From contig NZ_WUBS01000001.1 in NCBI RefSeq assembly GCF_010131535.1, positions 1 through 64,000 of the forward strand: a stretch of DNA of 64,000 nt, given 5' to 3'. The position numbers and the translations under genes are program-made. The DNA is from Acerihabitans arboris (lineage in GTDB: Bacteria; Pseudomonadota; Gammaproteobacteria; Enterobacterales; Enterobacteriaceae). The notes under the pieces are model-generated. The model was not told where the DNA came from and did no database searches. It saw only the letters and a program-made list of their open reading frames with translations. Numbering within the stretch: position 1 is the first letter of the stretch; each line of letters opens with the position of its first letter. Positions 1 to 64,000 of this stretch are shown in pieces.

Positions 1-266
1 CCGTTACCCCACCTACTAGCTAATCCCATCTGGGTTCATCCGATGGCGTGAGGCCCGAAGGTCCCCCACTTTGGTCTTGCGACGTTATGCGGTATTAGCT
101 ACCGTTTCCAGTAGTTATCCCCCGCCATCAGGCAGATCCCCAGACATTACTCACCCGTCCGCCGCTCGCCGGCAAAGTAGCAAGCTACTTTCCGCTGCCG
201 CTCGACTTGCATGTGTTAGGCCTGCCGCCAGCGTTCAATCTGAGCCATGATCAAACTCTTCAATTA
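1..266 (-). rRNA. rrs: 16S ribosomal RNA, 5' portion (partial)
   Basis: Reverse complement of the 16S 5' end. Reading leftward from about 266 it begins AATTGAAGAGTTTGATCATGG and continues through the V1-V2 region; the gene runs off the left edge. It is the first gene of an rrn operon next to clpB, the place of rrnG in E. coli. The exact mature 5' end is set by homology and may be off by one or two bases. Confidence 0.98.
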
Positions 267-365
267 AAAGCTTGATGCTCGAAGATTCATCTGGTTAATC
301 TTTTGAATTAACTGTTTGTTCACTCTTCAAGACTTGGTATTTTTGTGTTTCGATACGGTCTTGTG

Positions 366-404
366 AGTGCCCACACAGATTGTCTGATAAATTGTTAAAG
401 AGCA
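366..404 (-). promoter_or_regulatory. rrn leader with boxA antitermination element
   Basis: On the minus strand the sequence reads TGCTCTTTAACA (393-404), then a conserved leader ending near TGTGTGGGCACT. This is the canonical boxA of enterobacterial rrn leaders, where the NusB/NusE antitermination complex loads. It lies between the P2 promoter and the 16S 5' end. The spacer from 267 to 365 is AT-rich leader removed during rRNA processing. Confidence 0.9.
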
Positions 405-443
405 TGGCCAGCGTGCGTAAATCTCACCTGGCGCGGGTTGCGT

Positions 444-471
444 ATATTACGTTTTCCCGCTGAAGAGTCAA
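444..471 (-). promoter_or_regulatory. rrn P2 promoter
   Basis: Minus strand: -35 TTGACT (466-471), 16 bp spacer, -10 TAATAT (444-449), placed just upstream of boxA. The position and -35 match the constitutive P2 promoters of rrn operons. Confidence 0.8.
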
Positions 472-552
472 GCTTTTATTTGCCCGAACGGGCCGCTGTT
501 CCCTTCCCGACCCGGCATCGCGTTAGCGTTTGTTCCCGGTCAGTGGAGGCGC

Positions 553-620
553 ATTATAGGGACTTTCTCGCAGGTGACAAGGGCTATTTCGAAAAAAAAT
601 CTCAACTGCTCATTATTAGC
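553..620 (-). promoter_or_regulatory. rrn P1 promoter with UP element
   Basis: Minus strand: -35 TTGTCA (575-580), 16 bp spacer, -10 TATAAT (553-558), followed by GCGCCTCCACTGAC, nearly the same as E. coli rrn P1 initiation regions. The A/T-rich stretch 581-620 upstream is a good UP element. P1 is the growth-rate and ppGpp-controlled rRNA promoter. Between 621 and 760 I see no gene; that stretch is where Fis sites would be expected. Confidence 0.88.
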
Positions 621-760
621 GCAAAACGTTAGCAAGCTAATGTTTACCCAGCCCACGCAATGAGCGGCCAAACAACCGTCAAGCCCCGGCACCACAGGGA
701 TTGTGGTGATTAATACTGGTATGGATGCCGGCTATGTTTAAACAGCAGACCGGGCACAAT

Positions 761-802
761 AAAAAAGCCCCGCCGTAGATGAAGTAAACGGCGGGGCTTT
801 TA
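761..802 (-). terminator. Intrinsic terminator downstream of clpB
   Basis: A 10 bp GC-rich stem (766-775 with 789-798) is flanked by A6 on the left and T4 on the right. In the clpB direction the hairpin is followed by a U-run from 766 down to 761. It separates clpB from the rrn promoters. Confidence 0.9.
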
Positions 803-826
803 TTGCCAGGTGATTACAATATCGGC

Positions 827-3400
827 TTATTGCCTGGCCACGATATGGCCGTTTTCCACTTCCAGCCTGATGGGCACACCCGGGATCAGCGTACCGGACA
901 GCATCTGTTGCGACAGCGGGTTTTCAATTTCCTGCTGGATAGCCCGCTTCAACGGCCGGGCGCCATACACCGGATCGAACCCGGCTTCGCTCAGCAGCGC
1001 CAGGGCTTCCGCGCTCAACGTCATGCTGTAACCGCGATCCTCCAGCCGTTTGTACAGGCGCTGCAGTTGGATCTGCGCGATCTCGGCGATATGCTCGCGT
1101 CCCAGCGGATGGAACACCACCACTTCATCGACGCGGTTGATAAACTCCGGACGGAAATGATGGCTGACCACGCCCAGCACCATATCTTTCATTTCCTGAT
1201 AGTTCATTTGGCCGAACCGTTCCTGGATAACGTCGGACCCCAGGTTGGAGGTCATGATCACCACCGTATTGCGGAAATCCACCGTGCGTCCCTGGCCATC
1301 GGTCAGTCGCCCGTCGTCCAGCACCTGCAGCAGAATGTTGAACACATCGGGATGCGCCTTTTCGATTTCATCGAGCAGGATGACCGAATAGGGGCGGCGG
1401 CGAACGGCTTCCGTGAGATAGCCGCCTTCCTCATAACCGACATATCCCGGAGGCGCGCCCACCAAACGCGAGACGGAGTGCTTCTCCATAAATTCCGACA
1501 TATCGATACGCACCATGGCGTCGTCGCTGTTAAACAGGAATGTCGCCAATGCCTTGCACAGTTCGGTTTTACCTACCCCGGTCGGGCCGAGGAACATGAA
1601 CGAGCCTATGGGCCGGTTGGGATCCGCCAATCCGGCGCGGCTGCGCCTGATGGCATTGGACACAGCCTCCACCGCCTCGTTCTGGCCGATGACCCGCTGA
1701 TGCAGGTCATGCTCCATGCGCACCAGTTTTTCGCGTTCACTCTCAAGCATGCGCGATACCGGAATACCGGTCCAGCGCGCCAGGACTTCGGCGATTTCGA
1801 CATCGGTTACCCGGTTGCGCAGCAGGCGCATGGTTTTACCTTCCGCCTGGGACGCCGCCGCCAGCTGTTTTTCCAGCTCGGGGATCTTGCCGTACTGCAA
1901 TTCGGACATGCGCGCCAAATCGCCCACCCGCCTGGCCTGCTCGATGGAAAGCTTCGCCTGTTCCAGTTCCGCCTTCAGGGATTGGGTGCCGGAAAGCGAG
2001 GCTTTTTCGGCTTTCCATTCTTCTTCCAGCTCGGAGTAATCCCGTTCCTTTTGCGACAGCTCGCTTTCCAGCATTTCCAGCCGTTTGATGCTGGCATCGT
2101 CGGACTCCTTCTTCAGCGCCTGCTGCTCCAGCTTGAGCTGGATAATGCGCCGCTCAAGACGGTCCAGCGCCTCGGGTTTGGAGTCGATCTGGATACGGAT
2201 GCTGGCAGCCGCTTCATCAATCAGATCGATAGCCTTGTCAGGCAGTTGCCGGTCGGAAATATAGCGATGGGACAGCGTCGCCGCGGCGACGATGGCCGGG
2301 TCGGTAATCTGCACATGGTGATGCAGCTCATAGCGTTCCTTCAGCCCGCGCAGGATGGCAATGGTATCCTCCACGCTCGGCTCGGCGACGAACACTTTCT
2401 GGAACCGGCGCTCCAGCGCGGCGTCTTTTTCGATATACTGCCGGTATTCATTCAGGGTAGTGGCGCCGACGCAATGTAGTTCGCCGCGCGCCAGGGCCGG
2501 TTTGAGCATATTGCCCGCATCCATCGCCCCGTCGGCTTTACCGGCGCCGACCATGGTATGCAGTTCGTCAATAAACAGGATGATGTGGCCTTCCTGCTTC
2601 GACAAATCGTTCAGCACCCCTTTCAGGCGCTCCTCGAACTCCCCGCGGTATTTAGCCCCCGCCACCAGCGACCCCATATCCAGCGACAGCACCCGGCTGT
2701 TTTTCATGCCTTCGGGCACTTCGCCGTTAATGATGCGCTGCGCCAGTCCCTCGACGATGGCGGTTTTACCCACCCCCGGTTCGCCGATTAACACCGGATT
2801 ATTTTTGGTACGACGCTGCAAGACCTGGATTGTGCGGCGGATTTCCTCGTCGCGGCCGATAACCGGGTCCAGCTTGCCGAGTTCCGCCCGCTCGGTCAGG
2901 TCGATAGTGTATTTTTTTAATGCCTGCCGTTGGTCTTCGGCACCTTGATCGTTCACGTTATCCCCGCCCCGCATTTGCTCAATGGCGTGGGTTATTTTTT
3001 CCGCGCTCGCGCCGGCTGATTTTAACAAGTCCGCCAGGGTGCCGCGCGAATCGAGCGCCGCCACCACGAACAGTTCGGATGAGATAAAACTATCGGCGCG
3101 CTTTTGCGCCAGTTTATCGCACAGGTTCAGTACCCGGACTAAATCCGCGGACGGTTGCACATCCCCGCCGGTGCCTTCTACCTGGGGCAGGCGCTCGATG
3201 GCCTTTTCGATTTCGGTGCGCAGCGGGCCGGGGTTGATGCCGGCGGATTGCAGCAAAGGACGCACGGTGCCGCCTTCCTGGTTCAGCAAGGCCTGCATGA
3301 CGTGAAGAGGTTCGATAAACTGATTGTCGCGCCCAAGCGCAAGTGACTGAGCGTCGGCGAGGGCAAGCTGGAATTTATTGGTAAGACGATCCAAGCGCAT
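827..3400 (-). CDS. clpB: ClpB ATP-dependent disaggregase
   Basis: Hsp100 AAA+ disaggregase that works with DnaK/DnaJ/GrpE in the cytoplasm to pull proteins out of heat-induced aggregates. The product is 857 aa, as in E. coli. It has the N-terminal Clp_N repeat domain (1-145), NBD1 with Walker A GEPGVGKT near 206-213, the M-domain coiled coil (about 400-530), and NBD2 with Walker A GPTGVGKT near 605-612. The start is set at ATG 3400 ([10 protein letters not shown]) because it matches the family N-terminus and follows GGGAGGAGTT; seven in-frame codons upstream have no such support. A heat-shock type promoter lies upstream. Standalone gene followed by a strong terminator. Confidence 0.98.
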
Positions 3401-3437
3401 AACTCCTCCCATATTGGTCAAAATTGCTACTGGAGAT

Positions 3438-3466
3438 TAAATAAGGTCGTTTATTTAAAATTCAAG
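3438..3466 (-). promoter_or_regulatory. Candidate sigma-32 promoter of clpB
   Basis: Minus strand CTTGAA (3461-3466), 14 bp, CCTTATTTA (3438-3446). This resembles the heat-shock consensus CTTGAAA-N13-15-CCCCATnTA, with the -10 box imperfect. clpB is a known RpoH regulon gene. The assignment rests on spacing and position only. Confidence 0.55.
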
Positions 3467-3530
3467 GATATTTCGCCAATATAGTTGGGAGATACCTGCT
3501 ATCCGCCATGGACCGTCTTGGTGAAAGAGA

Positions 3531-4262
3531 TTATATCAGCCAGACCAAAGTTGCCATACGTCCGGTAACTCCATCGCGCCGATAGGAGAAATATGATGCC
3601 GCGTCGGTCACCGTGCAGCGATCTCCGCCATAAACGAACCCTACTCCGGCGGCCTGTAGCCGCAATCGGGCCAGGTGGCAGATGTCGGCAAAATATTTTT
3701 CACCGTGCGGGCTAAAAGCCTCGGCAGCCTGAGGATCGTGGGCGACAAACGCCGCCTTGACCTCGGGACCGACTTCAAACGCCGCCGGGCCGATGGCCGG
3801 GCCAAGCCAGGCCATGACCGAGCCGGGGTCGGCCTGGAACGCCGCCAGCGTCTTTTCCAGGATGCCGGCGCATAAACCGCGCCAGCCGGCATGGGCCGCC
3901 GCCACTTCCCTGCCCGCCCGGTCGCACAACAGCACCGGCAGGCAGTCGGCGGTCATGATGGCGCAGACCTGGCCGGGCTGGCGCGTATAGACCGCGTCGG
4001 CCCGGTTTGGCGTCCGCGCAGCCCCGGTAAGCGTCACCACGTCGGTGCCGTGCACCTGCTGCAGCCAGCGCGGCGCGGCGGGCAGCCCCGCCAGCGCAGC
4101 CAGCCGCCGGCGGTTTTCCGCCACCGCATCCGGGCGGTCCCCGACATGGTCCCCCAGGTTAAGCGAGCCATACGGCGGGCGGCTTACCCCGCCCAGCCGG
4201 GTGGTTGAGCAGGCCCTGACATTACCCGGCGCGGGCCAGTCAGGCACAATCAGCCGGCTCAT
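3531..4262 (-). CDS. pgeF: PgeF (YfiH), purine nucleoside phosphorylase/polyphenol oxidase family
   Basis: Cytoplasmic multicopper-oxidoreductase-like family protein, earlier called laccase-domain YfiH. Members act on purine nucleosides, and E. coli PgeF helps peptidoglycan editing by hydrolysing wrongly made UDP-MurNAc-Ser. Length is 243 aa, as in E. coli. Metal ligands H71 (QVHGTD), C107 (TADC) and H124 (HAGWRG) are present. The start codon lies 4 bp after the rluD stop, so rluD and pgeF are co-transcribed and probably translationally coupled. The function of this exact protein is by homology. Confidence 0.95.
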   Translation of the reverse strand: MSRLIVPDWPAPGNVRACSTTRLGGVSRPPYGSLNLGDHVGDRPDAVAENRRRLAALAGLPAAPRWLQQVHGTDVVTLTGAARTPNRADAVYTRQPGQVCAIMTADCLPVLLCDRAGREVAAAHAGWRGLCAGILEKTLAAFQADPGSVMAWLGPAIGPAAFEVGPEVKAAFVAHDPQAAEAFSPHGEKYFADICHLARLRLQAAGVGFVYGGDRCTVTDAASYFSYRRDGVTGRMATLVWLI

Positions 4263-4266
4263 GGTG

Positions 4267-5241
4267 TTACTCCATCCGATCGTTAAACATCTCGGTATCC
4301 GCCTGCATCGCGGCGATCAAATCCACCATATCCTGCGGCAGCGGCGCATGCCACTCCATTTCGATGGACGTGATCGGATGATACAAACGCAGCATGGTGG
4401 CATGGAGCGCCTGGCGATCGAAGCCGCGCAGCAGCTCGACAAAGGCGTCGGATGCACCTTTTGGCGGGCGCGGGCGACCGCCGTATAAAGGATCGCCCAC
4501 CAGCGGGTGGTTGATATGCGCCATATGGACCCGAATCTGATGGGTCCGACCCGTCTCAAGCCGCAGCCGCAGCCGGGTATGGGCACGGAAATGCTCCATA
4601 ATCCGATAATGGGTTACCGCGGGCTTGCCCATGGGATGCACCGCCATATGGGTACGCTTGCTGGGATGACGGGAAATCGGCTGCTCCACCGTGCCGCCGG
4701 CGGTCATGTTGCCGATGGCCACCGCTTCATATTCACGGGTAATTTCACGCGCCTGCAAGGATTCCACCAGCCGGGTTTGCGCCGGCACCGTCTTGGCGAC
4801 CACCATCAGGCCGGTGGTGTCCTTATCCAGGCGATGGACGATGCCGGCCCGGGGAACTTCGGCAATGGCCGGATAATAGTGTAGCAACGCGTTCAGTATG
4901 GTGCCGTCGGCGTTGCCCGCGCCGGGGTGTACCACTAAATCCCGGGGTTTGTTCAGGACGATGATATCGTCGTCTTCATAGACGATGTTCAAGTCGATAT
5001 CCTGCGCCGCCCAGCGGGTATCTTCTTCAAGAATCGCATCGATTTCAATGGATTCGCCCCCCAACACTTTTTCCTTCGGGGTTGCGGCGACCTGCCCGTT
5101 AATCCGGACCCGGCTATCAAGGATCCAGACTTTTATGCGCGATCTGGAATAATCAGGGAACATTTCGGCCAAAGCCTGATCTAAACGTTGCCCGAGTTGT
5201 GATTCATTCACCACACCGGTGAGTAGTAGTTGTTGTGCCAT
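4267..5241 (-). CDS. rluD: 23S rRNA pseudouridine(1911/1915/1917) synthase RluD
   Basis: Makes three pseudouridines in helix 69 of 23S rRNA, needed for proper 50S assembly. The 324 aa product has an N-terminal S4-like RNA-binding domain (about 18-75) and the RsuA/RluD catalytic domain with HRLDKDTTG and catalytic Asp139. I chose ATG 5241 (MAQQLLLTG) because it lines up with the E. coli start; an open frame continues 67 codons further upstream but runs into the divergent bamD region and lacks family similarity. It is divergent from bamD and upstream of pgeF, the conserved arrangement. Confidence 0.97.
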   Translation of the reverse strand: MAQQLLLTGVVNESQLGQRLDQALAEMFPDYSRSRIKVWILDSRVRINGQVAATPKEKVLGGESIEIDAILEEDTRWAAQDIDLNIVYEDDDIIVLNKPRDLVVHPGAGNADGTILNALLHYYPAIAEVPRAGIVHRLDKDTTGLMVVAKTVPAQTRLVESLQAREITREYEAVAIGNMTAGGTVEQPISRHPSKRTHMAVHPMGKPAVTHYRIMEHFRAHTRLRLRLETGRTHQIRVHMAHINHPLVGDPLYGGRPRPPKGASDAFVELLRGFDRQALHATMLRLYHPITSIEMEWHAPLPQDMVDLIAAMQADTEMFNDRME

Positions 5242-5371
5242 ATGCAGCTTCTTCGTTATCGTTGGGTTTTCACGGCAATGCCGTTTAGAATAATATGCTA
5301 TTGTAGCTGGTCTCATTCGGGAGCTTAACGGACAGTCTCCCGGAATAACACTCGAGGATAAGCAAAACGTC

Positions 5372-6103
5372 ATGATGCGTATGAAATATCTGGTGGCAGC
5401 AGCCACATTGAGCCTGATGCTGGTCGGTTGTTCCAGTTCCAAGGATGCCGTTCCGGATAATCCGCCCGCCGAGATTTATGCGTCCGCGCAGCTCAAATTG
5501 CAGGACGGCAACTATAAGGGAGCCATCAAGGAACTGGAAGCACTGGATAACCGCTATCCGTTCGGTCCCTATGCGCAGCAGGTTCAGCTTGATTTGATTT
5601 ATGCCTATTATAAATCGGCGGATCTCACTTTAGCCCAAGCCTCGATCGATCGTTTCCTCCGCCTGAATCCGACGCATCCAAACGTCGATTATGTCCTCTA
5701 TATGCGTGGCCTGACAGATATGGCGCTGGATGACAGCGCATTGCAAGGGTTCTTCGGCGTGGATCGTTCCGACCGCGACCCGGAGCATGCCCGCGCGGCC
5801 TTTCGTGATTTTACGCAACTGGTTCGCGGCTATCCGAACAGCCAGTATGCCACGGATGCCAGCAAACGTCTGGTTTATCTGAAGGATCGCCTGGCCAAAT
5901 ATGAGCTGGCCGTCGTTCAGTTTTACACCAAACGCGGCGCCTACGTTGCGGTGGTTAACCGGGTCGAGCAGATGCTGCGCGATTACCCGGACGCGCAGGC
6001 TACCCGGGACGCGTTGCCCCTGATGCAAAACGCCTATCGGCAGCTGCAGCTGCAGGGCCAGGCTGACAAGGTGGCAAAAATTATCAGCATCAACCCGGCC
6101 TGA
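5372..6103 (+). CDS. bamD: Outer membrane assembly lipoprotein BamD
   Basis: Essential lipoprotein of the BAM complex, which inserts beta-barrel proteins into the outer membrane. Length 243 aa. The signal peptide ends in a lipobox LVGC with acylated Cys20. Five TPR-type helical repeats fill the mature part, including the family motifs [10 protein letters not shown] and [15 protein letters not shown] 5372 matches the family N-terminus ([14 protein letters not shown]) and has GAGGATAAG upstream. It is divergent from rluD, the standard arrangement, and followed by its own terminator. Confidence 0.98.
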
Positions 6104-6129
6104 TACCCTTATCACCCGGTATAAAATCT

Positions 6130-6154
6130 CGGTAGCTTAGGCTACCGTTTTTTT
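6130..6154 (+). terminator. Intrinsic terminator of bamD
   Basis: CGGTAGC-TTAG-GCTACCG stem-loop (6130-6147) followed by T7 (6148-6154), 27 bp after the bamD stop. Confidence 0.93.
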
Positions 6155-6418
6155 GTCTGTGGCCGGCGTGGGCGAAATTAAATTCCGCGGCAACATGTCA
6201 CTGGAAACGGGCAAGGGCCGCCAGTGGACATTGCGGGAAGGCATAGCATGGAAGATGACGCGACGGAATGTTTGGGGAAGAAAAAACGGTGGGGACAGAG
6301 CCAAAAAGCCTGACTTATCCAGTCAATAATGCCCCATTCGACCACAACACTCAAGCCTTGTTCCCCCTTTCCTGCACGAGTGTTACAAAACCTGTGATCG
6401 CTCACGCAACCCCAAAAA
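6155..6418. other. Intergenic stretch between bamD terminator and raiA promoter
   Basis: No gene is convincing here. A 75-codon minus-strand frame (6178-6405, GTG start) has a few protein-like stretches (GLSVVVEWGIIDW, AFWLCPH) and could be a decayed fragment. I recognise no family, and it has no clear ribosome binding site. Confidence 0.4.
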
Positions 6419-6468
6419 ATAAGTGATGGAAATCACACTTTTCAGTGATTCTGGAGGTATGCTTAAAT
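6419..6468 (+). promoter_or_regulatory. Candidate CRP site and extended -10 promoter of raiA
   Basis: GTGA-TGGAAA-TCAC (6423-6436) has the half-sites and 6 bp spacing of a CRP operator. Downstream, TG-C-TTAAAT (6460-6468) resembles an extended -10. The centre-to-start distance is about -45, a little long for class II activation at -41.5. Control of raiA by cAMP-CRP at growth arrest fits its role, but the exact site is inferred. Confidence 0.45.
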
Positions 6469-6501
6469 TACGTAGACGGAAACAGGTAGAGAGGTAGTGA
6501 T

Positions 6502-6837
6502 ATGATTATCAATATTACCAGTAAGCAAATGGACATTACTCCGGCCATTCGTCAACATGCGGAAGAACGCTTGGCCAAGCTTGCCAAATGGCAGACCCAG
6601 CTGATAAATCCTCATATAATCCTCTCCAAGCAACCTCAGGGTTTTGTGGCCGATGCCACGCTTAACACGCCTAACGGGCAATTAGTCGCCAGCGCCAGCA
6701 ACCAGGATATGTATGTTGCCATCAACGAACTGATTGCCAAGCTGGAACGCCAGCTCAATAAGGTACAGCATAAAGGCGAAGCCCGCCGCGCAGCGGAATG
6801 CGTCAAGACCGCCGCCACGAATATTGTCGAAGAATAG
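6502..6837 (+). CDS. raiA: Ribosome-associated inhibitor RaiA (YfiA)
   Basis: Short hibernation factor of the HPF/YfiA family. It binds the 30S subunit between the A and P sites, stabilises 70S ribosomes and blocks initiation in stationary phase and cold shock. Length 111 aa (E. coli 113) with a beta-alpha-beta-beta-beta-alpha fold. The hallmark segments [13 protein letters not shown] and [16 protein letters not shown] are intact, and the acidic tail is shorter than in E. coli. The start at ATG 6502 follows GAGAGGTAG. Monocistronic with its own terminator. Confidence 0.97.
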
Positions 6838-6908
6838 CTGACCTACCGCCGGGCTGATCGTCCCCGGCCGGTCAGCCGGCAGGCCTGAATTTTCATCACA
6901 CCCGATAT

Positions 6909-6932
6909 AACGCGCCATAACGGCGCGTTTTA
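6909..6932 (+). terminator. Intrinsic terminator of raiA
   Basis: AACGCGCC-ATAAC-GGCGCGTT stem-loop (6909-6929) running into TTTTAT. It lies just before the pheL promoter. Confidence 0.85.
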
Positions 6933-6934
6933 TA

Positions 6935-6963
6935 TTGACAGAATGAAAAGCCAGCGGTTACTG
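6935..6963 (+). promoter_or_regulatory. pheLA promoter
   Basis: -35 TTGACA (6935-6940), 17 bp spacer, -10 TTACTG (6958-6963), about 30 bp before the leader peptide gene. The -35 is perfect and the -10 weak. Confidence 0.6.
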
Positions 6964-6994
6964 TAAGCCTCCGAATAACCACAAAGCTGATACC

Positions 6995-7042
6995 ATGCAT
7001 ACCACTCCGTTTTTCTTCGCCTTCTTTTTTATCTTCCCCTGA
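6995..7042 (+). CDS. pheL: pheA leader peptide PheL
   Basis: Fifteen-residue peptide [15 protein letters not shown] with seven Phe codons, nearly the same as E. coli PheL ([15 protein letters not shown]). The ribosome's progress over the Phe codons senses charged tRNA-Phe and decides whether the downstream attenuator hairpin forms. It sits between the pheA promoter and attenuator. Too short for routine gene callers but unmistakable. Confidence 0.97.
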   Translation: [15 protein letters not shown]

Positions 7043-7090
7043 ACGGGAGGCTGGTCGTCATATGAGAAAGAATACGAAGACGAACAAAAA

Positions 7091-7118
7091 AGCCTCCTGA
7101 CAACAGGGGGCTTTTTTT
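7091..7118 (+). terminator. pheA attenuator
   Basis: A 9 bp hairpin (7091-7099 with 7104-7112) is followed by T7. It is the transcription attenuator between pheL and pheA: termination with ample Phe-tRNA, read-through when ribosomes stall in pheL. Confidence 0.92.
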
Positions 7119-7145
7119 ATGACAGATTGAAAGGTAGCTAACAAC

Positions 7146-8303
7146 ATGAGCGACAACCCATTATTGGCACTGCGCGAACGCATCAGCGCGCTGGATTTAA
7201 AGCTGTTATCACTGCTGGCGGAAAGACGCGAGCTGGCGCTTGACGTCGCGCGCAGCAAATTAACCACCCATCGCCCTATCCGTGATAAGGAACGTGAACG
7301 GATTTTGCTGGAACACCTGGTCACTGAAGGTAAAAAGTTGAACCTGGACGGATTTTATGTGACGCGGCTTTTCCAGTTGATTATCGAGGATTCGGTGCTG
7401 ACCCAGCAGGCGCTGCTGCAATCGAATCTGAACCAGACCCTGGAGCGCTCGGCGCGCATCGCGTTCCTGGGGCCAAAAGGTTCATATTCCCACCTGGCCG
7501 CCCGGCAATACGGCGCGCGTTATTTCGACCAGGTGGTGGAGTGCGGTTGCCAAAAGTTTCCGGACATCATCCAGATGGTGGAAACCGGCCAGGCCGACTA
7601 CGGCGTGCTGCCGATTGAAAACAGCAGCTCCGGTTCCATTAACGACGTCTATGACCTGCTGCAGCATACCAATTTGTCGTTGGTGGGTGAGCTGACCAAT
7701 CCCATCGATCACTGCATGCTGGTGACCGGCGAGAGCAGTATCGACCAGATAGAAGTGGTGTATAGCCATCCGCAGCCGTTCCAGCAGTGCAGCCAGTTTA
7801 TTAGCCGTTACCCGCACTGGAAGATTGAGTATTGTGAAAGCACCGCCGCCGCCATGGAAAAAGTGGCGGCGCTGAACTCGCCCCATGCGGCGGCGCTGGG
7901 CAGCGGTCCGGGCGGCGCGCTGTACGGCCTGCAGGTGCTGGAGCACAACCTGGCCAACCAGCAGCAAAACGAGACCCGCTTTATCGTGCTGGCGCGCAAG
8001 GCAATCGAGGTGTCGGAGCAGGTGCCGGCCAAGACTACCCTGATCATGGCCACCGGCCAGCAGTCCGGCGCGCTGGTGGAAGCGCTGCTGGTATTGCGCG
8101 AACAGGGTATCGTGATGACCAGGCTGGAGTCGCGGCCGATTTACGGCAATCCGCGCGAAGAGATGTTTTACATCGACGTGCAGGCCAATTTACGCAGCGC
8201 GCCTATGCAAAAGGCCCTGGCGGGGTTACAGGCCATTACCCGGTCGCTGAAAGTACTGGGCTGTTACCCATCGGAAAACGTGGTGCCGGTCGATCCGGAA
8301 TAA
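7146..8303 (+). CDS. pheA: Bifunctional chorismate mutase/prephenate dehydratase PheA
   Basis: Converts chorismate to prephenate and then phenylpyruvate, the committed steps of phenylalanine synthesis. Length 385 aa (E. coli 386). An AroQ chorismate mutase domain (1-95) is followed by the prephenate dehydratase domain (about 105-285, with the TRF motif in NETRFIV) and a C-terminal ACT regulatory domain with GALV and ESRP motifs for Phe feedback inhibition. Expression is under pheL attenuation. It is convergent with tyrA. Confidence 0.98.
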
Positions 8304-8330
8304 ACAACGCGCAGCAATACAAACCCCAAA

Positions 8331-8355
8331 AGGGCCGCGCAATACGGCCCTTTTT
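8331..8355 (+). terminator. Terminator between convergent pheA and tyrA
   Basis: AGGGCCG stem (8331-8337 with 8345-8351) followed by T5. On the minus strand an imperfect T-run follows, so it probably also serves tyrA. Confidence 0.85.
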
Positions 8356-8371
8356 ACTGTCCGGATGGTGG

Positions 8372-9493
8372 TTATCTGCGGATATCATTGGCCTGGCGCA
8401 GCAGCATGCGGCTTTCCACCAGGAAGCTTTGGGCGTAGCTGCCGAACCACTGTTCGATCTTTTTAAAGCGGGCGATAAAGGCTTGTTTATCCCCCTGCTC
8501 CAGCAGCGTAATAGCCTCGCCAAAGCGCTGGTAATAACGCTTAATCAGCGCCAAGTTGCTTTCCGATGACATGATGATATCCGCGTATAGTTGCGGATCC
8601 TGGGCAAATAAGCGCCCGATCATCGCCAGTTCCAGGCGGTAAATCGGCGACGACAGGGCCAGCAGCTGCTCCAGCTCGACATTCTCCTCCGCCAGATGCA
8701 TGCCGTAGGCAAAGGTGGCGAAGTGGCGCAGCGCCTGGATAAACGCCATATTCTGGTCGTGCTCCACCGCGCTGGTGCGATGCAGGCGGGCGCCCCATAC
8801 CTGGATTTGCTCCAGCAGCCATTGATAGGCCTCGGGCTGGCGGCCGTCGCAGTACACCACCACCTGCTTGGCCAGGCTACCGCTGTCGGGACCGAACATC
8901 GGATGCAATCCCAGCACCGGCCCATTATGGGCGGCCAGCATCGCCTGCAGCGGCGCGTTTTTTATCGACGCCAGATCCAGCAGGATGCAATCCTCCGGCA
9001 GCGGCGGCAGCCGCTCGATTACCTCAACGGTAAGGTGGATCGGCACACTGACAATCACCATGCCGGCATCCGCCAGCAGTTCTTTCGCCTGCGGCCAGTC
9101 TTCCTGCTCGAGGATCCTGACCTGATAACCGGATAACAGCAGCATTTTTTCAAACAGCCTGCCCATCTGGCCGCGCCCGCCGATTATCACCACCGGCCGC
9201 AGCTGCGGACAGAGGGTCTTGAAGCCTTTGTCATTTTCGCTGGAATAAGACTCGCGCATCACGCGTCTTAGCACATCTTCAATCAAATCGGGCGGCACGC
9301 CCTGGGCCACCGCCTCGTCCCGGCGCGACGCCAGCATGGCCGCCTCGCGATCGGGCGCGTAAATGGGCAGGCCGTAACGGCTTTTGACCTCCCCCACCTC
9401 GGCCACCAGATGCAGGCGCCGGGCCAGCAAGGTCAGCAGGGCTTTATCGACTTCGTCAATCTGATCCCGTAATGCGTGAAGCTCCGTTACCAT
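8372..9493 (-). CDS. tyrA: Bifunctional chorismate mutase/prephenate dehydrogenase TyrA
   Basis: Makes 4-hydroxyphenylpyruvate from chorismate in tyrosine synthesis. Length 373 aa, as in E. coli. An N-terminal AroQ chorismate mutase domain (1-90) is fused to the NAD-dependent prephenate dehydrogenase domain with the nucleotide-binding GGRGQMG motif near 104-110 and the substrate segment GLHPMFGPD. It begins 6 bp after the aroF stop, so aroF-tyrA is an operon, in E. coli repressed by TyrR with tyrosine. Confidence 0.98.
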
Positions 9494-9499
9494 AGGCTC

Positions 9500-10576
9500 T
9501 TATTCTCCCGCCAGCCGTCCCGCAAGGACGCCGCGCAGTTCGTTATGCAGTTGTCTTAACAGTGTATCGGTACTCTGCCAGTTGATACAGGCATCCGTCA
9601 CCGATACGCCGTAGCGCATAGCGCCACGGGGTTGTTCCGATGACTGGCTGCCTTCATTGATATGGCTTTCCAGCATCAGGCCGATGATCGAACGGTTGCC
9701 CGACTTGATCTGCGACAGGGCCGATTGGGCCACTTCCGCCTGGCGTCGGTAATCTTTATTGGAATTGCCATGGCTGCAGTCAATCATCAGCGCCGCGTTA
9801 AGCCCGGCCTTGGCCATCTGCTGCTCGCAGTCGGCAATGTCGGAGGCATGGTAATTAGGCTTTTTGCCGCCGCGCAAGATGACGTGGCCGTCCGGATTAC
9901 CGCGGGTTTGCAGCAACGCCACCTGGCCCGCCTGGTTAATGCCCATAAAACGGTGCGACATGGCGGCGGCGCGCATGGCGTTAATGGCGGTGGCCAGGCT
10001 GCCGTCGGTGCCGTTTTTAAACCCCACCGGCATCGACAGGCCGGAGGCCATTTCACGATGGGTCTGGGACTCGGTGGTGCGCGCGCCGATGGCGGACCAA
10101 CTGAACAAGTCGCCAAGGTATTGCGGGCTGTTGGGGTCCAGCGCTTCGGTAGCCAGCGGCAGTCCCATGCGCACCAACTCCAGCAGCAGGCCGCGGGCGA
10201 TTTTCAGGCCGGCTTCCACATCAAAGGAGTTGTCCATGTACGGGTCGTTAATCAGGCCCTTCCAGCCCACGGTGGTGCGGGGCTTTTCAAAGTAGACGCG
10301 CATGACGATATAGAGCTGGTCGCTCAGTTCCGCCGACAGGGCCGTCAGCCGCCGGGCATAGTCCAGCGCCGAATCCAGGTCATGGATGGAACAGGGGCCG
10401 CAAACCACCAGCAGCCGGGGATCGCGGCCATGGATAATGTCGGCGATAGTCTGGCGCGACGAGGCGATAGCCCGCTGCTCGGCGTCGGTTAAGGGGAACT
10501 GCCGTTTAAGTTCTTCCGGCGTAATCATCACCTGTTCATCAAGGATATGAACGTTATTAAGCGCGTCTTTTTGCAT
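9500..10576 (-). CDS. aroF: DAHP synthase, Tyr-sensitive type (AroF)
   Basis: 3-deoxy-D-arabino-heptulosonate-7-phosphate synthase, the first step of the shikimate pathway (phosphoenolpyruvate plus erythrose 4-phosphate). Length 358 aa. It carries class I motifs VVCGPCSIHD, KPRTTVGWKG and VDCSHGNSNKD. The start at ATG 10576 (MQKDALNNVH) matches E. coli AroF; six upstream in-frame codons were rejected. The Tyr-sensitive assignment comes from operon linkage to tyrA and closer similarity to AroF than AroG/AroH. Confidence 0.96.
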   Translation of the reverse strand: MQKDALNNVHILDEQVMITPEELKRQFPLTDAEQRAIASSRQTIADIIHGRDPRLLVVCGPCSIHDLDSALDYARRLTALSAELSDQLYIVMRVYFEKPRTTVGWKGLINDPYMDNSFDVEAGLKIARGLLLELVRMGLPLATEALDPNSPQYLGDLFSWSAIGARTTESQTHREMASGLSMPVGFKNGTDGSLATAINAMRAAAMSHRFMGINQAGQVALLQTRGNPDGHVILRGGKKPNYHASDIADCEQQMAKAGLNAALMIDCSHGNSNKDYRRQAEVAQSALSQIKSGNRSIIGLMLESHINEGSQSSEQPRGAMRYGVSVTDACINWQSTDTLLRQLHNELRGVLAGRLAGE

Positions 10577-10645
10577 GATATCTGTCCTGACCAAAGGTTA
10601 TTGCCGCGGATCGGCAAGATAGCCTGTCCGCGATGTATGGGCTAT

Positions 10646-10699
10646 ACCATACCACGTCACGTAAAGTTTTCAATCCATAAGTGTAAATATTATGGTACT
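10646..10699 (-). promoter_or_regulatory. aroF promoter with possible TyrR box
   Basis: Minus strand -35 TTGAAA (10668-10673), 16 bp, -10 TATGGT (10646-10651). The surrounding GGATTGAAAACTTTACGTG resembles the E. coli aroF promoter as I remember it. At 10682-10699 TGTAAA-N6-GGTACT is a half-good TYR box (consensus TGTAAA-N6-TTTACA). TyrR control is expected for the gene, but the box itself is weak. Confidence 0.5.
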
Positions 10700-11085
10700 G
10701 TGCGTGATCATTTTTAACCGCCCTCTACCGCGAGGAATACATGCAATGTACAAGCATAAATTTAGAAATTAAAATCCATATTTAACAGAATATTAAGTGT
10801 TATTTTTTTCCTGCCGCAACCATTACGAACACACTTTACCTGAACCAACGTTCTGCTTGAGACGCCTGGATGTAAAGATTAATATACAATTTCTCGGTGA
10901 GATATGTATTCTACTCGGGCGTCGGGTCGGGTCGCGTGCCGGCCGACCGGCACGCGGGCATATTTTTTTGCTTGCCAAAGCGAGGGAGAATACCCAGGGT
11001 AAAAACCACGCCGCCCGGCGGAAAGCTGTCGCTTAATCCGGTGTTACCCCCTATCATAAATGTTAACCGTCCCGACGAAATCTTT
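10700..11085. other. Gene-free stretch upstream of yfiL
   Basis: AT-rich from 10700 to about 10910, then abruptly GC-rich. It contains the strong hairpin listed separately at 10933-10968. I see no open frame with a credible product. In E. coli the yfiR-yfiN-yfiB operon lies in this neighbourhood; none of those genes is present here. Confidence 0.6.
10933..10968 (+). terminator. Strong hairpin with T-run and no obvious gene in front
   Basis: A 10 bp perfect stem CGCGTGCCGG (10933-10942 with 10947-10956) with a 4-nt loop, followed by GGCATA and T7 (10962-10968). It looks like an intrinsic terminator on the plus strand, but no protein gene precedes it. It could end a small RNA starting in the AT-rich region, or attenuate yfiL. 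Confidence 0.5.
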
Positions 11086-11454
11086 ATGCCGATGAAATTA
11101 CCTGTCATTTTCGCCCTGCTATTGATTCTGGCCGGCTGCGGTTCATCAACCGCACCGCCGCCCGCAGGCCAGGCCGATTCGCCATCGCAATGGTACCAGG
11201 TGGGATACCATGACGCGCAGGCGGGCAAGATCGTCCGGGATAACGACGCGCTGGCGGAATGGTTCGGCAACCCGCAAATCGACCGTGATGCTTATTTAAG
11301 GGGATATATCGCGGGACAACAAGAACTCTGCCTGCCGGACCAGGCGTTTTCCTGGGGACAGCAAGGGCGTAGTTTTCCCGCCGCCTGCGATGGCGTAAAG
11401 GATGCGGAACGGCTTCGGCAACAGTGGCAACAGGGCAGGGACAAGGCAAATTAA
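11086..11454 (+). CDS. yfiL: YfiL-like DUF2799 lipoprotein
   Basis: Small lipoprotein of unknown function, 122 aa. The signal peptide ends in LILAGC (Cys18). The mature part has a WYQVGYHDAQAGK repeat-like motif, then DRDAYLRGYIAGQQELC, typical of DUF2799, where short YxxGxxDG-type units recur. Two ATGs at 11086 and 11092 are both possible starts, and neither has a strong Shine-Dalgarno. Its place after aroF matches yfiL of E. coli, on which the name rests. Confidence 0.8.
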   Translation: MPMKLPVIFALLLILAGCGSSTAPPPAGQADSPSQWYQVGYHDAQAGKIVRDNDALAEWFGNPQIDRDAYLRGYIAGQQELCLPDQAFSWGQQGRSFPAACDGVKDAERLRQQWQQGRDKAN

Positions 11455-11493
11455 CCGGTGCCCGCGACCCTTCGTCACCAGGTGCGGCGCACA

Positions 11494-11523
11494 TAAAAAA
11501 AGGTCGGCCAACCGGCCGACCCT
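11494..11523 (-). terminator. Terminator of the rpsP-rimM-trmD-rplS operon
   Basis: An 8 bp stem GGTCGGCC/GGCCGACC (11502-11509 with 11514-11521). On the minus strand it is followed by a run of U from 11500 down to 11495. Confidence 0.92.
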
Positions 11524-11559
11524 TGATAACTAAATGCTTTCGGATGTTGCGAAAGCGTA

Positions 11560-11925
<366 letters not shown>

Positions 11926-11976
11926 CTAGGTAAACTGAGTGTTCGGGCTGTCAGCAACAAAGCTGGCACACCCCTA

Positions 11977-12729
11977 TTAGTTTTGTCGCTCAGGCTGATA
12001 TTCCCGTTGGAACTCGGCCAGCAACTTTGCTTGCTCGTCAGTCAGAGCTAGGCTTTCCAGAAGTTCAGGTCTTCTAAGCCAAGTACGGCCCAGTGACTGT
12101 TTCAAACGCCAGCGGCGTATTTCCGCATGGTTGCCCGACAGTAACACCGGCGGAACCTCCATGCCTGCCAACTCTTCGGGACGGGTATAGTGCGGACAGT
12201 CCAGCAAGCCCTCGGCGAAGGAGTCCTCCGCCGCCGAGCCTTCATGACCCAATACCCCCGGAATAAACCGGGAGACGGAATCAATCAGCGCCATGGCCGC
12301 CAATTCACCGCCGCTGAGCACATAATCACCGATTGACCATTCTTCATCAATTTCGGTGGCTATCAGGCGCTCGTCTATACCTTCATAACGGCCGCACACC
12401 AGAATCATCTTCGGGTTGGCGGCCAGCTCGCTCACACCTTGCTGATCGAGCTTACGCCCCTGGGGGGAGAGATAAATAACCTTCGCCCCGGCGCCTGCTT
12501 GTTTTTTTGCCTCGTGAATCGCATCCCGCAAGGGCTGCACCATCATCAACATGCCCGGTCCGCCACCATACGGGCGTTCGTCCACGGTGCGATGACGATC
12601 GTGCGTAAAATCACGCGGACTCCAGCACTGCATGCTCAGCAGGCCGTTTTTCACTGCCCGGCCAGTTACCCCGTAATCAGTGATTGCGCGGAACATTTCG
12701 GGAAACAGGCTGATAACACCAATCCACAT
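11977..12729 (-). CDS. trmD: tRNA (guanine-N1)-methyltransferase TrmD
   Basis: SPOUT-class methyltransferase that makes m1G37 in tRNAs reading CNN codons and so prevents +1 frameshifting. Essential in bacteria. Length 250 aa. The trefoil-knot SAM site shows [24 protein letters not shown] and [14 protein letters not shown] 12729 is chosen, as in E. coli (MWIG); an overlapping GTG one codon earlier is the alternative. It overlaps no neighbour and follows rimM by 40 bp. Confidence 0.98.
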
Positions 12730-12769
12730 CACGCCGTTCCACCCATCTTCACTGGTTTACATCCGGGGA

Positions 12770-13318
12770 TCAAAAACTCGGATCCCATTCAACCTCAATA
12801 ACATGAGCGCTGAGATCCACCTTTTTGATAACCTGTCCGTCGAGGAACGGGATTAACCGCTCCTGGATACCGAAGGCATCTTTCAGGTTGGCTTTTACCA
12901 CCATGACATCATTGGAGCCGGTTTCCATCATATCGATGACGCCGCCCAGCTCATAACCCGCGGTGGTTACTACCCGGCAACCCGTAAGGTCTTTCCAGTA
13001 ATAATCACCTGCGGCCAGGGCCGGCAACTGCGTCGAATCCACGACGATTTCACAATTCGTCAGCAGAGACGCCGCTTCCCGATCTTCCATGCCCTTGACC
13101 TTAATGATCAAATCCTGACTGTGGCGCTTCCAGCCTTCCAGCTCGATCAGCCGCCACTCACCCGCCCGTTTAATAAACCAGGGCTGGTAATCAAAAATGC
13201 TTTCGGATTCTTCAGTGGAAGAAAACACTCTGAGCCAACCGCGAATGCCATACGTCGATCCCATTTTACCCACGACAATCGGGTTAGTGGGAATTGCGGT
13301 ACGGATTTGTTTGCTCAT
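12770..13318 (-). CDS. rimM: Ribosome maturation factor RimM
   Basis: Binds S19 and helps form the 30S head. Length 182 aa, the same as E. coli. An N-terminal RimM barrel ([20 protein letters not shown]) is followed by a C-terminal PRC-barrel with the conserved YYWKDL and GSNDVMVV segments. The start is placed at MSKQIRT (13318), three codons inside the longest frame, by homology. Second gene of the rpsP operon. Confidence 0.98.
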
Positions 13319-13336
13319 AGCCGCCACCGAGATCCT

Positions 13337-13585
13337 TTAAGCCGCTTTCTTAGCGTCTTTGATAAGACCAGAAACGCGTTCTGAAACCGTTGCGCCTTGA
13401 CCGACCCAATGCTCGATGCGATCCAGGTCCAAACGCAGGCCTTCAGCCTGACCGGAAGCGATCGGGTTGTAGAAGCCAATACGTTCAATAAAGCGACCAT
13501 CACGCGCATTGCGGCTGTCAGTCACGACGATTTGATAAAACGGGCGTTTTTTTGCGCCGCCACGTGCCAAACGAATTGTTACCAT
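13337..13585 (-). CDS. rpsP: 30S ribosomal protein S16
   Basis: Small-subunit assembly protein of 82 aa, the same length as E. coli. The N-terminus [20 protein letters not shown] fits exactly with ATG 13585; the open frame continues upstream into the leader but is not coding. First gene of the rpsP-rimM-trmD-rplS operon. The leader holds a GC hairpin (13614-13637), and the ffh terminator lies just upstream. Confidence 0.99.
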
Positions 13586-13613
13586 AACATCCTCTTTAGT
13601 TAATAAAACAACC

Positions 13614-13637
13614 GGGCCCCATCGAGGAACGGGGCCC
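13614..13637 (-). promoter_or_regulatory. GC-rich hairpin in the rpsP leader
   Basis: GGGCCCC (13614-13620) pairs perfectly with GGGGCCC (13631-13637) around a 10-nt loop, about 28 nt upstream of the rpsP start codon. On the minus strand it is followed by GGTTGTTTTA, too weak to be a certain terminator. It may tune rpsP operon expression. Confidence 0.45.
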
Positions 13638-13659
13638 AGTTGCCATTTAAAGCTGCCGT

Positions 13660-13693
13660 ATAAAAAGCTCCAAAATTCTACTCGTTTTGGAGC
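13660..13693 (-). terminator. Terminator of ffh
   Basis: GCTCCAAAA stem (13667-13675 with 13685-13693). In the ffh direction it is followed by TTTTTATA. It starts 17 bp past the ffh stop and separates ffh from rpsP. Confidence 0.85.
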
Positions 13694-13709
13694 AAAAAGC
13701 AATCGATAG

Positions 13710-15071
13710 TTACCGCCCGGGGAATCCCGGCGGCATCATGCCCTTCATGCCGCGCAGCATTTTTGCCATGCCGCCTTTCTTCATCTTCTTCATCATGCGC
13801 TGCATATCGTCGAATTGTTTCAGCATGCGGTTAACGTCCTGAACCTGCAACCCACAGCCGGTGGCAATACGCCGTTTACGCGAACCCTTGATAATCTCGG
13901 GCTGGGCGCGCTCCTTGAACGTCATGGAATTGATGATGGCTTCCATACGCACCAATACGCCGTCGTCCATTTGCGATTTGACATTGGCCGGCAGTTGGCC
14001 GGCGCCGGGCAGTTTGCTCATCATGCTGGCCATGCCGCCCATATTGCGCATCTGTTTCAGCTGGTCGAGGAAATCGGTCAAATCAAAACCGTCGCCTTTT
14101 TTCAGCTTATTGGCCAGTTTTTCCGCCTGAACGCGGTCAACCTTGCTTTCGATATCCTCAATTAACGACAGCACGTCGCCCATGCCCAGGATACGCCCGG
14201 CAATACGCTCGGGGTAGAACGGCTCCAGCGCGTCGGTTTTTTCGCCCACGCCCATGAATTTAATCGGCTTGCCGGTAATATGGCGGATGGACAACGCCGC
14301 CCCGCCGCGCGCGTCGCCATCGACCTTGGTCAGGATCACGCCGGTCAGCGGCAGCGCCTCGTTAAACGCCTTGGCGGTGTTGGCGGCGTCCTGGCCGGTC
14401 ATGGCATCGACCACGAACAGGGTTTCCACCGGCCTGATGGCCGCGTGGATCTGTTTGATCTCGCCCATCATGGCTTCATCGACGTGCAGCCGGCCGGCGG
14501 TATCCACCAGCAGCACGTCGTAGAATTTCAATTTTGCGTGTTGCAATGCCTGGTTGACGATATCAAGAGGCCGTTGTCCGGCATCGGACGGAAAAAAATC
14601 CACGCCGACCGTTTCCGCCAGGGTTTCCAGCTGCTTGATTGCCGCCGGGCGATAGACGTCGGCGGACACCACCAGCACTTTTTTCTTATGCTTTTCGCGC
14701 AGGTACTTGCCAAGCTTGGCGACGCTGGTGGTTTTACCGGCCCCTTGCAGGCCCGCCATCAACACCACCGCCGGCGGCTGGGACGCGAGGTTGAGCTCGT
14801 TGTTCTCCTCGCCCATCGCGTTCACCAGTTCGGTACGCACGATTTTGACGAATTCCTGGCCCGGGGTCAGGCTTTTGTTCACTTCCTGGCCGACCGCGCG
14901 CGCTTTTACCCGGTTGATAAAATCACGCACCACGGGCAGGGCCACATCGGCTTCGAGCAGCGCCATGCGGACTTCACGCAGCGTTTCTTGAATGTTCTCT
15001 TCTGTCAGGCGGCCCCGGCCGCTGATATTGCGCAATGAGCGCGATAATCTGTCGGATAAATTTTCAAACAT
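13710..15071 (-). CDS. ffh: Signal recognition particle protein Ffh
   Basis: SRP54 homologue that binds 4.5S RNA and signal sequences and targets inner-membrane proteins to FtsY. Length 453 aa, as in E. coli. N domain (1-90), GTPase G domain with GLQGAGKTT (about 107), DTAGR and [10 protein letters not shown], then a Met-rich M domain ending in [20 protein letters not shown]. Its own terminator follows. Divergent from ypjD. Confidence 0.99.
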
Positions 15072-15247
15072 CGTTCTCTACTCAACCTGCTCAACCTGGA
15101 GTCCGGCCGCTTGCGCGACATTATTGCCGACGAGTATAACACGAAGCAGCGGCAGATCGCTGCCCCCGCGACGAGAACGTTTGGTACGAGACGCCGCTAA
15201 CGCTATACTGGTCGCCTCTTTATCCTTAGCTAAAGCCCATTTGCGAT

Positions 15248-16039
15248 ATGTCATGGATTGCCCTACTGGCTTTTATTGCCTATGCCGTGAGTCTCGGCCT
15301 GATCCTGCCCAGCATTTTGCGCAGGAACGGCGCCTACCGCCGCCTGGCGCTGATGTCCGCCGTGGTGGCGCTGGTTAGCCACGCCTGCACGCTGTACCTG
15401 CGCATTTTCGACGTCCATACGGGGCAAAACCTGAGCCTGCTGAATATCGGCTCCCTGGTCAGTCTGATGATAGCCACCGTCATGACGTCGGTCGCCACGC
15501 TTAACCGCGGCTGGTTCCTGCTGCCGGTGGTCTATATATTCGCCATGATCCATTTGGCCGCCTCCACCCTGATGCCAGGGGAGTTCATTACCCACCTGGA
15601 GGCCACGCCCGGACTGCTGGTGCATATCGGCCTGGCGCTGTTTTCTTATGCGGTGCTGATTATAGCCACCCTGTATGCCTTTCAACTGGCCTGGCTTGAT
15701 TATCTGTTAAAGACCAAACGGTTGATGTTCAGCGCCGATATGCCGCCGCTGATGGGTATCGAGCGTAAAATGTTCCACATCACCCAGGTGGGCGTGGTGC
15801 TGCTGACGCTAACCCTGTGCACCGGCCTGCTGTATATGCAAAATATGTTCAACGGCGAAAACCTGCATAAGGCGGTGCTCTCCTTCATCGCCTGGTTGGT
15901 CTATATTGTTTTATTATGGGGCCATTATCGTGAAGGCTGGCGCGGTCGTCGTGTGGTTTGGCTGAGCCTGGTCGGCGTGCTGTTGCTGACGCTGGCCTAT
16001 TTCGGCAGCCGTATCTGGCAGAACATACTGGGCGGATGA
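15248..16039 (+). CDS. ypjD: YpjD inner-membrane protein, CcsA/ResC-like fold
   Basis: Integral inner-membrane protein of 263 aa with about eight hydrophobic helices, of the cytochrome c assembly (CcsA/CcmC) family but with no proven haem role in this branch. Conserved pieces QNLSLLN, HLEATPG(LL)VHI and LLWGHYREGWRGRRVVW agree with E. coli YpjD. It lies between ffh and corB, as in E. coli; YpjD has been linked to magnesium/CorC-type functions by synteny only. Confidence 0.93.
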   Translation: MSWIALLAFIAYAVSLGLILPSILRRNGAYRRLALMSAVVALVSHACTLYLRIFDVHTGQNLSLLNIGSLVSLMIATVMTSVATLNRGWFLLPVVYIFAMIHLAASTLMPGEFITHLEATPGLLVHIGLALFSYAVLIIATLYAFQLAWLDYLLKTKRLMFSADMPPLMGIERKMFHITQVGVVLLTLTLCTGLLYMQNMFNGENLHKAVLSFIAWLVYIVLLWGHYREGWRGRRVVWLSLVGVLLLTLAYFGSRIWQNILGG

Positions 16040-16118
16040 CGTACAAATCAATGGCAATTCGTCGAGGATGGTCATTAACCGCTAACCGCTGTATTTACCC
16101 CTAAAAGGAATTCCCACG

Positions 16119-17408
16119 TTGGAACATGTTTCAACCAGTACGCTGATAATTATCCTGGTGATTATGGTACTGGTGTCCGCCTATTTTTCCGCCTCGGAAA
16201 CCGGGATGATGACGCTCAATCGTTATCGCCTGCGTCATCTGGCCAAACAGGGCAATCGCGCCGCCCGGCGGGTCGAGAAATTATTACGCCGCACCGACCG
16301 CTTGTTAAGCCTGGTGTTGATCGGCAACAACCTGGTCAATATCCTGGCCTCGGCGCTGGCCACCATCGTCGGCATGCGCCTGTACGGCGATATCGGCGTG
16401 GCGATCTCAACCGGTATCCTGACCTTTGTCATCCTGCTGTTTGCCGAGGTGCTGCCCAAGACCGTGGCGGCGCTTTATCCCGAGCGCATTGCCCTGCCCA
16501 GCAGCCTGCTGCTGGCGCCGCTGCAAAAGATCATGATGCCGCTGGTCTGGCTGCTGAATATCATTACCCGCATCCTGATGCGCATCATGGGCATTAAGGT
16601 TCCCTCGAACCTGAATGACGCCCTGAGCAAGGATGAACTGCGTTCCATCGTCAACGAGTCCCGCTCGCTTATCTCGCGGCGCAACCAGGATATGCTGCTG
16701 TCGATCCTGGATTTGGAAAAGGTCAGCGTCGGCGACATTATGGTGCCGCGCAATGAGATCGTGGGTATCAATGTCAACGATGAATGGCGCAACATCATCC
16801 GCCAACTGACCCACTCTCCCCATGGCCGCATCGTGCTGTATCGCGACAATCTCGACGATGCCATCGGTATGCTGCGGGTGCGCGAAGCCTACCGCCTGAT
16901 GACGGAAAAGCAGGAGTTCACCAAGGAGAACCTGCTGCGCGCGGCCGATGAAATCTACTACGTCCCCGAAGGCACGCCGCTGAATATCCAACTGGTGAAA
17001 TTCCAGCGCAATAAAGAAAAGGTCGGGCTTATCGTCGACGAGTATGGGGATATCCAGGGACTGGTGACGGTTGAGGATATCCTGGAGGAGATTGTCGGCG
17101 ATTTTACCACCTCCATGTCCCCCACCCTGGCGGAAGAAGTGATCCCGCAAAGCGACGGTTCGGTATTGATCGACGGCGGCGCCAATATTCGCGAGCTGAA
17201 TAAAGCCTTTAACTGGACGTTGCCCGAAGCGGAGGCGCGCACGGTTAACGGCATGCTGCTCGAGGCGCTGCAGGATATCCCGCCGGTGGGCACGCATACC
17301 CAGATAGACAGTTATAAGATTGAAATCATGGCGGTGCAGGACAACATGATCAAGCAGGTGCGCATTACCCCGCTTAAGGCGTTTAAAACGGGCGTGGATG
17401 AGGCGTAG
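16119..17408 (+). CDS. corB: CorB/YfjD, CNNM-CBS domain membrane transporter
   Basis: HlyC/CorC-family inner-membrane protein associated with magnesium and cobalt efflux/resistance. Length 429 aa. An N-terminal CNNM (DUF21) domain of about four membrane segments (1-180) is followed by a CBS pair (about 195-330, NEYGDIQGLVTVEDILEEIVGD-like segment) and a C-terminal CorC_HlyC domain. The start is TTG 16119 with AAGGA nearby, giving MEHVSTSTL, which matches the E. coli N-terminus; no ATG lies close by. Probably co-transcribed with ypjD (79 bp gap). Confidence 0.93.
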   Translation: MEHVSTSTLIIILVIMVLVSAYFSASETGMMTLNRYRLRHLAKQGNRAARRVEKLLRRTDRLLSLVLIGNNLVNILASALATIVGMRLYGDIGVAISTGILTFVILLFAEVLPKTVAALYPERIALPSSLLLAPLQKIMMPLVWLLNIITRILMRIMGIKVPSNLNDALSKDELRSIVNESRSLISRRNQDMLLSILDLEKVSVGDIMVPRNEIVGINVNDEWRNIIRQLTHSPHGRIVLYRDNLDDAIGMLRVREAYRLMTEKQEFTKENLLRAADEIYYVPEGTPLNIQLVKFQRNKEKVGLIVDEYGDIQGLVTVEDILEEIVGDFTTSMSPTLAEEVIPQSDGSVLIDGGANIRELNKAFNWTLPEAEARTVNGMLLEALQDIPPVGTHTQIDSYKIEIMAVQDNMIKQVRITPLKAFKTGVDEA

Positions 17409-17432
17409 CCTCCACGGCGTTATCTTTTCCCA

Positions 17433-17460
17433 TAAAAAAAGCCCTTCACCTGGAAGGGCT
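17433..17460 (-). terminator. Terminator between corB and luxS
   Basis: AGCCCTTC stem (17440-17447 with 17453-17460). In the luxS direction it is followed by a U7 run. Convergent position suggests use by luxS mainly. Confidence 0.88.
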
Positions 17461-17482
17461 TGCGAGTGCCGGTAAACAGGGT

Positions 17483-17998
17483 TTAGATATGCAGCTCCGC
17501 CAGCTTTTCTTTCGGCAGGGCCAGCTCATCGTTATGATTCACCCGGATATCGTGATCAAGTATATGCTGGGCGATCTCCTGCGCTTCCGCCAGGGAATGC
17601 ATGTGATACGTACCGCATTGATATTCATTCAACTCAGGGATTTTGTTCTGGTCGGTGACTTTCAGCACATCGGCCATCGCCGCTTTCCAGGCGTTGGCGA
17701 CACGAACTTCATCCGGCGCGCCGATCAGGCTCATATAAAAACCGGTACGGCAGCCCATAGGTGAAATATCGACGATTTCAACGCCGTCGCCGTTAAGATG
17801 ATTACGCATAAAACCGGCGAATAAATGTTCCAGGGTGTGAATACCGCGCTCAGGCATCACTTCCAGATTGGGTCGGCAAAAACGCAAATCAAAGACGGTG
17901 ATGGTATCGCCATGAGCGGTTTTCATGGTCTTTGCAACACGTACCGCAGGCGCGGCCATGCGGGTGTGGTCTACGGTAAAGCTATCCAGTAGTGGCAT
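17483..17998 (-). CDS. luxS: S-ribosylhomocysteine lyase LuxS
   Basis: Splits S-ribosylhomocysteine into homocysteine and DPD, the precursor of autoinducer-2. It is part of the activated methyl cycle. Length 171 aa, the usual size. Metal ligands H54 and H58 (HTLEH) and C128 are present, plus the catalytic Cys in MGC83RTGFY. Monocistronic, with the sRNA gene micA divergent directly upstream, as in E. coli. Confidence 0.98.
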
Positions 17999-18041
17999 AC
18001 GTCACCTCCTCTTTTAAAAAATAATTTTTTTACCATTGTAA

Positions 18042-18070
18042 GGAAACTTTTTTCCAAGCCGAGAGTCTGA
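18042..18070 (+). promoter_or_regulatory. Sigma-E promoter of micA
   Basis: GGAAACTT (18042-18049), 16 bp, TCTGA (18066-18070), with start expected at 18077. This matches the RpoE promoter pattern (GGAACTT, TCTGA) known for micA in enterics. Confidence 0.8.
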
Positions 18071-18076
18071 ATTATT

Positions 18077-18154
18077 GAAAGACGCGCATTTGTTATCATC
18101 ATCCCTGTATTCAGAGATGTTTATTTGGCCACAGTCTCTGTGGCCTTTTCTTTT
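18077..18154 (+). ncRNA. micA: MicA small RNA
   Basis: Envelope-stress sRNA that pairs with ompA and other porin mRNAs through Hfq. The 5' part GAAAGACGCGCATTTGTTAT is the conserved seed, identical to E. coli MicA. It then has ATCATCCCTG and TCAGAGAT, and ends with hairpin GGCCACAG-TCTC-TGTGGCC followed by TTTTCTTTTT (18126-18154). It is encoded opposite luxS and gshA in the luxS-gshA gap, exactly the E. coli position. Its terminator abuts the gshA stop and may also end gshA transcripts. Confidence 0.95.
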
Positions 18155-19717
18155 TCAGCCGGCGTTATGCTGCGCCAGAAATTGCTCGAAACTCACGCTA
18201 TCCCCTGCTTCAATCTCACGCTGCCGCTTCCAGGAACGCGCCTGTTCAGTCGCCAACAGCTCTTCATCCAGTATTTCCAACGGCTCATCGCACAGCGTCT
18301 GACGATAATTATTAGCCAACGCCATTCCCAGCCCGCCAATACCCTGCTCTTTCATGGCCTCGAGAATACGCGCGGAATAGGTCAGCGACGGGTCGTCAAA
18401 GCCGGCCACCAGGCCGTCACAGGCCTGGCGGTATTGATGGTTATGGTTATTGCTATCGAGAATCACCGCCACGCGACGCAAATCCTGGAACAGCGCCTTG
18501 CCTATGTGGGCCAACGGTTCCTGCTGGGAACCGCAATCGACGCCCAGGGTCAGGCCGGGTTTACGCCCTTCGAGAATTACCTTATTCCAGTTGGCGCGGG
18601 TGCACAACACTTCCTCCGCGCTCATTTCCGGCGCCTCGGCCAGCGTACACCAAATCAGGAAAAGATCCAGGAAGCGCGCCTGCTGTTCGTCGATGCCAAT
18701 CGGCGAGAACGGGTTGATATCCAACGACCGCACTTCGATATACTCAATGCCCCCACGCTCCAGCGCATCGGACGGAGATTCGCCCTTATGGGTCACGCGC
18801 TTGGGGCGCACCGGCGCGTAGAGTTCGTTTTCGATTTGCAGCACGTTGGTGTTCACCTGCAGCCGCTTGCCGTCTTTTTCCAGTCCGATACGCTGGTAGT
18901 CCGCCGACGGCGTTTTAATGGCCCGCTTCAGGGCGGCAATATAATCCTCCAGCCGGTTAAAGGTAATGCCGAGCTGGCTTTGGGACTTATTGGTGTACCC
19001 CAGGTCGCTAAGTCGCAGCGAGGTGGCGAACGGCAGGTAAATCATGCCGGAGGCCGCCCGCTCAAACGGCAAATCGCTCTTGCGGCCGTCAAGGAATGAC
19101 GCGCAGACGCCCGGCGACGCCCCAAACAGATAGGGGATAATCCAGCCGAATCGATAATAATTACGGATAAGGCGCAGGTAGCCGTCGGAAATGGCCGCCT
19201 TGCCGCCGATCTCATCCTCGACACCAAGCCGCGCCTGCCAGAACGCCAGCGGCAGGGAAAAGTTATAGTGCACGCCGGAGATAGCCTGCATCAGGGCGCC
19301 GTAACGATTTTTCAGGCCTTCACGATACAAGGTCTTAAACCGTCCAATATTGGAGGAACCATATTGGGCCAGTTCAATAGGCTGGTTATGATCGATGAAA
19401 CAAGGCATGCTCATCGGCCACATGCGCTCTTCGCCAAGATGGCGCGCCACATGGCGGTGGATGTCCCGTAGCAGCGCCAGCAGGTGATCGACATCGTCAT
19501 CCACCGGCGTGATGAATTCGAGCAGAGCCTCGGCAAAATCCGTGGTAATCCATTTATGCGTTAACGCCGCGCCCAGGGATTCCGGGTGGGGGGTTTGAGC
19601 CAAACGTCCGTTGGCGGAAATGCGCAAGGTTTCGCGTTCCACACCCCGGCGGATACCCTTCAGTGCATGAGGATTGGCTTCCAGCCATGAAAGCGCTTCA
19701 GATACGTCCGGGATCAA
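18155..19717 (-). CDS. gshA: Glutamate-cysteine ligase GshA
   Basis: Rate-limiting first step of glutathione synthesis. Length 520 aa (E. coli 518), class 1 GshA with ATP-binding/active-site segments [28 protein letters not shown] and [16 protein letters not shown]. The start is TTG 19717 behind GGGAGG, giving [13 protein letters not shown]. coli gshA also uses TTG. In E. coli yqaA lies upstream; here it is missing. Confidence 0.97.
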
Positions 19718-20056
19718 ATCGACCTCCCGCAGTTAATTTTGTATTGAGTAAGCATAATTGAATCTGCTCGTTTATCGCTACCAATCGTTATCATTTACGC
19801 ATTCATCATCAGGTGAGTCCCGGGGATTAACCGGTTTGACGTGCCTTAATGTAATGCTTTTCCCAACTATAAAGAGATCATTATGGGCTTTGCGCTAAAC
19901 CGGGCGTCAAACCACCATAGCGGTGTTCCCGCTGCCGGTGATGAAGCCGCCGCATCTCAACTTAAACGTCGCGCAGCATAGTCCGGAAACATAGTCCGGA
20001 AACCTCATGCCAGGCGATGACAATCGCAATACGCCGTGAGTTCTGTCAATTGCATT
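19718..20056. other. Intergenic stretch gshA-yqaB with a possible 32-codon frame
   Basis: About 340 bp. The plus-strand frame 19883-19981 (ATG after AAAGAGA, 32 codons, ending ...SQLKRRAA) is the only candidate and could be a real small protein or chance. A 13 bp tandem repeat (TAGTCCGGAAAC, near 19979-20004) follows. E. coli has yqaA here; no clear remnant is visible. Confidence 0.3.
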
Positions 20057-20623
20057 CTAGGCAATTCGCACATCGACAAACGCCATGCCGGCCGACCGGG
20101 CGGCCTGAATGCCAAAATCGGCGTCTTCAAACACCACGCATTTCTCCGGGGCCACGCCTATCAGTTCGGCACAGCGTAAAAAGGTGTCTGGAAAAGGTTT
20201 ATGCCGGGTCACGTCATCCGCCCCGACAATGGCGTCAAAATAGTGCAATAGTCCCAGATGTCCAAGCAAGGATACGGCCAGGCGATGTTCGCTGCCCGTG
20301 CCGACCGCCATCGGTCGCTTGCCATGATAGGCTTTCACCACGTCGATAAGCGGCAACGGCAGCACGTGTTCCAACAACATCATTTCCACCGCCGCGGTTT
20401 TCTCAATCGCCAGCCGGTAGGGATCCATGGCGGAACCATGGCCATCGATAATCGTCTTAGCGATACGCCAGGTCGGCGACCCGTTTAACCCGACCATAGC
20501 CGCGCCGTCATACCGCATACCGTACTTGCCGAGCACCTGATGCCAGGCTTTATGATGGGTTGGCTCGGTATCGAGCAGCGTACCGTCCATATCGAAGATT
20601 AAGCCTTCGTATTGATCGTACAT
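20057..20623 (-). CDS. yqaB: YqaB HAD-family sugar phosphatase
   Basis: Haloacid dehalogenase-like phosphatase; E. coli YqaB removes phosphate from fructose-1-phosphate and 6-phosphogluconate. Length 188 aa, as in E. coli. HAD motif I FDMDGT begins at about residue 10, and motif IV is VFEDADFGIQAA. The cap segment LNGSPTWRIA is family-specific. The start is MYDQYEGL (20623) by homology, 11 codons inside the longest frame. Confidence 0.94.
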   Translation of the reverse strand: MYDQYEGLIFDMDGTLLDTEPTHHKAWHQVLGKYGMRYDGAAMVGLNGSPTWRIAKTIIDGHGSAMDPYRLAIEKTAAVEMMLLEHVLPLPLIDVVKAYHGKRPMAVGTGSEHRLAVSLLGHLGLLHYFDAIVGADDVTRHKPFPDTFLRCAELIGVAPEKCVVFEDADFGIQAARSAGMAFVDVRIA

Positions 20624-20856
20624 CGTCGCTCCCTGATGCTGAAAATAACGCTTCACTGTAACGCAAAGTCATAAAATTGTCGCTTTTTCTGTTGCACGGT
20701 CGCGGCACGGGAAATGGCGAAGGCGCGCAAGAAAACGGTCAATCCAGGCGGCGTTGAGGGTTCAAGGGAGTATGTCGGCGGTAAACAAACGCGGTTAAAA
20801 AACCCTGTGCAGGTAAGCCTAGGGGATGCGGGAAAAAAGCGGAAGATGCATAGTCA
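20624..20856. other. Intergenic stretch between yqaB and the tRNA cluster
   Basis: I see no gene. This stretch must carry the yqaB promoter and the 3' trailer of the tRNA transcript. No T-run hairpin is obvious. Confidence 0.5.
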
Positions 20857-20933
20857 TGGTGCATCCAGGAGGATTCGAACCTCCGACCGCTCGGTTCGTA
20901 GCCGAGTACTCTATCCAGCTGAGCTATGGATGC
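20857..20933 (-). tRNA. tRNA-Arg (anticodon ACG), copy 3 of 3 in transcript order
   Basis: 77 nt with encoded CCA. The minus strand starts GCATCCATAGCTCAGC, anticodon loop CTACGAA (ACG; wobble A becomes inosine), ends GGATGCACCA. Identical to the two neighbouring copies; equivalent to E. coli argV/argY/argZ. Confidence 0.98.
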
Positions 20934-20987
20934 AATGATGAGACCAAAGACGATATGTGGTAAAACGGATTTTGTTTAATACGGGAA

Positions 20988-21064
20988 TGGTGCATCCAGG
21001 AGGATTCGAACCTCCGACCGCTCGGTTCGTAGCCGAGTACTCTATCCAGCTGAGCTATGGATGC
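20988..21064 (-). tRNA. tRNA-Arg (anticodon ACG), copy 2
   Basis: 77 nt including CCA, identical to the flanking copies. It is separated by 54 bp and 51 bp spacers that are not conserved, so the repeat unit is only the tRNA plus a few bases. Confidence 0.98.
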
Positions 21065-21115
21065 ATCGTATTAAATAATACAACTAATTTCCGACCGTGC
21101 TAACGGGTCGTCTAA

Positions 21116-21192
21116 TGGTGCATCCAGGAGGATTCGAACCTCCGACCGCTCGGTTCGTAGCCGAGTACTCTATCCAGCTGAGCTATGGATGC
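21116..21192 (-). tRNA. tRNA-Arg (anticodon ACG), copy 1
   Basis: 77 nt including CCA, the first Arg tRNA after tRNA-Ser in the transcript. Only 12 bp separate it from tRNA-Ser, so the cluster is one precursor. Confidence 0.98.
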
Positions 21193-21204
21193 AATATTAA
21201 ATAA

Positions 21205-21297
21205 TGGCGGTGAGGGAGGGATTCGAACCCTCGATACAGCTTTTGACCGTATACTCCCTTAGCAGGGGAGCGCCTTCAGCCTCTCGGCCACCTCACC
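21205..21297 (-). tRNA. serV: tRNA-Ser (anticodon GCT)
   Basis: 93 nt class II tRNA with long variable arm and encoded CCA. It begins GGTGAGGTGGCCGAGAGGC with anticodon loop CTGCTAA (GCT, reading AGC/AGU). It heads the serV-argVYZ type cluster next to csrA, as in E. coli. Confidence 0.97.
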
Positions 21298-21571
21298 TAC
21301 GCGCCGATGTTAAAGCTCATCGGCACTGCGTGGCGCACATATTACTTTCCCGGACTGATAAGTCAAACAATTTTTCCCGTCTGGCGAGCGTTTGCGCAAA
21401 AGCCATGCAACTTGACCAGATTGACAGCACAATAGCCCGTAAACGTTCCCTTATCAGGGAAAATGCAAGCGATAGGTTGAGTTTAGACGCAGAAATAATC
21501 AGCAGAAAATAAGTCATTTTGACGGGTGGCGAGGGGAGTAGCGCCCCGCGGCAGCGAGGCGCTGGAAAAGA

Positions 21572-21757
21572 TCAGAAGGGATTCTGTTGCGATTTTTCAG
21601 CCTGAATACGCTGGTATATTTCTTCACGGTGAACAGAAACTTCTTTAGGCGCATTGACACCGATACGTACCTGGTTGCCCTTGACTCCTAAAACCGTAAC
21701 CGTTACCTCATCGCCAATCATGAGGGTTTCACCAACTCGACGAGTCAGAATAAGCAT
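21572..21757 (-). CDS. csrA: Carbon storage regulator CsrA
   Basis: Dimeric RNA-binding protein that binds GGA motifs and represses or stabilises many mRNAs (glycogen, biofilm, motility), antagonised by CsrB/C RNAs. Length 61 aa, as in E. coli. [20 protein letters not shown] and [16 protein letters not shown] are intact, with RNA-binding residues L4 and R44. Its own Shine-Dalgarno AAGGAG contains a GGA, in line with autoregulation. Confidence 0.99.
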
Positions 21758-22016
21758 TCTTTGCTCCTTGAAAGATTAAAAGAGTCGGGTCTCTCAGTTT
21801 CCCGCCATTATCCATCATATACCGTGAAAACGTAAGTCATGTGAGTGACATAAAATGCCAGCAGGCTGACGACTTTCAACATCAGGTATAAGTTTAGTCG
21901 ATATGACCAGCTTCGCGCCTAACTTTTGATTCAGCTGACTCAGCGGATAATACGAATCCAAACGCCATAACTTAACAGAAAGCTACGGCGTTTATAATAA
22001 CGTATTCTTATCCGCG
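21758..22016 (-). promoter_or_regulatory. csrA upstream region
   Basis: About 260 bp between alaS and csrA with no open frame. In E. coli several csrA promoters lie in this gap, including an RpoS-dependent one. I cannot name individual boxes with confidence. Confidence 0.4.
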
Positions 22017-24644
22017 CTAGAATTTCGTCGCCAGCCAGGCCTCTACGCCGGCCAGGGCCGCAGGCAATGCCTGGACGTCAGTGCCCCCGGCCTGCGCCAT
22101 ATCGGGGCGACCGCCGCCTTTGCCGCCCACCTGCTGGGCCAGCTGGCCGATGAGTTCGCCAGCTTTAACGCGCCCGGTTAAATCTTTTGTCACTCCTGCT
22201 ATCAGACTGACTTTACCCTCGGCTATCGTTGCCAGCACGATGACCGCCGATCCCAACTGGTTCTTCAGATCGTCCACCATGGTGCGCAGCATCTTGGGGT
22301 CGACATTATCCAGTTTGCTGACCAGCAGCTTCACGCCGCCCACCATCTTGACATTGCCGGTCAGCGCCGAACTTTCCTGCGCCGCCTGCTGGCTTTTAAG
22401 CTGCTGGATCTCTTTTTCCAACTGCCGGGAGCGCTCAAGCAAGGTTTTAACCTTATCGGCCAGGCTTTGGTTATCGCCCTTCACCAACTGGGCAATGTCA
22501 TGGATCAGCTCGCTCTGCTGATGCAGGCTCGCCAACGCGCCTTCGCCGGTCACGGCTTCAATACGGCGCACGCCGGCCGCGGTACCGGATTCAGAGATGA
22601 TGCGAAACAGGCCTATATCCCCGGTGCGGGAGGCATGAATGCCGCCGCACAGCTCGGTGGAGAAATCGCCCATGCGCAATACCCGGACCTTGGCGTCATA
22701 TTTCTCGCCGAACAGCGCCATGGCGCCGGTGCCGCGCGCGGCCTCCAGATCCATGATCTCCGTCTCGATAGGTAGATTTCGACGGATTTGCTGGTTGACG
22801 ATATCTTCCACGGCGCGTATCTGCTGCGGTTCCATCGCTTCGGAGTGGGAAAAATCGAAACGCAGGTACCGATCGTTCACCAGCGAGCCTTTTTGCGCCA
22901 CGTGGGAGCCCAGCACCTGACGCAGCGCCGCGTGAAGCAGATGGGTGGCGGAATGGTTCAGGCGGATGCGGGAACGACGCGCATCGTCCACGCTGGCGGT
23001 CACCGGGTCGCCCACCTTTAATTCGCCCAAGGCCAGGCGCCCGACGTGACCGAATGCCTGGCCGTACTTCTGCGTATCATTGACGGTAAACAGCCCCATG
23101 GCGGCTTTCAGTTCGCCCTGGTCGCCAACCTGGCCGCCGGATTCGCCGTAAAACGGCGTCTCGTCCAGGACCACCACGGCGTCGTCGCCCTGGCCTATCG
23201 CCTGCACCGGCTCTCCGTTGCGAAACAGCGCGACCACGGCGCCCTGGTGCCGGGACTCGTCATAGCCGAAGAACCGGGTGGCTTTATCCACCCGCAGCAT
23301 GCTGTTGTAATCGGCGCCGAACCCGCTTGACTCGCGGGCGCGGCGGCGCTGTTCATCCATGGCCCGCTCGAAACCCTCTTCGTCCACCTTCAACTGACGC
23401 TCACGGCAGACATCGGCGGTCAGATCCAGCGGAAAGCCGTAGGTATCATACAGGCGAAAGGCGGTTTCACCGTCCAGCGTGTCGCCCTCGAGCTTGCCCA
23501 GTTCCTCGTCCAACAGGGCCAGGCCGCGCTCCAGCGTACGGGCGAACTGTTCTTCCTCGGTTTGCAGCACTTGCTCCACCCGCGCCTGCTGCTGTTTCAG
23601 TTCTGTGGCCGCAGGCCCCATCACGTCAATCAACGGCGCCACCAGCCGGTAGAAAAAGGCCTCTTTGGCGCCCAGCATATTACCGTGCCGCACGGCACGG
23701 CGAATAATGCGCCGCAGGACATAACCGCGCCCTTCGTTGGACGGCACCACGCCGTCCGAAATCAGGAAGGCGCAGGAGCGGATATGGTCGGCAATCACGC
23801 GCAGCGATTTGCTGGTCAGATCGCCGCAGCCGGTCACTTTTGCCACCGCAGCAATCAGGGTATGGAATAAATCGATGTCGTAATTTGAGTTAACATGTTG
23901 CAGCACCGCGGAAATACGTTCCAACCCCATGCCGGTATCCACCGAAGGTTTCGGCAGCGGCAGCATGGTGCCGTCCGATTGGCGGTTGAACTGCATAAAC
24001 ACCAGATTCCAGATTTCGATATAACGATCGCCGTCTTCTTCCGGGCTTCCCGGTGGTCCGCCCCAGATATGATCGCCATGATCGTAGAAAATCTCCGAGC
24101 ACGGCCCGCACGGGCCCGTATCGCCCATCTGCCAGAAGTTATCCGACGCATAGGCCCCGCCTTTATTGTCGCCGATGCGGATGATGCGATCTTCGGGCAC
24201 GCCCACTTCACGCGACCAAATATTGTAGGCTTCGTCATCGGTGGCATAGACGGTAACCCATAGTTTTTCCTTCGGCAGGTTAAACCACCGGGCACCGGTC
24301 AGGAGTTCCCATGCAAAGTTGATGGCGTCGTGCTTGAAGTAATCGCCGAAGCTGAAGTTACCCAGCATTTCGAAAAAGGTATGGTGGCGCGCGGTATAAC
24401 CGACATTTTCCAGGTCGTTATGCTTGCCGCCCGCGCGCACGCAGCGCTGGGAAGTGGTGGCGCGATGATACTGGCGTTGGTCCAGCCCGAGGAAAACGTC
24501 CTTGAATTGGTTCATGCCGGCATTGGTAAACAGCAATGTCGGATCGTTATCTGGCACCAGCGAGCTACTTGCGACTACCTGGTGGCCTTTGCTATGGAAA
24601 AAATCGAGAAACGCTTGACGGATCTCAGCGGTGCTCTTGCTCAT
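22017..24644 (-). CDS. alaS: Alanyl-tRNA synthetase
   Basis: Class II synthetase charging tRNA-Ala (G3:U70 identity). Length 875 aa (E. coli 876). A catalytic domain (1-260, motif 2 [20 protein letters not shown]) is followed by a tRNA-recognition domain (to about 460), an editing domain with zinc ligands HSATH and CGGIHAS, and a C-terminal C-Ala/DHHA1 domain with the Gly-rich [14 protein letters not shown] near the end. Lies between recX and csrA as usual. Confidence 0.99.
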
Positions 24645-24786
24645 AGTTGTCCCGGAATCAAGCTAAACGAACGGATCGAAAACAGAATAGCGCAGTATTG
24701 GGGCGCTACAGTAGCGTTCACGAACTCAAAAGTGGGAATAAGATAAATTTTCTTTGATGGGAAGTAAAATCCCACAGGCCATCAAA

Positions 24787-25281
24787 TTAAAAATTTATAT
24801 AAATAGAGCGAATCTCATCGTAGGAAAAACCGCGTGAAAGGAGGTAACGTTGCACTTTGGCCCTGGCTTCCCGATCGGACGGGAGAGGTTGTCCAAATTT
24901 TTTCCAGGCAACGTCCTGCGCCTGCGCCGACCGATCGATTTGTGCTTCGGTAAAGGCGTTATCAATAATTTCCCGTTGTATTCCCTTCTGGAGCAACTCC
25001 ATGCGTATCTTTTGTTCGCCGTATCCTCGTTTGCTGCGGCTGTTAACATAACGCAGGGCAAAACGCGCATCATCGAGCCAATCATTTTGCAGGCAATAGT
25101 CGATAACAACCTGGATATCAGCTTCGGTGATTTGCGTCTCGGCCGGCGCGTTCTTCGCCGGCGTTGCCTTAAATCGTTGCCTGGCGACCGGCTGCGCCGC
25201 CAGTTTACGACGCAACTCCGCTTCGCTGTGATCGCGTAGCGCGAGCATATGTAGCGCGCGATCGAGCAGCGAACTACTCAT
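24787..25281 (-). CDS. recX: RecA regulator RecX
   Basis: Small helical protein that inhibits RecA filament growth and ATPase. Length 164 aa (E. coli 166). The three RecX helical repeats are visible: ALHMLALRDHSEAELRRKL, then LNDWLDDARFALRYV-like and REARAKVQRYLLSRGFSYDEI. It starts 51 bp after recA, so it is expressed by read-through of the recA transcript. Confidence 0.95.
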   Translation of the reverse strand: MSSSLLDRALHMLALRDHSEAELRRKLAAQPVARQRFKATPAKNAPAETQITEADIQVVIDYCLQNDWLDDARFALRYVNSRSKRGYGEQKIRMELLQKGIQREIIDNAFTEAQIDRSAQAQDVAWKKFGQPLPSDREARAKVQRYLLSRGFSYDEIRSIYINF

Positions 25282-25332
25282 ACGCTACCGCCGGCCGGGA
25301 CAAACCACAATCCGCCCCGGATAGCGCAGGGG

Positions 25333-26403
25333 TTATACTTCTTCACTGCTTTCGCTGGCCGCGCTTTCATCAACGTCATCGCCTACGCCGGCAAAACTGG
25401 AGGTTTCAGGGCTGTTCAACAGCATGTCGCGCAGTTTTTTATCCAAATCCGCCGCGATTTCCGGGCGTTCCTTCAGGAAGACACAGGCATTGGCCTTACC
25501 CTGGCCGATTTTTTCACCGTTATAGCTATACCAGGCACCGGCTTTTTCGATGAGCTTGTGCTTAACGCCCAGGTCCACCAGTTCGCCGCGAATATTGATG
25601 CCCTCGCCATACAGGATTTGGAATTCAGCCTGTTTGAACGGCGCGGCCACTTTATTCTTCACTACTTTAACGCGTGTCTCGCTGCCCACCACCACCTCGC
25701 CTTCCTTGACGGAGCCGATGCGACGGATATCAAGACGTACCGAGGCGTAGAATTTTAGCGCGTTACCACCGGTGGTGGTTTCCGGGTTACCGAACATCAC
25801 GCCGATTTTCATACGAATCTGGTTGATAAAGATCAGCAGCGTATTGGCGTTTTTAAGGTTACCCGCCAGTTTACGCATGGCCTGGCTCATCATGCGTGCC
25901 GCCAGCCCCATGTGGGAGTCGCCGATTTCCCCTTCGATTTCAGCTTTAGGGGTCAAGGCCGCCACGGAGTCGACGATGATAACGTCAACCGCGCCGGAGC
26001 GCGTCAGGGCATCGCAGATTTCCAGTGCCTGCTCGCCGGTGTCCGGCTGAGAGCACAGCAGGTTATCGATATCCACGCCGAGTTTTTTCGCGTAGATAGG
26101 ATCAAGCGCATGTTCGGCGTCGATAAACGCGCAGGTTTTGCCTTGACGCTGTGCGGAGGCAATCACCTGCAGGGTGAGGGTGGTTTTACCAGAAGACTCC
26201 GGCCCATAGATTTCAACGATGCGTCCCATGGGCAAGCCGCCGGCGCCCAGTGCAATATCAAGGGAAAGAGAACCCGTGGAGATTGTTTCAACATCCATTG
26301 AACGATCTTCACCCAGGCGCATGATAGAGCCCTTGCCAAACTGTTTTTCAATCTGGCTTAACGCTGCTGCTAACGCCTTTTGTTTATTCTCATCAATAGC
26401 CAT
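25333..26403 (-). CDS. recA: Recombinase RecA
   Basis: DNA strand exchange protein and co-protease for LexA; the centre of the SOS response. Length 356 aa. Walker [10 protein letters not shown] (66-74), Walker [14 protein letters not shown]-binding loop 2 after [22 protein letters not shown]-like segment, and an acidic C-terminus ([13 protein letters not shown]). The start is ATG 26403 ([15 protein letters not shown]) behind TAGGAG. The frame is open 29 codons further upstream, but that part overlaps the promoter and LexA box. Confidence 0.99.
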
Positions 26404-26476
26404 TTCAACTCCTATCAAGCAGGGAGCGACATCGCTACCCTCTTTTCGCCAAACATCTATGCCGATACTGCCGCCA

Positions 26477-26504
26477 ATTATACTGTACAATCATACAGTA
26501 TCAA
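26477..26504 (-). promoter_or_regulatory. recA promoter with LexA (SOS) box
   Basis: SOS box CTGT-N8-ACAG at 26483-26498 with the extended palindrome TACTGT...ACAGTA (26481-26500). It overlaps the promoter: minus strand -35 TTGATA (26499-26504), 16 bp, -10 TATAAT (26477-26482). This is the same geometry as in E. coli recA. Confidence 0.96.
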
Positions 26505-26512
26505 GTACATTT

Positions 26513-27001
26513 TCAGAGAAATGTGTCTAATAAGGTTTTCAGGGCGAAATGCACCGCCTGGCGCCGCACCTCATCCCGGCCGCCCTCGAAGTGCATAAGC
26601 TGGGAAAACGGCGCCTGATGGCGGCAGGCAAACCCAAACCATACCGTGCCGACCGGCTTTTCCAGCGAGCCGCCGTCCGGCCCCGCGATACCGCTGATGG
26701 ACACGGCATAATCCGCCGACGCGGCCGCCAACGCGCCCTGGGCCATTTCCAATACCACCGGGTCGCTCACCGCGCCATGCTGTTCAAGGGTGCTGGCCCT
26801 GACGCCCAGCATCTCGGATTTTGCCTGGTTACTGTAGGTAACGAACCCGCGCTCGAACCAGCCCGAACTGCCGGCGACATCGGTCAGGGTTTTAGCCACC
26901 CATCCGCCGGTACAGGACTCGGCGCAGGTTACCCTGCCGCCGGTCTGTTTGAGCGCCGCCCCAATACGGGTACCGAGCATGAAAAGATCGTCGTCGTTCA
27001 T
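26513..27001 (-). CDS. pncC: Nicotinamide-nucleotide amidase PncC
   Basis: Hydrolyses NMN to nicotinate mononucleotide, recycling the NMN released by DNA ligase. Length 162 aa (E. coli YgaD 165). CinA C-terminal domain with [11 protein letters not shown] (nucleophile Ser), the [11 protein letters not shown] segment and GIAGPDGGS. Its stop lies close to the recA promoter, the usual arrangement. mltB, its E. coli neighbour, is not found upstream; an accessory block begins there. Confidence 0.95.
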
Positions 27002-27346
27002 GATACTCCCATCCTGATAAGAGGGCTGTCAAACGGGAAAACATCCGTTGCCGCGGCTGTCGTTGCCTTCAAGTATAACCCGAACCGCACAGGTTATTGA
27101 GGCCGGATTTTCGCCGGTCATCCCCGCTATCCTTATAACCGCCCCGTTGATTCCTGTTATCATGCTATTGGTTCTTGTAACCATACTCTTGATGCACTAA
27201 GTTCTTATTAAACTATCTGTTATAATTTTATGTAATTTCTAATTACTTAATGACATTTAATGGAAAATCCAAAGTGGATTAGCATTCCCGACAAATTCAG
27301 AACGCGCGCTGGCGCGCCTCTCAACATTGTCACCTCAGGACTAACG
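27002..27346 (+). promoter_or_regulatory. Divergent control region pncC / amino acid ABC transporter
   Basis: About 345 bp with no gene. It is GC-rich near pncC and turns AT-rich from 27160. A TATAAT hexamer at 27221-27226 is the best -10 for the transporter, though no good -35 stands at the right distance. GCGCGCTGGCGCGCC near 27303 can form a small hairpin in the leader. Confidence 0.35.
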
Positions 27347-28117
27347 ATGAAAAAAATGACCTTAGCACTTTTAGCCGGCTCCCTGTTTATCACCACGGTA
27401 CAGGCCCAGGCGGAAGACGGCCTGGCGGCCATTAAAGCCGCCGGCACCATTACCTTCGGCACCGAAGGCACCTACGCGCCTTATACCTATCATGACGGCA
27501 GCGACAAGCTGGTGGGATTTGACGTTGATCTCGGCCGGGCCGTCGCCGCCAAGCTTGGCGTCAAGGCGAAGTTTATCGAAGGCCGTTGGGACGGACTGAT
27601 TGCCGGCCTGGATGCCAAACGCTATGACGCGGTGATCAACCAGGTGGGCATAACCCCGGAGCGTCAGGCGAAATATGATTTTTCCCAACCCTACATCGAT
27701 TCAAAAGTGGTGCTGATCGTGCGTGACGACAATACCACCATCAAAAACTTCGATGACCTGAAGGGACAGAAGGCGGCCCAAAGCCTGACCAGCAATTATT
27801 CCCAGGTGGCGACCAAATACGGCGCCGATCTGGTGCCTACCGACGGCTTTAACCAGTCTTTGGATCTGGTGCTGAGCCGTCGCGCGGCCGCGACGCTGAA
27901 TGACAATTTGTCCTTCCTCGACTTCAAAAAACACAAACCGAACGCGCCGCTGAAAATCGTTGCCGCCCAAGATGCCAACGCGCCTTCCGGAATCTTGATA
28001 CGCAAGAATCAACCCGAACTGGTGAAAGCGCTGAACAATGCGCTGGATGAAGTAAAGGCGGAGGGTACCTATAAGGAAATTGCCGTTCGTTACTTCGGTC
28101 AGGACATCTCTAAATAA
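27347..28117 (+). CDS. Amino acid ABC transporter periplasmic binding protein (cystine/polar amino acid type)
   Basis: Family 3 (SBP_bac_3) periplasmic binding protein, 256 aa. A signal peptide of about 22 aa ends VQAQA. The mature part shows ITFGTEGTYAPYTYHD, LVGFDVDLGRAVAAKLG and FIEGRWDGLIAGLDAKRYDAVINQVGIT-type motifs, closest in my judgement to cystine binders such as TcyJ/TcyA. The start at ATG 27347 is chosen because it begins the signal peptide and follows AGGACTAACG. The permease follows 26 bp later; no ATPase gene accompanies them. The ligand is a guess. Confidence 0.88.
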   Translation: MKKMTLALLAGSLFITTVQAQAEDGLAAIKAAGTITFGTEGTYAPYTYHDGSDKLVGFDVDLGRAVAAKLGVKAKFIEGRWDGLIAGLDAKRYDAVINQVGITPERQAKYDFSQPYIDSKVVLIVRDDNTTIKNFDDLKGQKAAQSLTSNYSQVATKYGADLVPTDGFNQSLDLVLSRRAAATLNDNLSFLDFKKHKPNAPLKIVAAQDANAPSGILIRKNQPELVKALNNALDEVKAEGTYKEIAVRYFGQDISK

Positions 28118-28143
28118 TGTTCCCGGAACAGGAGTTCTAGCGG

Positions 28144-28803
28144 ATGCCGCCTTGGCTACAACTGATGTTGGACTCATTCTGGCGGTTGTTCGCCGCCGGA
28201 GTGATGTTTACCCTGCCTCTGGCGATCTTCTCCTTTATCGGCGGGCTGGCGGTCGGGTTTGTGGTGGCGCTGATCCGTTTGTACGGCCCGCAGCCGCTCA
28301 AAGGGATTGCCGATTTTTATGTTTGGGTGATTCGCGGTACCCCGCTATTGGTGCAGCTGTTCCTTATCTTTTACGGACTGCCCAGCGCGGGTATTACGCT
28401 TGATGCGTTTCCGGCCGCGCTGATTGGTTTTATCATGAGCGTCGGGGCCTATAGCTCGGAAATTATCCGCGGGGCTATCCTGTCGGTGCCCAAGGTCCAA
28501 TGGGAAGCCGCCTATGCCATCGGCATGAGCAGTAGCCAGGCCATGCGCAGGGTGATATTGCCGCAGTCGGTATTTGTATCGTTACCGCCCCTGGCCAACT
28601 CATTTATTTCGCTGATCAAAGACACGTCGCTGGCGGCGGTAATTACCGTGCCGGAAATGTTCCTGGCGGCGCAGCGTATCGTTTCCGTGACCTATGAGCC
28701 CCTGATATTGTATATTGAGGCGGCCTTTATTTACCTGATGTTCAGCACCGTGCTCGGTAAACTGCAGGCCAGGCTGGAGATTTATTTCCGGCGCTATGAG
28801 TAA
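28144..28803 (+). CDS. Amino acid ABC transporter permease (HisM/TcyL type)
   Basis: Inner-membrane permease of 219 aa with five to six hydrophobic helices. It carries the polar amino acid permease signature IRGTPLLVQLFLIFYGLP and the ATPase-contacting EAA loop near WEAAYAIGMSSSQAMRRVILPQS. It forms an operon with the upstream binding protein. The expected ATP-binding subunit is not downstream; it may be encoded elsewhere or shared with another system. Family assignment is secure, substrate unknown. Confidence 0.9.
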   Translation: MPPWLQLMLDSFWRLFAAGVMFTLPLAIFSFIGGLAVGFVVALIRLYGPQPLKGIADFYVWVIRGTPLLVQLFLIFYGLPSAGITLDAFPAALIGFIMSVGAYSSEIIRGAILSVPKVQWEAAYAIGMSSSQAMRRVILPQSVFVSLPPLANSFISLIKDTSLAAVITVPEMFLAAQRIVSVTYEPLILYIEAAFIYLMFSTVLGKLQARLEIYFRRYE

Positions 28804-28814
28804 ATTCCGCGCAC

Positions 28815-28837
28815 CGATGACGCCGCCGGCGTCATCG
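28815..28837 (+). terminator. Hairpin after the ABC permease gene
   Basis: A 10 bp perfect stem CGATGACGCC (28815-28824 with 28828-28837) with a 3-nt loop, 12 bp past the stop. No T-run follows, so it is either a weak terminator or a 3'-end stabilising hairpin. Confidence 0.45.
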
Positions 28838-28893
28838 TCATTAACCCGTCGTTGAGGGCAAGCGTAGCCATTTGGCATTGGCCGCGGCAATTA

Positions 28894-29904
28894 TTAAATA
28901 TCTTCCATGATAAAGTTGGAAAAACGGTATTCGGGCAGCATGGCTTCCTCGATATGCCCTATTCTTATGGGCAGTTCACTCAGGGAGTCGCACAGCGATT
29001 TTATATAGCGCCAATAAATTTTTTCCGCTTCAATATGCTCAATCATCGGGTCCATAGCCCCTTCCGTAATATCAATAGCGATGCTTTTATCTACAGGGTT
29101 ATCATCAATTTTTCCTGAAATTTCCTGCATCGGCGCCTCTTGATTACCGGCTTCATCCTGATCAAGCATTTCGGCCATTTTTTTGATCATCGCCAGGTTG
29201 GCATTCGCCGCCTGCGGCGAAAAATAGAACAATCCATCGTTAAAAATAGCTTCCATAACTTCATAAAATGAAAAATTAATTCTACCCTGAATATAACTTA
29301 TTTTATTATTAACCGTTACACCGGTGTATTTACGATTCATTAGATTACTTTTTTCATAGCCGTAACTGGCGACGACCTGCCGATCGCTCACCACCACCGG
29401 CACATTTTTGATAGTATGTATATCGCCACTGATACTATAATGTTCTTTATCTTTGTTTTTGTAACCATTGGCGGTGTAGTCCGCTTCAATATCAAAATGC
29501 TTGGTTGGAATGCGCTCACGATTGAAATATGATGTAAAATCCTCGCCGGGTTTAATGTCCTGATGCTGATATGCACGATGGATCGACGTCACCTTTTGAA
29601 TGCCAATCCAGTCAAATACGGATTCCGCTTGGGAGGGTTTCCTTATTTCATCAATATATGACATCACATCTATATCGAGGTAAATGCCCAATATTTTCGC
29701 CCAAGGTTTAATCGCCAGGAATATATGTGATAACGTCGTACCCTCTTCAATGATAACCGGATGTCGAAAATATTTTAGCAGAAATAAGGGGTCTTCATTT
29801 TCCAGGCACGCTTGCACGGACAACAATGGAATCGCTGTCAAATCATCGTAATCCGAACGAAACCTTAGAATTGCATCTTTACAGAAAATCAAAGCTCCGT
29901 CCAT
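28894..29904 (-). CDS. Unrecognised protein, AT-rich gene
   Basis: 336 aa from ATG 29904, which has GGGGTG at good distance; the frame stays open to a TTG at 29967 without a ribosome binding site. I do not recognise the family. The protein looks soluble and mostly alpha/beta, with no signal peptide and no clear membrane helix. It has a lysine/tyrosine-rich middle (YTANGYKNKDKEHY) and an acidic Met-rich C-terminal third (MIKKMAEMLDQDEAGNQE...). The base composition is clearly more AT-rich than the flanking genes, which suggests recent acquisition. It stands alone, facing the ABC transporter operon and bordered upstream by an AT-rich gene-free stretch and another unusual gene. Confidence 0.7.
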   Translation of the reverse strand: MDGALIFCKDAILRFRSDYDDLTAIPLLSVQACLENEDPLFLLKYFRHPVIIEEGTTLSHIFLAIKPWAKILGIYLDIDVMSYIDEIRKPSQAESVFDWIGIQKVTSIHRAYQHQDIKPGEDFTSYFNRERIPTKHFDIEADYTANGYKNKDKEHYSISGDIHTIKNVPVVVSDRQVVASYGYEKSNLMNRKYTGVTVNNKISYIQGRINFSFYEVMEAIFNDGLFYFSPQAANANLAMIKKMAEMLDQDEAGNQEAPMQEISGKIDDNPVDKSIAIDITEGAMDPMIEHIEAEKIYWRYIKSLCDSLSELPIRIGHIEEAMLPEYRFSNFIMEDI

Positions 29905-29967
29905 GCTACACCCCGGAAAACAGTTGATAAAATAGTCGCGGCCGCTTATTTTTGTGGTGATAAGCAA

Positions 29968-30673
29968 CTAATATTTATAGTGTGTAATTATCATCGCTAT
30001 GTGCATGTCAATTTTATATTTACATCGAAGTTTTTTTCATCTGATATTAATGCCATCTTATTGTCAGGCCTCAGGTTTCGCTGCGGATTGACGAGAATCA
30101 AAGCCGAATGAATCCAAAAGTTATATCTACATCACATTTTCAGTCCTTATTTTTCGCGGCAGACGTGACTTGGCCGGCAATTGATTATTTCAGATAGGGT
30201 GGCCTTTTACACCTCTGTGGCATATTATGGCATTAGTAAAAAGGCAATTGGCGCACCGGTGATAATCCGCATAGTGGTTCAAAGGATACCTTGCCTTCTT
30301 TCATATTAATCAGTTGATCCCATTAGACTTTCCTTAAAAAAACAGTATTGGCAAGTGAACCCGGTCACAGTACCATCTAGTGGTTATCTGATAACCATAA
30401 ACGGACCATTCGATCTTTGCCATCAAAAAAATCATGAATAAAATTAATGAAATGCTCAGGTACGTAATTTAAATTAAGTCTTTAACTATCAGATCTTTAG
30501 AAGATTACCTTTCCCCAAGGAAAAAAATCCGCTCAAAACAGTAGCACCAATGTGTTTTTTTTTAACCCGGTAATGGGACGATGAACCAGAGAACTCGCTA
30601 TAACAGTTTAGATTTATCGATCATTTCGCCCGCGCTAAAAACCATTTAATCAAACCCTAAGCGCATTTTGTCA
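29968..30673. other. AT-rich gene-free stretch of about 700 bp
   Basis: No frame longer than chance is visible on either strand and no tRNA or insertion-sequence end is recognisable. A minus-strand TTGACA (30006-30011) with TAATTA 15 bp on (29985-29990) could be the promoter of the gene at 28894-29904. A T9 run occurs near 30550. The stretch resembles decayed or horizontally gained DNA between two accessory genes. Confidence 0.5.
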
Positions 30674-30898
30674 CTACACTAAAATCGAGTGTTCAATTGT
30701 ACGCCTATTTGCAGAGAATGATCTCTTATCGATTAATAACATTAGCATTCCTACTGTAAAAACCGCCAAAAAATTATCATGGTCTTTTTTCAGGGCCGGG
30801 CCGTCACCCGCCAATCGGGATAACGCGCCCGCAAGGATGCCCCAGGCGACATGTTTCAGCTGCTTGCGGCACAAGGTGCGGTAGCCGGCTTCCCATGC
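30674..30898 (-). other. Out-of-frame continuation of the gene at 30856-32466
   Basis: In the -1 frame relative to the upstream gene, the DNA from about 30898 to 30674 reads AWEAGYRTLCRKQLKHVAW, then GILAGALSRLAGDGPALKK and runs on to a stop at 30674. Codons up to about 30795 have G/C third positions like the gene before it, while the in-frame tail (HGKPATAPCAASS) looks random. This suggests a frameshift mutation, or a sequencing error, near 30895-30900 and that the intact protein had about 70 more residues. Confidence 0.55.
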
Positions 30899-32466
30899 GC
30901 CGCGATAAACGCCGGGTAACCGGCCATGACCAAACCGGCAACCAGGCTATTCACCACCAGGATTTTATCGATATGCGATAAATTGGCGCCGTTTAGCGCC
31001 GATGCCGCGGTCAGGGCGATGCTTACCACTCCCGCAAAGTAGGACGTGCGCATGGCGTTGGTGGTGAAAAACTGTTCCGCGGCCTGCCCGGCCGTAGGCC
31101 AACGTCCCTTGCCGATACGCGGCCGTCCCAGCCCGATACGCACACCTTGCGCACGCGGCGGCGGCACGCCGGATTTAGCGGGAATGGCCTCGGCATCGTG
31201 GTGCTCGCGCAGCCCGTCATGCGGTTTAGCGAACCAGCGCATCAGTGCGGGGCGCTGCAAATCGTCAAAGACTTCGGTAAAGGCATTTAATGCGCTGCGC
31301 AGCAAATCGTGCACGACATCCGGTTGTATTACCACGGCGGCCAGGCTGGCGTCGGAAGCCCATTGCGCCATATGTTTGGCGATCCGGTCGGCTTCGTCAA
31401 TCGCATAACCGGCTCCCGAATGCGGCGCAAGATTGGCCATGGCGACGCCTAATACCCCTTGCGCCGCGCCATAAAACAGGCTGGAACATATCAGGCCGCC
31501 CGCATTCATGCCACCATTGTCGTGCAGCGGAAAAAACAGCTGGAGCAGATCCCGCATCAGGGTATAGGTGAGCGTTTGCAGCCCAAACGATCCCATCAGC
31601 GAGCCGAGGGTGAAGGCTGGCCTATGGCTTGCCACCGCCATCAGCGCGCCGGCGCTTAATAATCCCATGGCGATACGCGAAGCGCGCGAGGCGCGCGTGG
31701 CGGTGCCGTTCCTTTCGTCGCGCACCGCGCCGGCAAGATTCAGGGCCGGCCCTATCAGCATGGAGACGATGCCCGCCACGACGCGCGGGGGCAAAGATGC
31801 GGTCGCGCCTAACTGACGGAAGTTATTTTCCAGGGCAAAACCGGCCAGTTGCCTCAGCAGGGTCGCCAGCGCGACGATAGTGCCGGTACGTGTAGCCACG
31901 GTAATCACATTCACAATACAGCGCGGCAGGGTGCCGGAGATGACGGCGAAGTCATTGCTCATGACTGCGCCGATAAAATCAATCATCAGCCGGCCGCGCT
32001 CATAAAACGTCGCCATCGGGTGCTGGCGCAGCTCATGGCGCAGATGCAGCACTATTTGATGTTCGGCGCTGCCCGGACGGGTGGATGGCATTATTTCTCC
32101 ACCCTGCTTCAACATATTATCCATGCTGGCCAACATCCTTTCCGTTTCCGGTAATTCATCCGGCGCCAGGGAGGCTAATAAATCACTGTTTAATTCATCC
32201 AATTGGCTGCAAAGACTTTCTGCGCTGGTTATCAATGTCTCGGTAACGCCTTCTAAGCCGGCGAAGTCTTGATTTTCATTCAGGCATTGCTCTATATAAT
32301 GGGCGGAATGACTATTATCTATTGATTCTATAGGCTCTATGTCCCGGGCCATATTTACTTCATGATAAAATTGTACGCAACTTTCTGTAGTTGTTGGATA
32401 AAGAGGCAACATAAACTGTGGTTCCACATGTCTCGATTGATAATGGCAAACCCGACCGTCGGCCAT
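30856..32466 (-). CDS. Unrecognised membrane-active protein, possible secreted effector; 3' end likely frameshifted
   Basis: 536 aa, family not recognised. Residues 1-130 are polar and acidic, rich in Ser, Glu, Asp and Leu, with no signal peptide. From about 165 to 350 come repeated Gly/Ala-rich hydrophobic segments (for example around 185-212, 228-248, 264-300, 320-347). Then follow a soluble stretch with many Arg/Pro (405-460) and two more hydrophobic segments (477-495, 502-523). This soluble-then-amphipathic layout, isolated position and AT-rich flanks recall type III secreted translocators or effectors, but that is only inference. ATG 32466 has AAGGCGGGG upstream; ATG 32352 is an alternative. 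The C-terminus appears to have shifted frame. Confidence 0.6.
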   Translation of the reverse strand: MADGRVCHYQSRHVEPQFMLPLYPTTTESCVQFYHEVNMARDIEPIESIDNSHSAHYIEQCLNENQDFAGLEGVTETLITSAESLCSQLDELNSDLLASLAPDELPETERMLASMDNMLKQGGEIMPSTRPGSAEHQIVLHLRHELRQHPMATFYERGRLMIDFIGAVMSNDFAVISGTLPRCIVNVITVATRTGTIVALATLLRQLAGFALENNFRQLGATASLPPRVVAGIVSMLIGPALNLAGAVRDERNGTATRASRASRIAMGLLSAGALMAVASHRPAFTLGSLMGSFGLQTLTYTLMRDLLQLFFPLHDNGGMNAGGLICSSLFYGAAQGVLGVAMANLAPHSGAGYAIDEADRIAKHMAQWASDASLAAVVIQPDVVHDLLRSALNAFTEVFDDLQRPALMRWFAKPHDGLREHHDAEAIPAKSGVPPPRAQGVRIGLGRPRIGKGRWPTAGQAAEQFFTTNAMRTSYFAGVVSIALTAASALNGANLSHIDKILVVNSLVAGLVMAGYPAFIAAHGKPATAPCAASS

Positions 32467-32828
32467 AGTCCCCGCCTTCCGGTTTAGGTGGGTATCATGG
32501 CTGGCGTATCATTACTTGTCATTAAATTGACTTTCATAAATTTAAAATAACATATTCACTTGGCTGGATGTTGGCTTGGCAAAGGAAAATGACCATGCAG
32601 CTAAAAGGAGCTTAGGATGGAATGACATTAGAAATTAATTTTATTTAAATGATTGCAAATACATTGGTAATTATTATGGCAGCCTTATTTCATGATAAAA
32701 CCGGCGGTTAAACAACCCGCCGATATCCGCTTTTTGTCGCGTTTTCCCTGGCCAAGCGCCTTTTATCTTGCAGAAACTTGATATTAGGCTCGCCGCCGGC
32801 AAACGGATGGATGAAAAGCCTATGCCAC
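32467..32828. other. Intergenic stretch, AT-rich then GC-rich
   Basis: About 360 bp without a gene. 32510-32690 is AT-rich. Around 32698-32735 CCGGCGG...CCGCCGA can fold into a hairpin followed after 7 bp by CTTTTTG, a possible plus-strand terminator. No hrp box (GGAACC-N16-CCAC) is visible upstream of the gene ending the previous entry. Confidence 0.4.
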
Positions 32829-33170
32829 TCAGCTTTTTTTCACGAATTCTGATTTGAGTTTCATCGGGCCGAAACCGTCAATCTTACAGTCGATATTATG
32901 ATCCCCCGCCACCAGCCGGATGCTTTTGACTTTGGTACCGATTTTTAGCGTCGAGGAGCTGCCTTTTACCTTCAAATCCTTTATTACGGTAACCGCGTCG
33001 CCATCCGCCAGCAGATTGCCGTTGGCATCCCTGACGATCAGGCTTTCCTCACCGGCGGCCGGATCGTCCTGCGCCGACCACTCATTGCCGCATTCCGGGC
33101 AGCTCAACCGTTCGCCGTCCTGCCAGGTAAACCCGGAACCGCATTTTGGACAATTTGGTAATTGTTGCAC
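32829..33170 (-). CDS. yjdM: YjdM (PhnA) zinc-ribbon protein
   Basis: Small cytoplasmic protein of 113 aa (E. coli 111), formerly PhnA, of unknown role and not a phosphonatase. An N-terminal zinc ribbon CPKC-N-CPEC (residues 8-27) precedes the conserved domain [23 protein letters not shown] and a C-terminus ([12 protein letters not shown]) nearly identical to E. coli. In E. coli it lies elsewhere, by the phn genes, so its place here is part of the rearranged pncC-mutS block. Confidence 0.96.
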
Positions 33171-33465
33171 CTTAAATCCTTAGAATTAATGGGAATAAAT
33201 TTAAAAATCCTTAAATCGGCAGCCACAACGGCGGCAGGGGGGATTTTACCCTTTTTATAGGGTCGGAGGATAGCGCGGCTATCGCTTGCGCAACACCCAC
33301 ATCGTTGTCAAGCGCGGGCTCGATTTTTTAACCCTAACCACGGCTAGGCCATTTTCGTTATTGCCGCGCGAAAATGGCCTAGAGATCGATTATTTGGCAG
33401 GTTGGCGATTATTACGCGATGTGTGGCAGAACGTGATTGCCGTCGGCGCTGGCTATCGGCCGAAT
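33171..33465. other. Intergenic stretch yjdM to hydrolase gene with a 14 bp inverted repeat
   Basis: About 295 bp. It holds the yjdM promoter region and the perfect inverted repeat at 33344-33382. A 79-codon plus-strand frame (33286-33525) runs into the hydrolase gene on the opposite strand and has no family resemblance; I do not call it. Confidence 0.5.
33344..33382. repeat. Perfect 14 bp inverted repeat
   Basis: CTAGGCCATTTTCG (33344-33357) and its exact complement (33369-33382) around an 11-nt centre. No T-run follows on either strand, so it is not a standard terminator. It could be a 3' hairpin of the hydrolase mRNA or a protein-binding site. Confidence 0.7.
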
Positions 33466-34224
33466 TTATTCGGACAATTTCTGCGCCGCTTTCTCAATCA
33501 GCGTGGCGACCTGCCGCGGCTGTGAGGCGTAGACCGCATGACTGGCTTTTACTTCAATGATGCTACTTTTGGCGCGCTTGGCCATAAACCGTTCCAGATC
33601 CGGATTAATGGCCCGATCCTGGGTCGCGACTAACGCCCAGCTTGGTTTGGTTTTCCAGGCTGGTTCCACCGCGGGCGTTGAAAAAATAGCGGCGGCCGGC
33701 ATGACCTGTGAACGGGCCATGAAGTTGGCCTGGCTCGCCGGCAGGTCGGCGGCGAAATCGGCGTGGTAAAGCTCGGGTTTCAGGTAGAGGAAACGATCGC
33801 CGGTTTGCGTGATGCCTTGACTGGCCTGAGGGATTTTCGACGACAGGCCGGCGAGCGTTTCACCTTTTTCGGGCTGGAAAGCCGCGATGTACACCAGGCC
33901 GGCAACGGAAGGATCCTGCCCGGCTTCGCTGATAATAAAGCCGCCATAGCTGTGCCCGACCAGCAGCGATTTGCCCTGTTGCTGACCGAGGATCCGCCGG
34001 GTAGCCGCGACGTCATCGGCCAGTGACGTTTGCGGTTCCTGCACGATAGATACATGGTAACCCGCCTTGTCCAAAATGCGGGTCACCTCTCGCCAGCCGG
34101 AACCATCGGCAAAAGCCCCGTGCACCAGGACAATATTTTTGACCGGACTTGCCAGGGCGACCCCCTGGGCGGCGAAGGCCAATGCCAGACCCGCGGCCAG
34201 ACTTGTCAGCGTTTTCTTCAACAT
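33466..34224 (-). CDS. Exported alpha/beta hydrolase
   Basis: 252 aa. A signal peptide (MLKKTLTSLAAGLALAFAAQ, cleavage near VALA-SPV) suggests a periplasmic enzyme. The body is an AB_hydrolase_6 type fold: oxyanion-hole segment VLVHGAFADGSGW, nucleophile elbow GHSYGG, acid in ATQDRAI and a late His in SHAVY. Relatives act as small esterases, often annotated salicylate-esterase-like; the substrate here is unknown. The start at ATG 34224 follows GAGGACATAATC. It is divergent from an OhrR/MarR-type regulator, whose operators cover its promoter, so it is probably induced by the regulator's signal. Confidence 0.88.
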   Translation of the reverse strand: MLKKTLTSLAAGLALAFAAQGVALASPVKNIVLVHGAFADGSGWREVTRILDKAGYHVSIVQEPQTSLADDVAATRRILGQQQGKSLLVGHSYGGFIISEAGQDPSVAGLVYIAAFQPEKGETLAGLSSKIPQASQGITQTGDRFLYLKPELYHADFAADLPASQANFMARSQVMPAAAIFSTPAVEPAWKTKPSWALVATQDRAINPDLERFMAKRAKSSIIEVKASHAVYASQPRQVATLIEKAAQKLSE

Positions 34225-34280
34225 GATTATGTCCTCATTGATCATTGGGGGAAAAAAGGCATTAATTATCAGGATAAATA

Positions 34281-34352
34281 TTATCGCGATAAGTAATTAC
34301 GATTACAATAGCAGCGGACTTTTGCATGTCAAGCTATTTGTTATCGCGATAG
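34281..34352. promoter_or_regulatory. Twin palindromic operators and hydrolase promoter
   Basis: TTATCGCGATAA (34281-34292) and TTATCGCGATAG (34341-34352) share the perfect 10 bp palindrome TATCGCGATA, spaced exactly 60 bp. A looser copy TTATCAGGATAA lies at 34266-34277. Between them on the minus strand are TTGACA (34327-34332), 16 bp, TATTGT (34305-34310): a good promoter for the hydrolase with one operator over the start region and the other upstream. Binding by the neighbouring MarR-type protein is inferred. Confidence 0.7.
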
Positions 34353-34410
34353 CGAAAGGAGTCATTAAAGTGGTATGATAAAATTCAGTCCGACGCTTAA
34401 GGAGCATCCC

Positions 34411-34857
34411 GTGGTACATCGTCCCCGCCTGGCGGAACAGCTTTGCTATTCCATTTATTCCACCGCCATCGCCATCAAGCGGCTGTATAAACCGATGCTC
34501 GATGCCATGGGCGTGACCTACCCGCAATATCTGGTACTGAATGTATTATGGGAGCGGGGCAAACAATCAATCGGCGGCATTGGCGAAACGCTGGCGCTGG
34601 AAACCAGCACCTTGACGCCGCTGCTTAAACGGCTGGAAGCGGAAGGATTTATCGAGCGGGTGCGCAATCCCGAGGATGAACGGCAGGTGATGATCTCGAT
34701 CACCGACAAAGGTAAAGGGTTGGAGGATAAGTCTTCGTGCCTGTCCGAGACGCTGTTTTGCAGCGCCGGCCTGGAGCTTGCCCAGCTACAGCGGCTCAAT
34801 CAGGAAATCATCCGGCTACGGGATAACATCGTGAGTCGGCACCCGGAGAAAAATTAA
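34411..34857 (+). CDS. MarR/OhrR-like redox-type transcriptional regulator
   Basis: 148 aa winged-helix regulator. The N-terminal LAEQLCYSIYSTAIAIKRLY, with a Cys at the place of the OhrR peroxide-sensing cysteine, and GVTYPQYLVLNVLWE match the OhrR branch of MarR. The recognition region is LETSTLTPLLKRLEAEGFIER and the wing contains NPEDERQVMISIT. I chose GTG 34411 because AAGGAG lies 6 bp before it; an ATG 12 codons upstream (34375) is the alternative. It probably represses the divergent hydrolase and itself through the palindromes in the shared region. No ohr gene is nearby, so the inducer is unknown. Confidence 0.85.
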   Translation: MVHRPRLAEQLCYSIYSTAIAIKRLYKPMLDAMGVTYPQYLVLNVLWERGKQSIGGIGETLALETSTLTPLLKRLEAEGFIERVRNPEDERQVMISITDKGKGLEDKSSCLSETLFCSAGLELAQLQRLNQEIIRLRDNIVSRHPEKN

Positions 34858-35060
34858 AGGGCGTCTTTTTCGCGCTCGACCTCTTCCCATGCCCTATGGC
34901 ACACTTCGCCGGTAGGGCATCCCTGCATGAGGTTATACGTCATTGCGTTTTAGTCGTTGGCGTAGAGGATTCAGTGTTTTTTTGAGGCAACGTGATATCA
35001 AACGAAAACAACGAACATCACAATTAACTTTAAATTCAATGGATTAAAAAGATTAAGTCT
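34858..35060 (+). promoter_or_regulatory. mutS upstream region
   Basis: About 200 bp without a gene. ATGCCCTA (34889-34896) pairs with TAGGGCAT (34913-34920), a hairpin without T-run that may follow the regulator gene. The mutS promoter should lie in the AT-rich part after 34980; no clear boxes are named. Confidence 0.35.
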
Positions 35061-37625
35061 ATGACTGACAATATAAATCTAGATTCACACACCCCAATGA
35101 TGCAGCAGTACCTGCGTCTCAAGGCGCAGCATCCGGACATCTTACTGTTCTACCGGATGGGTGATTTCTATGAAATGTTCTATGACGACGCCAGGCGCGC
35201 GTCGCAGCTGATGGATATTTCTCTGACCCGGCGCGGACAATCCGCCGGCGAGCCGATTCCCATGGCCGGCGTGCCTTATCATGCGGTGGAGACCTATCTG
35301 GCGAAGCTGGTCCAGTTGGGCGAGTCGGTGGCGATTTGCGAGCAGATCGGCGACCCGGCCACCACCAAAGGTCCGGTGGAGCGGCGCGTGGTGCGCATTG
35401 TTACGCCGGGAACCCTGAGCGACGAGGCGCTGCTCAATGAACGCCAGGATAACCTGCTGGCCGCCATCTGGCAGGAAGCGCAGGGTTTTGGTTATGCCAC
35501 CCTCGACCTCAGCTCAGGCCGTTTCCTGGTATGCGAACCTGCCGACCGCGAGGCCATGGCCGCGGAGCTGCAGCGCACCAATCCGGCAGAACTGTTGTTT
35601 CCGGAAACCCTGCAGGAAATGGCGCTGATCGAACATCGCCGGGGGCTGCGCCGCAGGCCTATCTGGGAATTCGAGCTCGATACCGCCCGCCAGCAGCTTA
35701 ACCTGCAGTTCGGCACCCGTGACCTGAACGGATTCGGCATCGAGCGCGCCGGCGCGGCGCTGCGGGCCGCCGGGTGCCTGCTGCAGTATGTCAAGGACAC
35801 CCAGCGCACCTCCCTGCCCCATATCCGCGCCATCACGCTCGAGAGGCAGCAGGACGGCATCGTGATGGACGCCGCCACCCGGCGTAACCTGGAACTCACG
35901 CAAAACCTCGGCGGCGGGTTTGAAAATACCCTGGCCGAGATCCTGGATCATACCGTAACGGCCATGGGCAGCCGGATGCTGAAACGCTGGCTGCATATGC
36001 CGACCCGCGACGCCGCCGTGCTGGCCCATCGCCAGCAGGCCATTGCGAGCCTGCAGGAGCCCTGCGCCGAACTGCAGCCCCTGCTGCGTCAGGTGGGGGA
36101 CCTGGAGCGTATCCTGGCGCGTCTGGCGCTGCGCTCGGCCCGGCCGCGCGACCTGGCGCGCATGCGCCACGCCTTCCAGCAGTTGCCGGCCATTCACGAG
36201 CTGCTTGCCCAGCAGCAGACGGAGCATATCCATAGCCTGCTCGCGCAGGTCGGGCTGTTTGACGAGCTGAGAACGCTGCTTGAGCGCGCGGTGGTCGACG
36301 CCCCGCCGGTCCTGGTACGCGACGGCGGCGTTATCGCTCCCGGCTATCATCAAGAGCTGGACGAGTGGCGGGCCCTGGCCGATGGCGCCACCGATTACCT
36401 GGACCGGCTGGAAATCCGTGAACGGGAAAAAACCGGACTGGACACCCTTAAAGTCGGTTTCAACGCCGTCCATGGGTATTATATCCAGCTGAGCCGCGGG
36501 CAAAGCCACCAGGCGCCGATCCATTATGTCCGCCGGCAGACGCTGAAAAACGCCGAACGCTATATCATTCCGGAATTGAAAGAGTACGAAGACAAGGTGC
36601 TTACCTCAAAAGGGAAAGCGCTGGCGCTGGAAAAGGCGCTTTACGACCAGTTATTTGATCTGCTGTTGCCCCATCTGGGCCCGTTGCAGCAATGCGCGGC
36701 GGCGTTGTCGGAGCTGGACGTGCTGGGTAACCTGGCGGAGCGGGCCGAAACGCTGAACTATGTTTGCCCCACCATCACCGAGCAGCCGGGCATCAAGATT
36801 ACCGCCGGACGCCATCCGGTGGTGGAGCGCGTGTTAAGCGAGCCGTTTATCGCCAATCCGCTGTCGCTCTCCACCCAGCGGCGCATGCTGATTATCACCG
36901 GTCCGAATATGGGCGGGAAAAGCACCTACATGCGGCAAAATGCGCTGATCGTGCTGATGGCCTACATAGGCAGCTTTGTTCCGGCCGCGCAGGCGGTCAT
37001 CGGACCGGTGGATCGTATATTTACCCGCGTGGGCGCGGCGGACGATCTGGCCTCGGGCCGCTCGACGTTTATGGTGGAAATGACCGAAACCGCCAATATT
37101 TTGCATAACGCGACGCCGCAAAGCCTGGTGCTGATGGATGAAATCGGCCGCGGCACCTCGACCTATGACGGTTTATCGCTGGCCTGGGCCTGCGCAGAAA
37201 GCCTGGCCGGGCGGATCAAAGCCATGACCCTGTTCGCCACCCATTACTTTGAACTGACCACCCTGCCTGAGAAGATGGAAGGCGTGGTGAATGTCCACCT
37301 GGACGCCTTGGAACAGGGCGAAACCATCGCGTTTATGCATACCGTGCAGGATGGCGCGGCCAGCAAGAGCTATGGCCTGTCGGTGGCGGCCCTGGCCGGC
37401 GTGCCGCGCGAGGTGATTAAGCGGGCGCGGCAAAAGCTAAAGGAACTGGAAAATTTGTCCACCAGCGCTACGGCAAGCAACGTGGACGGCTCGCAACTGT
37501 CACTGCTGCAGCCGGTGGAGGAAGAGGCGCCGCCGGCGGTTGCCGCCCTTGGGGGAATCGATCCGGATACGTTGACGCCCAGGGCGGCGCTGGAATGGAT
37601 TTACCGGCTGAAAGCGATGCTGTAG
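35061..37625 (+). CDS. mutS: DNA mismatch repair protein MutS
   Basis: Recognises mismatches and small loops and recruits MutL. Length 854 aa (E. coli 853). Mismatch-binding domain I with the Phe-X-Glu motif in GDFYEMF (near residue 35), connector, lever and clamp domains, then the ABC-type ATPase with GPNMGGKST (about 614-622), [12 protein letters not shown] and THYFELT. The C-terminal tail ([18 protein letters not shown]) is the tetramerisation/beta-clamp part. In E. coli K-12 a variable region separates mutS from rpoS; here they are directly convergent. Confidence 0.99.
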
Positions 37626-37689
37626 CGCTGGCGATGATAGCGTAGCGCCGGGGTCGCAATGACACGCCAGCGCCGGGCTTGTGATAAGA

Positions 37690-37728
37690 CGTAAAAAAAC
37701 GGTGAGGTTTTCCCCCACCGTTTTTTTT
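37690..37728. terminator. Bidirectional terminator between mutS and rpoS
   Basis: ACGGTG...CACCGT stem flanked by A7 on the left and T8 on the right (37692-37728). Serves mutS on the plus strand and rpoS on the minus strand. Confidence 0.93.
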
Positions 37729-37763
37729 ATCAGCTAACGGAACCTGGAATAGTTATGAAGTAT

Positions 37764-38753
37764 TTATTCCCTGAACATTGCCTCGAGGTTCAGCCCCTGC
37801 CCTTGCAGGATTTCACGCAGGCGACGCAGCCCTTCAACCTGGATCTGGCGAACGCGTTCGCGCGTCAGACCGATTTCGCGACCTACATCTTCAAGCGTTG
37901 CCGCTTCATAACCTAATAAACCAAAACGCCTGGCCAGGACTTCACGCTGTTTGGCGTTCAGTTCAAATAACCACTTAACGATACTTTGCTTCATATCATC
38001 GTCTTGGGTGGTATCTTCCGGCCCGCTGTCCTTATCATCGGACAGGATGTCCAACAGGGCTTTTTCAGAGTCTCCGCCGAGCGGCGTATCCACCGAGGTG
38101 ATGCGTTCGTTCAGGCGCAGCATGCGACTTACGTCGTCAACCGGCTTATCAAGCTGCTCGGCGATTTCTTCCGCGCTTGGCTCATGATCAAGCTTGTGCG
38201 ACAGCTCCCTGGCGGTGCGTAAATAAACGTTGAGTTCTTTTACGATATGGATCGGCAGACGTATGGTACGGGTTTGGTTCATGATCGCCCGTTCAATGGT
38301 CTGGCGAATCCACCAGGTGGCATAGGTGGAGAAACGGAACCCTCTTTCCGGGTCGAATTTCTCTACCGCACGGATAAGGCCGAGGTTACCTTCCTCGATC
38401 AGATCCAGTAAAGCCAGGCCCCGATTACCGTAGCGACGGGCGATTTTCACCACCAGGCGCAGGTTACTTTCAATCATGCGACGTCGCGAGGCAACATCGC
38501 CCCTAAGCGCGCGTCGGGCAAAATAGACTTCTTCTTCAGCTGTGAGCAGCGGGGAGTATCCGATCTCACCCAAATAGAGTTGCGTAGCATCCAGCACACG
38601 TTGGCTGGCCGCCTGAGACAGCAACTCTTCTTCCGCCAATTCATTATCAGCGGGCTCATCGATTAACGCTTTCTCGTCAAATGTTTCAGCACCGTTCTCG
38701 TCGAACTCGGCTTCTTCATGTAACTCGTTTACCTTCAGCGTATTTTGGCTCAT
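37764..38753 (-). CDS. rpoS: RNA polymerase sigma factor RpoS
   Basis: Stationary-phase and general stress sigma factor, 329 aa (E. coli 330). Sigma70 regions 1.2-2.4 ([54 protein letters not shown]-type core), region 3, and region 4.2 helix-turn-helix in [25 protein letters not shown]. The main rpoS promoter in enterics lies inside the upstream nlpD gene, and its long leader is the target of DsrA/RprA/ArcZ; the same layout is present here. Confidence 0.99.
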
Positions 38754-38806
38754 AAATGGCTCCTACCCGTGATCCCAGGACAGGATACCGTGGTATCCCG
38801 ACCAAT

Positions 38807-39991
38807 TTATCGCTGCGGAAGATAACGCAGCGGGTTTACGGATTTCCCCTTGTAACGAATCTCAAAATGTAATCTAACCGAGCTGGTACCCGTGCTACCC
38901 ATGGTAGCGATTTTCTGTCCTGCGCTTACTTCTTGTTGTTCCCGGACCAGCATCGTATCGTTATGGGCATATGCGCTCAGGTAATCATCATTATGTTTGA
39001 TGATTATCAGATTACCGTACCCTCGCAGCGCGTTGCCGGCATAGACGACCCGTCCGCCGGAGGTGGCCAGGATGGGTTGTCCGCGCGACCCGGAAAGGTC
39101 GACACCTTTATTCCCGCCTTCTGCGGCGGAGAAGTTGTCGATAATCTTGCCGTCCGTCGGCCAACGCCAACCGGTGATTGCCGTGCTGCCGCTCGACGCC
39201 AGGGTGGTGGACGTGGAGCTGGGTGCGGTAACAGGGGCGGTGGTCGCAACAACCGCTCCCGATGTGGGTAACATTTTGCCGCCGCTTGATGGCAACATTT
39301 TCCCTACATTCTGTTTACCTGAATTTTCAGAATACTCATTGTTTGCTTGGGAATCAATACCCGAGCTCATCATTTTCGTATTCCCAGGGGCATTTGGTAC
39401 GGTGGTGGCGCCTTGGCTGACGGTATTGCTACCGTTGTGTGACAGCATTCCACCGCCGCTTACGGCGCCTCCTACTACGGTTCCGCTTCCGGTAAGAGGT
39501 GCCGTTCCGTTTGTCACCTGTAATGTTTGACCAACGTTTAACCCATAAGGTTCCGGAATATTATTCCTTTTTGCCAAATCACGGTAGTCATTTCCCGTAA
39601 TCCAGGCGATATAGAATAATGTATCACCACGCTTGACCTGATAGGTAGTGCCGCCGTAGGAACCTTTGGGAATGGTCGTGTAGCTACGGTTATAAACAAT
39701 ATTACCTTCAGGTGATTGATTAGCGGTGCTAACAACTCCCACTTCGGTTGGCTGTACCGGCTGCAGCTGCCGCGCCGGCAGCGGCTGCGTTTGCGCCGGC
39801 CGCTGCGGTTGCTGTTGTTGCAGCCTGGGTCTCTGTACGGGAGCGGCTGTCGTCATACCGCTGTTATTATCGCCGCCCACGCTACTTATTGGTGCTGCTG
39901 TCTCATCACTGGCGCAACCCGCCAACCATAAACTTGCCATCGAACATACCGCAATGCGGCGCCAATAGCATTTCGGGCTTCCCATGCTCAT
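38807..39991 (-). CDS. nlpD: Murein hydrolase activator NlpD
   Basis: Outer-membrane lipoprotein that activates amidase AmiC for daughter-cell separation. 394 aa from ATG 39991 (E. coli 379). Lipobox LWLAGC with Cys26. A Gln/Pro-rich linker (about residues 55-80), a LysM domain ([27 protein letters not shown]-type, about 115-160), a low-complexity Ser/Thr/Val linker, and a C-terminal LytM/M23 domain lacking the zinc ligands ([37 protein letters not shown]). ATG 39985 is also possible and has better Shine-Dalgarno spacing (GGGGAG). It lies upstream of rpoS and carries its promoter. Confidence 0.96.
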
Positions 39992-40232
39992 CTCTCCCCT
40001 GTGGCAGCAAAGCCAATCATCATTCCAAACATGCCAGACATTATCGTTATACATCCTATGTCCTCTCATTACTTCATGAATGAGAGTATTTTCAGCTATT
40101 TCCGAAAAGTTAATTTTATGCTGTTAATGCTAGCAACATCCGCAGGAACGCGCCATAAAACAGTTGTATAGAAATTTAAGGCGTCGCGGGCGTAAGCGCA
40201 TGGGGGGAAAGTAGGGATAATACCTGCGGTGG

Positions 40233-40859
40233 TTATGCCAGTTCCCCCCTTATCAACGGCACAAAACGCACGGCTTCGACGGTTTCCACCATAAACTCGC
40301 CGGCCTGGCGCCTGACAACGGTCAGATCCTGGGCATCCTCGCCGACCGGCAAGACCATGATTCCCCCTTCATCCAGCTGGGCCATCAGCGCCGAGGGGAT
40401 CTCCGGGGGGGCGGCGGTGACGATAATCGCATCAAAAGGCCCGCGCGACGGCCATCCCAGCCAGCCGTCGCCATGACGGGTGGACACATTATGCAAATCC
40501 AGCTGTTTCAGGCGGCGCTTGGCCTGCCACTGCAGCTTTTTGATCCGCTCCACCGAGCAGACATGCTGCACCAGGTGCGCCAGGATCGCCGTCTGGTAGC
40601 CGGAGCCGGTACCGATTTCCAGGACCCTGGATGTCGGCTGCAGCCGCAGCAGTTCGGTCATGCGGGCGACGATATAGGGTTGTGAGATGGTCTGGCCCGA
40701 GCCGATGGGCAAGGCGGTATTGTCGTAAGCCTTATGTTCGAAAGCTTCGTCGATAAAGCGTTCGCGCGGTACCGATTCGATAGCCTGCAGCAGCCGTTCA
40801 TCTTTGATCCCCTGCTGGCGAAGCTGCTCCAGCAGAGCCTGGGTGCGCCGGTTTACCAT
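40233..40859 (-). CDS. pcm: Protein-L-isoaspartate O-methyltransferase Pcm
   Basis: Repairs isoaspartyl damage in aged proteins using SAM. Length 208 aa, as in E. coli. SAM-binding motif [16 protein letters not shown], substrate segment [13 protein letters not shown] near residue 60, and C-terminal [15 protein letters not shown]. It overlaps the end of surE by 7 bp, showing translational coupling in the truD-surE-pcm-nlpD order. Start MVNRRTQ (40859) by homology. Confidence 0.97.
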
Positions 40860-41623
40860 GTCCAACTGACCTCCGCGTTAGCCAACCACGACGTGAGCAC
40901 CGATTGAGCGGAATAAGCGGTTAAATCCACCTGCAATGGCGTAATGGAGACGTATCCCTGCTCTATAGCGGCAAAATCAGTATCGGGCCCCTTGTCGAAC
41001 TTTTCCCCCGGCGGACCGATCCAGAACATTTCATGCCCGCGCGGGTCCAGCTGGCGGATCGCATGGGCGGCGGGATGGCGGCTGCCGCACCGGGTGACCT
41101 TGATGCCCTTTATCGATGACAAAGGGAGATCGGGGACATTGACGTTGAGGATCTTGCCGGTGCGCAGCGGCTCATGGGCCAGCGCCCGTATAAGCCGGCA
41201 GGCGATGATCGCGGCGGTATCAAAGTGTTTGTCACCGTTAAGCGAAATCGCCAGCGCAGGAAAACCCAGGTGCCGTCCCTCCATGGCCGCGGCCACCGTA
41301 CCGGAATAAATAACATCGTCCCCCAGGTTCGGTCCGGCGTTAATGCCGGACACCACGATATCGGGACCGGGGCGCATCAGGGCGGTTACGCCAAGATAAA
41401 CGCAATCGGTGGGCGTACCCGATTGCACCGCGATATCGCCGTTTTTTTCTTTCAGCGCCCTGAGCGGCCGGTCGAGGGTCAGCGAGTTTGACGCTCCGCT
41501 GCGGTTACGATCGGGCGCCACGATTTGCACGTTGTCCACGTCGGCACACTGACGCAGGGCGACCGCCAGCGATTGGATGCCGGGCGCATGAATGCCATCA
41601 TCATTACTTAATAGTATGCGCAT
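40853..41623 (-). CDS. surE: 5'/3'-nucleotidase SurE
   Basis: Broad nucleotidase and exopolyphosphatase that helps stationary-phase survival. Length 256 aa (E. coli 253). Metal-site motifs [10 protein letters not shown] (Asp8, Asp9), [14 protein letters not shown] and [27 protein letters not shown]-type segment are intact. ATG 41623 ([10 protein letters not shown]) is the family start; 27 upstream codons are rejected. Unlike E. coli, where truD and surE overlap, an extra 238 bp lies between them. Confidence 0.97.
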
Positions 41624-41861
41624 ATCGTTTTGAGCTTTATTAGTAGTTTTATCGCGCCGCCCACCCATTGGGCAAAACCGGCCGGCAAGCCAATAATTCG
41701 ACAACGCTGCCAGGCCGGGAATAGCAGCAATAATGGCATGAAACGCTACGGTGGTGAAGCCTGGAGTTGAGGGGAGCAGGCAAATTACCCATTGTCCGGA
41801 TGGGCCGGGCGCTATGCCTGGACACTAACCATGCCCGCACCCTGGCGATGCTATGCCGGCC
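41624..41861. other. Unusual spacer between truD and surE
   Basis: No frame of note. It contains a REP-like imperfect hairpin GTCCGGATGGGCC...CCTGGAC (41794-41823). In E. coli the two genes overlap, so this spacer is an insertion in the operon. Confidence 0.45.
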
Positions 41862-42911
41862 TTATAACGCAATATCCGCCGGCGCATCCAGCAGTTCCCG
41901 AACGACGCTGGTGGCAAAGCAGCCCGCCGGCAACGCAAACGACAGCTCAAGGGTAGCGTCGTCCCGCCAGCGCCAACGCATATCGGCGGGACGCAGCAAC
42001 AGGGCGCGACGTGCCGGTTCCACCCGTTCCCGGGCCAGTAGCCCCAGCAGCTCCGGCTGGCCGGACAGGCATTGCTGTTCGAAGGCCAACGCCTCGCGCT
42101 CGCTGCCGGGCGGGCCGTCGCCAGGCAGCGGCGCGGTCAGGCTCAGTTCGCCCTGGGCCACGCGCCCGGGCGCGTCCGGCATATCCGCGTCGGTGGCGAC
42201 AAACCAACTTCCCCGGCCGGTAAGCTGCAGCGCGTCGCCAGCCAGGATCTGCCAGCGGCCAAGACGCTCAAGACGCCGGCTGGCCACCAGGTTAAACAAC
42301 GCGCTGCGGGCGGCGGAGAGGTAAAAGCTGCGTTTACTGCGCTCTTTGACCTTGAGTTCGTCCCGCGCCCAGCGCAACGCCCGATCGATATTATTGCCCT
42401 GATGGCCGAAACGCTGGCTGCCGAAATAGTTGGGCACGCCCTCGCGGGCAATACCATCCAGACGATGCTCCACCGCGTCCCGGTCGCTTATCTCGCGCAG
42501 CACCAGGGTAAAAGCATTGCCCTTCAAGGTGCCAATCCGCAGTTTGCGGCCGTGGCGCGTGGTCCGGACAATCTCGCAGCCCTCAAGCTGGAAGGCGGAG
42601 AAATCAGGCGTTTCCTTGCCCGGCAGATGGAGGCAGAACCATTGTTCGCTAACCGCATGGCGATCTTTCAATCCGGCATAACTGACCGAGCGGGCGGGAA
42701 TGGCGGCAAATTTCGCCAGCGCCTCGGCGACAAACAGGGTATTGGCGCCGCTTTTGCGCACCCGGACCAACACATGCTCGCCCGCGCCGTCAGGCTCGAA
42801 GCCGAGATCTTCCAGCACCAGGAAATCCTCGGGCCGCGCCTTGATGATGCCGGTGGCCGAAGGCTTGCCGTGCAGCCAGTACAAATCCTGGGGGTTCAGT
42901 GAAGCAATCAT
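41862..42911 (-). CDS. truD: tRNA pseudouridine(13) synthase TruD
   Basis: Makes pseudouridine-13 in tRNA-Glu. Length 349 aa, as in E. coli. Catalytic Asp in [13 protein letters not shown] (near residue 80), [15 protein letters not shown], and a TRUD insertion domain in the middle. The 3' part is very GC-rich. It overlaps ispF by 4 bp, the ATGA-type coupling of the ispD-ispF-truD operon. Confidence 0.97.
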
Positions 42912-43384
42912 GCTTCTTTAAGCAGCAGGGCCACCGCCTCGCAGGCGATACCTTCGCCACGCCCGGTAAAACCCAATTGTTCGGTGGTGGTGGCCTTGAC
43001 GTTGACGTCATCCATATGGCATTCAAGATCTTCCGCCAGATGAATACGCATCTGCGGAATATGCGGGGCCATCTTCGGCGCCTGCGCGATAATGGTGATA
43101 TCGATATTGCCCAGGCGATAACCCTTGGCCCGCACGCGCCGCCAGGCTTCACGCAATAGCGCGCGGCTGTCGGCGCCTTTGTAGGCCGCGTCGGTATCCG
43201 GAAACAGCTTGCCGATATCCCCGAGCGCGGCGGCGCCCAGCAGCGCGTCGGTGACGGCGTGCAGCGCCACGTCGCCATCGGAATGGGCCAGTAATCCCTG
43301 GATATAGGGAATGCGCACACCGCCGATAATCAACGGACCTTCGCCACCGAACCGGTGTACATCAAAACCATGACCGATACGCAT
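42908..43384 (-). CDS. ispF: 2-C-methyl-D-erythritol 2,4-cyclodiphosphate synthase IspF
   Basis: Fifth step of the MEP isoprenoid pathway, a zinc-dependent trimer. 158 aa from ATG 43384 ([10 protein letters not shown]); a GTG directly before it is an alternative start. Metal ligands D8, H10 (GFDVH) and H42 ([13 protein letters not shown]), plus the C-terminal [16 protein letters not shown] are present. Between ispD and truD. Confidence 0.98.
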
Positions 43385-43405
43385 CACCGGCTCTCCTTAT
43401 TATGA

Positions 43406-44131
43406 TTATGCAATGGCGTCGTTTTGCAATTGGGTAAAATAGAACGCTGCCAGGGCCAAATCTTCCGGGCAGGTCACCTTGATATTGTCCGCCCGGCCCG
43501 CCACCAGCAGCGGCCGGTAACCGCAGTGCTCCAGCGCCGAGGCCTCGTCGGTAATCCGCGCGCTGTCCGCCAGCGCCCGGGTCAGGCAGGCTTCCAGCAG
43601 CGAGAGGGGAAACAGCTGTGGCGTCATGGCGTGCCAAAGATCGATGCGATCCACCGTATGATCGATGGCGCCGTCGCCGGCGCGTTTCATGGTATCGCGT
43701 ACCGGCGTCGCCAGGATACCGCCGACCGATGAATACGCCGTAATCGCCAGCAGGCGAACCAGATCGTCCTGATGCAGGCAAGGGCGCGCCGCGTCATGCA
43801 CCAGCACCCATTGGCTGCCGCGCGCTATCTCCCCCGCCGCCAGCAGGCCGGCCATCACCGAGTCGGCGCGTTCCCTGCCGCCGATGACATGGCTGACGCG
43901 CGCGTCGCGGCTTATCGGCAGGGAGGCGAAGTAACCATCGTCCGGACTGATGGCGACGATGACGTGCCGAATGCAGGTCTGCCGCAGCAGCGCGTCGATA
44001 GCGTGCTCCAGCAGGGTTTTATTACCGATAGCGAGGTATTGCTTGGGGCAGTCGGTGCGCATGCGGCTACCGATGCCGGCGGCCGGCAGGATAGCGATGA
44101 TATCGGGGAATACCCCGGCCGATGTGGTCAT
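43406..44131 (-). CDS. ispD: 2-C-methyl-D-erythritol 4-phosphate cytidylyltransferase IspD
   Basis: Third step of the MEP pathway, joining MEP to CMP. Length 241 aa (E. coli 236). The nucleotide-binding N-terminus [21 protein letters not shown], the VHDAARPC motif and TPVRDTMKR with ITDEASALE near the C-terminus are all typical. It overlaps ftsB by one base (ATG/stop), so ftsB-ispD-ispF-truD forms one transcript. Confidence 0.98.
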
Positions 44132-44448
44132 TATTGATTATCTTGTGAAGCGGGCGCCGCCGTCCGACGTTTTGACTGGTCCGGCACCAGGCGATAAAAA
44201 CTCTCACCCGGCTTAATCATGCCGAGCTCATTGCGTGATCGTTCCTCGATGGCTTCTTGTCCATCGTTTAAATCATCGATTTCCGCAAATAACTGATCGT
44301 TGCGCGCTTTAAGCTTTGCATTACCGGACTGTTGGACCGACACATCGTCCTCGACCCGGACTAAATCGTGTACGCCATTTTTACCCAGCCACAAGGAATA
44401 TTGCAGCCAGCCAAGCAGCACCAGTAATAGCAGCGTAAGTTTTCCCAT
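44131..44448 (-). CDS. ftsB: Cell division protein FtsB
   Basis: Bitopic inner-membrane protein of the FtsQLB divisome complex. 105 aa (E. coli 103) from ATG 44448 ([20 protein letters not shown]). One transmembrane helix (3-21), then a periplasmic coiled coil (about 28-75, with [15 protein letters not shown]) and the [14 protein letters not shown] motif. The start is set after the family N-terminus; eight extra upstream codons are rejected. Confidence 0.96.
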
Positions 44449-44607
44449 CCCGCCCCCTGAAAGACTGCCCAATCATCCCATAACTTGTGGCCGGACTCCA
44501 CACCGGGTGTCAAAATCAACCGGGAAAAGACGTCAAAGCTGCTTTTTTAGGCGGGTTTTTGATGGTTTTTTACGGTTTGTTACCGGCCGTAACCCCAGGC
44601 TTACGCT

Positions 44608-44955
44608 TTACCAGCCGGTCAAGAGGGTGAACACCAGCCAAAACAGGCAGAAAACGGACAGGCCGATACACAACATCATCAGTAACAGCCGGCCGGCCAG
44701 CAGTACGCTGAACACCAGGCCGATGAGCACCGATACCGGGATTAACGCCAGGAAAAACGGCCAGGTATAGAGCAGGAAGAATAACGCGTTGGCGCCGTAG
44801 GTCAGGATAGGAACGGCAAAGGCCAGCCAGTAGAAGATAAACCCCGCCATCGCCCCCCAAAAGCCATAGGATGGCTCTTCGGCGGCGCGTTCAACAGCCG
44901 GGGCAATGACAAACTTTGCCGGCACAACGCGCTTGGTCTGGGTGACGTTCAGCAT
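44608..44955 (-). CDS. ygbE: YgbE-like DUF3561 inner-membrane protein
   Basis: 115 aa membrane protein of unknown function with about three hydrophobic helices. Conserved core GANALFFLLYTWPFFLALIPV matches E. coli YgbE (GSNTLFFFIYTWPFFLALMPV). It sits between cysC and ftsB, as in E. coli. ATG 44955 starts just 61 bp after cysC, so it may be read from the cys transcript. Confidence 0.88.
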   Translation of the reverse strand: MLNVTQTKRVVPAKFVIAPAVERAAEEPSYGFWGAMAGFIFYWLAFAVPILTYGANALFFLLYTWPFFLALIPVSVLIGLVFSVLLAGRLLLMMLCIGLSVFCLFWLVFTLLTGW

Positions 44956-45016
44956 AAATCTCACATCCTGGGCTGTTGGTGCATCGGCACGCCGGCTGAC
45001 GCACCGATACGGTTTC

Positions 45017-45646
45017 TCAGGAGTTGATGATAACGCGACCACGCAACACGTCTAACAATTGCCCGGTCAAATGTGTTACCAATTGTTGGCCGTCAAGATG
45101 AACTTCCGCCCGTTGCGGTGCTTCGTAAACCGAGTCGATGCCGGTAAAATGCGGCAAATTGCCGGCACGGGCTTTTTTATATAAACCTTTGGGATCGCGG
45201 GCTTCACACATCGCCAGCGGCGTGTCAACATACACTTCAATAAAGCGCCCCTCGGGCAGCAGATCGCGTACCATCCGGCGCTCGGCGCGATGCGGGGAGA
45301 TAAAGGCGGTGAGCACCACCAGCCCGGCATCCACCATCAGGCGGGCGACTTCGCCCACCCGGCGGATATTTTCCCGGCGGTCCTCATCGCTGAAACCCAA
45401 ATCTTGACATAAACCGTGGCGCACGTTATCGCCGTCCAGCAGATAGGTGCTGATCCCCAGCGGATGCAGCGCCTGCTCCAGGGCGCCCGCCAGCGTGGAT
45501 TTGCCCGAGCCGGAGAGGCCGGTAAACCAGACCACCGCCCCCTGGTGCCGGTGCAGCCGTTCGCGATCTTCCCGGGTAACCGGGTGTTGATGCCAGACGA
45601 TATTATTGTCAGGCGGCATGGGTGGCTGAGCGTGACGATCGGCCAT
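45017..45646 (-). CDS. cysC: Adenylyl-sulfate kinase CysC
   Basis: Phosphorylates APS to PAPS in sulfate assimilation. Length 209 aa (E. coli 201, the extra residues at the N-terminus). P-loop [17 protein letters not shown] (about 41-57), [21 protein letters not shown] and [10 protein letters not shown] are intact. Separated from cysN by 2 bp; last of cysG-cysD-cysN-cysC. Confidence 0.98.
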
Positions 45647-45648
45647 GG

Positions 45649-47076
45649 CTATTTCCCGCCCAGCAAATCGCGCGCGCCCCAGTGCGGGAAGTGGCGGCGG
45701 ACCAGCGCGTTCAGCTCCAGCTCAAAGGTGCTGTGCTTTTCCTGCTCGTTAAAGACGTCCGCCAACGGCTCGCGCACCATGCCGGCGCCGACGGTAACGT
45801 TACTGAGCCGGTCGATGAAAATCATGCCGCCGGTGACGGCGTTATGCGGATATTTATCCACCACCATCGGCTCGTCGAACGCCAGTTCCACCAGGCCGAT
45901 GCCATTAAGCGGCAGACTGTCCACCACACGCTGGGTCAGACTGTTGATCTCCACCTGGTACTGGATATTTTCAATCCGGGCGCGGGTCTTTTTTCCGCCT
46001 ATTTTGATATCGAAACTTTGGCCGGCCACCAGCGGCTTTTCGGTCATCCAGACCACATCCACCAGGGCGTTGCGCACCGGCTGCAGCGTTTCGGCGGCAT
46101 CCACCACCAGATCGCCCCGGCTGATGTCGATTTCATCCGCCAGCACCAGCGTCACCGCCTCGCCGGCCCAGGCTTCGGTTACATCGCCGTCAAAGGTCAC
46201 GATGCGGGCGATGGACGAGGCGACTCCCGAGGGCAGCACTTTAATCTGCTGCCCCACCCGCAGCACGCCCGCCGCCACGGTGCCGGCGTAACCACGAAAG
46301 TCGAGGTTGGGACGGTTAACATACTGGACGGGAAAACGCATCGGCTGCTGTTCGTTAAGCTTGATCACCTCGACCGTTTCCAGCACGTCCAGCAGCGTCG
46401 GGCCGCTGTACCAGGACATGGCGACGCTTGGCGTTACTACGTTATCACCATCCAGGGCGGAAATCGGCACGAAGGTAATGCTGAGATCGACCGGCAGTTC
46501 CTCGGCAAAACGCAGGTAGTCCTGCTTAAACTGTTCAAATACCGCCTGCCGGTAGTCCACCAGATCCATTTTATTTACCGCTACCACCAGGTGACGAATG
46601 CCCAGCAGCGTGCTGATAAAACTGTGGCGCCGGGTCTGATCCAGCACGCCTTTACGCGCGTCGATTAACAGGATCGCCAGATCGCAGGTTGACGCGCCGG
46701 TGGCCATGTTGCGGGTATATTGCTCATGCCCGGGGGTGTCGGCGATAATAAACTTGCGCTTTTCGGTGGAGAAATAGCGGTAGGCCACGTCAATGGTGAT
46801 GCCCTGCTCCCGTTCAGCCTGCAGGCCGTCCACCAGCAGCGCCAGATCCAGCTTTTCGCCCTGGGTGCCCATACGCTTGCTATCGGAGTGCAGCGTGGTC
46901 AGCTGGTCTTCGTAAATTTGCCGGGTATCGTGCAGCAGGCGGCCGATCAGGGTGCTTTTGCCGTCATCCACGCTGCCGCAGGTGAGAAAGCGCAGCAGGC
47001 TTTTATACTGTTGCGAGTGCAGGTAGGCTTCCACCCCGCCCTGTTCGGCGATCTGTTTAGCTATAGTCGTATTCAT
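45649..47076 (-). CDS. cysN: Sulfate adenylyltransferase subunit 1 CysN
   Basis: GTPase subunit of ATP sulfurylase; GTP hydrolysis drives APS formation with CysD. Length 475 aa, as in E. coli. EF-Tu-like GTPase motifs [15 protein letters not shown] (about 32), [17 protein letters not shown], and NKMDLVDY are present, then domains 2 and 3. Between cysD (12 bp) and cysC (2 bp). Confidence 0.99.
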
Positions 47077-47088
47077 GTCGATCGCTCC

Positions 47089-47997
47089 TTAAAAGTAACC
47101 CTGACGCTTTTTCAGTTCCATCGATCCGGACTGATCGCGGTCGATAACCCGTCCCTGCCTCTCGCTGGTGGTGGATACCAGCATTTCCTCGATAATTTCC
47201 GGCAGGGTTTGCGCCGTGGAGTCCACCGCGCCGGTCAGCGGCCAGCAGCCGAGGGTACGAAAACGCACCATGCGCTGGCTGATGACTTCGCCGGGCTGCA
47301 GGTCGATGCGATCGTCGTCGACCATCAGCAGCATGCCGTCGCGCGCCAGCACCGGGCGCGGCTTGGCCAGGTAAAGCGGCACTATCTCTATATTTTCCAG
47401 GTAGATATATTGCCAGATATCCAGCTCGGTCCAGTTGGACAGGGGGAATACGCGAATGCTCTCGCCTTTGTTGATCTGGCCGTTATAGTTATGCCACAGT
47501 TCCGGCCGCTGGTTTTTCGGATCCCAGCGGTGAAAACGATCGCGGAACGAGTAGATTCGTTCCTTGGCGCGGGATTTTTCTTCATCACGCCGGGCGCCGC
47601 CGAACGCGGCGTCAAAGCCGTATTTGTTCAGCGCCTGCTTCAGCCCCTCGGTTTTCATGATATCGGTATGCTTGGCGCTGCCGTGGATAAAGGGGTTGAT
47701 GCCCATCGCCACCCCGTCCGGGTTACGGTGCACCAGCAGTTCAAAGCCATAGGCCTTGGCGGTGCGATCGCGAAATTCGTACATTTCACGGAATTTCCAG
47801 CCGGTGTCCACATGCAAGAGCGGAAACGGCAGCGTGCCGGGGAAAAACGCCTTGCGCGCCAGATGCAGCATCACCGAGGAGTCTTTGCCGATGGAGTACA
47901 TCATCACCGGGTTGGCGAATTCGGCCGCCACTTCGCGGATGATATGGATGCTTTCCGCCTCCAGCTGCCGCAAATGAGTATGTCGTTGTTGATCCAT
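47089..47997 (-). CDS. cysD: Sulfate adenylyltransferase subunit 2 CysD
   Basis: Catalytic PP-loop subunit of ATP sulfurylase, making APS from ATP and sulfate. 302 aa, as in E. coli. PP-motif [18 protein letters not shown], and [23 protein letters not shown] 47997 ([16 protein letters not shown]) is chosen by homology; 35 upstream in-frame codons overlap cysG and are not used. Confidence 0.98.
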
Positions 47998-48007
47998 TTT
48001 TACGTCC

Positions 48008-49423
48008 TTAAGCCAGGTTAACCAACGTCGCGCGCCGATGCGCCGCCAATTGTTGGGCGCCAAACCAGGCAATTTCATCATGAAGGGTGACAACTTCGCC
48101 AATAACCAGCAAAGCCGGGGTCGACGCCTGTTGCGCCAGGGTGTCGAGTTGTTCCAGGGTACCGGTGAACACCTGCTGATCGGCGCGGGTGCCGCGGCTT
48201 ATCACCGCCACCGGCGTATCCGGCGCGCGGCCGTGGAGGATCAGCTGCCGGCTGATATCCGCCGCTTTCATTATCCCCATATAGATAGCCAGGGTCTGGC
48301 GACCCGCCGCCAGCGCCGGCCAGTCGAGACTGCCGCCCCCGCGTCGCGCATGGCCGGTAATAAAGGTCACGCTTTGCGCGTGATCGCGGTGAGTCAGGGG
48401 AATGCCGGCATACGCCGTGGCGCCGGCGGCGGCGGTCACCCCCGGCACCACCTGGAAAGCAATGCCGGCGGCGGCAACCGCCTGCAGCTCCTCGCCGCCG
48501 CGCCCGAAGATAAAGGGATCGCCGCCCTTCAGGCGCACCACGCGTTTACCCTGCAGCGCATGATCAATCAGCCGTCGGTTGATCTCTTCCTGCGGCATGC
48601 AGAAATCGCCGGCGCGTTTACCGACGCAAATGCGTTCGGCGTCGCGCCGCACCAGTTCCAGCACTTCGTCGCTGACCAGGAAATCGTAAAGCACCACGTC
48701 CGCCTGCTGCATTAATTGCAGGGCGCGCAGCGTCAGCAAACCGGCATCGCCCGGCCCGGCGCCCACCAGCGCCACCTCGCCGCCCTGCTCGGCCGGCGCG
48801 ATCAGTTCCCGCTCCAGCTCGTCCTGGGCGCTCTCAAGCTGCCCCTGCGCCACCAGGCTGGCAAAACGCCCGTTAAGCGCCCGCTCCCAAAAACGCCGCC
48901 GTCCGCCCATCGAGGAAACATGCTGCTTTACCCGTTCGCGGAAGGCGCCGGCCATATCCGCCATCGGGCCGAGGAAAGCCGGCAGCAGGGATTCAAGTTT
49001 TTCACGCAGGATACGCGCCAGCACCGGCGCCTTGCCCCCGGAAGAGATGGCTATCATGATGGGCGAACGATCGACAATGGAGGGGAAGATAAACGAGCAT
49101 TTGGGCTGGTCATCGACCACGTTGGCCAGGATCTGCCGCCGATCGGCCGCCGCATAGACCTCGGCGTTCAGCACCGGATCGTTGGTGGCGGCAATCACCA
49201 GGAACACGCCGTCGAGCATAGCGGGGGAAAATATTTCCCCCAGCCACTGGATACGGCCCGACCGCGCCTGCAGTTCAAGCTCAGGCGAGAGCCGGCGCGC
49301 AACTACCCTGACCTCAGCGCCCGCGCGCTGTAGCAGCAGGATCTTGCGTGCGGCGACCTCGCCCCCACCGACCACCAGTACCGGACGCTGCCTGAGATCG
49401 GCAAAAAGAGGTAAATAATCCAC
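48008..49423 (-). CDS. cysG: Siroheme synthase CysG
   Basis: Trifunctional enzyme making siroheme from uroporphyrinogen III, the cofactor of the sulfite reductase CysI encoded further along this window. Length 471 aa (E. coli 457). An N-terminal NAD-dependent dehydrogenase/ferrochelatase part ([25 protein letters not shown] with the phosphoserine site) is followed by a C-terminal SAM-dependent methyltransferase ([32 protein letters not shown]). It begins the cysG-cysDNC operon; in E. coli K-12 cysG lies by nir genes, whereas this linkage is typical of Yersinia/Sodalis-type genomes. Confidence 0.98.
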
Positions 49424-49691
49424 AGCTACCTTTTATGATATGGCTTAGCAATAATGTGACTATACGTCTTGCGATTAGGTTCTATGAAATAGTTAATTGG
49501 AATTACAATTGCTTTAATGGAATAACGCCGCGTTTTAGCCCACGCCGGGCGGCGGCCCGGTGGCGAATCGTGCGATCGTTTCGTCACCGCGCAGGGTACA
49601 AATTGTATTGCTACCGTGGCGGTACCATACTATAGCGCTGGATTGAGCGGCAAAAAACGATGCCGTTCCCGTCAATTAAGGATACTGGTTT
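49424..49691. promoter_or_regulatory. Divergent control region cysG / iap
   Basis: AT-rich near cysG (49430-49530), then GC-rich near iap. It must hold the cysG-cysDNC promoter and, by analogy with other cys operons, CysB sites. The AT-rich ATTCCATTAAAGCAATTG on the minus strand is a possible one, not proven. Confidence 0.4.
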
Positions 49692-50717
49692 ATGTTTCAC
49701 CCCGGTCGCAGCAAGCGCGCCCGTTTAACGCTGTGCCTCGGCGGCCTGCTGGCATTCTGCGCGCCCGCCGTCGCCTTCACTCCCAGCCACTACGCGGAAG
49801 AACAAATTCGTTATATCGCCACCTATTTCCCCGGCCGCATGGCGGGCAGCCCGGCGGAGCTGATGGCGGCGGACTATCTCCAGCATCGTTTTAACGAACT
49901 GGGTTTCCATAGCGATCTGCGCGCCTTTAATACCCGTTATCTGTTTCACGGCAGCGCCGGCAAAGCCGACTGGCGCAAAATTACCGCCACGTCGGTGATC
50001 GCCGCCAGGGCCGGCGCCACGCCCGGCGAAGTGCTGATCGTTGCCCATGCCGATACCTTCATGCCGCGCAGCGATAAAGACCTGAATAATAATCTGGGCG
50101 GGCTGACGCTGCAAGGCGTGGACGATAACGCCTCCGGCCTCGGCGTGATGCTCGGCCTGGCGCAGCAGCTCGGGCGCGGCCGGCTTACGGTGGGGGTGCG
50201 TTTTGTGGCGCTGAGCGCCGGTGAGCCGGAAACCCTGGGCGCGGATGATTACCTGCAGCGCATGTCGGCGCAGGAAAAGCGCAATACGCTGCTGGTGATT
50301 AATCTCGACAGCCTGGTGGCCGGCGATAAGCTGCGGGTGAACTACAGCCCGGACAGCGGCGACGCCCGCGTGCGGGCGCTGGTTAAAACCCTCGGTGCCC
50401 AGGCCCGCCGGTCGGGCATTCCGCTGCTGCTCAGCCCCGGCATCAGAACCTCGGCTGATTGCGCCGGCGACGCCCTGCCGTTCGCCAAGGCGGGATTCGC
50501 GGTGCTGGATATCGGCTCCGGCACGACCGGCGACGGCTGCCGCCAGCGTAAGCCCAGCCGCAACTTTCCCCAGGGCATGGTGCGTTACCAGGGACAGCGC
50601 GATAACCTGCAGTATCTTGACAGCCACCTGACCGGGCAAATCAGCAAGCGCGCCCGGGACGGAATGAGGCTGATATGGCCGGTATTGCAGGCGTTAACAC
50701 AGGGCGGGAAGGCGTAG
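49692..50717 (+). CDS. iap: Alkaline phosphatase isozyme conversion aminopeptidase Iap
   Basis: Exported M28-family aminopeptidase; in E. coli it trims the N-terminal Arg of alkaline phosphatase. 341 aa (E. coli 345). Signal peptide about 28 aa (cleavage near AVAFTPSH). Zinc-site residues are in VAHADTFMPR, GVDDNASGLGVML and the later SAGEPETLGADDY; the C-terminal DNLQYLD fits too. It has lain next to cysDNC throughout the enterics. In E. coli the next locus is CRISPR-Cas; here an amino-sugar locus takes that place. Confidence 0.93.
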   Translation: MFHPGRSKRARLTLCLGGLLAFCAPAVAFTPSHYAEEQIRYIATYFPGRMAGSPAELMAADYLQHRFNELGFHSDLRAFNTRYLFHGSAGKADWRKITATSVIAARAGATPGEVLIVAHADTFMPRSDKDLNNNLGGLTLQGVDDNASGLGVMLGLAQQLGRGRLTVGVRFVALSAGEPETLGADDYLQRMSAQEKRNTLLVINLDSLVAGDKLRVNYSPDSGDARVRALVKTLGAQARRSGIPLLLSPGIRTSADCAGDALPFAKAGFAVLDIGSGTTGDGCRQRKPSRNFPQGMVRYQGQRDNLQYLDSHLTGQISKRARDGMRLIWPVLQALTQGGKA

Positions 50718-51068
50718 CGCAGTCAAATAGGGGTCATGCGGCGTCAAGACCGCATGCCTGCGGGATAACCCACGGCGCGGATCCTATCATCCGCGCCGGA
50801 TCCCGCAGTTGAATAAGCAAAATCGATGTTAACGGAACCGGGGCCATTTTCATTTTAAATGTTCCCTTAGCTATATTATTAATAGTTGACGACATTTCTG
50901 CAGCAGAAAAAACCAGCTTGAAAAAGACCAATTGATAAATTGAAAATGATTGATAATATGTTTAACTAAATTTTTTCCGCATAAAGATATGTCGCCATTT
51001 AAAATAGCAATCAGGGCCGTCAATTTTTTACAGGTTGATAATTAAATTAAAACTAATATTGCCGTAAA
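50718..51068. other. Convergent spacer with nested hairpin, then AT-rich
   Basis: GGCGCGGAT (50774-50782) pairs with ATCCGCGCC (50789-50797), and outer arms CGGGAT (50761-50766) with ATCCCG (50800-50805): a nested hairpin without T-run. CATGCGG/CCGCATG (50735-50756) forms another. From 50842 the DNA turns AT-rich, marking the edge of the acquired amino-sugar locus. No gene is seen. Confidence 0.55.
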
Positions 51069-51974
51069 TCAAAGCTGGGGTTGTATCGTCGCGGTACTGT
51101 TTTTCTCCTCGGAATAGACCATGATAGTGGAACCGGTAATAGCAAGGATAGTGCCGGTCAAAGCGTAAGCCGTTGGCAGGGTCTGGTACAATAACAATGA
51201 TATTACCGCGGTGAGGACCGGGGCCAGCGCATTAGTGCAAGGCGCCACGATAATGGCTTTTCCCCTGGACAGCGCCATGACCAGGAATAAGGCGCCGACG
51301 GCATTCAATACCTGGGTGGCGGCGGTAATAAGATAGGCGGCCGCCGGATAACCGCCGCTTTTATCAGGGATCATGGCATAGGCGATGGGAGCCAGGATAA
51401 GGCCGGTCAACGTCATATAAAAGAAAATGGCGCTATCCTCAATGTGATTGTTGGACGCCCTTTTCATAAAAAACGCTTGCAGCCCCCAGGCCAGGCAAAT
51501 AATAACTGAAAATAGTAACCACAGTGACCCGCTTATTGTCGTACCATCGCCCTGGCTAATGCTAAAGGCGAGTATCGATAACAGCGCCAGGATTATACCG
51601 ATGGTGCCAAGAAAATTGATTCGCTCTTTCAACAACACCAGCGACATTATCACGGTAATCGCGGGTGAAATCGAGATAATGGGGAACACCAGATAGGCCG
51701 GAGCGCCCATGCCCAGGGTTTTAAACAGTAATAACTGCCCGCCCGCGCCGGTAAAACCAATCGCCAGCCCGTAAAGTATCGCCTGCGGGGAAAAATCAAT
51801 TTTTTTACCTTTCAGCGTAAAATAACAGGGAATGAGCATGGTGATTGACCATATGATATAGACCCATTGATCGGGGAAGCTGTATTTTTGTGTCGGATAC
51901 GCGCTCACACCGCCCCAAACGCCCCAGGTTAATACCACCATTAAGGTATAAATAATCCACGAATTGCTTTTCAT
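51069..51974 (-). CDS. EamA/DMT-family inner-membrane transporter
   Basis: 301 aa with about ten hydrophobic helices in two EamA repeats (halves around 5-140 and 155-290; LLKERINFLGTIGIILALLSI ends the first). It belongs to the drug/metabolite transporter superfamily, which includes sugar permeases such as GlcU/RhaT-like members. It is the last gene of the kba/aga-like operon, starting 2 bp after the kinase stop, with GGAGAATAAA before ATG 51974. Its place suggests it imports the free sugar, or amino sugar, that the kinase phosphorylates; this is inference. Confidence 0.88.
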   Translation of the reverse strand: MKSNSWIIYTLMVVLTWGVWGGVSAYPTQKYSFPDQWVYIIWSITMLIPCYFTLKGKKIDFSPQAILYGLAIGFTGAGGQLLLFKTLGMGAPAYLVFPIISISPAITVIMSLVLLKERINFLGTIGIILALLSILAFSISQGDGTTISGSLWLLFSVIICLAWGLQAFFMKRASNNHIEDSAIFFYMTLTGLILAPIAYAMIPDKSGGYPAAAYLITAATQVLNAVGALFLVMALSRGKAIIVAPCTNALAPVLTAVISLLLYQTLPTAYALTGTILAITGSTIMVYSEEKNSTATIQPQL

Positions 51975-51975
51975 T

Positions 51976-52944
51976 TTATTCTCCAATTTTAAGCTTATTG
52001 AGAACAGCGCCATCGAGGGGATTGCCACTTATCTTTGCGGCATAAATAGCGGCCCCCATTGAGGGATTATATTTGGGTTGGCATACCAGGTAGTTGCCGC
52101 TGAGGTTAGCAAGCTCATGAATAAACGGGTCAAGGATAATATCACCGCAGTTAAAAACACCGCCGGTAAACGACACCAGGGCCGTCTCGTTAGGTGAGTA
52201 CTCCAGCTCCTTGCGGACTGAATCCACCATCATGGCGAGTTCCCTGGCAGCGGTACAAAAAAGCTTGTAACTCTCTTTGTCGCCCTCGACCGCCGCTTCA
52301 TAGGCTAGCTTGGCAACCGACGCTATTTTAGTCCGGTCCCCTTGCCACTTATTGAACACCAGATCGTTGATATCAAGATCGACATCGATATGGTATTTGC
52401 TTTTGATCAGATCATACAGAATATCCATCTTCAGCCGATGGTCGGACATTTTTGAAAATAGATTGAGGGCGTTACAACCGATCCAATAGGCGCTACCCTC
52501 ATCGCTGAACAGCTCCCCCCATCCCCCGCAGCGGGAGGTTTTTCCGTTATGCTCGCCATACGCGATCGAGCCGGTACCGGAAACGATATTGATGCCGTCG
52601 CGGCAGCCAAGGCTTGCCGCCCAGCCGCAAACCATATCGTTATCGCAGCGATATTTATCGGCGCTGAGCAAAGCGCAGGGAATCTGATCAAGAAAAGCAA
52701 CGTCCGCCGATACCTCGCCGTAGGCCGGCAGGCCAAAAAAAGAGTAATCAATGATGTCGGGAACGATTTCGGCACGCCGGCAGACTTCGACAATACCGTT
52801 GGTAATAATAGTTCTGCTGTTTTCGCGCCCAACGTTTAAATAGTAGCAGGTGGACGTTTCGTGCTGTGCCAAAACCACGCCCTCCGAGTTGATCAGCACA
52901 AAGGCCGTTTTGGTCCCCCCACCGTCGACCCCCAGGAAGATCAT
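51976..52944 (-). CDS. BadF/BadG-family sugar kinase (N-acetylglucosamine-kinase-like)
   Basis: 322 aa actin-fold (ASKHA) kinase. Phosphate-1 motif [15 protein letters not shown] at the N-terminus, catalytic/phosphate-2 region [33 protein letters not shown] (typical of eukaryote-like GlcNAc kinases and BadF family), and adenosine motif [14 protein letters not shown]. It most likely phosphorylates a hexosamine at C6, giving the substrate for AgaS. ATG 52944 overlaps the kbaY stop by 4 bp (ATGA), so the two are coupled. The substrate is not readable from sequence. Confidence 0.88.
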
Positions 52945-53813
52945 GATTCGCTCCCTATAACCAGTTTTCCCGCCGAGCCGCAAAGCCGGATCTTGCTGTA
53001 GACGACCTCTTTCATGGCATCCATGCCCTCACGCATATAAAAACGGGGATCATTAGCCTCGGGATTAGCGGCAAAATACTTTTTCACCGCGCCGGCAAAG
53101 GCGATTTTCAGCTCGGTGCCGACGTTAACTTTACAGATGCCCAGTTTAACGGCGCGGATAATATACTCGTCGGGCACATCGCTGCCGCCGTGTAATACGA
53201 TCGGAATATCAATCCTGTCGTTGATGGTCTCCAGCCGTTCAAAATCTATTTTCGGCTTGTCTTTGTACAGGCCGTGCGCCGTGCCGATAGCGATGGCCAG
53301 GCTATCGATACCGGTAAGATTAACAAACGCCGCCGCCTCATCCGGATCGGTAAGAAAGCTTGACCCGGCGCTGACGTCTTTATCGTCTTCGATGCCGCCT
53401 AGCCTGCCCAGCTCCGCTTCCACGCTGCAGTCATATTTATGGCAAAAAGAAGTTACATCCCGCACCAAGGCAACATTGCCGGAAAAATTTAAATGACTGG
53501 CATCAATCATTGCGCTGCGGGCGCCGGCAAAAACTTTATTGCGGATATCGGCAAGCGCTTCATGATGATCCAGATGCAGCGCTATGGGTATATCAAAGGT
53601 ACCGGCAAAAGATTGGCAGAGGGCGTGAAGATCCTTAAAAGAGATATGCCTGAAGGTGCTGGGGGTGCCGGCCAGGATTACCGGCGATTGGCGTTCATGG
53701 CATGCCTCTAGCACCGCCTGGATAGTTTCGGCATTGTGGATATTAAAAGCGGGAACGGCAAAATTTTCTGCTTTTGCTCGTGCCAATAAATATTTCGTGG
53801 ATATCATGCGCAT
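52941..53813 (-). CDS. kbaY: Tagatose-1,6-bisphosphate aldolase catalytic subunit, KbaY/GatY-like
   Basis: Class II zinc aldolase that cleaves tagatose-1,6-bisphosphate to glyceraldehyde-3-phosphate and dihydroxyacetone phosphate. 290 aa (E. coli KbaY 286). Zinc and catalytic residues in [13 protein letters not shown] (Asp, His), [19 protein letters not shown] and [10 protein letters not shown]. The sequence is closer to KbaY than GatY. It needs the KbaZ/GatZ partner for full activity, and that gene is in the same operon. A few extra C-terminal residues reach into the kinase gene. Confidence 0.92.
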
Positions 53814-53890
53814 AATTTATACCCTGAGTTACGACATGATTTGTCATGTCCTAAGTTATTCTGCTAACCTTGGCTTAGGGCTAGCTTGCT

Positions 53891-55042
53891 TTATATTTTC
53901 AGTTTATGAATAACCACACCCTCGACGACTCTGTTCACCACGCCGGTGGGAGAAGGATTGTCCGGCGAGGCGCCTGATTTCAAGGACGTCAGATAGGCGT
54001 ATATTTGCGCGTAGAGTAAATAGCAAAAACCGATATGGGCGTCATCGGCATTAGTGGTCTTCGGTAAATACAGATGCTCCCCTGTGCTGATTTCCCCGGC
54101 GTTCTTATCGGCGATGGCAATAACCCTGCGCGCCACGTTGTCATTTCTTAATTCGGCTAGCAAGTCCAGATCATATTTTCTGGTATAGGTTGAATTAGAA
54201 ATAAACACCACCACCAGGGTATTCCGGTCTACGATTGATTTCGGTCCATGGCGAAAACCGGTCGGGCTATCAAAAAGAGTACCGATTTTTCCTGCGGTGA
54301 GCTCGAGAATCTTCAGGGCCGACTCCTGCGCGATCCCTTGCAATCCGCCGCTACCGAGGTAGACCACGCGGTTAAAATCATCCTGGCCAAATAACGGCGC
54401 CGGCCGTTGCAAATACTGCGCGATAATCTGTTGGCTATTTTCGATAATGGGCAAAAAACTCTCGCGGTTATACTGTTTGGGCGCAAAAACCGCCAGGCAG
54501 CCCAGCATCATGTTACTGACACTGCTGGTCATGGCGAAACCCCGGTCGTGCGTTTCCGGCGGCGTCAATAATGAGAGCGTATTCGCGCTGTGAGCAAAGC
54601 GCTGATGTAACCGGCCGCTTTCATTACAGGTAATAATGAGATGGAAACATTGCTTAACAGTCTGGTTGGCCAATTCTACGGCCGCCACGCTTTCCGGGCT
54701 ATTGCCCGAGCGGCCAAAAGAGACCAGAAGCGTCGGACATCCGGATGAAAAATAGTCCAGGGGATTACTGACCAGGTCGGTGGTGGGAATGGCCTCTACG
54801 CGCAAATTCAATTTGGGCGTAAGCGCCGGCACCAGGATCTTGCCGATAAAAGCCGAGGTCCCGGCGCCGGTCAGGATAATCCGTAACCCGGCCTGGGCCA
54901 ATAACGGCTGTAAAAAGGCATCTATACGGCTTCTTTCCTGTTCAACCATTAGCAGCGTTTTATGCCAGGTGGCCGGCTGCTGGATAATCTCTTGCGCGGT
55001 GGCATAGTCCAGATTATAAGATGTTGGTGCAGATTGGGTCAT
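53891..55042 (-). CDS. agaS: AgaS-like SIS-domain aldose-ketose isomerase/deaminase
   Basis: 383 aa (E. coli AgaS 384) with two SIS domains. E. coli AgaS turns galactosamine-6-phosphate into tagatose-6-phosphate and ammonia. Conserved pieces RIILTGAGTSAFIGKIL, VSFGRSGNSPESVAAVELA, VYLGSGGLQGIAQESALKILELTAG and FRHGPKSIVD (active-site His) are intact. It lies between kbaZ (20 bp) and kbaY (77 bp). It fixes the pathway as a galactosamine-type route and not simple galactitol use. Confidence 0.93.
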   Translation of the reverse strand: MTQSAPTSYNLDYATAQEIIQQPATWHKTLLMVEQERSRIDAFLQPLLAQAGLRIILTGAGTSAFIGKILVPALTPKLNLRVEAIPTTDLVSNPLDYFSSGCPTLLVSFGRSGNSPESVAAVELANQTVKQCFHLIITCNESGRLHQRFAHSANTLSLLTPPETHDRGFAMTSSVSNMMLGCLAVFAPKQYNRESFLPIIENSQQIIAQYLQRPAPLFGQDDFNRVVYLGSGGLQGIAQESALKILELTAGKIGTLFDSPTGFRHGPKSIVDRNTLVVVFISNSTYTRKYDLDLLAELRNDNVARRVIAIADKNAGEISTGEHLYLPKTTNADDAHIGFCYLLYAQIYAYLTSLKSGASPDNPSPTGVVNRVVEGVVIHKLKI

Positions 55043-55062
55043 TTATCTATTCCTTTAAATAA

Positions 55063-56364
55063 TTAATTACATGCTGATGAATATATTTTTATGACATCAA
55101 TGATTTTATCCAGAATAAGATTCTTGGGATTAAGCGCTAGCTCGCCATTTCTTACCCTGGCATATTGCTCAGGCAAATATTGACTTAATAATGGTAGGGG
55201 GATAACCGCATTCTCTAGGTTGAGTATCAATTTTTGGCAGCTGCGTTGCACCGTTTCATTCGGCCAGTAATACCTTATGCGGTCAGAATAGCTATACCGG
55301 CGGGAAATTCGCTTTTCGACTTCATCGCCGTGATAATGCCGCAGCCAATACTCCGGCTGCTCCTGCATGACCCGCTCCAGGGTTGTGCGTAGTTCACAGC
55401 GGCCTTGACTGATGATTTCTTTCTCGATGCGCTCAAGGGCAAACAACGCTTCCCGCAGGGCGAAAGTTAACGCGGGACCCACCTTGAGGATGGCGAAATG
55501 ATCCCGCACCAGCTGCCGGTAAGCCTGGGGACGTTGATAATCCGTAGAATGCGCTTCATACACCAAATGGGGATATTGTTCGATCATCCGGCTTAACGAG
55601 GACGCAAGCTCAGGTTGATAATCGATTACCTGGGTATGGCTAAACTCCACGCCGGGTTGCACCACTAATCCTACCACCCTGGGCCATATATCTCCCAGTC
55701 CCCGCCGTGCGAAGGCGTCGCTGTGCGCCTGGATGGTGCGCGCCGCCGCAGCCGGCGAGGTGACATCCAGTTGCCGCAGGTTTTCCTTGGCCCCGCCCGG
55801 AACCGGCACTTCCGTACCGATGATATAGACGATATCGTGACAACCGAAGGTATCGTGGCAGGTATCTTCCGCTATTTTTGCCAAGCGGGCGGAACGCCCG
55901 GCTATGATTTCATCGCTGAGCGGCACGGCGTCGTCCCGGCAAGCCATGCTGCAATCAAGATGGATTTTTTTGAATCCCGCCGCCACGTAGGACGCGATAA
56001 GCGCTTCCGCTTTAGCCATGGCCTCCGCGGCCGGAAGCCCCTGCCAGCGGTTTGGCCCCAGATGATCGCCGCCCAGAATCAGCTTGGTGACGTCAAAACC
56101 CATGGCGATGGCCTGCGCCATGATGGTCTGGTAAAAATCGGCCGGCGTCATGCCGGTATAACCCCCATATTGGTCGACCTGGTTGGAGGTCGCTTCTATC
56201 AGCAGCAGGGTGTTTTCCGCCTGCGCATGCCGCAGGGCGGCCTCGATCACCAGGGGATGCGCCGAACAAATCGCATAGATGCCGACCGGTTGACCCTGTT
56301 TGTGCCGGGTTAGCAGCGTTTGTAACGCTACGCTTTGTGTTTCCATTGCCATTGCGTTTTCCAT
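55063..56364 (-). CDS. kbaZ: Tagatose-1,6-bisphosphate aldolase accessory subunit, KbaZ/GatZ-like
   Basis: 433 aa (E. coli KbaZ 426). It stabilises and activates the KbaY aldolase; it was once thought to be a tagatose-6-phosphate kinase. Family segments [54 protein letters not shown] and [17 protein letters not shown] are near-identical to KbaZ. ATG 56364 is chosen ([10 protein letters not shown]) with ATGs at 56352 and 56346 also possible; upstream codons overlap the operators. First gene of the kbaZ-agaS-kbaY-kinase-permease operon, transcribed away from agaR. Confidence 0.93.
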
Positions 56365-56398
56365 CTTTCGGTGTGTTGAAAAAAGATTACACCATGAC

Positions 56399-56463
56399 GA
56401 TAAAGAAAGAAAACAAAAGATCAACCTCTGTGAAGAAGATCATAAAATAATTAAACGAAAGAT
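56399..56463. promoter_or_regulatory. Two AgaR-like operators flanking a CRP-like site
   Basis: Read on the minus strand, 56421-56399 is ATCTTTTGTTTTCTTTCTTT and 56463-56441 is ATCTTTCGTTTAATTATTTT, sharing ATCTTTyGTTT and the T-rich remainder. Both resemble the TTTCGTTT-type AgaR operators of E. coli. Between them TGTGA-AGAAGA-TCATA (56429-56444) matches the CRP half-sites with correct 6 bp spacing, overlapping the edge of the second operator. They lie 35-100 bp upstream of kbaZ. Binding is inferred. Confidence 0.65.
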
Positions 56464-56732
56464 AATATTTTGCATTACGTTTGTTTTGACCCCGCTAGAC
56501 ATCAGGCCCGCCGCTTGTCATCGGGACGTACGACACGCATTCATCCCGCTGGGGCGGGGCAACGTTAAAGAGTCGACATCTCCTTGGGGGGTGGCTACAA
56601 TAGCGTTTGATAAGCAAGACGTAAGGGAATGAAAGGTGTGTCAGGCATGAGGTCCGGCAGATCCCTGCGCGGCTTTTTAGCTCAATGTTGGCAAGTTCCG
56701 GGAGTGGACGGCGGTATGAGGGATGCGATGTT
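56464..56732 (+). promoter_or_regulatory. agaR upstream region
   Basis: About 270 bp without a gene. TACAAT near 56595 could be a -10 for agaR, but I cannot pair it with a convincing -35. The region turns from AT-rich at the operators to GC-rich towards agaR. Confidence 0.35.
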
Positions 56733-57530
56733 ATGAGTCTTGGCAATAAAACGCTGACGACCAGCGCGCGGCGCGAACGAATTGTCGGTCAACTCAGGGC
56801 GCTGGGCAGCGTGCAGGTTAACGTTTTGGCTGCGGACTTTAATGTGTCGACGGTGACCATCCGCAACGATCTGTCATTTCTTGAAAAACAGGGTGTCGCC
56901 ACCCGCGCCTATGGCGGGGCCATGTTATGCCCCGCTCCTGTTGTGGAAGCAGAGCGGTCAATTGAAGCCAAGCGTTCGGAAAACTCCACCATCAAGGAGC
57001 GCATCGGCAAACTTGCCGCTTCGCTCATCACGCCGGGCAGCACGATTATCCTCGACTCCGGCACCACCACCTATGAAATTGCGCGCCAGCTACGGGGTCA
57101 TGAAGATGTGATTGCCATGACAAACGGCATGAATGTGGCGGAAGCGCTGTTAGATGCCCCGGGGGTGGATTTATTAGTCACCGGCGGCCGTCTCAGGCGG
57201 CACTCATTGTCTTTTTTTGGCAGCCAGGCCGAAATCTCATTGCAAAACTATCATTTTGATATGCTGTTTCTAGGCGTGGACGGGCTGGACCCGTTGATGG
57301 GGGTGACGACGCATAATGAAGATGAAGCCAGGCTGAACCGCTGTATGTGCGATGCCTCGAAAAAAATTATCGTCGTGACCGACTCCTCGAAATTTTATCG
57401 CATAAGCCTGCATAAAATCATCAGTATCGACAGCGTGGATAAAATCATTACCGACAGCAATATTTCCCCATCGCTACTGGATATATTCACCGATAAAGGT
57501 ATTGACGTATTACTCGTCGATGCTGAATAG
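56733..57530 (+). CDS. agaR: AgaR-like DeoR-family repressor
   Basis: 265 aa (E. coli AgaR 269). An N-terminal DeoR helix-turn-helix ([20 protein letters not shown], then [25 protein letters not shown]) is followed by a sugar-phosphate sensing domain with the DeoRC motifs [27 protein letters not shown] and [10 protein letters not shown] and [11 protein letters not shown]. Overall very close to AgaR. ATG 56733 (MSLGNKTL) follows the GAGGGATG stretch; 16 upstream codons are rejected. Divergent from the kbaZ operon and the likely repressor of it, relieved by a pathway sugar phosphate. Confidence 0.9.
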
Positions 57531-57572
57531 CAAACGCCGCCGGATATTTTAATCATCCGGCGGCGTTGTTTC
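57531..57572. terminator. Bidirectional terminator between agaR and cysH
   Basis: A 13 bp perfect stem AACGCCGCCGGAT (57533-57545 with 57555-57567) followed by GTTTCTT. It lies between the convergent agaR and cysH stops. Confidence 0.85.
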
Positions 57573-57594
57573 TTGCTGCTTGGCACAGCCGTTT

Positions 57595-58329
57595 TCAGCC
57601 CTCGTGCAGCCCGCACTCCCTTTTAAGGCCGAAAAAGCGCGTCTCTTCCTCGCTCATGCCCGGCTCCCATTTGCGTGTGGTGTGGGTATCGCCCACCGAC
57701 AGGTAGCCCTGCTCCCACAGCGGATGGTAGCCGAGAGCGTGGGCCTTGAGGTATTGATATACCTGGCGGTTATCCCAATCAATAATCGGCAGCAGCTTAA
57801 AGACCCCGCGCTGGACCGCCAGCACCGGCAGGTGGGCGCGGCTGCCTGACTGTTCACGGCGCAGGCCGGCCAGCCAGCTTTGCGCCTTAAGGGCGCCGAG
57901 CGCGCGGTTCATCGGCTCTACTTTATTGATCTGGTTATATTTCTCAATGCCTTCCACCCCCTGCTCCCACAGTTTGCCATAGCGGGCCTCCTGCCAGGCG
58001 GGCGAGAGTTCGGCGCCGAACACCCGCAGATTGAGGCCCAGCTTGTCGGTCAGCTCATCGATAAACCGATAGGTTTCCGGGAACAGGTAGCCGGTGTCGG
58101 TCAGGATCACCGGGATATCCGGCCGTTGACGGGTCACCAGGTGCAGGCACAGCGCCGCCTGGATGCCGAAGCTTGAGGACAAAACCGTTTCGCCGGGCAG
58201 GTTTGCCAGCGCCCAGCCCACCCGTTCTTCCGCCGTCAGGGTTTCCAGATGACGGTTAATGTCGGCGAGGGCCGCCGTTTGTTCCTCTTTCGGCAACACA
58301 TTCAGTTCGGTCAGGTTCAGACTGCTCAT
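57595..58329 (-). CDS. cysH: PAPS reductase CysH
   Basis: Thioredoxin-dependent reduction of PAPS to sulfite. Length 244 aa, as in E. coli. PP-loop-like [15 protein letters not shown] and [15 protein letters not shown] segments, and the C-terminal catalytic Cys239 in KRECGLHEG. No extra Cys pair for an iron-sulfur cluster, so it uses PAPS, in line with cysC being present. Last gene of cysJ-cysI-cysH, 14 bp after cysI. Confidence 0.98.
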
Positions 58330-58343
58330 AGCACGCCCCTCGG

Positions 58344-60044
58344 TTAATCGTAAAAGTCCCGGGCTGAGTTAACCACCGGCTTGACAATGCCGGCACGGAT
58401 AACAAAATCGCCATAGGACTCCTGCGCATGGCGTTCGCCGGCCCAGCGGCCCGCGGTCTGGTCGATAATGGCCAGAATCTCGTCTTCGGTAATATTTTCC
58501 CGGTACATGCGCGGTATACGCTCGCCGGAACGATCGCCGCCCAGGTACAGGTTATAACGGCCGACGGCCTTGCCCACCATGCCGATTTCCGCCAGCATCG
58601 CGCGCCCGCAGCCGTTCGGGCAGCCGGTCACCCGCAGGATGATTTCGTCATTGCCCAGGCCGTGGGTGGACATAATGCCCTCCACCTTGGTGACAAACTG
58701 CGGCAGGAAGCGCTCGGCCTCCGCCATCGCCAGCGGACAGGTGGGAAACGCCACGCAGGCCATGGACGCCTTGCGCTGCGGGCTGACGCTGTCGTTAATC
58801 AGGCCGTATTTGCGCGCCAGCGCCTCAATCTTGGCTTTATCGCGCGCGGGCACGCCCGCCACGATCAGGTTCTGGTTGGCGGTGAGACGGAAATCGCCTT
58901 TGTGGATACGGGCAATCTCCGCCATGCCGGTTTTAAGCAACCGATCCGGATAATCCAGAATACGGCCGTTTTCGATGAACAAGGTTAAATGCCAGAGGTT
59001 CTCAATCCCCTTGACCCAGCCGAAACGGTCGCCGCGTTCGGTAAAGCGATAAGGCCGGATCGGTTCGAATTTGATGCCGGCGCGCCGTTCCACTTCCGCT
59101 TTAAAGGTGTCGACCCCGACCCGCTCCAGGGTATATTTGGTTTTGGCGTTTTTACGGTTGGAGCGGTTGCCCCAGTCGCGCTGGGTGCCCACCACCGCCT
59201 CGGCGAAAGCCAGGGTATGTTCCGCCGCGATATATCCGAATTCGCTGGCCTTGCGCGGGTAGGTGGAGCTATCGCCATGGGTCATCGCCAGGCCGCCGCC
59301 CACCAGCACGTTAAACCCAACCAGCTGTCCGTTGTCGCTGATGGCGACAAAGTTAAGGTCGTTGGCGTGCAGATCGACGTCGTTTAACGGCGGCACCACC
59401 ACCGTGGTCTTGAACTTACGCGGCAGATAGGTGGGCCCTAAGATCGGCTCCTGATCGGTAGTTTCGCTTTTCTCGCCGTCCAGCCAGATCTCGGCATAGG
59501 CGCGGGTTCTGGGGAGCAGATGCTCGGAGATTTTTTTCGCCCACTCATAAGCCTGCTGGTGCAGTACCGACTCCACCGGATTGGCGCTGCACAGCACGTT
59601 ACGGTTTACATCCCCCGCCGTGGCGATAGAATCCAGCCCCAGGCCGTGCAGCATTTGGTGCATCTGCTTGAGATCGGGTTTGAGCACGCCGTGGAACTGG
59701 AAGGTCTGGCGCGTGGTCAGGCGCACGCTGCCGTAAAGCGTATGTTCGGCGGCAAAAGCCTCGATGCCCAGCCACTGCTGCGGGGTAATGATCCCACCCG
59801 GCAGGCGGCAGCGCAGCATCATGTTGATCAGCGGTTCCAGCTTTTGTTCAGCGCGTTCGGCGCGCAGATCGCGATCGTCCTGCTGGTACATGCCGTGAAA
59901 ACGGATCAGCTGGAAATTATCGCCGTTAAACCCGCCGGTCAGCCCATCGTGCAGATCCTCGGCGATGGTGCCGCGCAGGAAATTGCTTGCCCCTTTCAGC
60001 CGTTCATTATCGGACAAGGGAGGAGTAGGTTGTTTGTCACTCAT
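58344..60044 (-). CDS. cysI: Sulfite reductase hemoprotein subunit CysI
   Basis: Beta subunit of NADPH-sulfite reductase, reducing sulfite to sulfide with siroheme and a 4Fe-4S cluster. 566 aa (E. coli 570). Cluster and siroheme ligands are the Cys of [10 protein letters not shown] and TGCPNGCGR. Substrate arginines lie in segments such as [17 protein letters not shown]. The cysI start and cysJ stop share one base, so they are coupled. It needs siroheme from CysG encoded in this window. Confidence 0.99.
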
Positions 60045-61849
60045 CAGTAGACGTCCCGCTGATAACGGCGCTCAATGCGCAGCTCACTTAAAAATTCATC
60101 AGCCTGCCCGGTATCCATGCCACCGTGCTCGGCCACCACGTCCAGTAATGCCTGCTCGACGTCTTTTGCCATACGGTTGGCGTCGCCGCAGACATAAATA
60201 TGCGCGCCCTGCTCTATCCAGCGCCAGACCTCGGCGCCTTTTTGCCGCAGCCGGTCCTGGACATAGATTTTCTCCGGCCGATCGCGCGACCAGGCCAAAT
60301 CGATCTCGGTCAGCAGGCCCTCTTTTTTGTAGCGCTGCCATTCCACCTGGTAGAGGAAATCATCGGTAAAATGCGGGTTGCCGAAAAACAGCCAGTTCTT
60401 GCCGGTGGCGCCGTCCGCTTCCCGTTGCTGCATAAAAGCGCGAAACGGCGCGATACCGGTACCCGGCCCAATCATAATCACCGGCGCGTCGGGATCGGCC
60501 GGCAGGCGGAAATTGTTATTGTGCTCGATAAAGATGCGTACCCCGTCGTCCTCGGCCAGGCGATCGGCCAGGTAACCGGTGGCGCCGCCGGTGCGCGGCC
60601 TGCCGTCCACTTCATAGCGCACCACGCCCACCGTGATATGCACCTCGTCGCTGGCCTCCGCCTGCGATGAGGCAATGGAGTACAGCCGCGGCGCCAGGGG
60701 ACGCAGGATCGCCAGCAGCTGATCCGCGCCAAGCTCCACCGGCGCCTGTCGCACCATATCCACGATGGGCGTCGATTGGGCATAGTGCTGCAAGCGCTCC
60801 TTGTCCACCGTTAGCGCCAGCAGCGCCTCGTCACGGGCCAGCGCGGCGTACTTCCCGACAATGACGGCGGTGTTCTGGGTCAGCTCGAAATGAGCGCGCA
60901 GCGCCTCGGCCAGGGTCATGGCCTGTGTTTCCACGGTGACCGTTTGCCCGCCGTCCAGCCACAGCAGCGTCAGCAGCTCGTCCACCAGCGCCGGATCGTT
61001 TTCATACCAGACGCCAAGCGCATCGCCGGGCTGATAACGCAGGCCGGAATCGCCGAGGTCGATTTCGATATGACGTACCTCTTTTAGCGAACTGCGGCTG
61101 GTGATTTTTTGTGACGTCGCCAGCGTGGCGACCAGCGGCTGGTCTTTGGTATAGGGCGTGGCGTCGACTTCATCCACCGTGCCGCTGATGGTCTGCGCGT
61201 GTTCGGCATCGCTCTCCTGCGGCACCTGCTGTTTCAGCAACGCCACGATATCCCGGCGCCAGGCTTCCGCCAGCGGCTGATATTCCACGTCGGCGTCAAC
61301 CCGTTCCAGCAGGCGCCGGGCGCCCAGTTCGGCCAGGCGGTGGTCAAAATCCTTGCCTATCTTGGCGAAATGCTCATAGGACGTATCGCCGAGGCCGAAT
61401 ACCGCAAAGCCTGTATCGCCTAGCCGGGGGGCTTTTTTCGAAAACAGGTATTTATACAGCGCCACCGCCTCTTCCGGCGGATCCCCTTCACCTTGGGTGG
61501 AAGCAACCACCAGCAGCAGCTTTTCCTGCGCGATCTGCTTAAATTTATAGTCGCCGGCGTTAATCAAGGTGACATCCAGCTTGGCGGCAATCAGATCGTC
61601 GCGTAATTGCTCCGCCAGCCGGCGGGCGTTGCCGGTTTGCGATGCGGACAACACCGTGATGGCGTGCGCCTTGGGCTGGATGGGCGCCGGGGTGGCGCCG
61701 GCGACGGGCGCCGGATTGACCTGCCCCCAAAAATAACCGGATACCCAGGCCATCTGCAGCGGAGAAAAATCACCGGTGGCTGCCTGCAGGCGGGCTAATT
61801 GTTCCGGATTCAGCGGGAGCAAAGAAGTAGGTGGAACCTGAGTCGTCAT
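60044..61849 (-). CDS. cysJ: Sulfite reductase flavoprotein subunit CysJ
   Basis: Alpha subunit that passes electrons from NADPH via FAD and FMN to CysI. Length 601 aa (E. coli 599). FMN-binding flavodoxin domain (about 65-205, [18 protein letters not shown]), connecting and FAD domain with [10 protein letters not shown], and the NADPH domain ([20 protein letters not shown], then [13 protein letters not shown]). First gene of cysJIH and divergent from queD. Confidence 0.99.
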
Positions 61850-62175
61850 TGCTGTTCGAATTTCCTTGTGCGTACCGGTAATGGCCGGGCGTTTATCATG
61901 AGATCATCAGATTTTGTAAGGTTACTCAGTGCGACGCAATCAATAAAGGATGTGATGGCAATAATAAATAACTAAAAGGCCTAAAGAGTTATTTTGGTTA
62001 AACTTATCGATTAAACTGGTTAAGCGCCGCGCCGGCGGTCAACGGCGTTTTTTCCAGGTTTTATCTGATATTGCCGCTAAATGGACCAACTACTTGGCGG
62101 TTCCCGGCACATAACATAGAATCATCGGCCGCATTTCGATACCATGCAGCGTATGTTGTGAAAAGAGGCCCTATA
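61850..62175. promoter_or_regulatory. Divergent control region cysJ / queD
   Basis: About 325 bp without a gene. 61905-62020 is AT-rich and should hold the cysJ promoter and CysB sites (for example around AATAACTAAAAGG...GAGTTATTTTGG, 61968-61998). 62020-62175 holds the queD leader. Site borders are not defined from sequence alone. Confidence 0.4.
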
Positions 62176-62541
62176 GTGGTAACCACGTTATTTAAAGATT
62201 TTACTTTCGAGGCGGCGCATCGTTTGCCGCACGTTCCCGCCGGCCATAAATGCGGCCGGTTGCATGGCCATTCTTTTATGGTGCGGATAGAAATTACCGG
62301 CGAGGTGGACCCGCTGACCGGCTGGGTGATCGATTTCGCCGAGCTGAAGGCCAGGTTTCGACCGATCCTCGATCGGCTTGATCACTACTACCTGAATGAT
62401 ATTCCCGGGCTGGACAATCCCACCAGCGAAGTGCTGGCCCATTGGATCTGGCACCAGCTTAAACCCAGCCTGCCCCTGCTAAGCGGTATCGTGGTGAAAG
62501 AAACCTGTACCGCCGGCTGCATTTACCACGGCGAAGAATAG
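62176..62541 (+). CDS. queD: 6-carboxy-5,6,7,8-tetrahydropterin synthase QueD
   Basis: Second step of queuosine/7-deazaguanine synthesis, from dihydroneopterin triphosphate. 121 aa, as in E. coli. Zinc ligands H in FEAAHRLPH and HGHSF, catalytic Cys in [11 protein letters not shown], and C-terminal [13 protein letters not shown]. The start is GTG 62176 after AGAGG, giving a protein in line with E. coli ([13 protein letters not shown]); the open frame upstream has no homology. Convergent with queE. Confidence 0.96.
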
Positions 62542-62573
62542 CCGGCCCCGTTACGCTGGGACCGGCGGCCGGC

Positions 62574-63245
62574 TCAGGCAATATTCAGGTATTTATGGGT
62601 CTGCATCGACAGGCGCCAGTTGCGGGCGATGCAGGTTTCGATGCAAAGCCGGGTGGCGTCGTCCTGTTGGCTGATGGGCTGTAGAGCGATAATTCGCGGT
62701 TTATCGTCTTCAAGCGTGGCCAGCAGCGCATCAAGACGTTCAATATCCCGCTGACGCGCCACCGGATGCTTGATCTCATCGGCGCGTTCCAGCGCCTGCG
62801 GCAGGATTTCCATCCCCCCGCGCATGCCCACCTTGGGCGATACCGTCACCCAGGTCTGGCTGGTGCAGCGCACATCATGGGTGCCGCTGGTTTCAATCTG
62901 GCAGCTGAATCCCTGCTGCTCCAACACCTGCGTCAACGTATACAGATCGTGGATACAAGGCTCGCCGCCGGTAATCACCACATGGCGCGCCGTATAGCCC
63001 TGCTGTGCAATCACCGCCAGGATGTCCTCCGGCGACACCGAGGCCCAGCGATCGCTATCGGCGGTTTTCAACGAAATGTCCCCCAACGGAACCTCCTGGC
63101 GCGCGTCCATTTCCCAGGTATGTTTGGTGTCGCACCAGCTGCAGCCCACAGGGCAACCCTGCAGGCGGATAAATATCGCCGGCACGCCGGTAAAATAGCC
63201 TTCGCCCTGGAGCGTCTGGAAAATTTCGTTAAGCGGGTACTGCAT
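62574..63245 (-). CDS. queE: 7-carboxy-7-deazaguanine synthase QueE
   Basis: Radical SAM enzyme, third step of queuosine synthesis, making the deazapurine ring. 223 aa, the same as E. coli. Modified cluster-binding motif CPVGCSWC (Cys31, 35, 38), SAM segment VVITGGEPCIHDL, and C-terminal SMQTHKYLNIA. It lies convergent to queD and upstream of the eno 3' end, as in E. coli. Confidence 0.98.
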   Translation of the reverse strand: MQYPLNEIFQTLQGEGYFTGVPAIFIRLQGCPVGCSWCDTKHTWEMDARQEVPLGDISLKTADSDRWASVSPEDILAVIAQQGYTARHVVITGGEPCIHDLYTLTQVLEQQGFSCQIETSGTHDVRCTSQTWVTVSPKVGMRGGMEILPQALERADEIKHPVARQRDIERLDALLATLEDDKPRIIALQPISQQDDATRLCIETCIARNWRLSMQTHKYLNIA

Positions 63246-63548
63246 GATGTTCTCGATTAATGGACTACCTATAAGGGCAGTGATTATTACACTTTAGCTG
63301 AAGCAGGCCAAATTTGTCTTGCCGGCGTTGCACTATCCAACTTTCCTGATAAGGGGACATCATGTCATCGCCTTGGTATGGCTGATGGCGGATACACCGA
63401 ACGCGGTTTATCAGGCGTTTGACGTGGACGTTGGCCAGGATGACCGGTGAGGGGAAAAACCGCCCCGTTACCGGGCATGTTTGCCGGCAATGAGGGTAGA
63501 AACTGCCCCGCGGCCGGGCGCGTTGGCCGGCCGCGGGGCTACAGGCGA
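63246..63548. other. Intergenic stretch queE-eno with possible gene remnant and eno terminator
   Basis: A 13 bp perfect stem (63505-63517 with 63527-63539) just past the eno stop probably ends eno, though the following U-run is weak (AGTTTCT). 63361-63450 reads HVIALVWLMADTPNAVYQAF on the plus strand and stops with TGA; it looks protein-like and may be the tail of a lost gene, but nothing upstream extends it. Confidence 0.45.

Positions 63549-64000
<452 letters not shown>

Follow-up and report, generated by a model that had tools for sequence, protein, structure and literature searches.

A six-gene locus between iap and cysH

We analyzed the first 64,000 nucleotides of contig NZ_WUBS01000001.1 of Acerihabitans arboris (the window). 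Between positions 51069 and 57530, six intact open reading frames lay in the order and place given by the initial annotation: an agaR-like repressor gene divergent from kbaZ-agaS-kbaY, which is followed by genes for a BadF-type kinase and an EamA permease, the whole set being inserted between iap and cysH. Profile searches matched the families that had been named (Table 1), with AgaS just below its cut-off and KbaY short of the stricter model PRK12738 (470.7 bits; cut-off, 542). AgaS and KbaYZ are thereby present together with AgaR, as in an E. coli-type aga/gam cluster; genes for a PTS, a deacetylase or a tagatose-6-phosphate kinase were not found within the six-gene locus. Since the kinase start codon overlaps the kbaY stop codon and the EamA start codon lies just past the kinase stop codon, kbaY, kinase, and EamA genes look translationally coupled.

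Table 1. Coordinates of the six genes and their control region within the window
Feature	Position	Strand	Evidence and remarks
Putative galactosamine importer of the EamA (DMT) permease family, 301 aa	51069..51974	-	PF00892, 86.4 bits (cut-off, 28.2); ATG at 51974
Sugar kinase of the BadF/BcrAD family (322 aa), putative galactosamine 6-kinase	51976..52944	-	PF01869, 151.3 bits (cut-off, 31.5); ATG at 52944
kbaY, class II tagatose-bisphosphate aldolase	52941..53807	-	TIGR01858, 449.4 bits (cut-off, 443.55); longest frame from 53813
agaS, SIS-domain galactosamine-6-P deaminase/isomerase	53891..55042	-	TIGR02815, 520.0 bits (cut-off, 529.2); 447 bits to solved AgaS-type protein 3c3j
kbaZ, tagatose-bisphosphate aldolase partner subunit	55063..56364	-	PRK15458, 709.6 bits (cut-off, 707); longest frame from 56424
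Divergent control region	56365..56729	.	Candidate AgaR operator inside
agaR, DeoR-family repressor	56730..57530	+	NF040755, 387.5 bits (cut-off, 260); longest frame from 56685

The identical six-gene set was found at the iap-cysH place in one relative (L010) and likewise in a second (L009), the latter on a short contig reaching only the edges of both flanking genes; the proteins are 74 to 92% identical. Because both relatives carry the six genes at this place, the locus is more than a chance assembly. The control region contains CTTTCGTTTAATTATTTTATG (56441-56461, minus strand), which is largely conserved in an alignment with L009 and L010 and looks like a candidate AgaR operator; we take it to resemble the AgaR operator of E. 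coli. A pattern of this type, drawn up from that same alignment, matched once in the window and in none of 100 shuffles.

Distribution of related loci

Related kinases were located in 83 loci from Actinomycetota, xanthomonad-type bacteria, and Enterobacteriaceae, a phylogenetically clumped set in which 66 loci are actinomycetotal. Counts were made by tblastn, since gene-called clusters miss members, and the contig scan covered the best 80 of 152 relatives, leaving lineages with weaker matches uncounted. AgaS was present within 7 kb of the kinase in 80 of the 83 loci, EamA in 68, and both in 66; the EamA gene lay immediately downstream of, or overlapped, the kinase gene in 58. Queries for EIID, EIIC, and two NagA-type proteins had no match in any of the 83 loci, the NagA-type searches being run without a control showing that a very divergent AgaA would be detected. 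The EIID query was sensitive enough, since in another locus (L123) it picked up an EIID of the aga kind, at 32% identity. No LacC/FruK/PfkB-type kinase was found near the module (0/83), and KbaY was undetectable in 16 of the 68 loci with KbaZ; the lower pathway is therefore not closed within the loci. Flanking DNA ranged from 3.3 to 21 kb per locus, so that these absence counts are lower bounds.

The gene set, which the initial annotation had proposed to search for across Enterobacterales, proved rare in Enterobacteriaceae (4 of 295 sampled genomes, A. arboris included) and, among the best 80 of 152 relatives, extended well beyond that order. In a class-wide sample, the kinase was found in 1 of 369 genomes, that of A. 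arboris itself, and the locus is therefore rare in Gammaproteobacteria. The gene set is not a local oddity and recurs in unrelated soil-type bacteria. One genome (G171) contains a kinase-EamA-GH27 operon with KbaZ and without AgaS or KbaY, both of which are encoded in a separate PTS-type aga cluster. As this AgaS (58% identical to that of the window) is the only one in G171, kinase and PTS both seem to feed one pathway there.

Predicted kinase and permease

The predicted kinase model (mean pLDDT, 93.3) was nearest in fold to hexokinase, MurK, and human GlcNAc kinase (TM, 0.78 to 0.84), versus 0.44 to 0.46 for dehydratase activators of the same superfamily. This far closer match to sugar kinases ruled out a dehydratase activator and bore out the earlier assignment of the BadF-type gene as a kinase; both the family HMM match and the sugar-kinase fold of BcrAD_BadFG sugar kinases were found. 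The protein scored 69 bits against the NagK_SO3507 model (cut-off, 370). Its best-characterized relatives are GlcNAc/MurNAc kinases and a hexokinase, which counts against galactosamine as the substrate. We nevertheless propose that it is a galactosamine 6-kinase, both substrate and phosphorylated position being assigned by inference from the evidence given below.

For the permease, family profile and predicted model (mean pLDDT, 79.6) agreed on a DMT fold, with 5i20, a triose-phosphate translocator, and LicB as fold neighbors. We propose a galactosamine importer, the direction of transport being conjectural. Were EamA instead an exporter, for example of surplus amino sugar or of an amine resembling an antibiotic, uptake would proceed via manXYZ or another porter and the kinase would act on leaked or recycled sugar; a manXYZ-type PTS is present in the genome, and the nearest fold, 5i20, is presumably that of the exporter YddG. 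The retention of EamA beside the kinase in most loci, commonly directly downstream or overlapping, argues against export, as does the neighbor LicB, titled a choline importer, and we consider this arrangement highly improbable.

Glycosidase genes in related loci

A GH36, GH4, or GH27 gene was found near the module in 58 of the 83 loci (GH36 in 28), while the DNA examined for the other 25, including the closest relatives L009 and L010, contained none of these families. Among solved structures, the module-linked GH36 proteins best matched the Flavonifractor galactosaminidase (9awt/9ayu, named alpha-D-galactosamine galactosaminidase; 226 bits), compared with 59 bits for the next family and no more than 41 bits for 3mi6 and 1zy9, both alpha-galactosidases of GH36. 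According to the available part of its description (PMC11762096), the FpGalNase active site includes W317, D346, D347, W387, K461, C513, D532, the catalytic D463, and the functionally important Y464. All 26 aligned GH36 proteins conserved the first seven of these residues and a C-x-C-G-T motif. The D463 column read Q in 26/26 of the raw alignment, from a two-residue length difference, and K-x-D was present in 26/26; D463 aligned only after shifting, and Y464 was not conserved. A reciprocal search of one family, run independently of the kinase, found this GH36 in 8 of 394 genomes, and AgaS, BadF, and EamA genes adjoined it in all 8; a wider-class sample yielded it in 1 of 394, the query genome only.

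GH27 proteins of the three relatives compared all carried C-H-C-G, unlike the best solved alpha-galactosidases (C-E-W-G in 4/5, C-N-W-G in 1/5), a change that we weighed by the presumed role of the Glu in C-E-W-G. One GH4 representative scored 563 bits against the alpha-galactosidase model of NCBIfam and so passed its cut-off of 486. This, together with the alpha-galactosidase superfamilies of GH27 and GH36 and the tagatose-bisphosphate aldolase in the gene set, would fit a PTS-free tagatose pathway in which galactose is released by alpha-galactosidases and phosphorylated at carbon 6 by BadF, after which AgaS isomerizes galactose-6-phosphate to tagatose-6-phosphate without deamination. We regard this as very unlikely, given the GH36 scores, the GH27 motif, and the closeness of AgaS to the E. 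coli-type enzyme, which acts on galactosamine-6-phosphate in the accessible text of PMC3668189.

The GH36 and GH27 partners mostly had export signals by eye, and GH4 was accompanied by an ABC importer. Judging from these genes, the partner glycosidases would supply galactosamine from alpha-linked polymers in the relatives. The polymer-cutting GH114 was found in 0 of 4 enterobacterial and 4 of 8 other genomes tested, a tally lacking a background rate for comparison. Because the A. arboris genome had no match to the GH27 partner (searched without a positive control) or to GH114, this host would depend on galactosamine that other organisms release.

PTS and deacetylase genes outside the locus

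An intact aga/gam PTS elsewhere in the genome, which the initial annotation had named as counterevidence, was not found by EIID search; the only two EIIDs belong to manXYZ and to a GH88-linked PTS. The genome carries NagA (C45) and a weaker NagA-like gene (C2), and E. coli NagA is able to substitute for AgaA (PMC3668189, available portion), so the lack of agaA alone does not exclude GalNAc. In that case, EamA would import GalNAc, BadF would form GalNAc-6-phosphate, NagA would deacetylate it, and AgaS would continue, much as in Shewanella (AgaP and AgaK; PMC2996990, in part) with other protein families; the GlcNAc/MurNAc kinases nearest to BadF among solved structures fit as well. Against this unlikely route stand the NagA-type result of 0/83, with its missing control for very divergent AgaA, and the GH36 partner, which resembles an enzyme acting on deacetylated galactosamine in the accessible text of PMC11762096.

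Galactosamine, favored from the start, is supported by the lack of a deacetylase match in the 83 loci and by the galactosaminidase-like partner of relatives; in published work (PMC5583593, available portion), the occurrence of AgaS in the absence of AgaA marks the use of galactosamine rather than GalNAc. Of the earlier proposal that permease and kinase replace PTS and AgaA, the absence of an aga-type PTS holds in the locus and, by EIID, genome-wide; AgaA is rather not needed than replaced.

Proposed pathway and comparison with known systems

We interpret the locus as a PTS-free, AgaR-controlled catabolic operon for free D-galactosamine, with a probability of roughly two-thirds. EamA would move galactosamine over the inner membrane, and the BadF kinase would transfer phosphate from ATP to carbon 6. 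AgaS would deaminate and isomerize the resulting galactosamine-6-phosphate to tagatose-6-phosphate and ammonia. A tagatose-6-phosphate kinase encoded elsewhere would then yield tagatose-1,6-bisphosphate, which KbaY with KbaZ would cleave to triose phosphates. Such a kinase is missing from the locus as originally described; PfkA may serve but need not be invoked, as the genome has a LacC-type candidate with LacD in a galactitol-like cluster. AgaR would control the operon.

About as likely as not is a broader reading, a previously undescribed galactosamine salvage system shared across phyla, in which a BadF 6-kinase and a DMT importer are joined to AgaS/KbaZ and paired with alpha-galactosaminidases of three unrelated kinds (GH36, GH4, and a GH27 whose C2 pocket is altered). 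Soil-type Actinomycetota, xanthomonads, and a few Enterobacteriaceae would thereby subsist on galactosaminogalactan from fungi or on polymers like Pel. If true, a substrate could be named for a kinase and permease family that is widespread but has none assigned, and many soil-type bacteria would be predicted to grow on galactosamine. Their secreted enzymes may cut galactosamine polymers of fungal or bacterial biofilms (galactosaminogalactan, Pel). A PTS sugar route would have been rebuilt from permease and kinase, with both entrances to one pathway in G171.

The E. coli aga/gam cluster consists of AgaPTS, GamPTS, AgaA, AgaS, KbaYZ, and AgaR, and its PTS imports and phosphorylates GalNAc and galactosamine. 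AgaR, AgaS, KbaY, KbaZ, and the proposed route from galactosamine-6-phosphate onward are common to both systems, whereas the window locus lacks PTS and AgaA and has a permease and a putative ATP-dependent kinase instead. BadF-family GlcNAc/MurNAc kinases and the Sulfolobus hexokinase are predicted to share fold and ATPase core with the window kinase but are only 21 to 27% identical to it. A Shewanella GalNAc pathway with AgaP permease, AgaK kinase, AgaAII, and AgaS was reportedly treated by Leyn et al. in 2012. As far as the available text goes (PMC2996990), that pathway is likewise PTS-free, with permease and kinase feeding AgaS, but it has a deacetylase, serves GalNAc, and uses a GGP-family permease, whereas the window locus has EamA and no GalNAc-6-phosphate deacetylase. 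Flavonifractor plautii pairs FpGalNase with FpGalNAcDeAc (PMC11762096, accessible part); a GH36 that best matches the former among solved structures occurs in related loci, whereas the paired deacetylase was not identified in them and the window locus lacks GH36. A literature text search found no description of this permease and BadF kinase galactosamine system. Within the sources as available, permease-plus-kinase uptake is already known from Shewanella GalNAc use, and the proposed galactosamine version with BadF and EamA would be new.

Layout and accessory nature of the locus

The six genes of the locus differ in G+C content from their flanks (0.49 to 0.54 versus 0.59 to 0.60). The kbaY stop overlaps the kinase start and the EamA start lies just past the kinase stop, so that kbaY, kinase and EamA genes are tightly packed. 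Two further members of the genus yielded neither the kinase (searched with E values up to 1e-30) nor AgaS, and cysH and iap are only 1.2 and 1.5 kb apart in their genomes versus 6.9 kb in A. arboris. Because of the low G+C content, the two genomes lacking kinase and AgaS, and their shorter cysH-iap gap, we regard the block as an accessory locus that was probably acquired.

Genes of the locus (minus-strand genes in the reported order) and further features of the A. arboris genome (G000; C, contig)
Feature	Position	Strand	Description
agaR	between iap and cysH	+	intact frame, divergent from the other five
kbaZ	iap-cysH interval	-	intact frame
agaS	iap-cysH interval	-	intact frame
kbaY	iap-cysH interval	-	intact frame
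BadF-family kinase	iap-cysH interval	-	intact frame
EamA permease	iap-cysH interval	-	intact frame
tRNA tandem	window 20857-21297		three tRNA-Arg(ACG), one tRNA-Ser(GCT)
L110	G000:C3:178000-194000		galactitol-like cluster; includes a GatZ/KbaZ-like gene of its own, a LacC-type kinase and LacD
L109	G000:C23:146000-162000		mannose-family PTS, LevR-like regulator (by eye), GH88 gene
L113	G000:C2:102000-115000		NagA-like gene (187.8 bits, below cut-off) beside ROK-type regulator, NagB-like frame, symporter-like frame

Distribution of the gene set

Close relatives of the kinase occurred in 4 of 295 sampled genomes of the family, A. arboris included, and in 1 of 369 sampled from the class, A. arboris itself. 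From a scan of contigs from 84,980 species, the best 80 of 152 kinase relatives were taken and combined with three family genomes into a set of 83 loci, to which all locus counts below refer. AgaS lay no more than 7 kb from the kinase in 80 loci; the corresponding numbers were 68 each for EamA and KbaZ, 56 for KbaY, and 40 for AgaR. EamA lay directly downstream of the kinase (≤600 nt) in 55 loci, overlapped by 1 to 4 nt in 3, and was located 4.3 to 7.4 kb upstream in all 10 xanthomonad-type loci. An Amidohydro_2 protein, exported as judged by eye, was present in 12 of the 83 loci (including L062 and L066), mostly of the xanthomonad type. In the kinase tree, the window sequence and five other enterobacterial or Enterobacterales sequences formed one group (100/100), which was closer to the 66 Actinomycetota than to the xanthomonads (96/97), the outgroup branch being very long and the root unsure.

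As a reciprocal test, genomes were searched with GH36, without the kinase as bait. This kind of GH36 was rare: among 394 genomes from the class, only the query genome had it, and among 394 from the family, eight did. AgaS, BadF and EamA adjoined it in all eight family genomes, and KbaZ in seven. One of the eight is the query genome, six overlap loci of the kinase-based set, and two are new.

Predicted folds

With a mean pLDDT of 93.3, the model of the kinase resembled Sulfolobus hexokinase, MurK and human GlcNAc kinase (TM, 0.78 to 0.84), versus 0.44 to 0.46 for dehydratase activators. The EamA model (mean pLDDT, 79.6) had the DMT fold and was nearest to 5i20, to a triose-phosphate translocator, to transporters of nucleotide sugars and to LicB, which imports choline. 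These folds indicate neither substrate nor transport direction.

Glycosidases near the kinase

In 58 of the 83 loci a glycosidase was encoded near the kinase (GH36, 28; GH4, 28; GH27, 3; one locus, L085, has two). The GH36 representative matched 8x1b, 9awt and 9ayu with 226 bits and other families with at most 59; 9awt and 9ayu are named galactosaminidase, and 8x1b, of nearly identical printed sequence, alpha-galactosidase. Of the active-site residues named in PMC11762096 for FpGalNase, the Flavonifractor plautii galactosaminidase, seven (W317, D346, D347, W387, K461, C513 and D532) were conserved in all 26 GH36 cluster members. The D463 column reads Q in the raw alignment; K-x-D is nonetheless present there in 26 of 26. 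Y464 was not conserved. GH27 of three enterobacterial relatives carries C-H-C-G where solved alpha-galactosidases have C-E-W-G (4/5) or C-N-W-G (1/5). The GH4 representative scored above the cut-off of an alpha-galactosidase model, a match compatible with galactose and also with galactosamine.

Galactosaminogalactan and Pel are galactosamine polymers for which endo-enzymes are known, according to PMC12054363. GH114 was found in 4 of 8 non-enterobacterial and 0 of 4 enterobacterial genomes tested, so a link between the module and such polymers is only a guess. Text searches of an open-licence library yielded no account of the gene set, and in them "galactosamine kinase" occurred in a single paper, on human galactokinase. 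Leyn et al. 2012, the principal study of how GalNAc is used without a PTS, may describe part of the set.

PTS, deacetylase and lower pathway

None of the 83 loci yielded a match to EIID, EIIC, NagA-like, LacC, FruK, PfkB or LacD queries, or to the A. arboris NagA, a NagA search without positive control; the EIID query recovered an aga EIID in locus L123 at 32% identity as positive control. In PMC5583593, the presence of AgaS in the absence of AgaA was taken to indicate that galactosamine is used, not GalNAc. No tagatose-6-phosphate kinase gene occurred in the 83 loci, and KbaY was undetected in 16 of the 68 with KbaZ; KbaZ may have a role other than the textbook one.

Elsewhere in the A. arboris genome, EIID, a subunit of the Aga and Gam PTS, has two copies, one in an operon called manXYZ-type from its layout and one in a PTS adjoining a GH88 gene. 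NagA and a second, weaker relative were found, and a galactitol-like cluster contains a LacD aldolase (above cut-off) and a LacC-type kinase scoring below both cut-offs (PRK13508, 397 bits versus 469; TIGR01231, 386 versus 409.55). Since EIIDs occur only in these two PTSs, and NagA, LacC-type kinase and LacD are present, the gene content suggests that the genome can close the pathway without an Aga PTS. The L109 PTS perhaps takes unsaturated uronate sugars, and L113 may represent a second amino-sugar cluster.

In genome G171, one operon comprises KbaZ, kinase, EamA and GH27, with AgaS and KbaY missing; the sole AgaS of this genome is encoded, together with KbaY, in a distinct aga cluster of the PTS type. 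This AgaS is 58% identical to that of the window, versus 53% and 49% for the kinase-linked AgaS of genomes G112 and G032. In the simplest reading, the kinase route and the PTS route of G171 would both yield galactosamine-6-phosphate.
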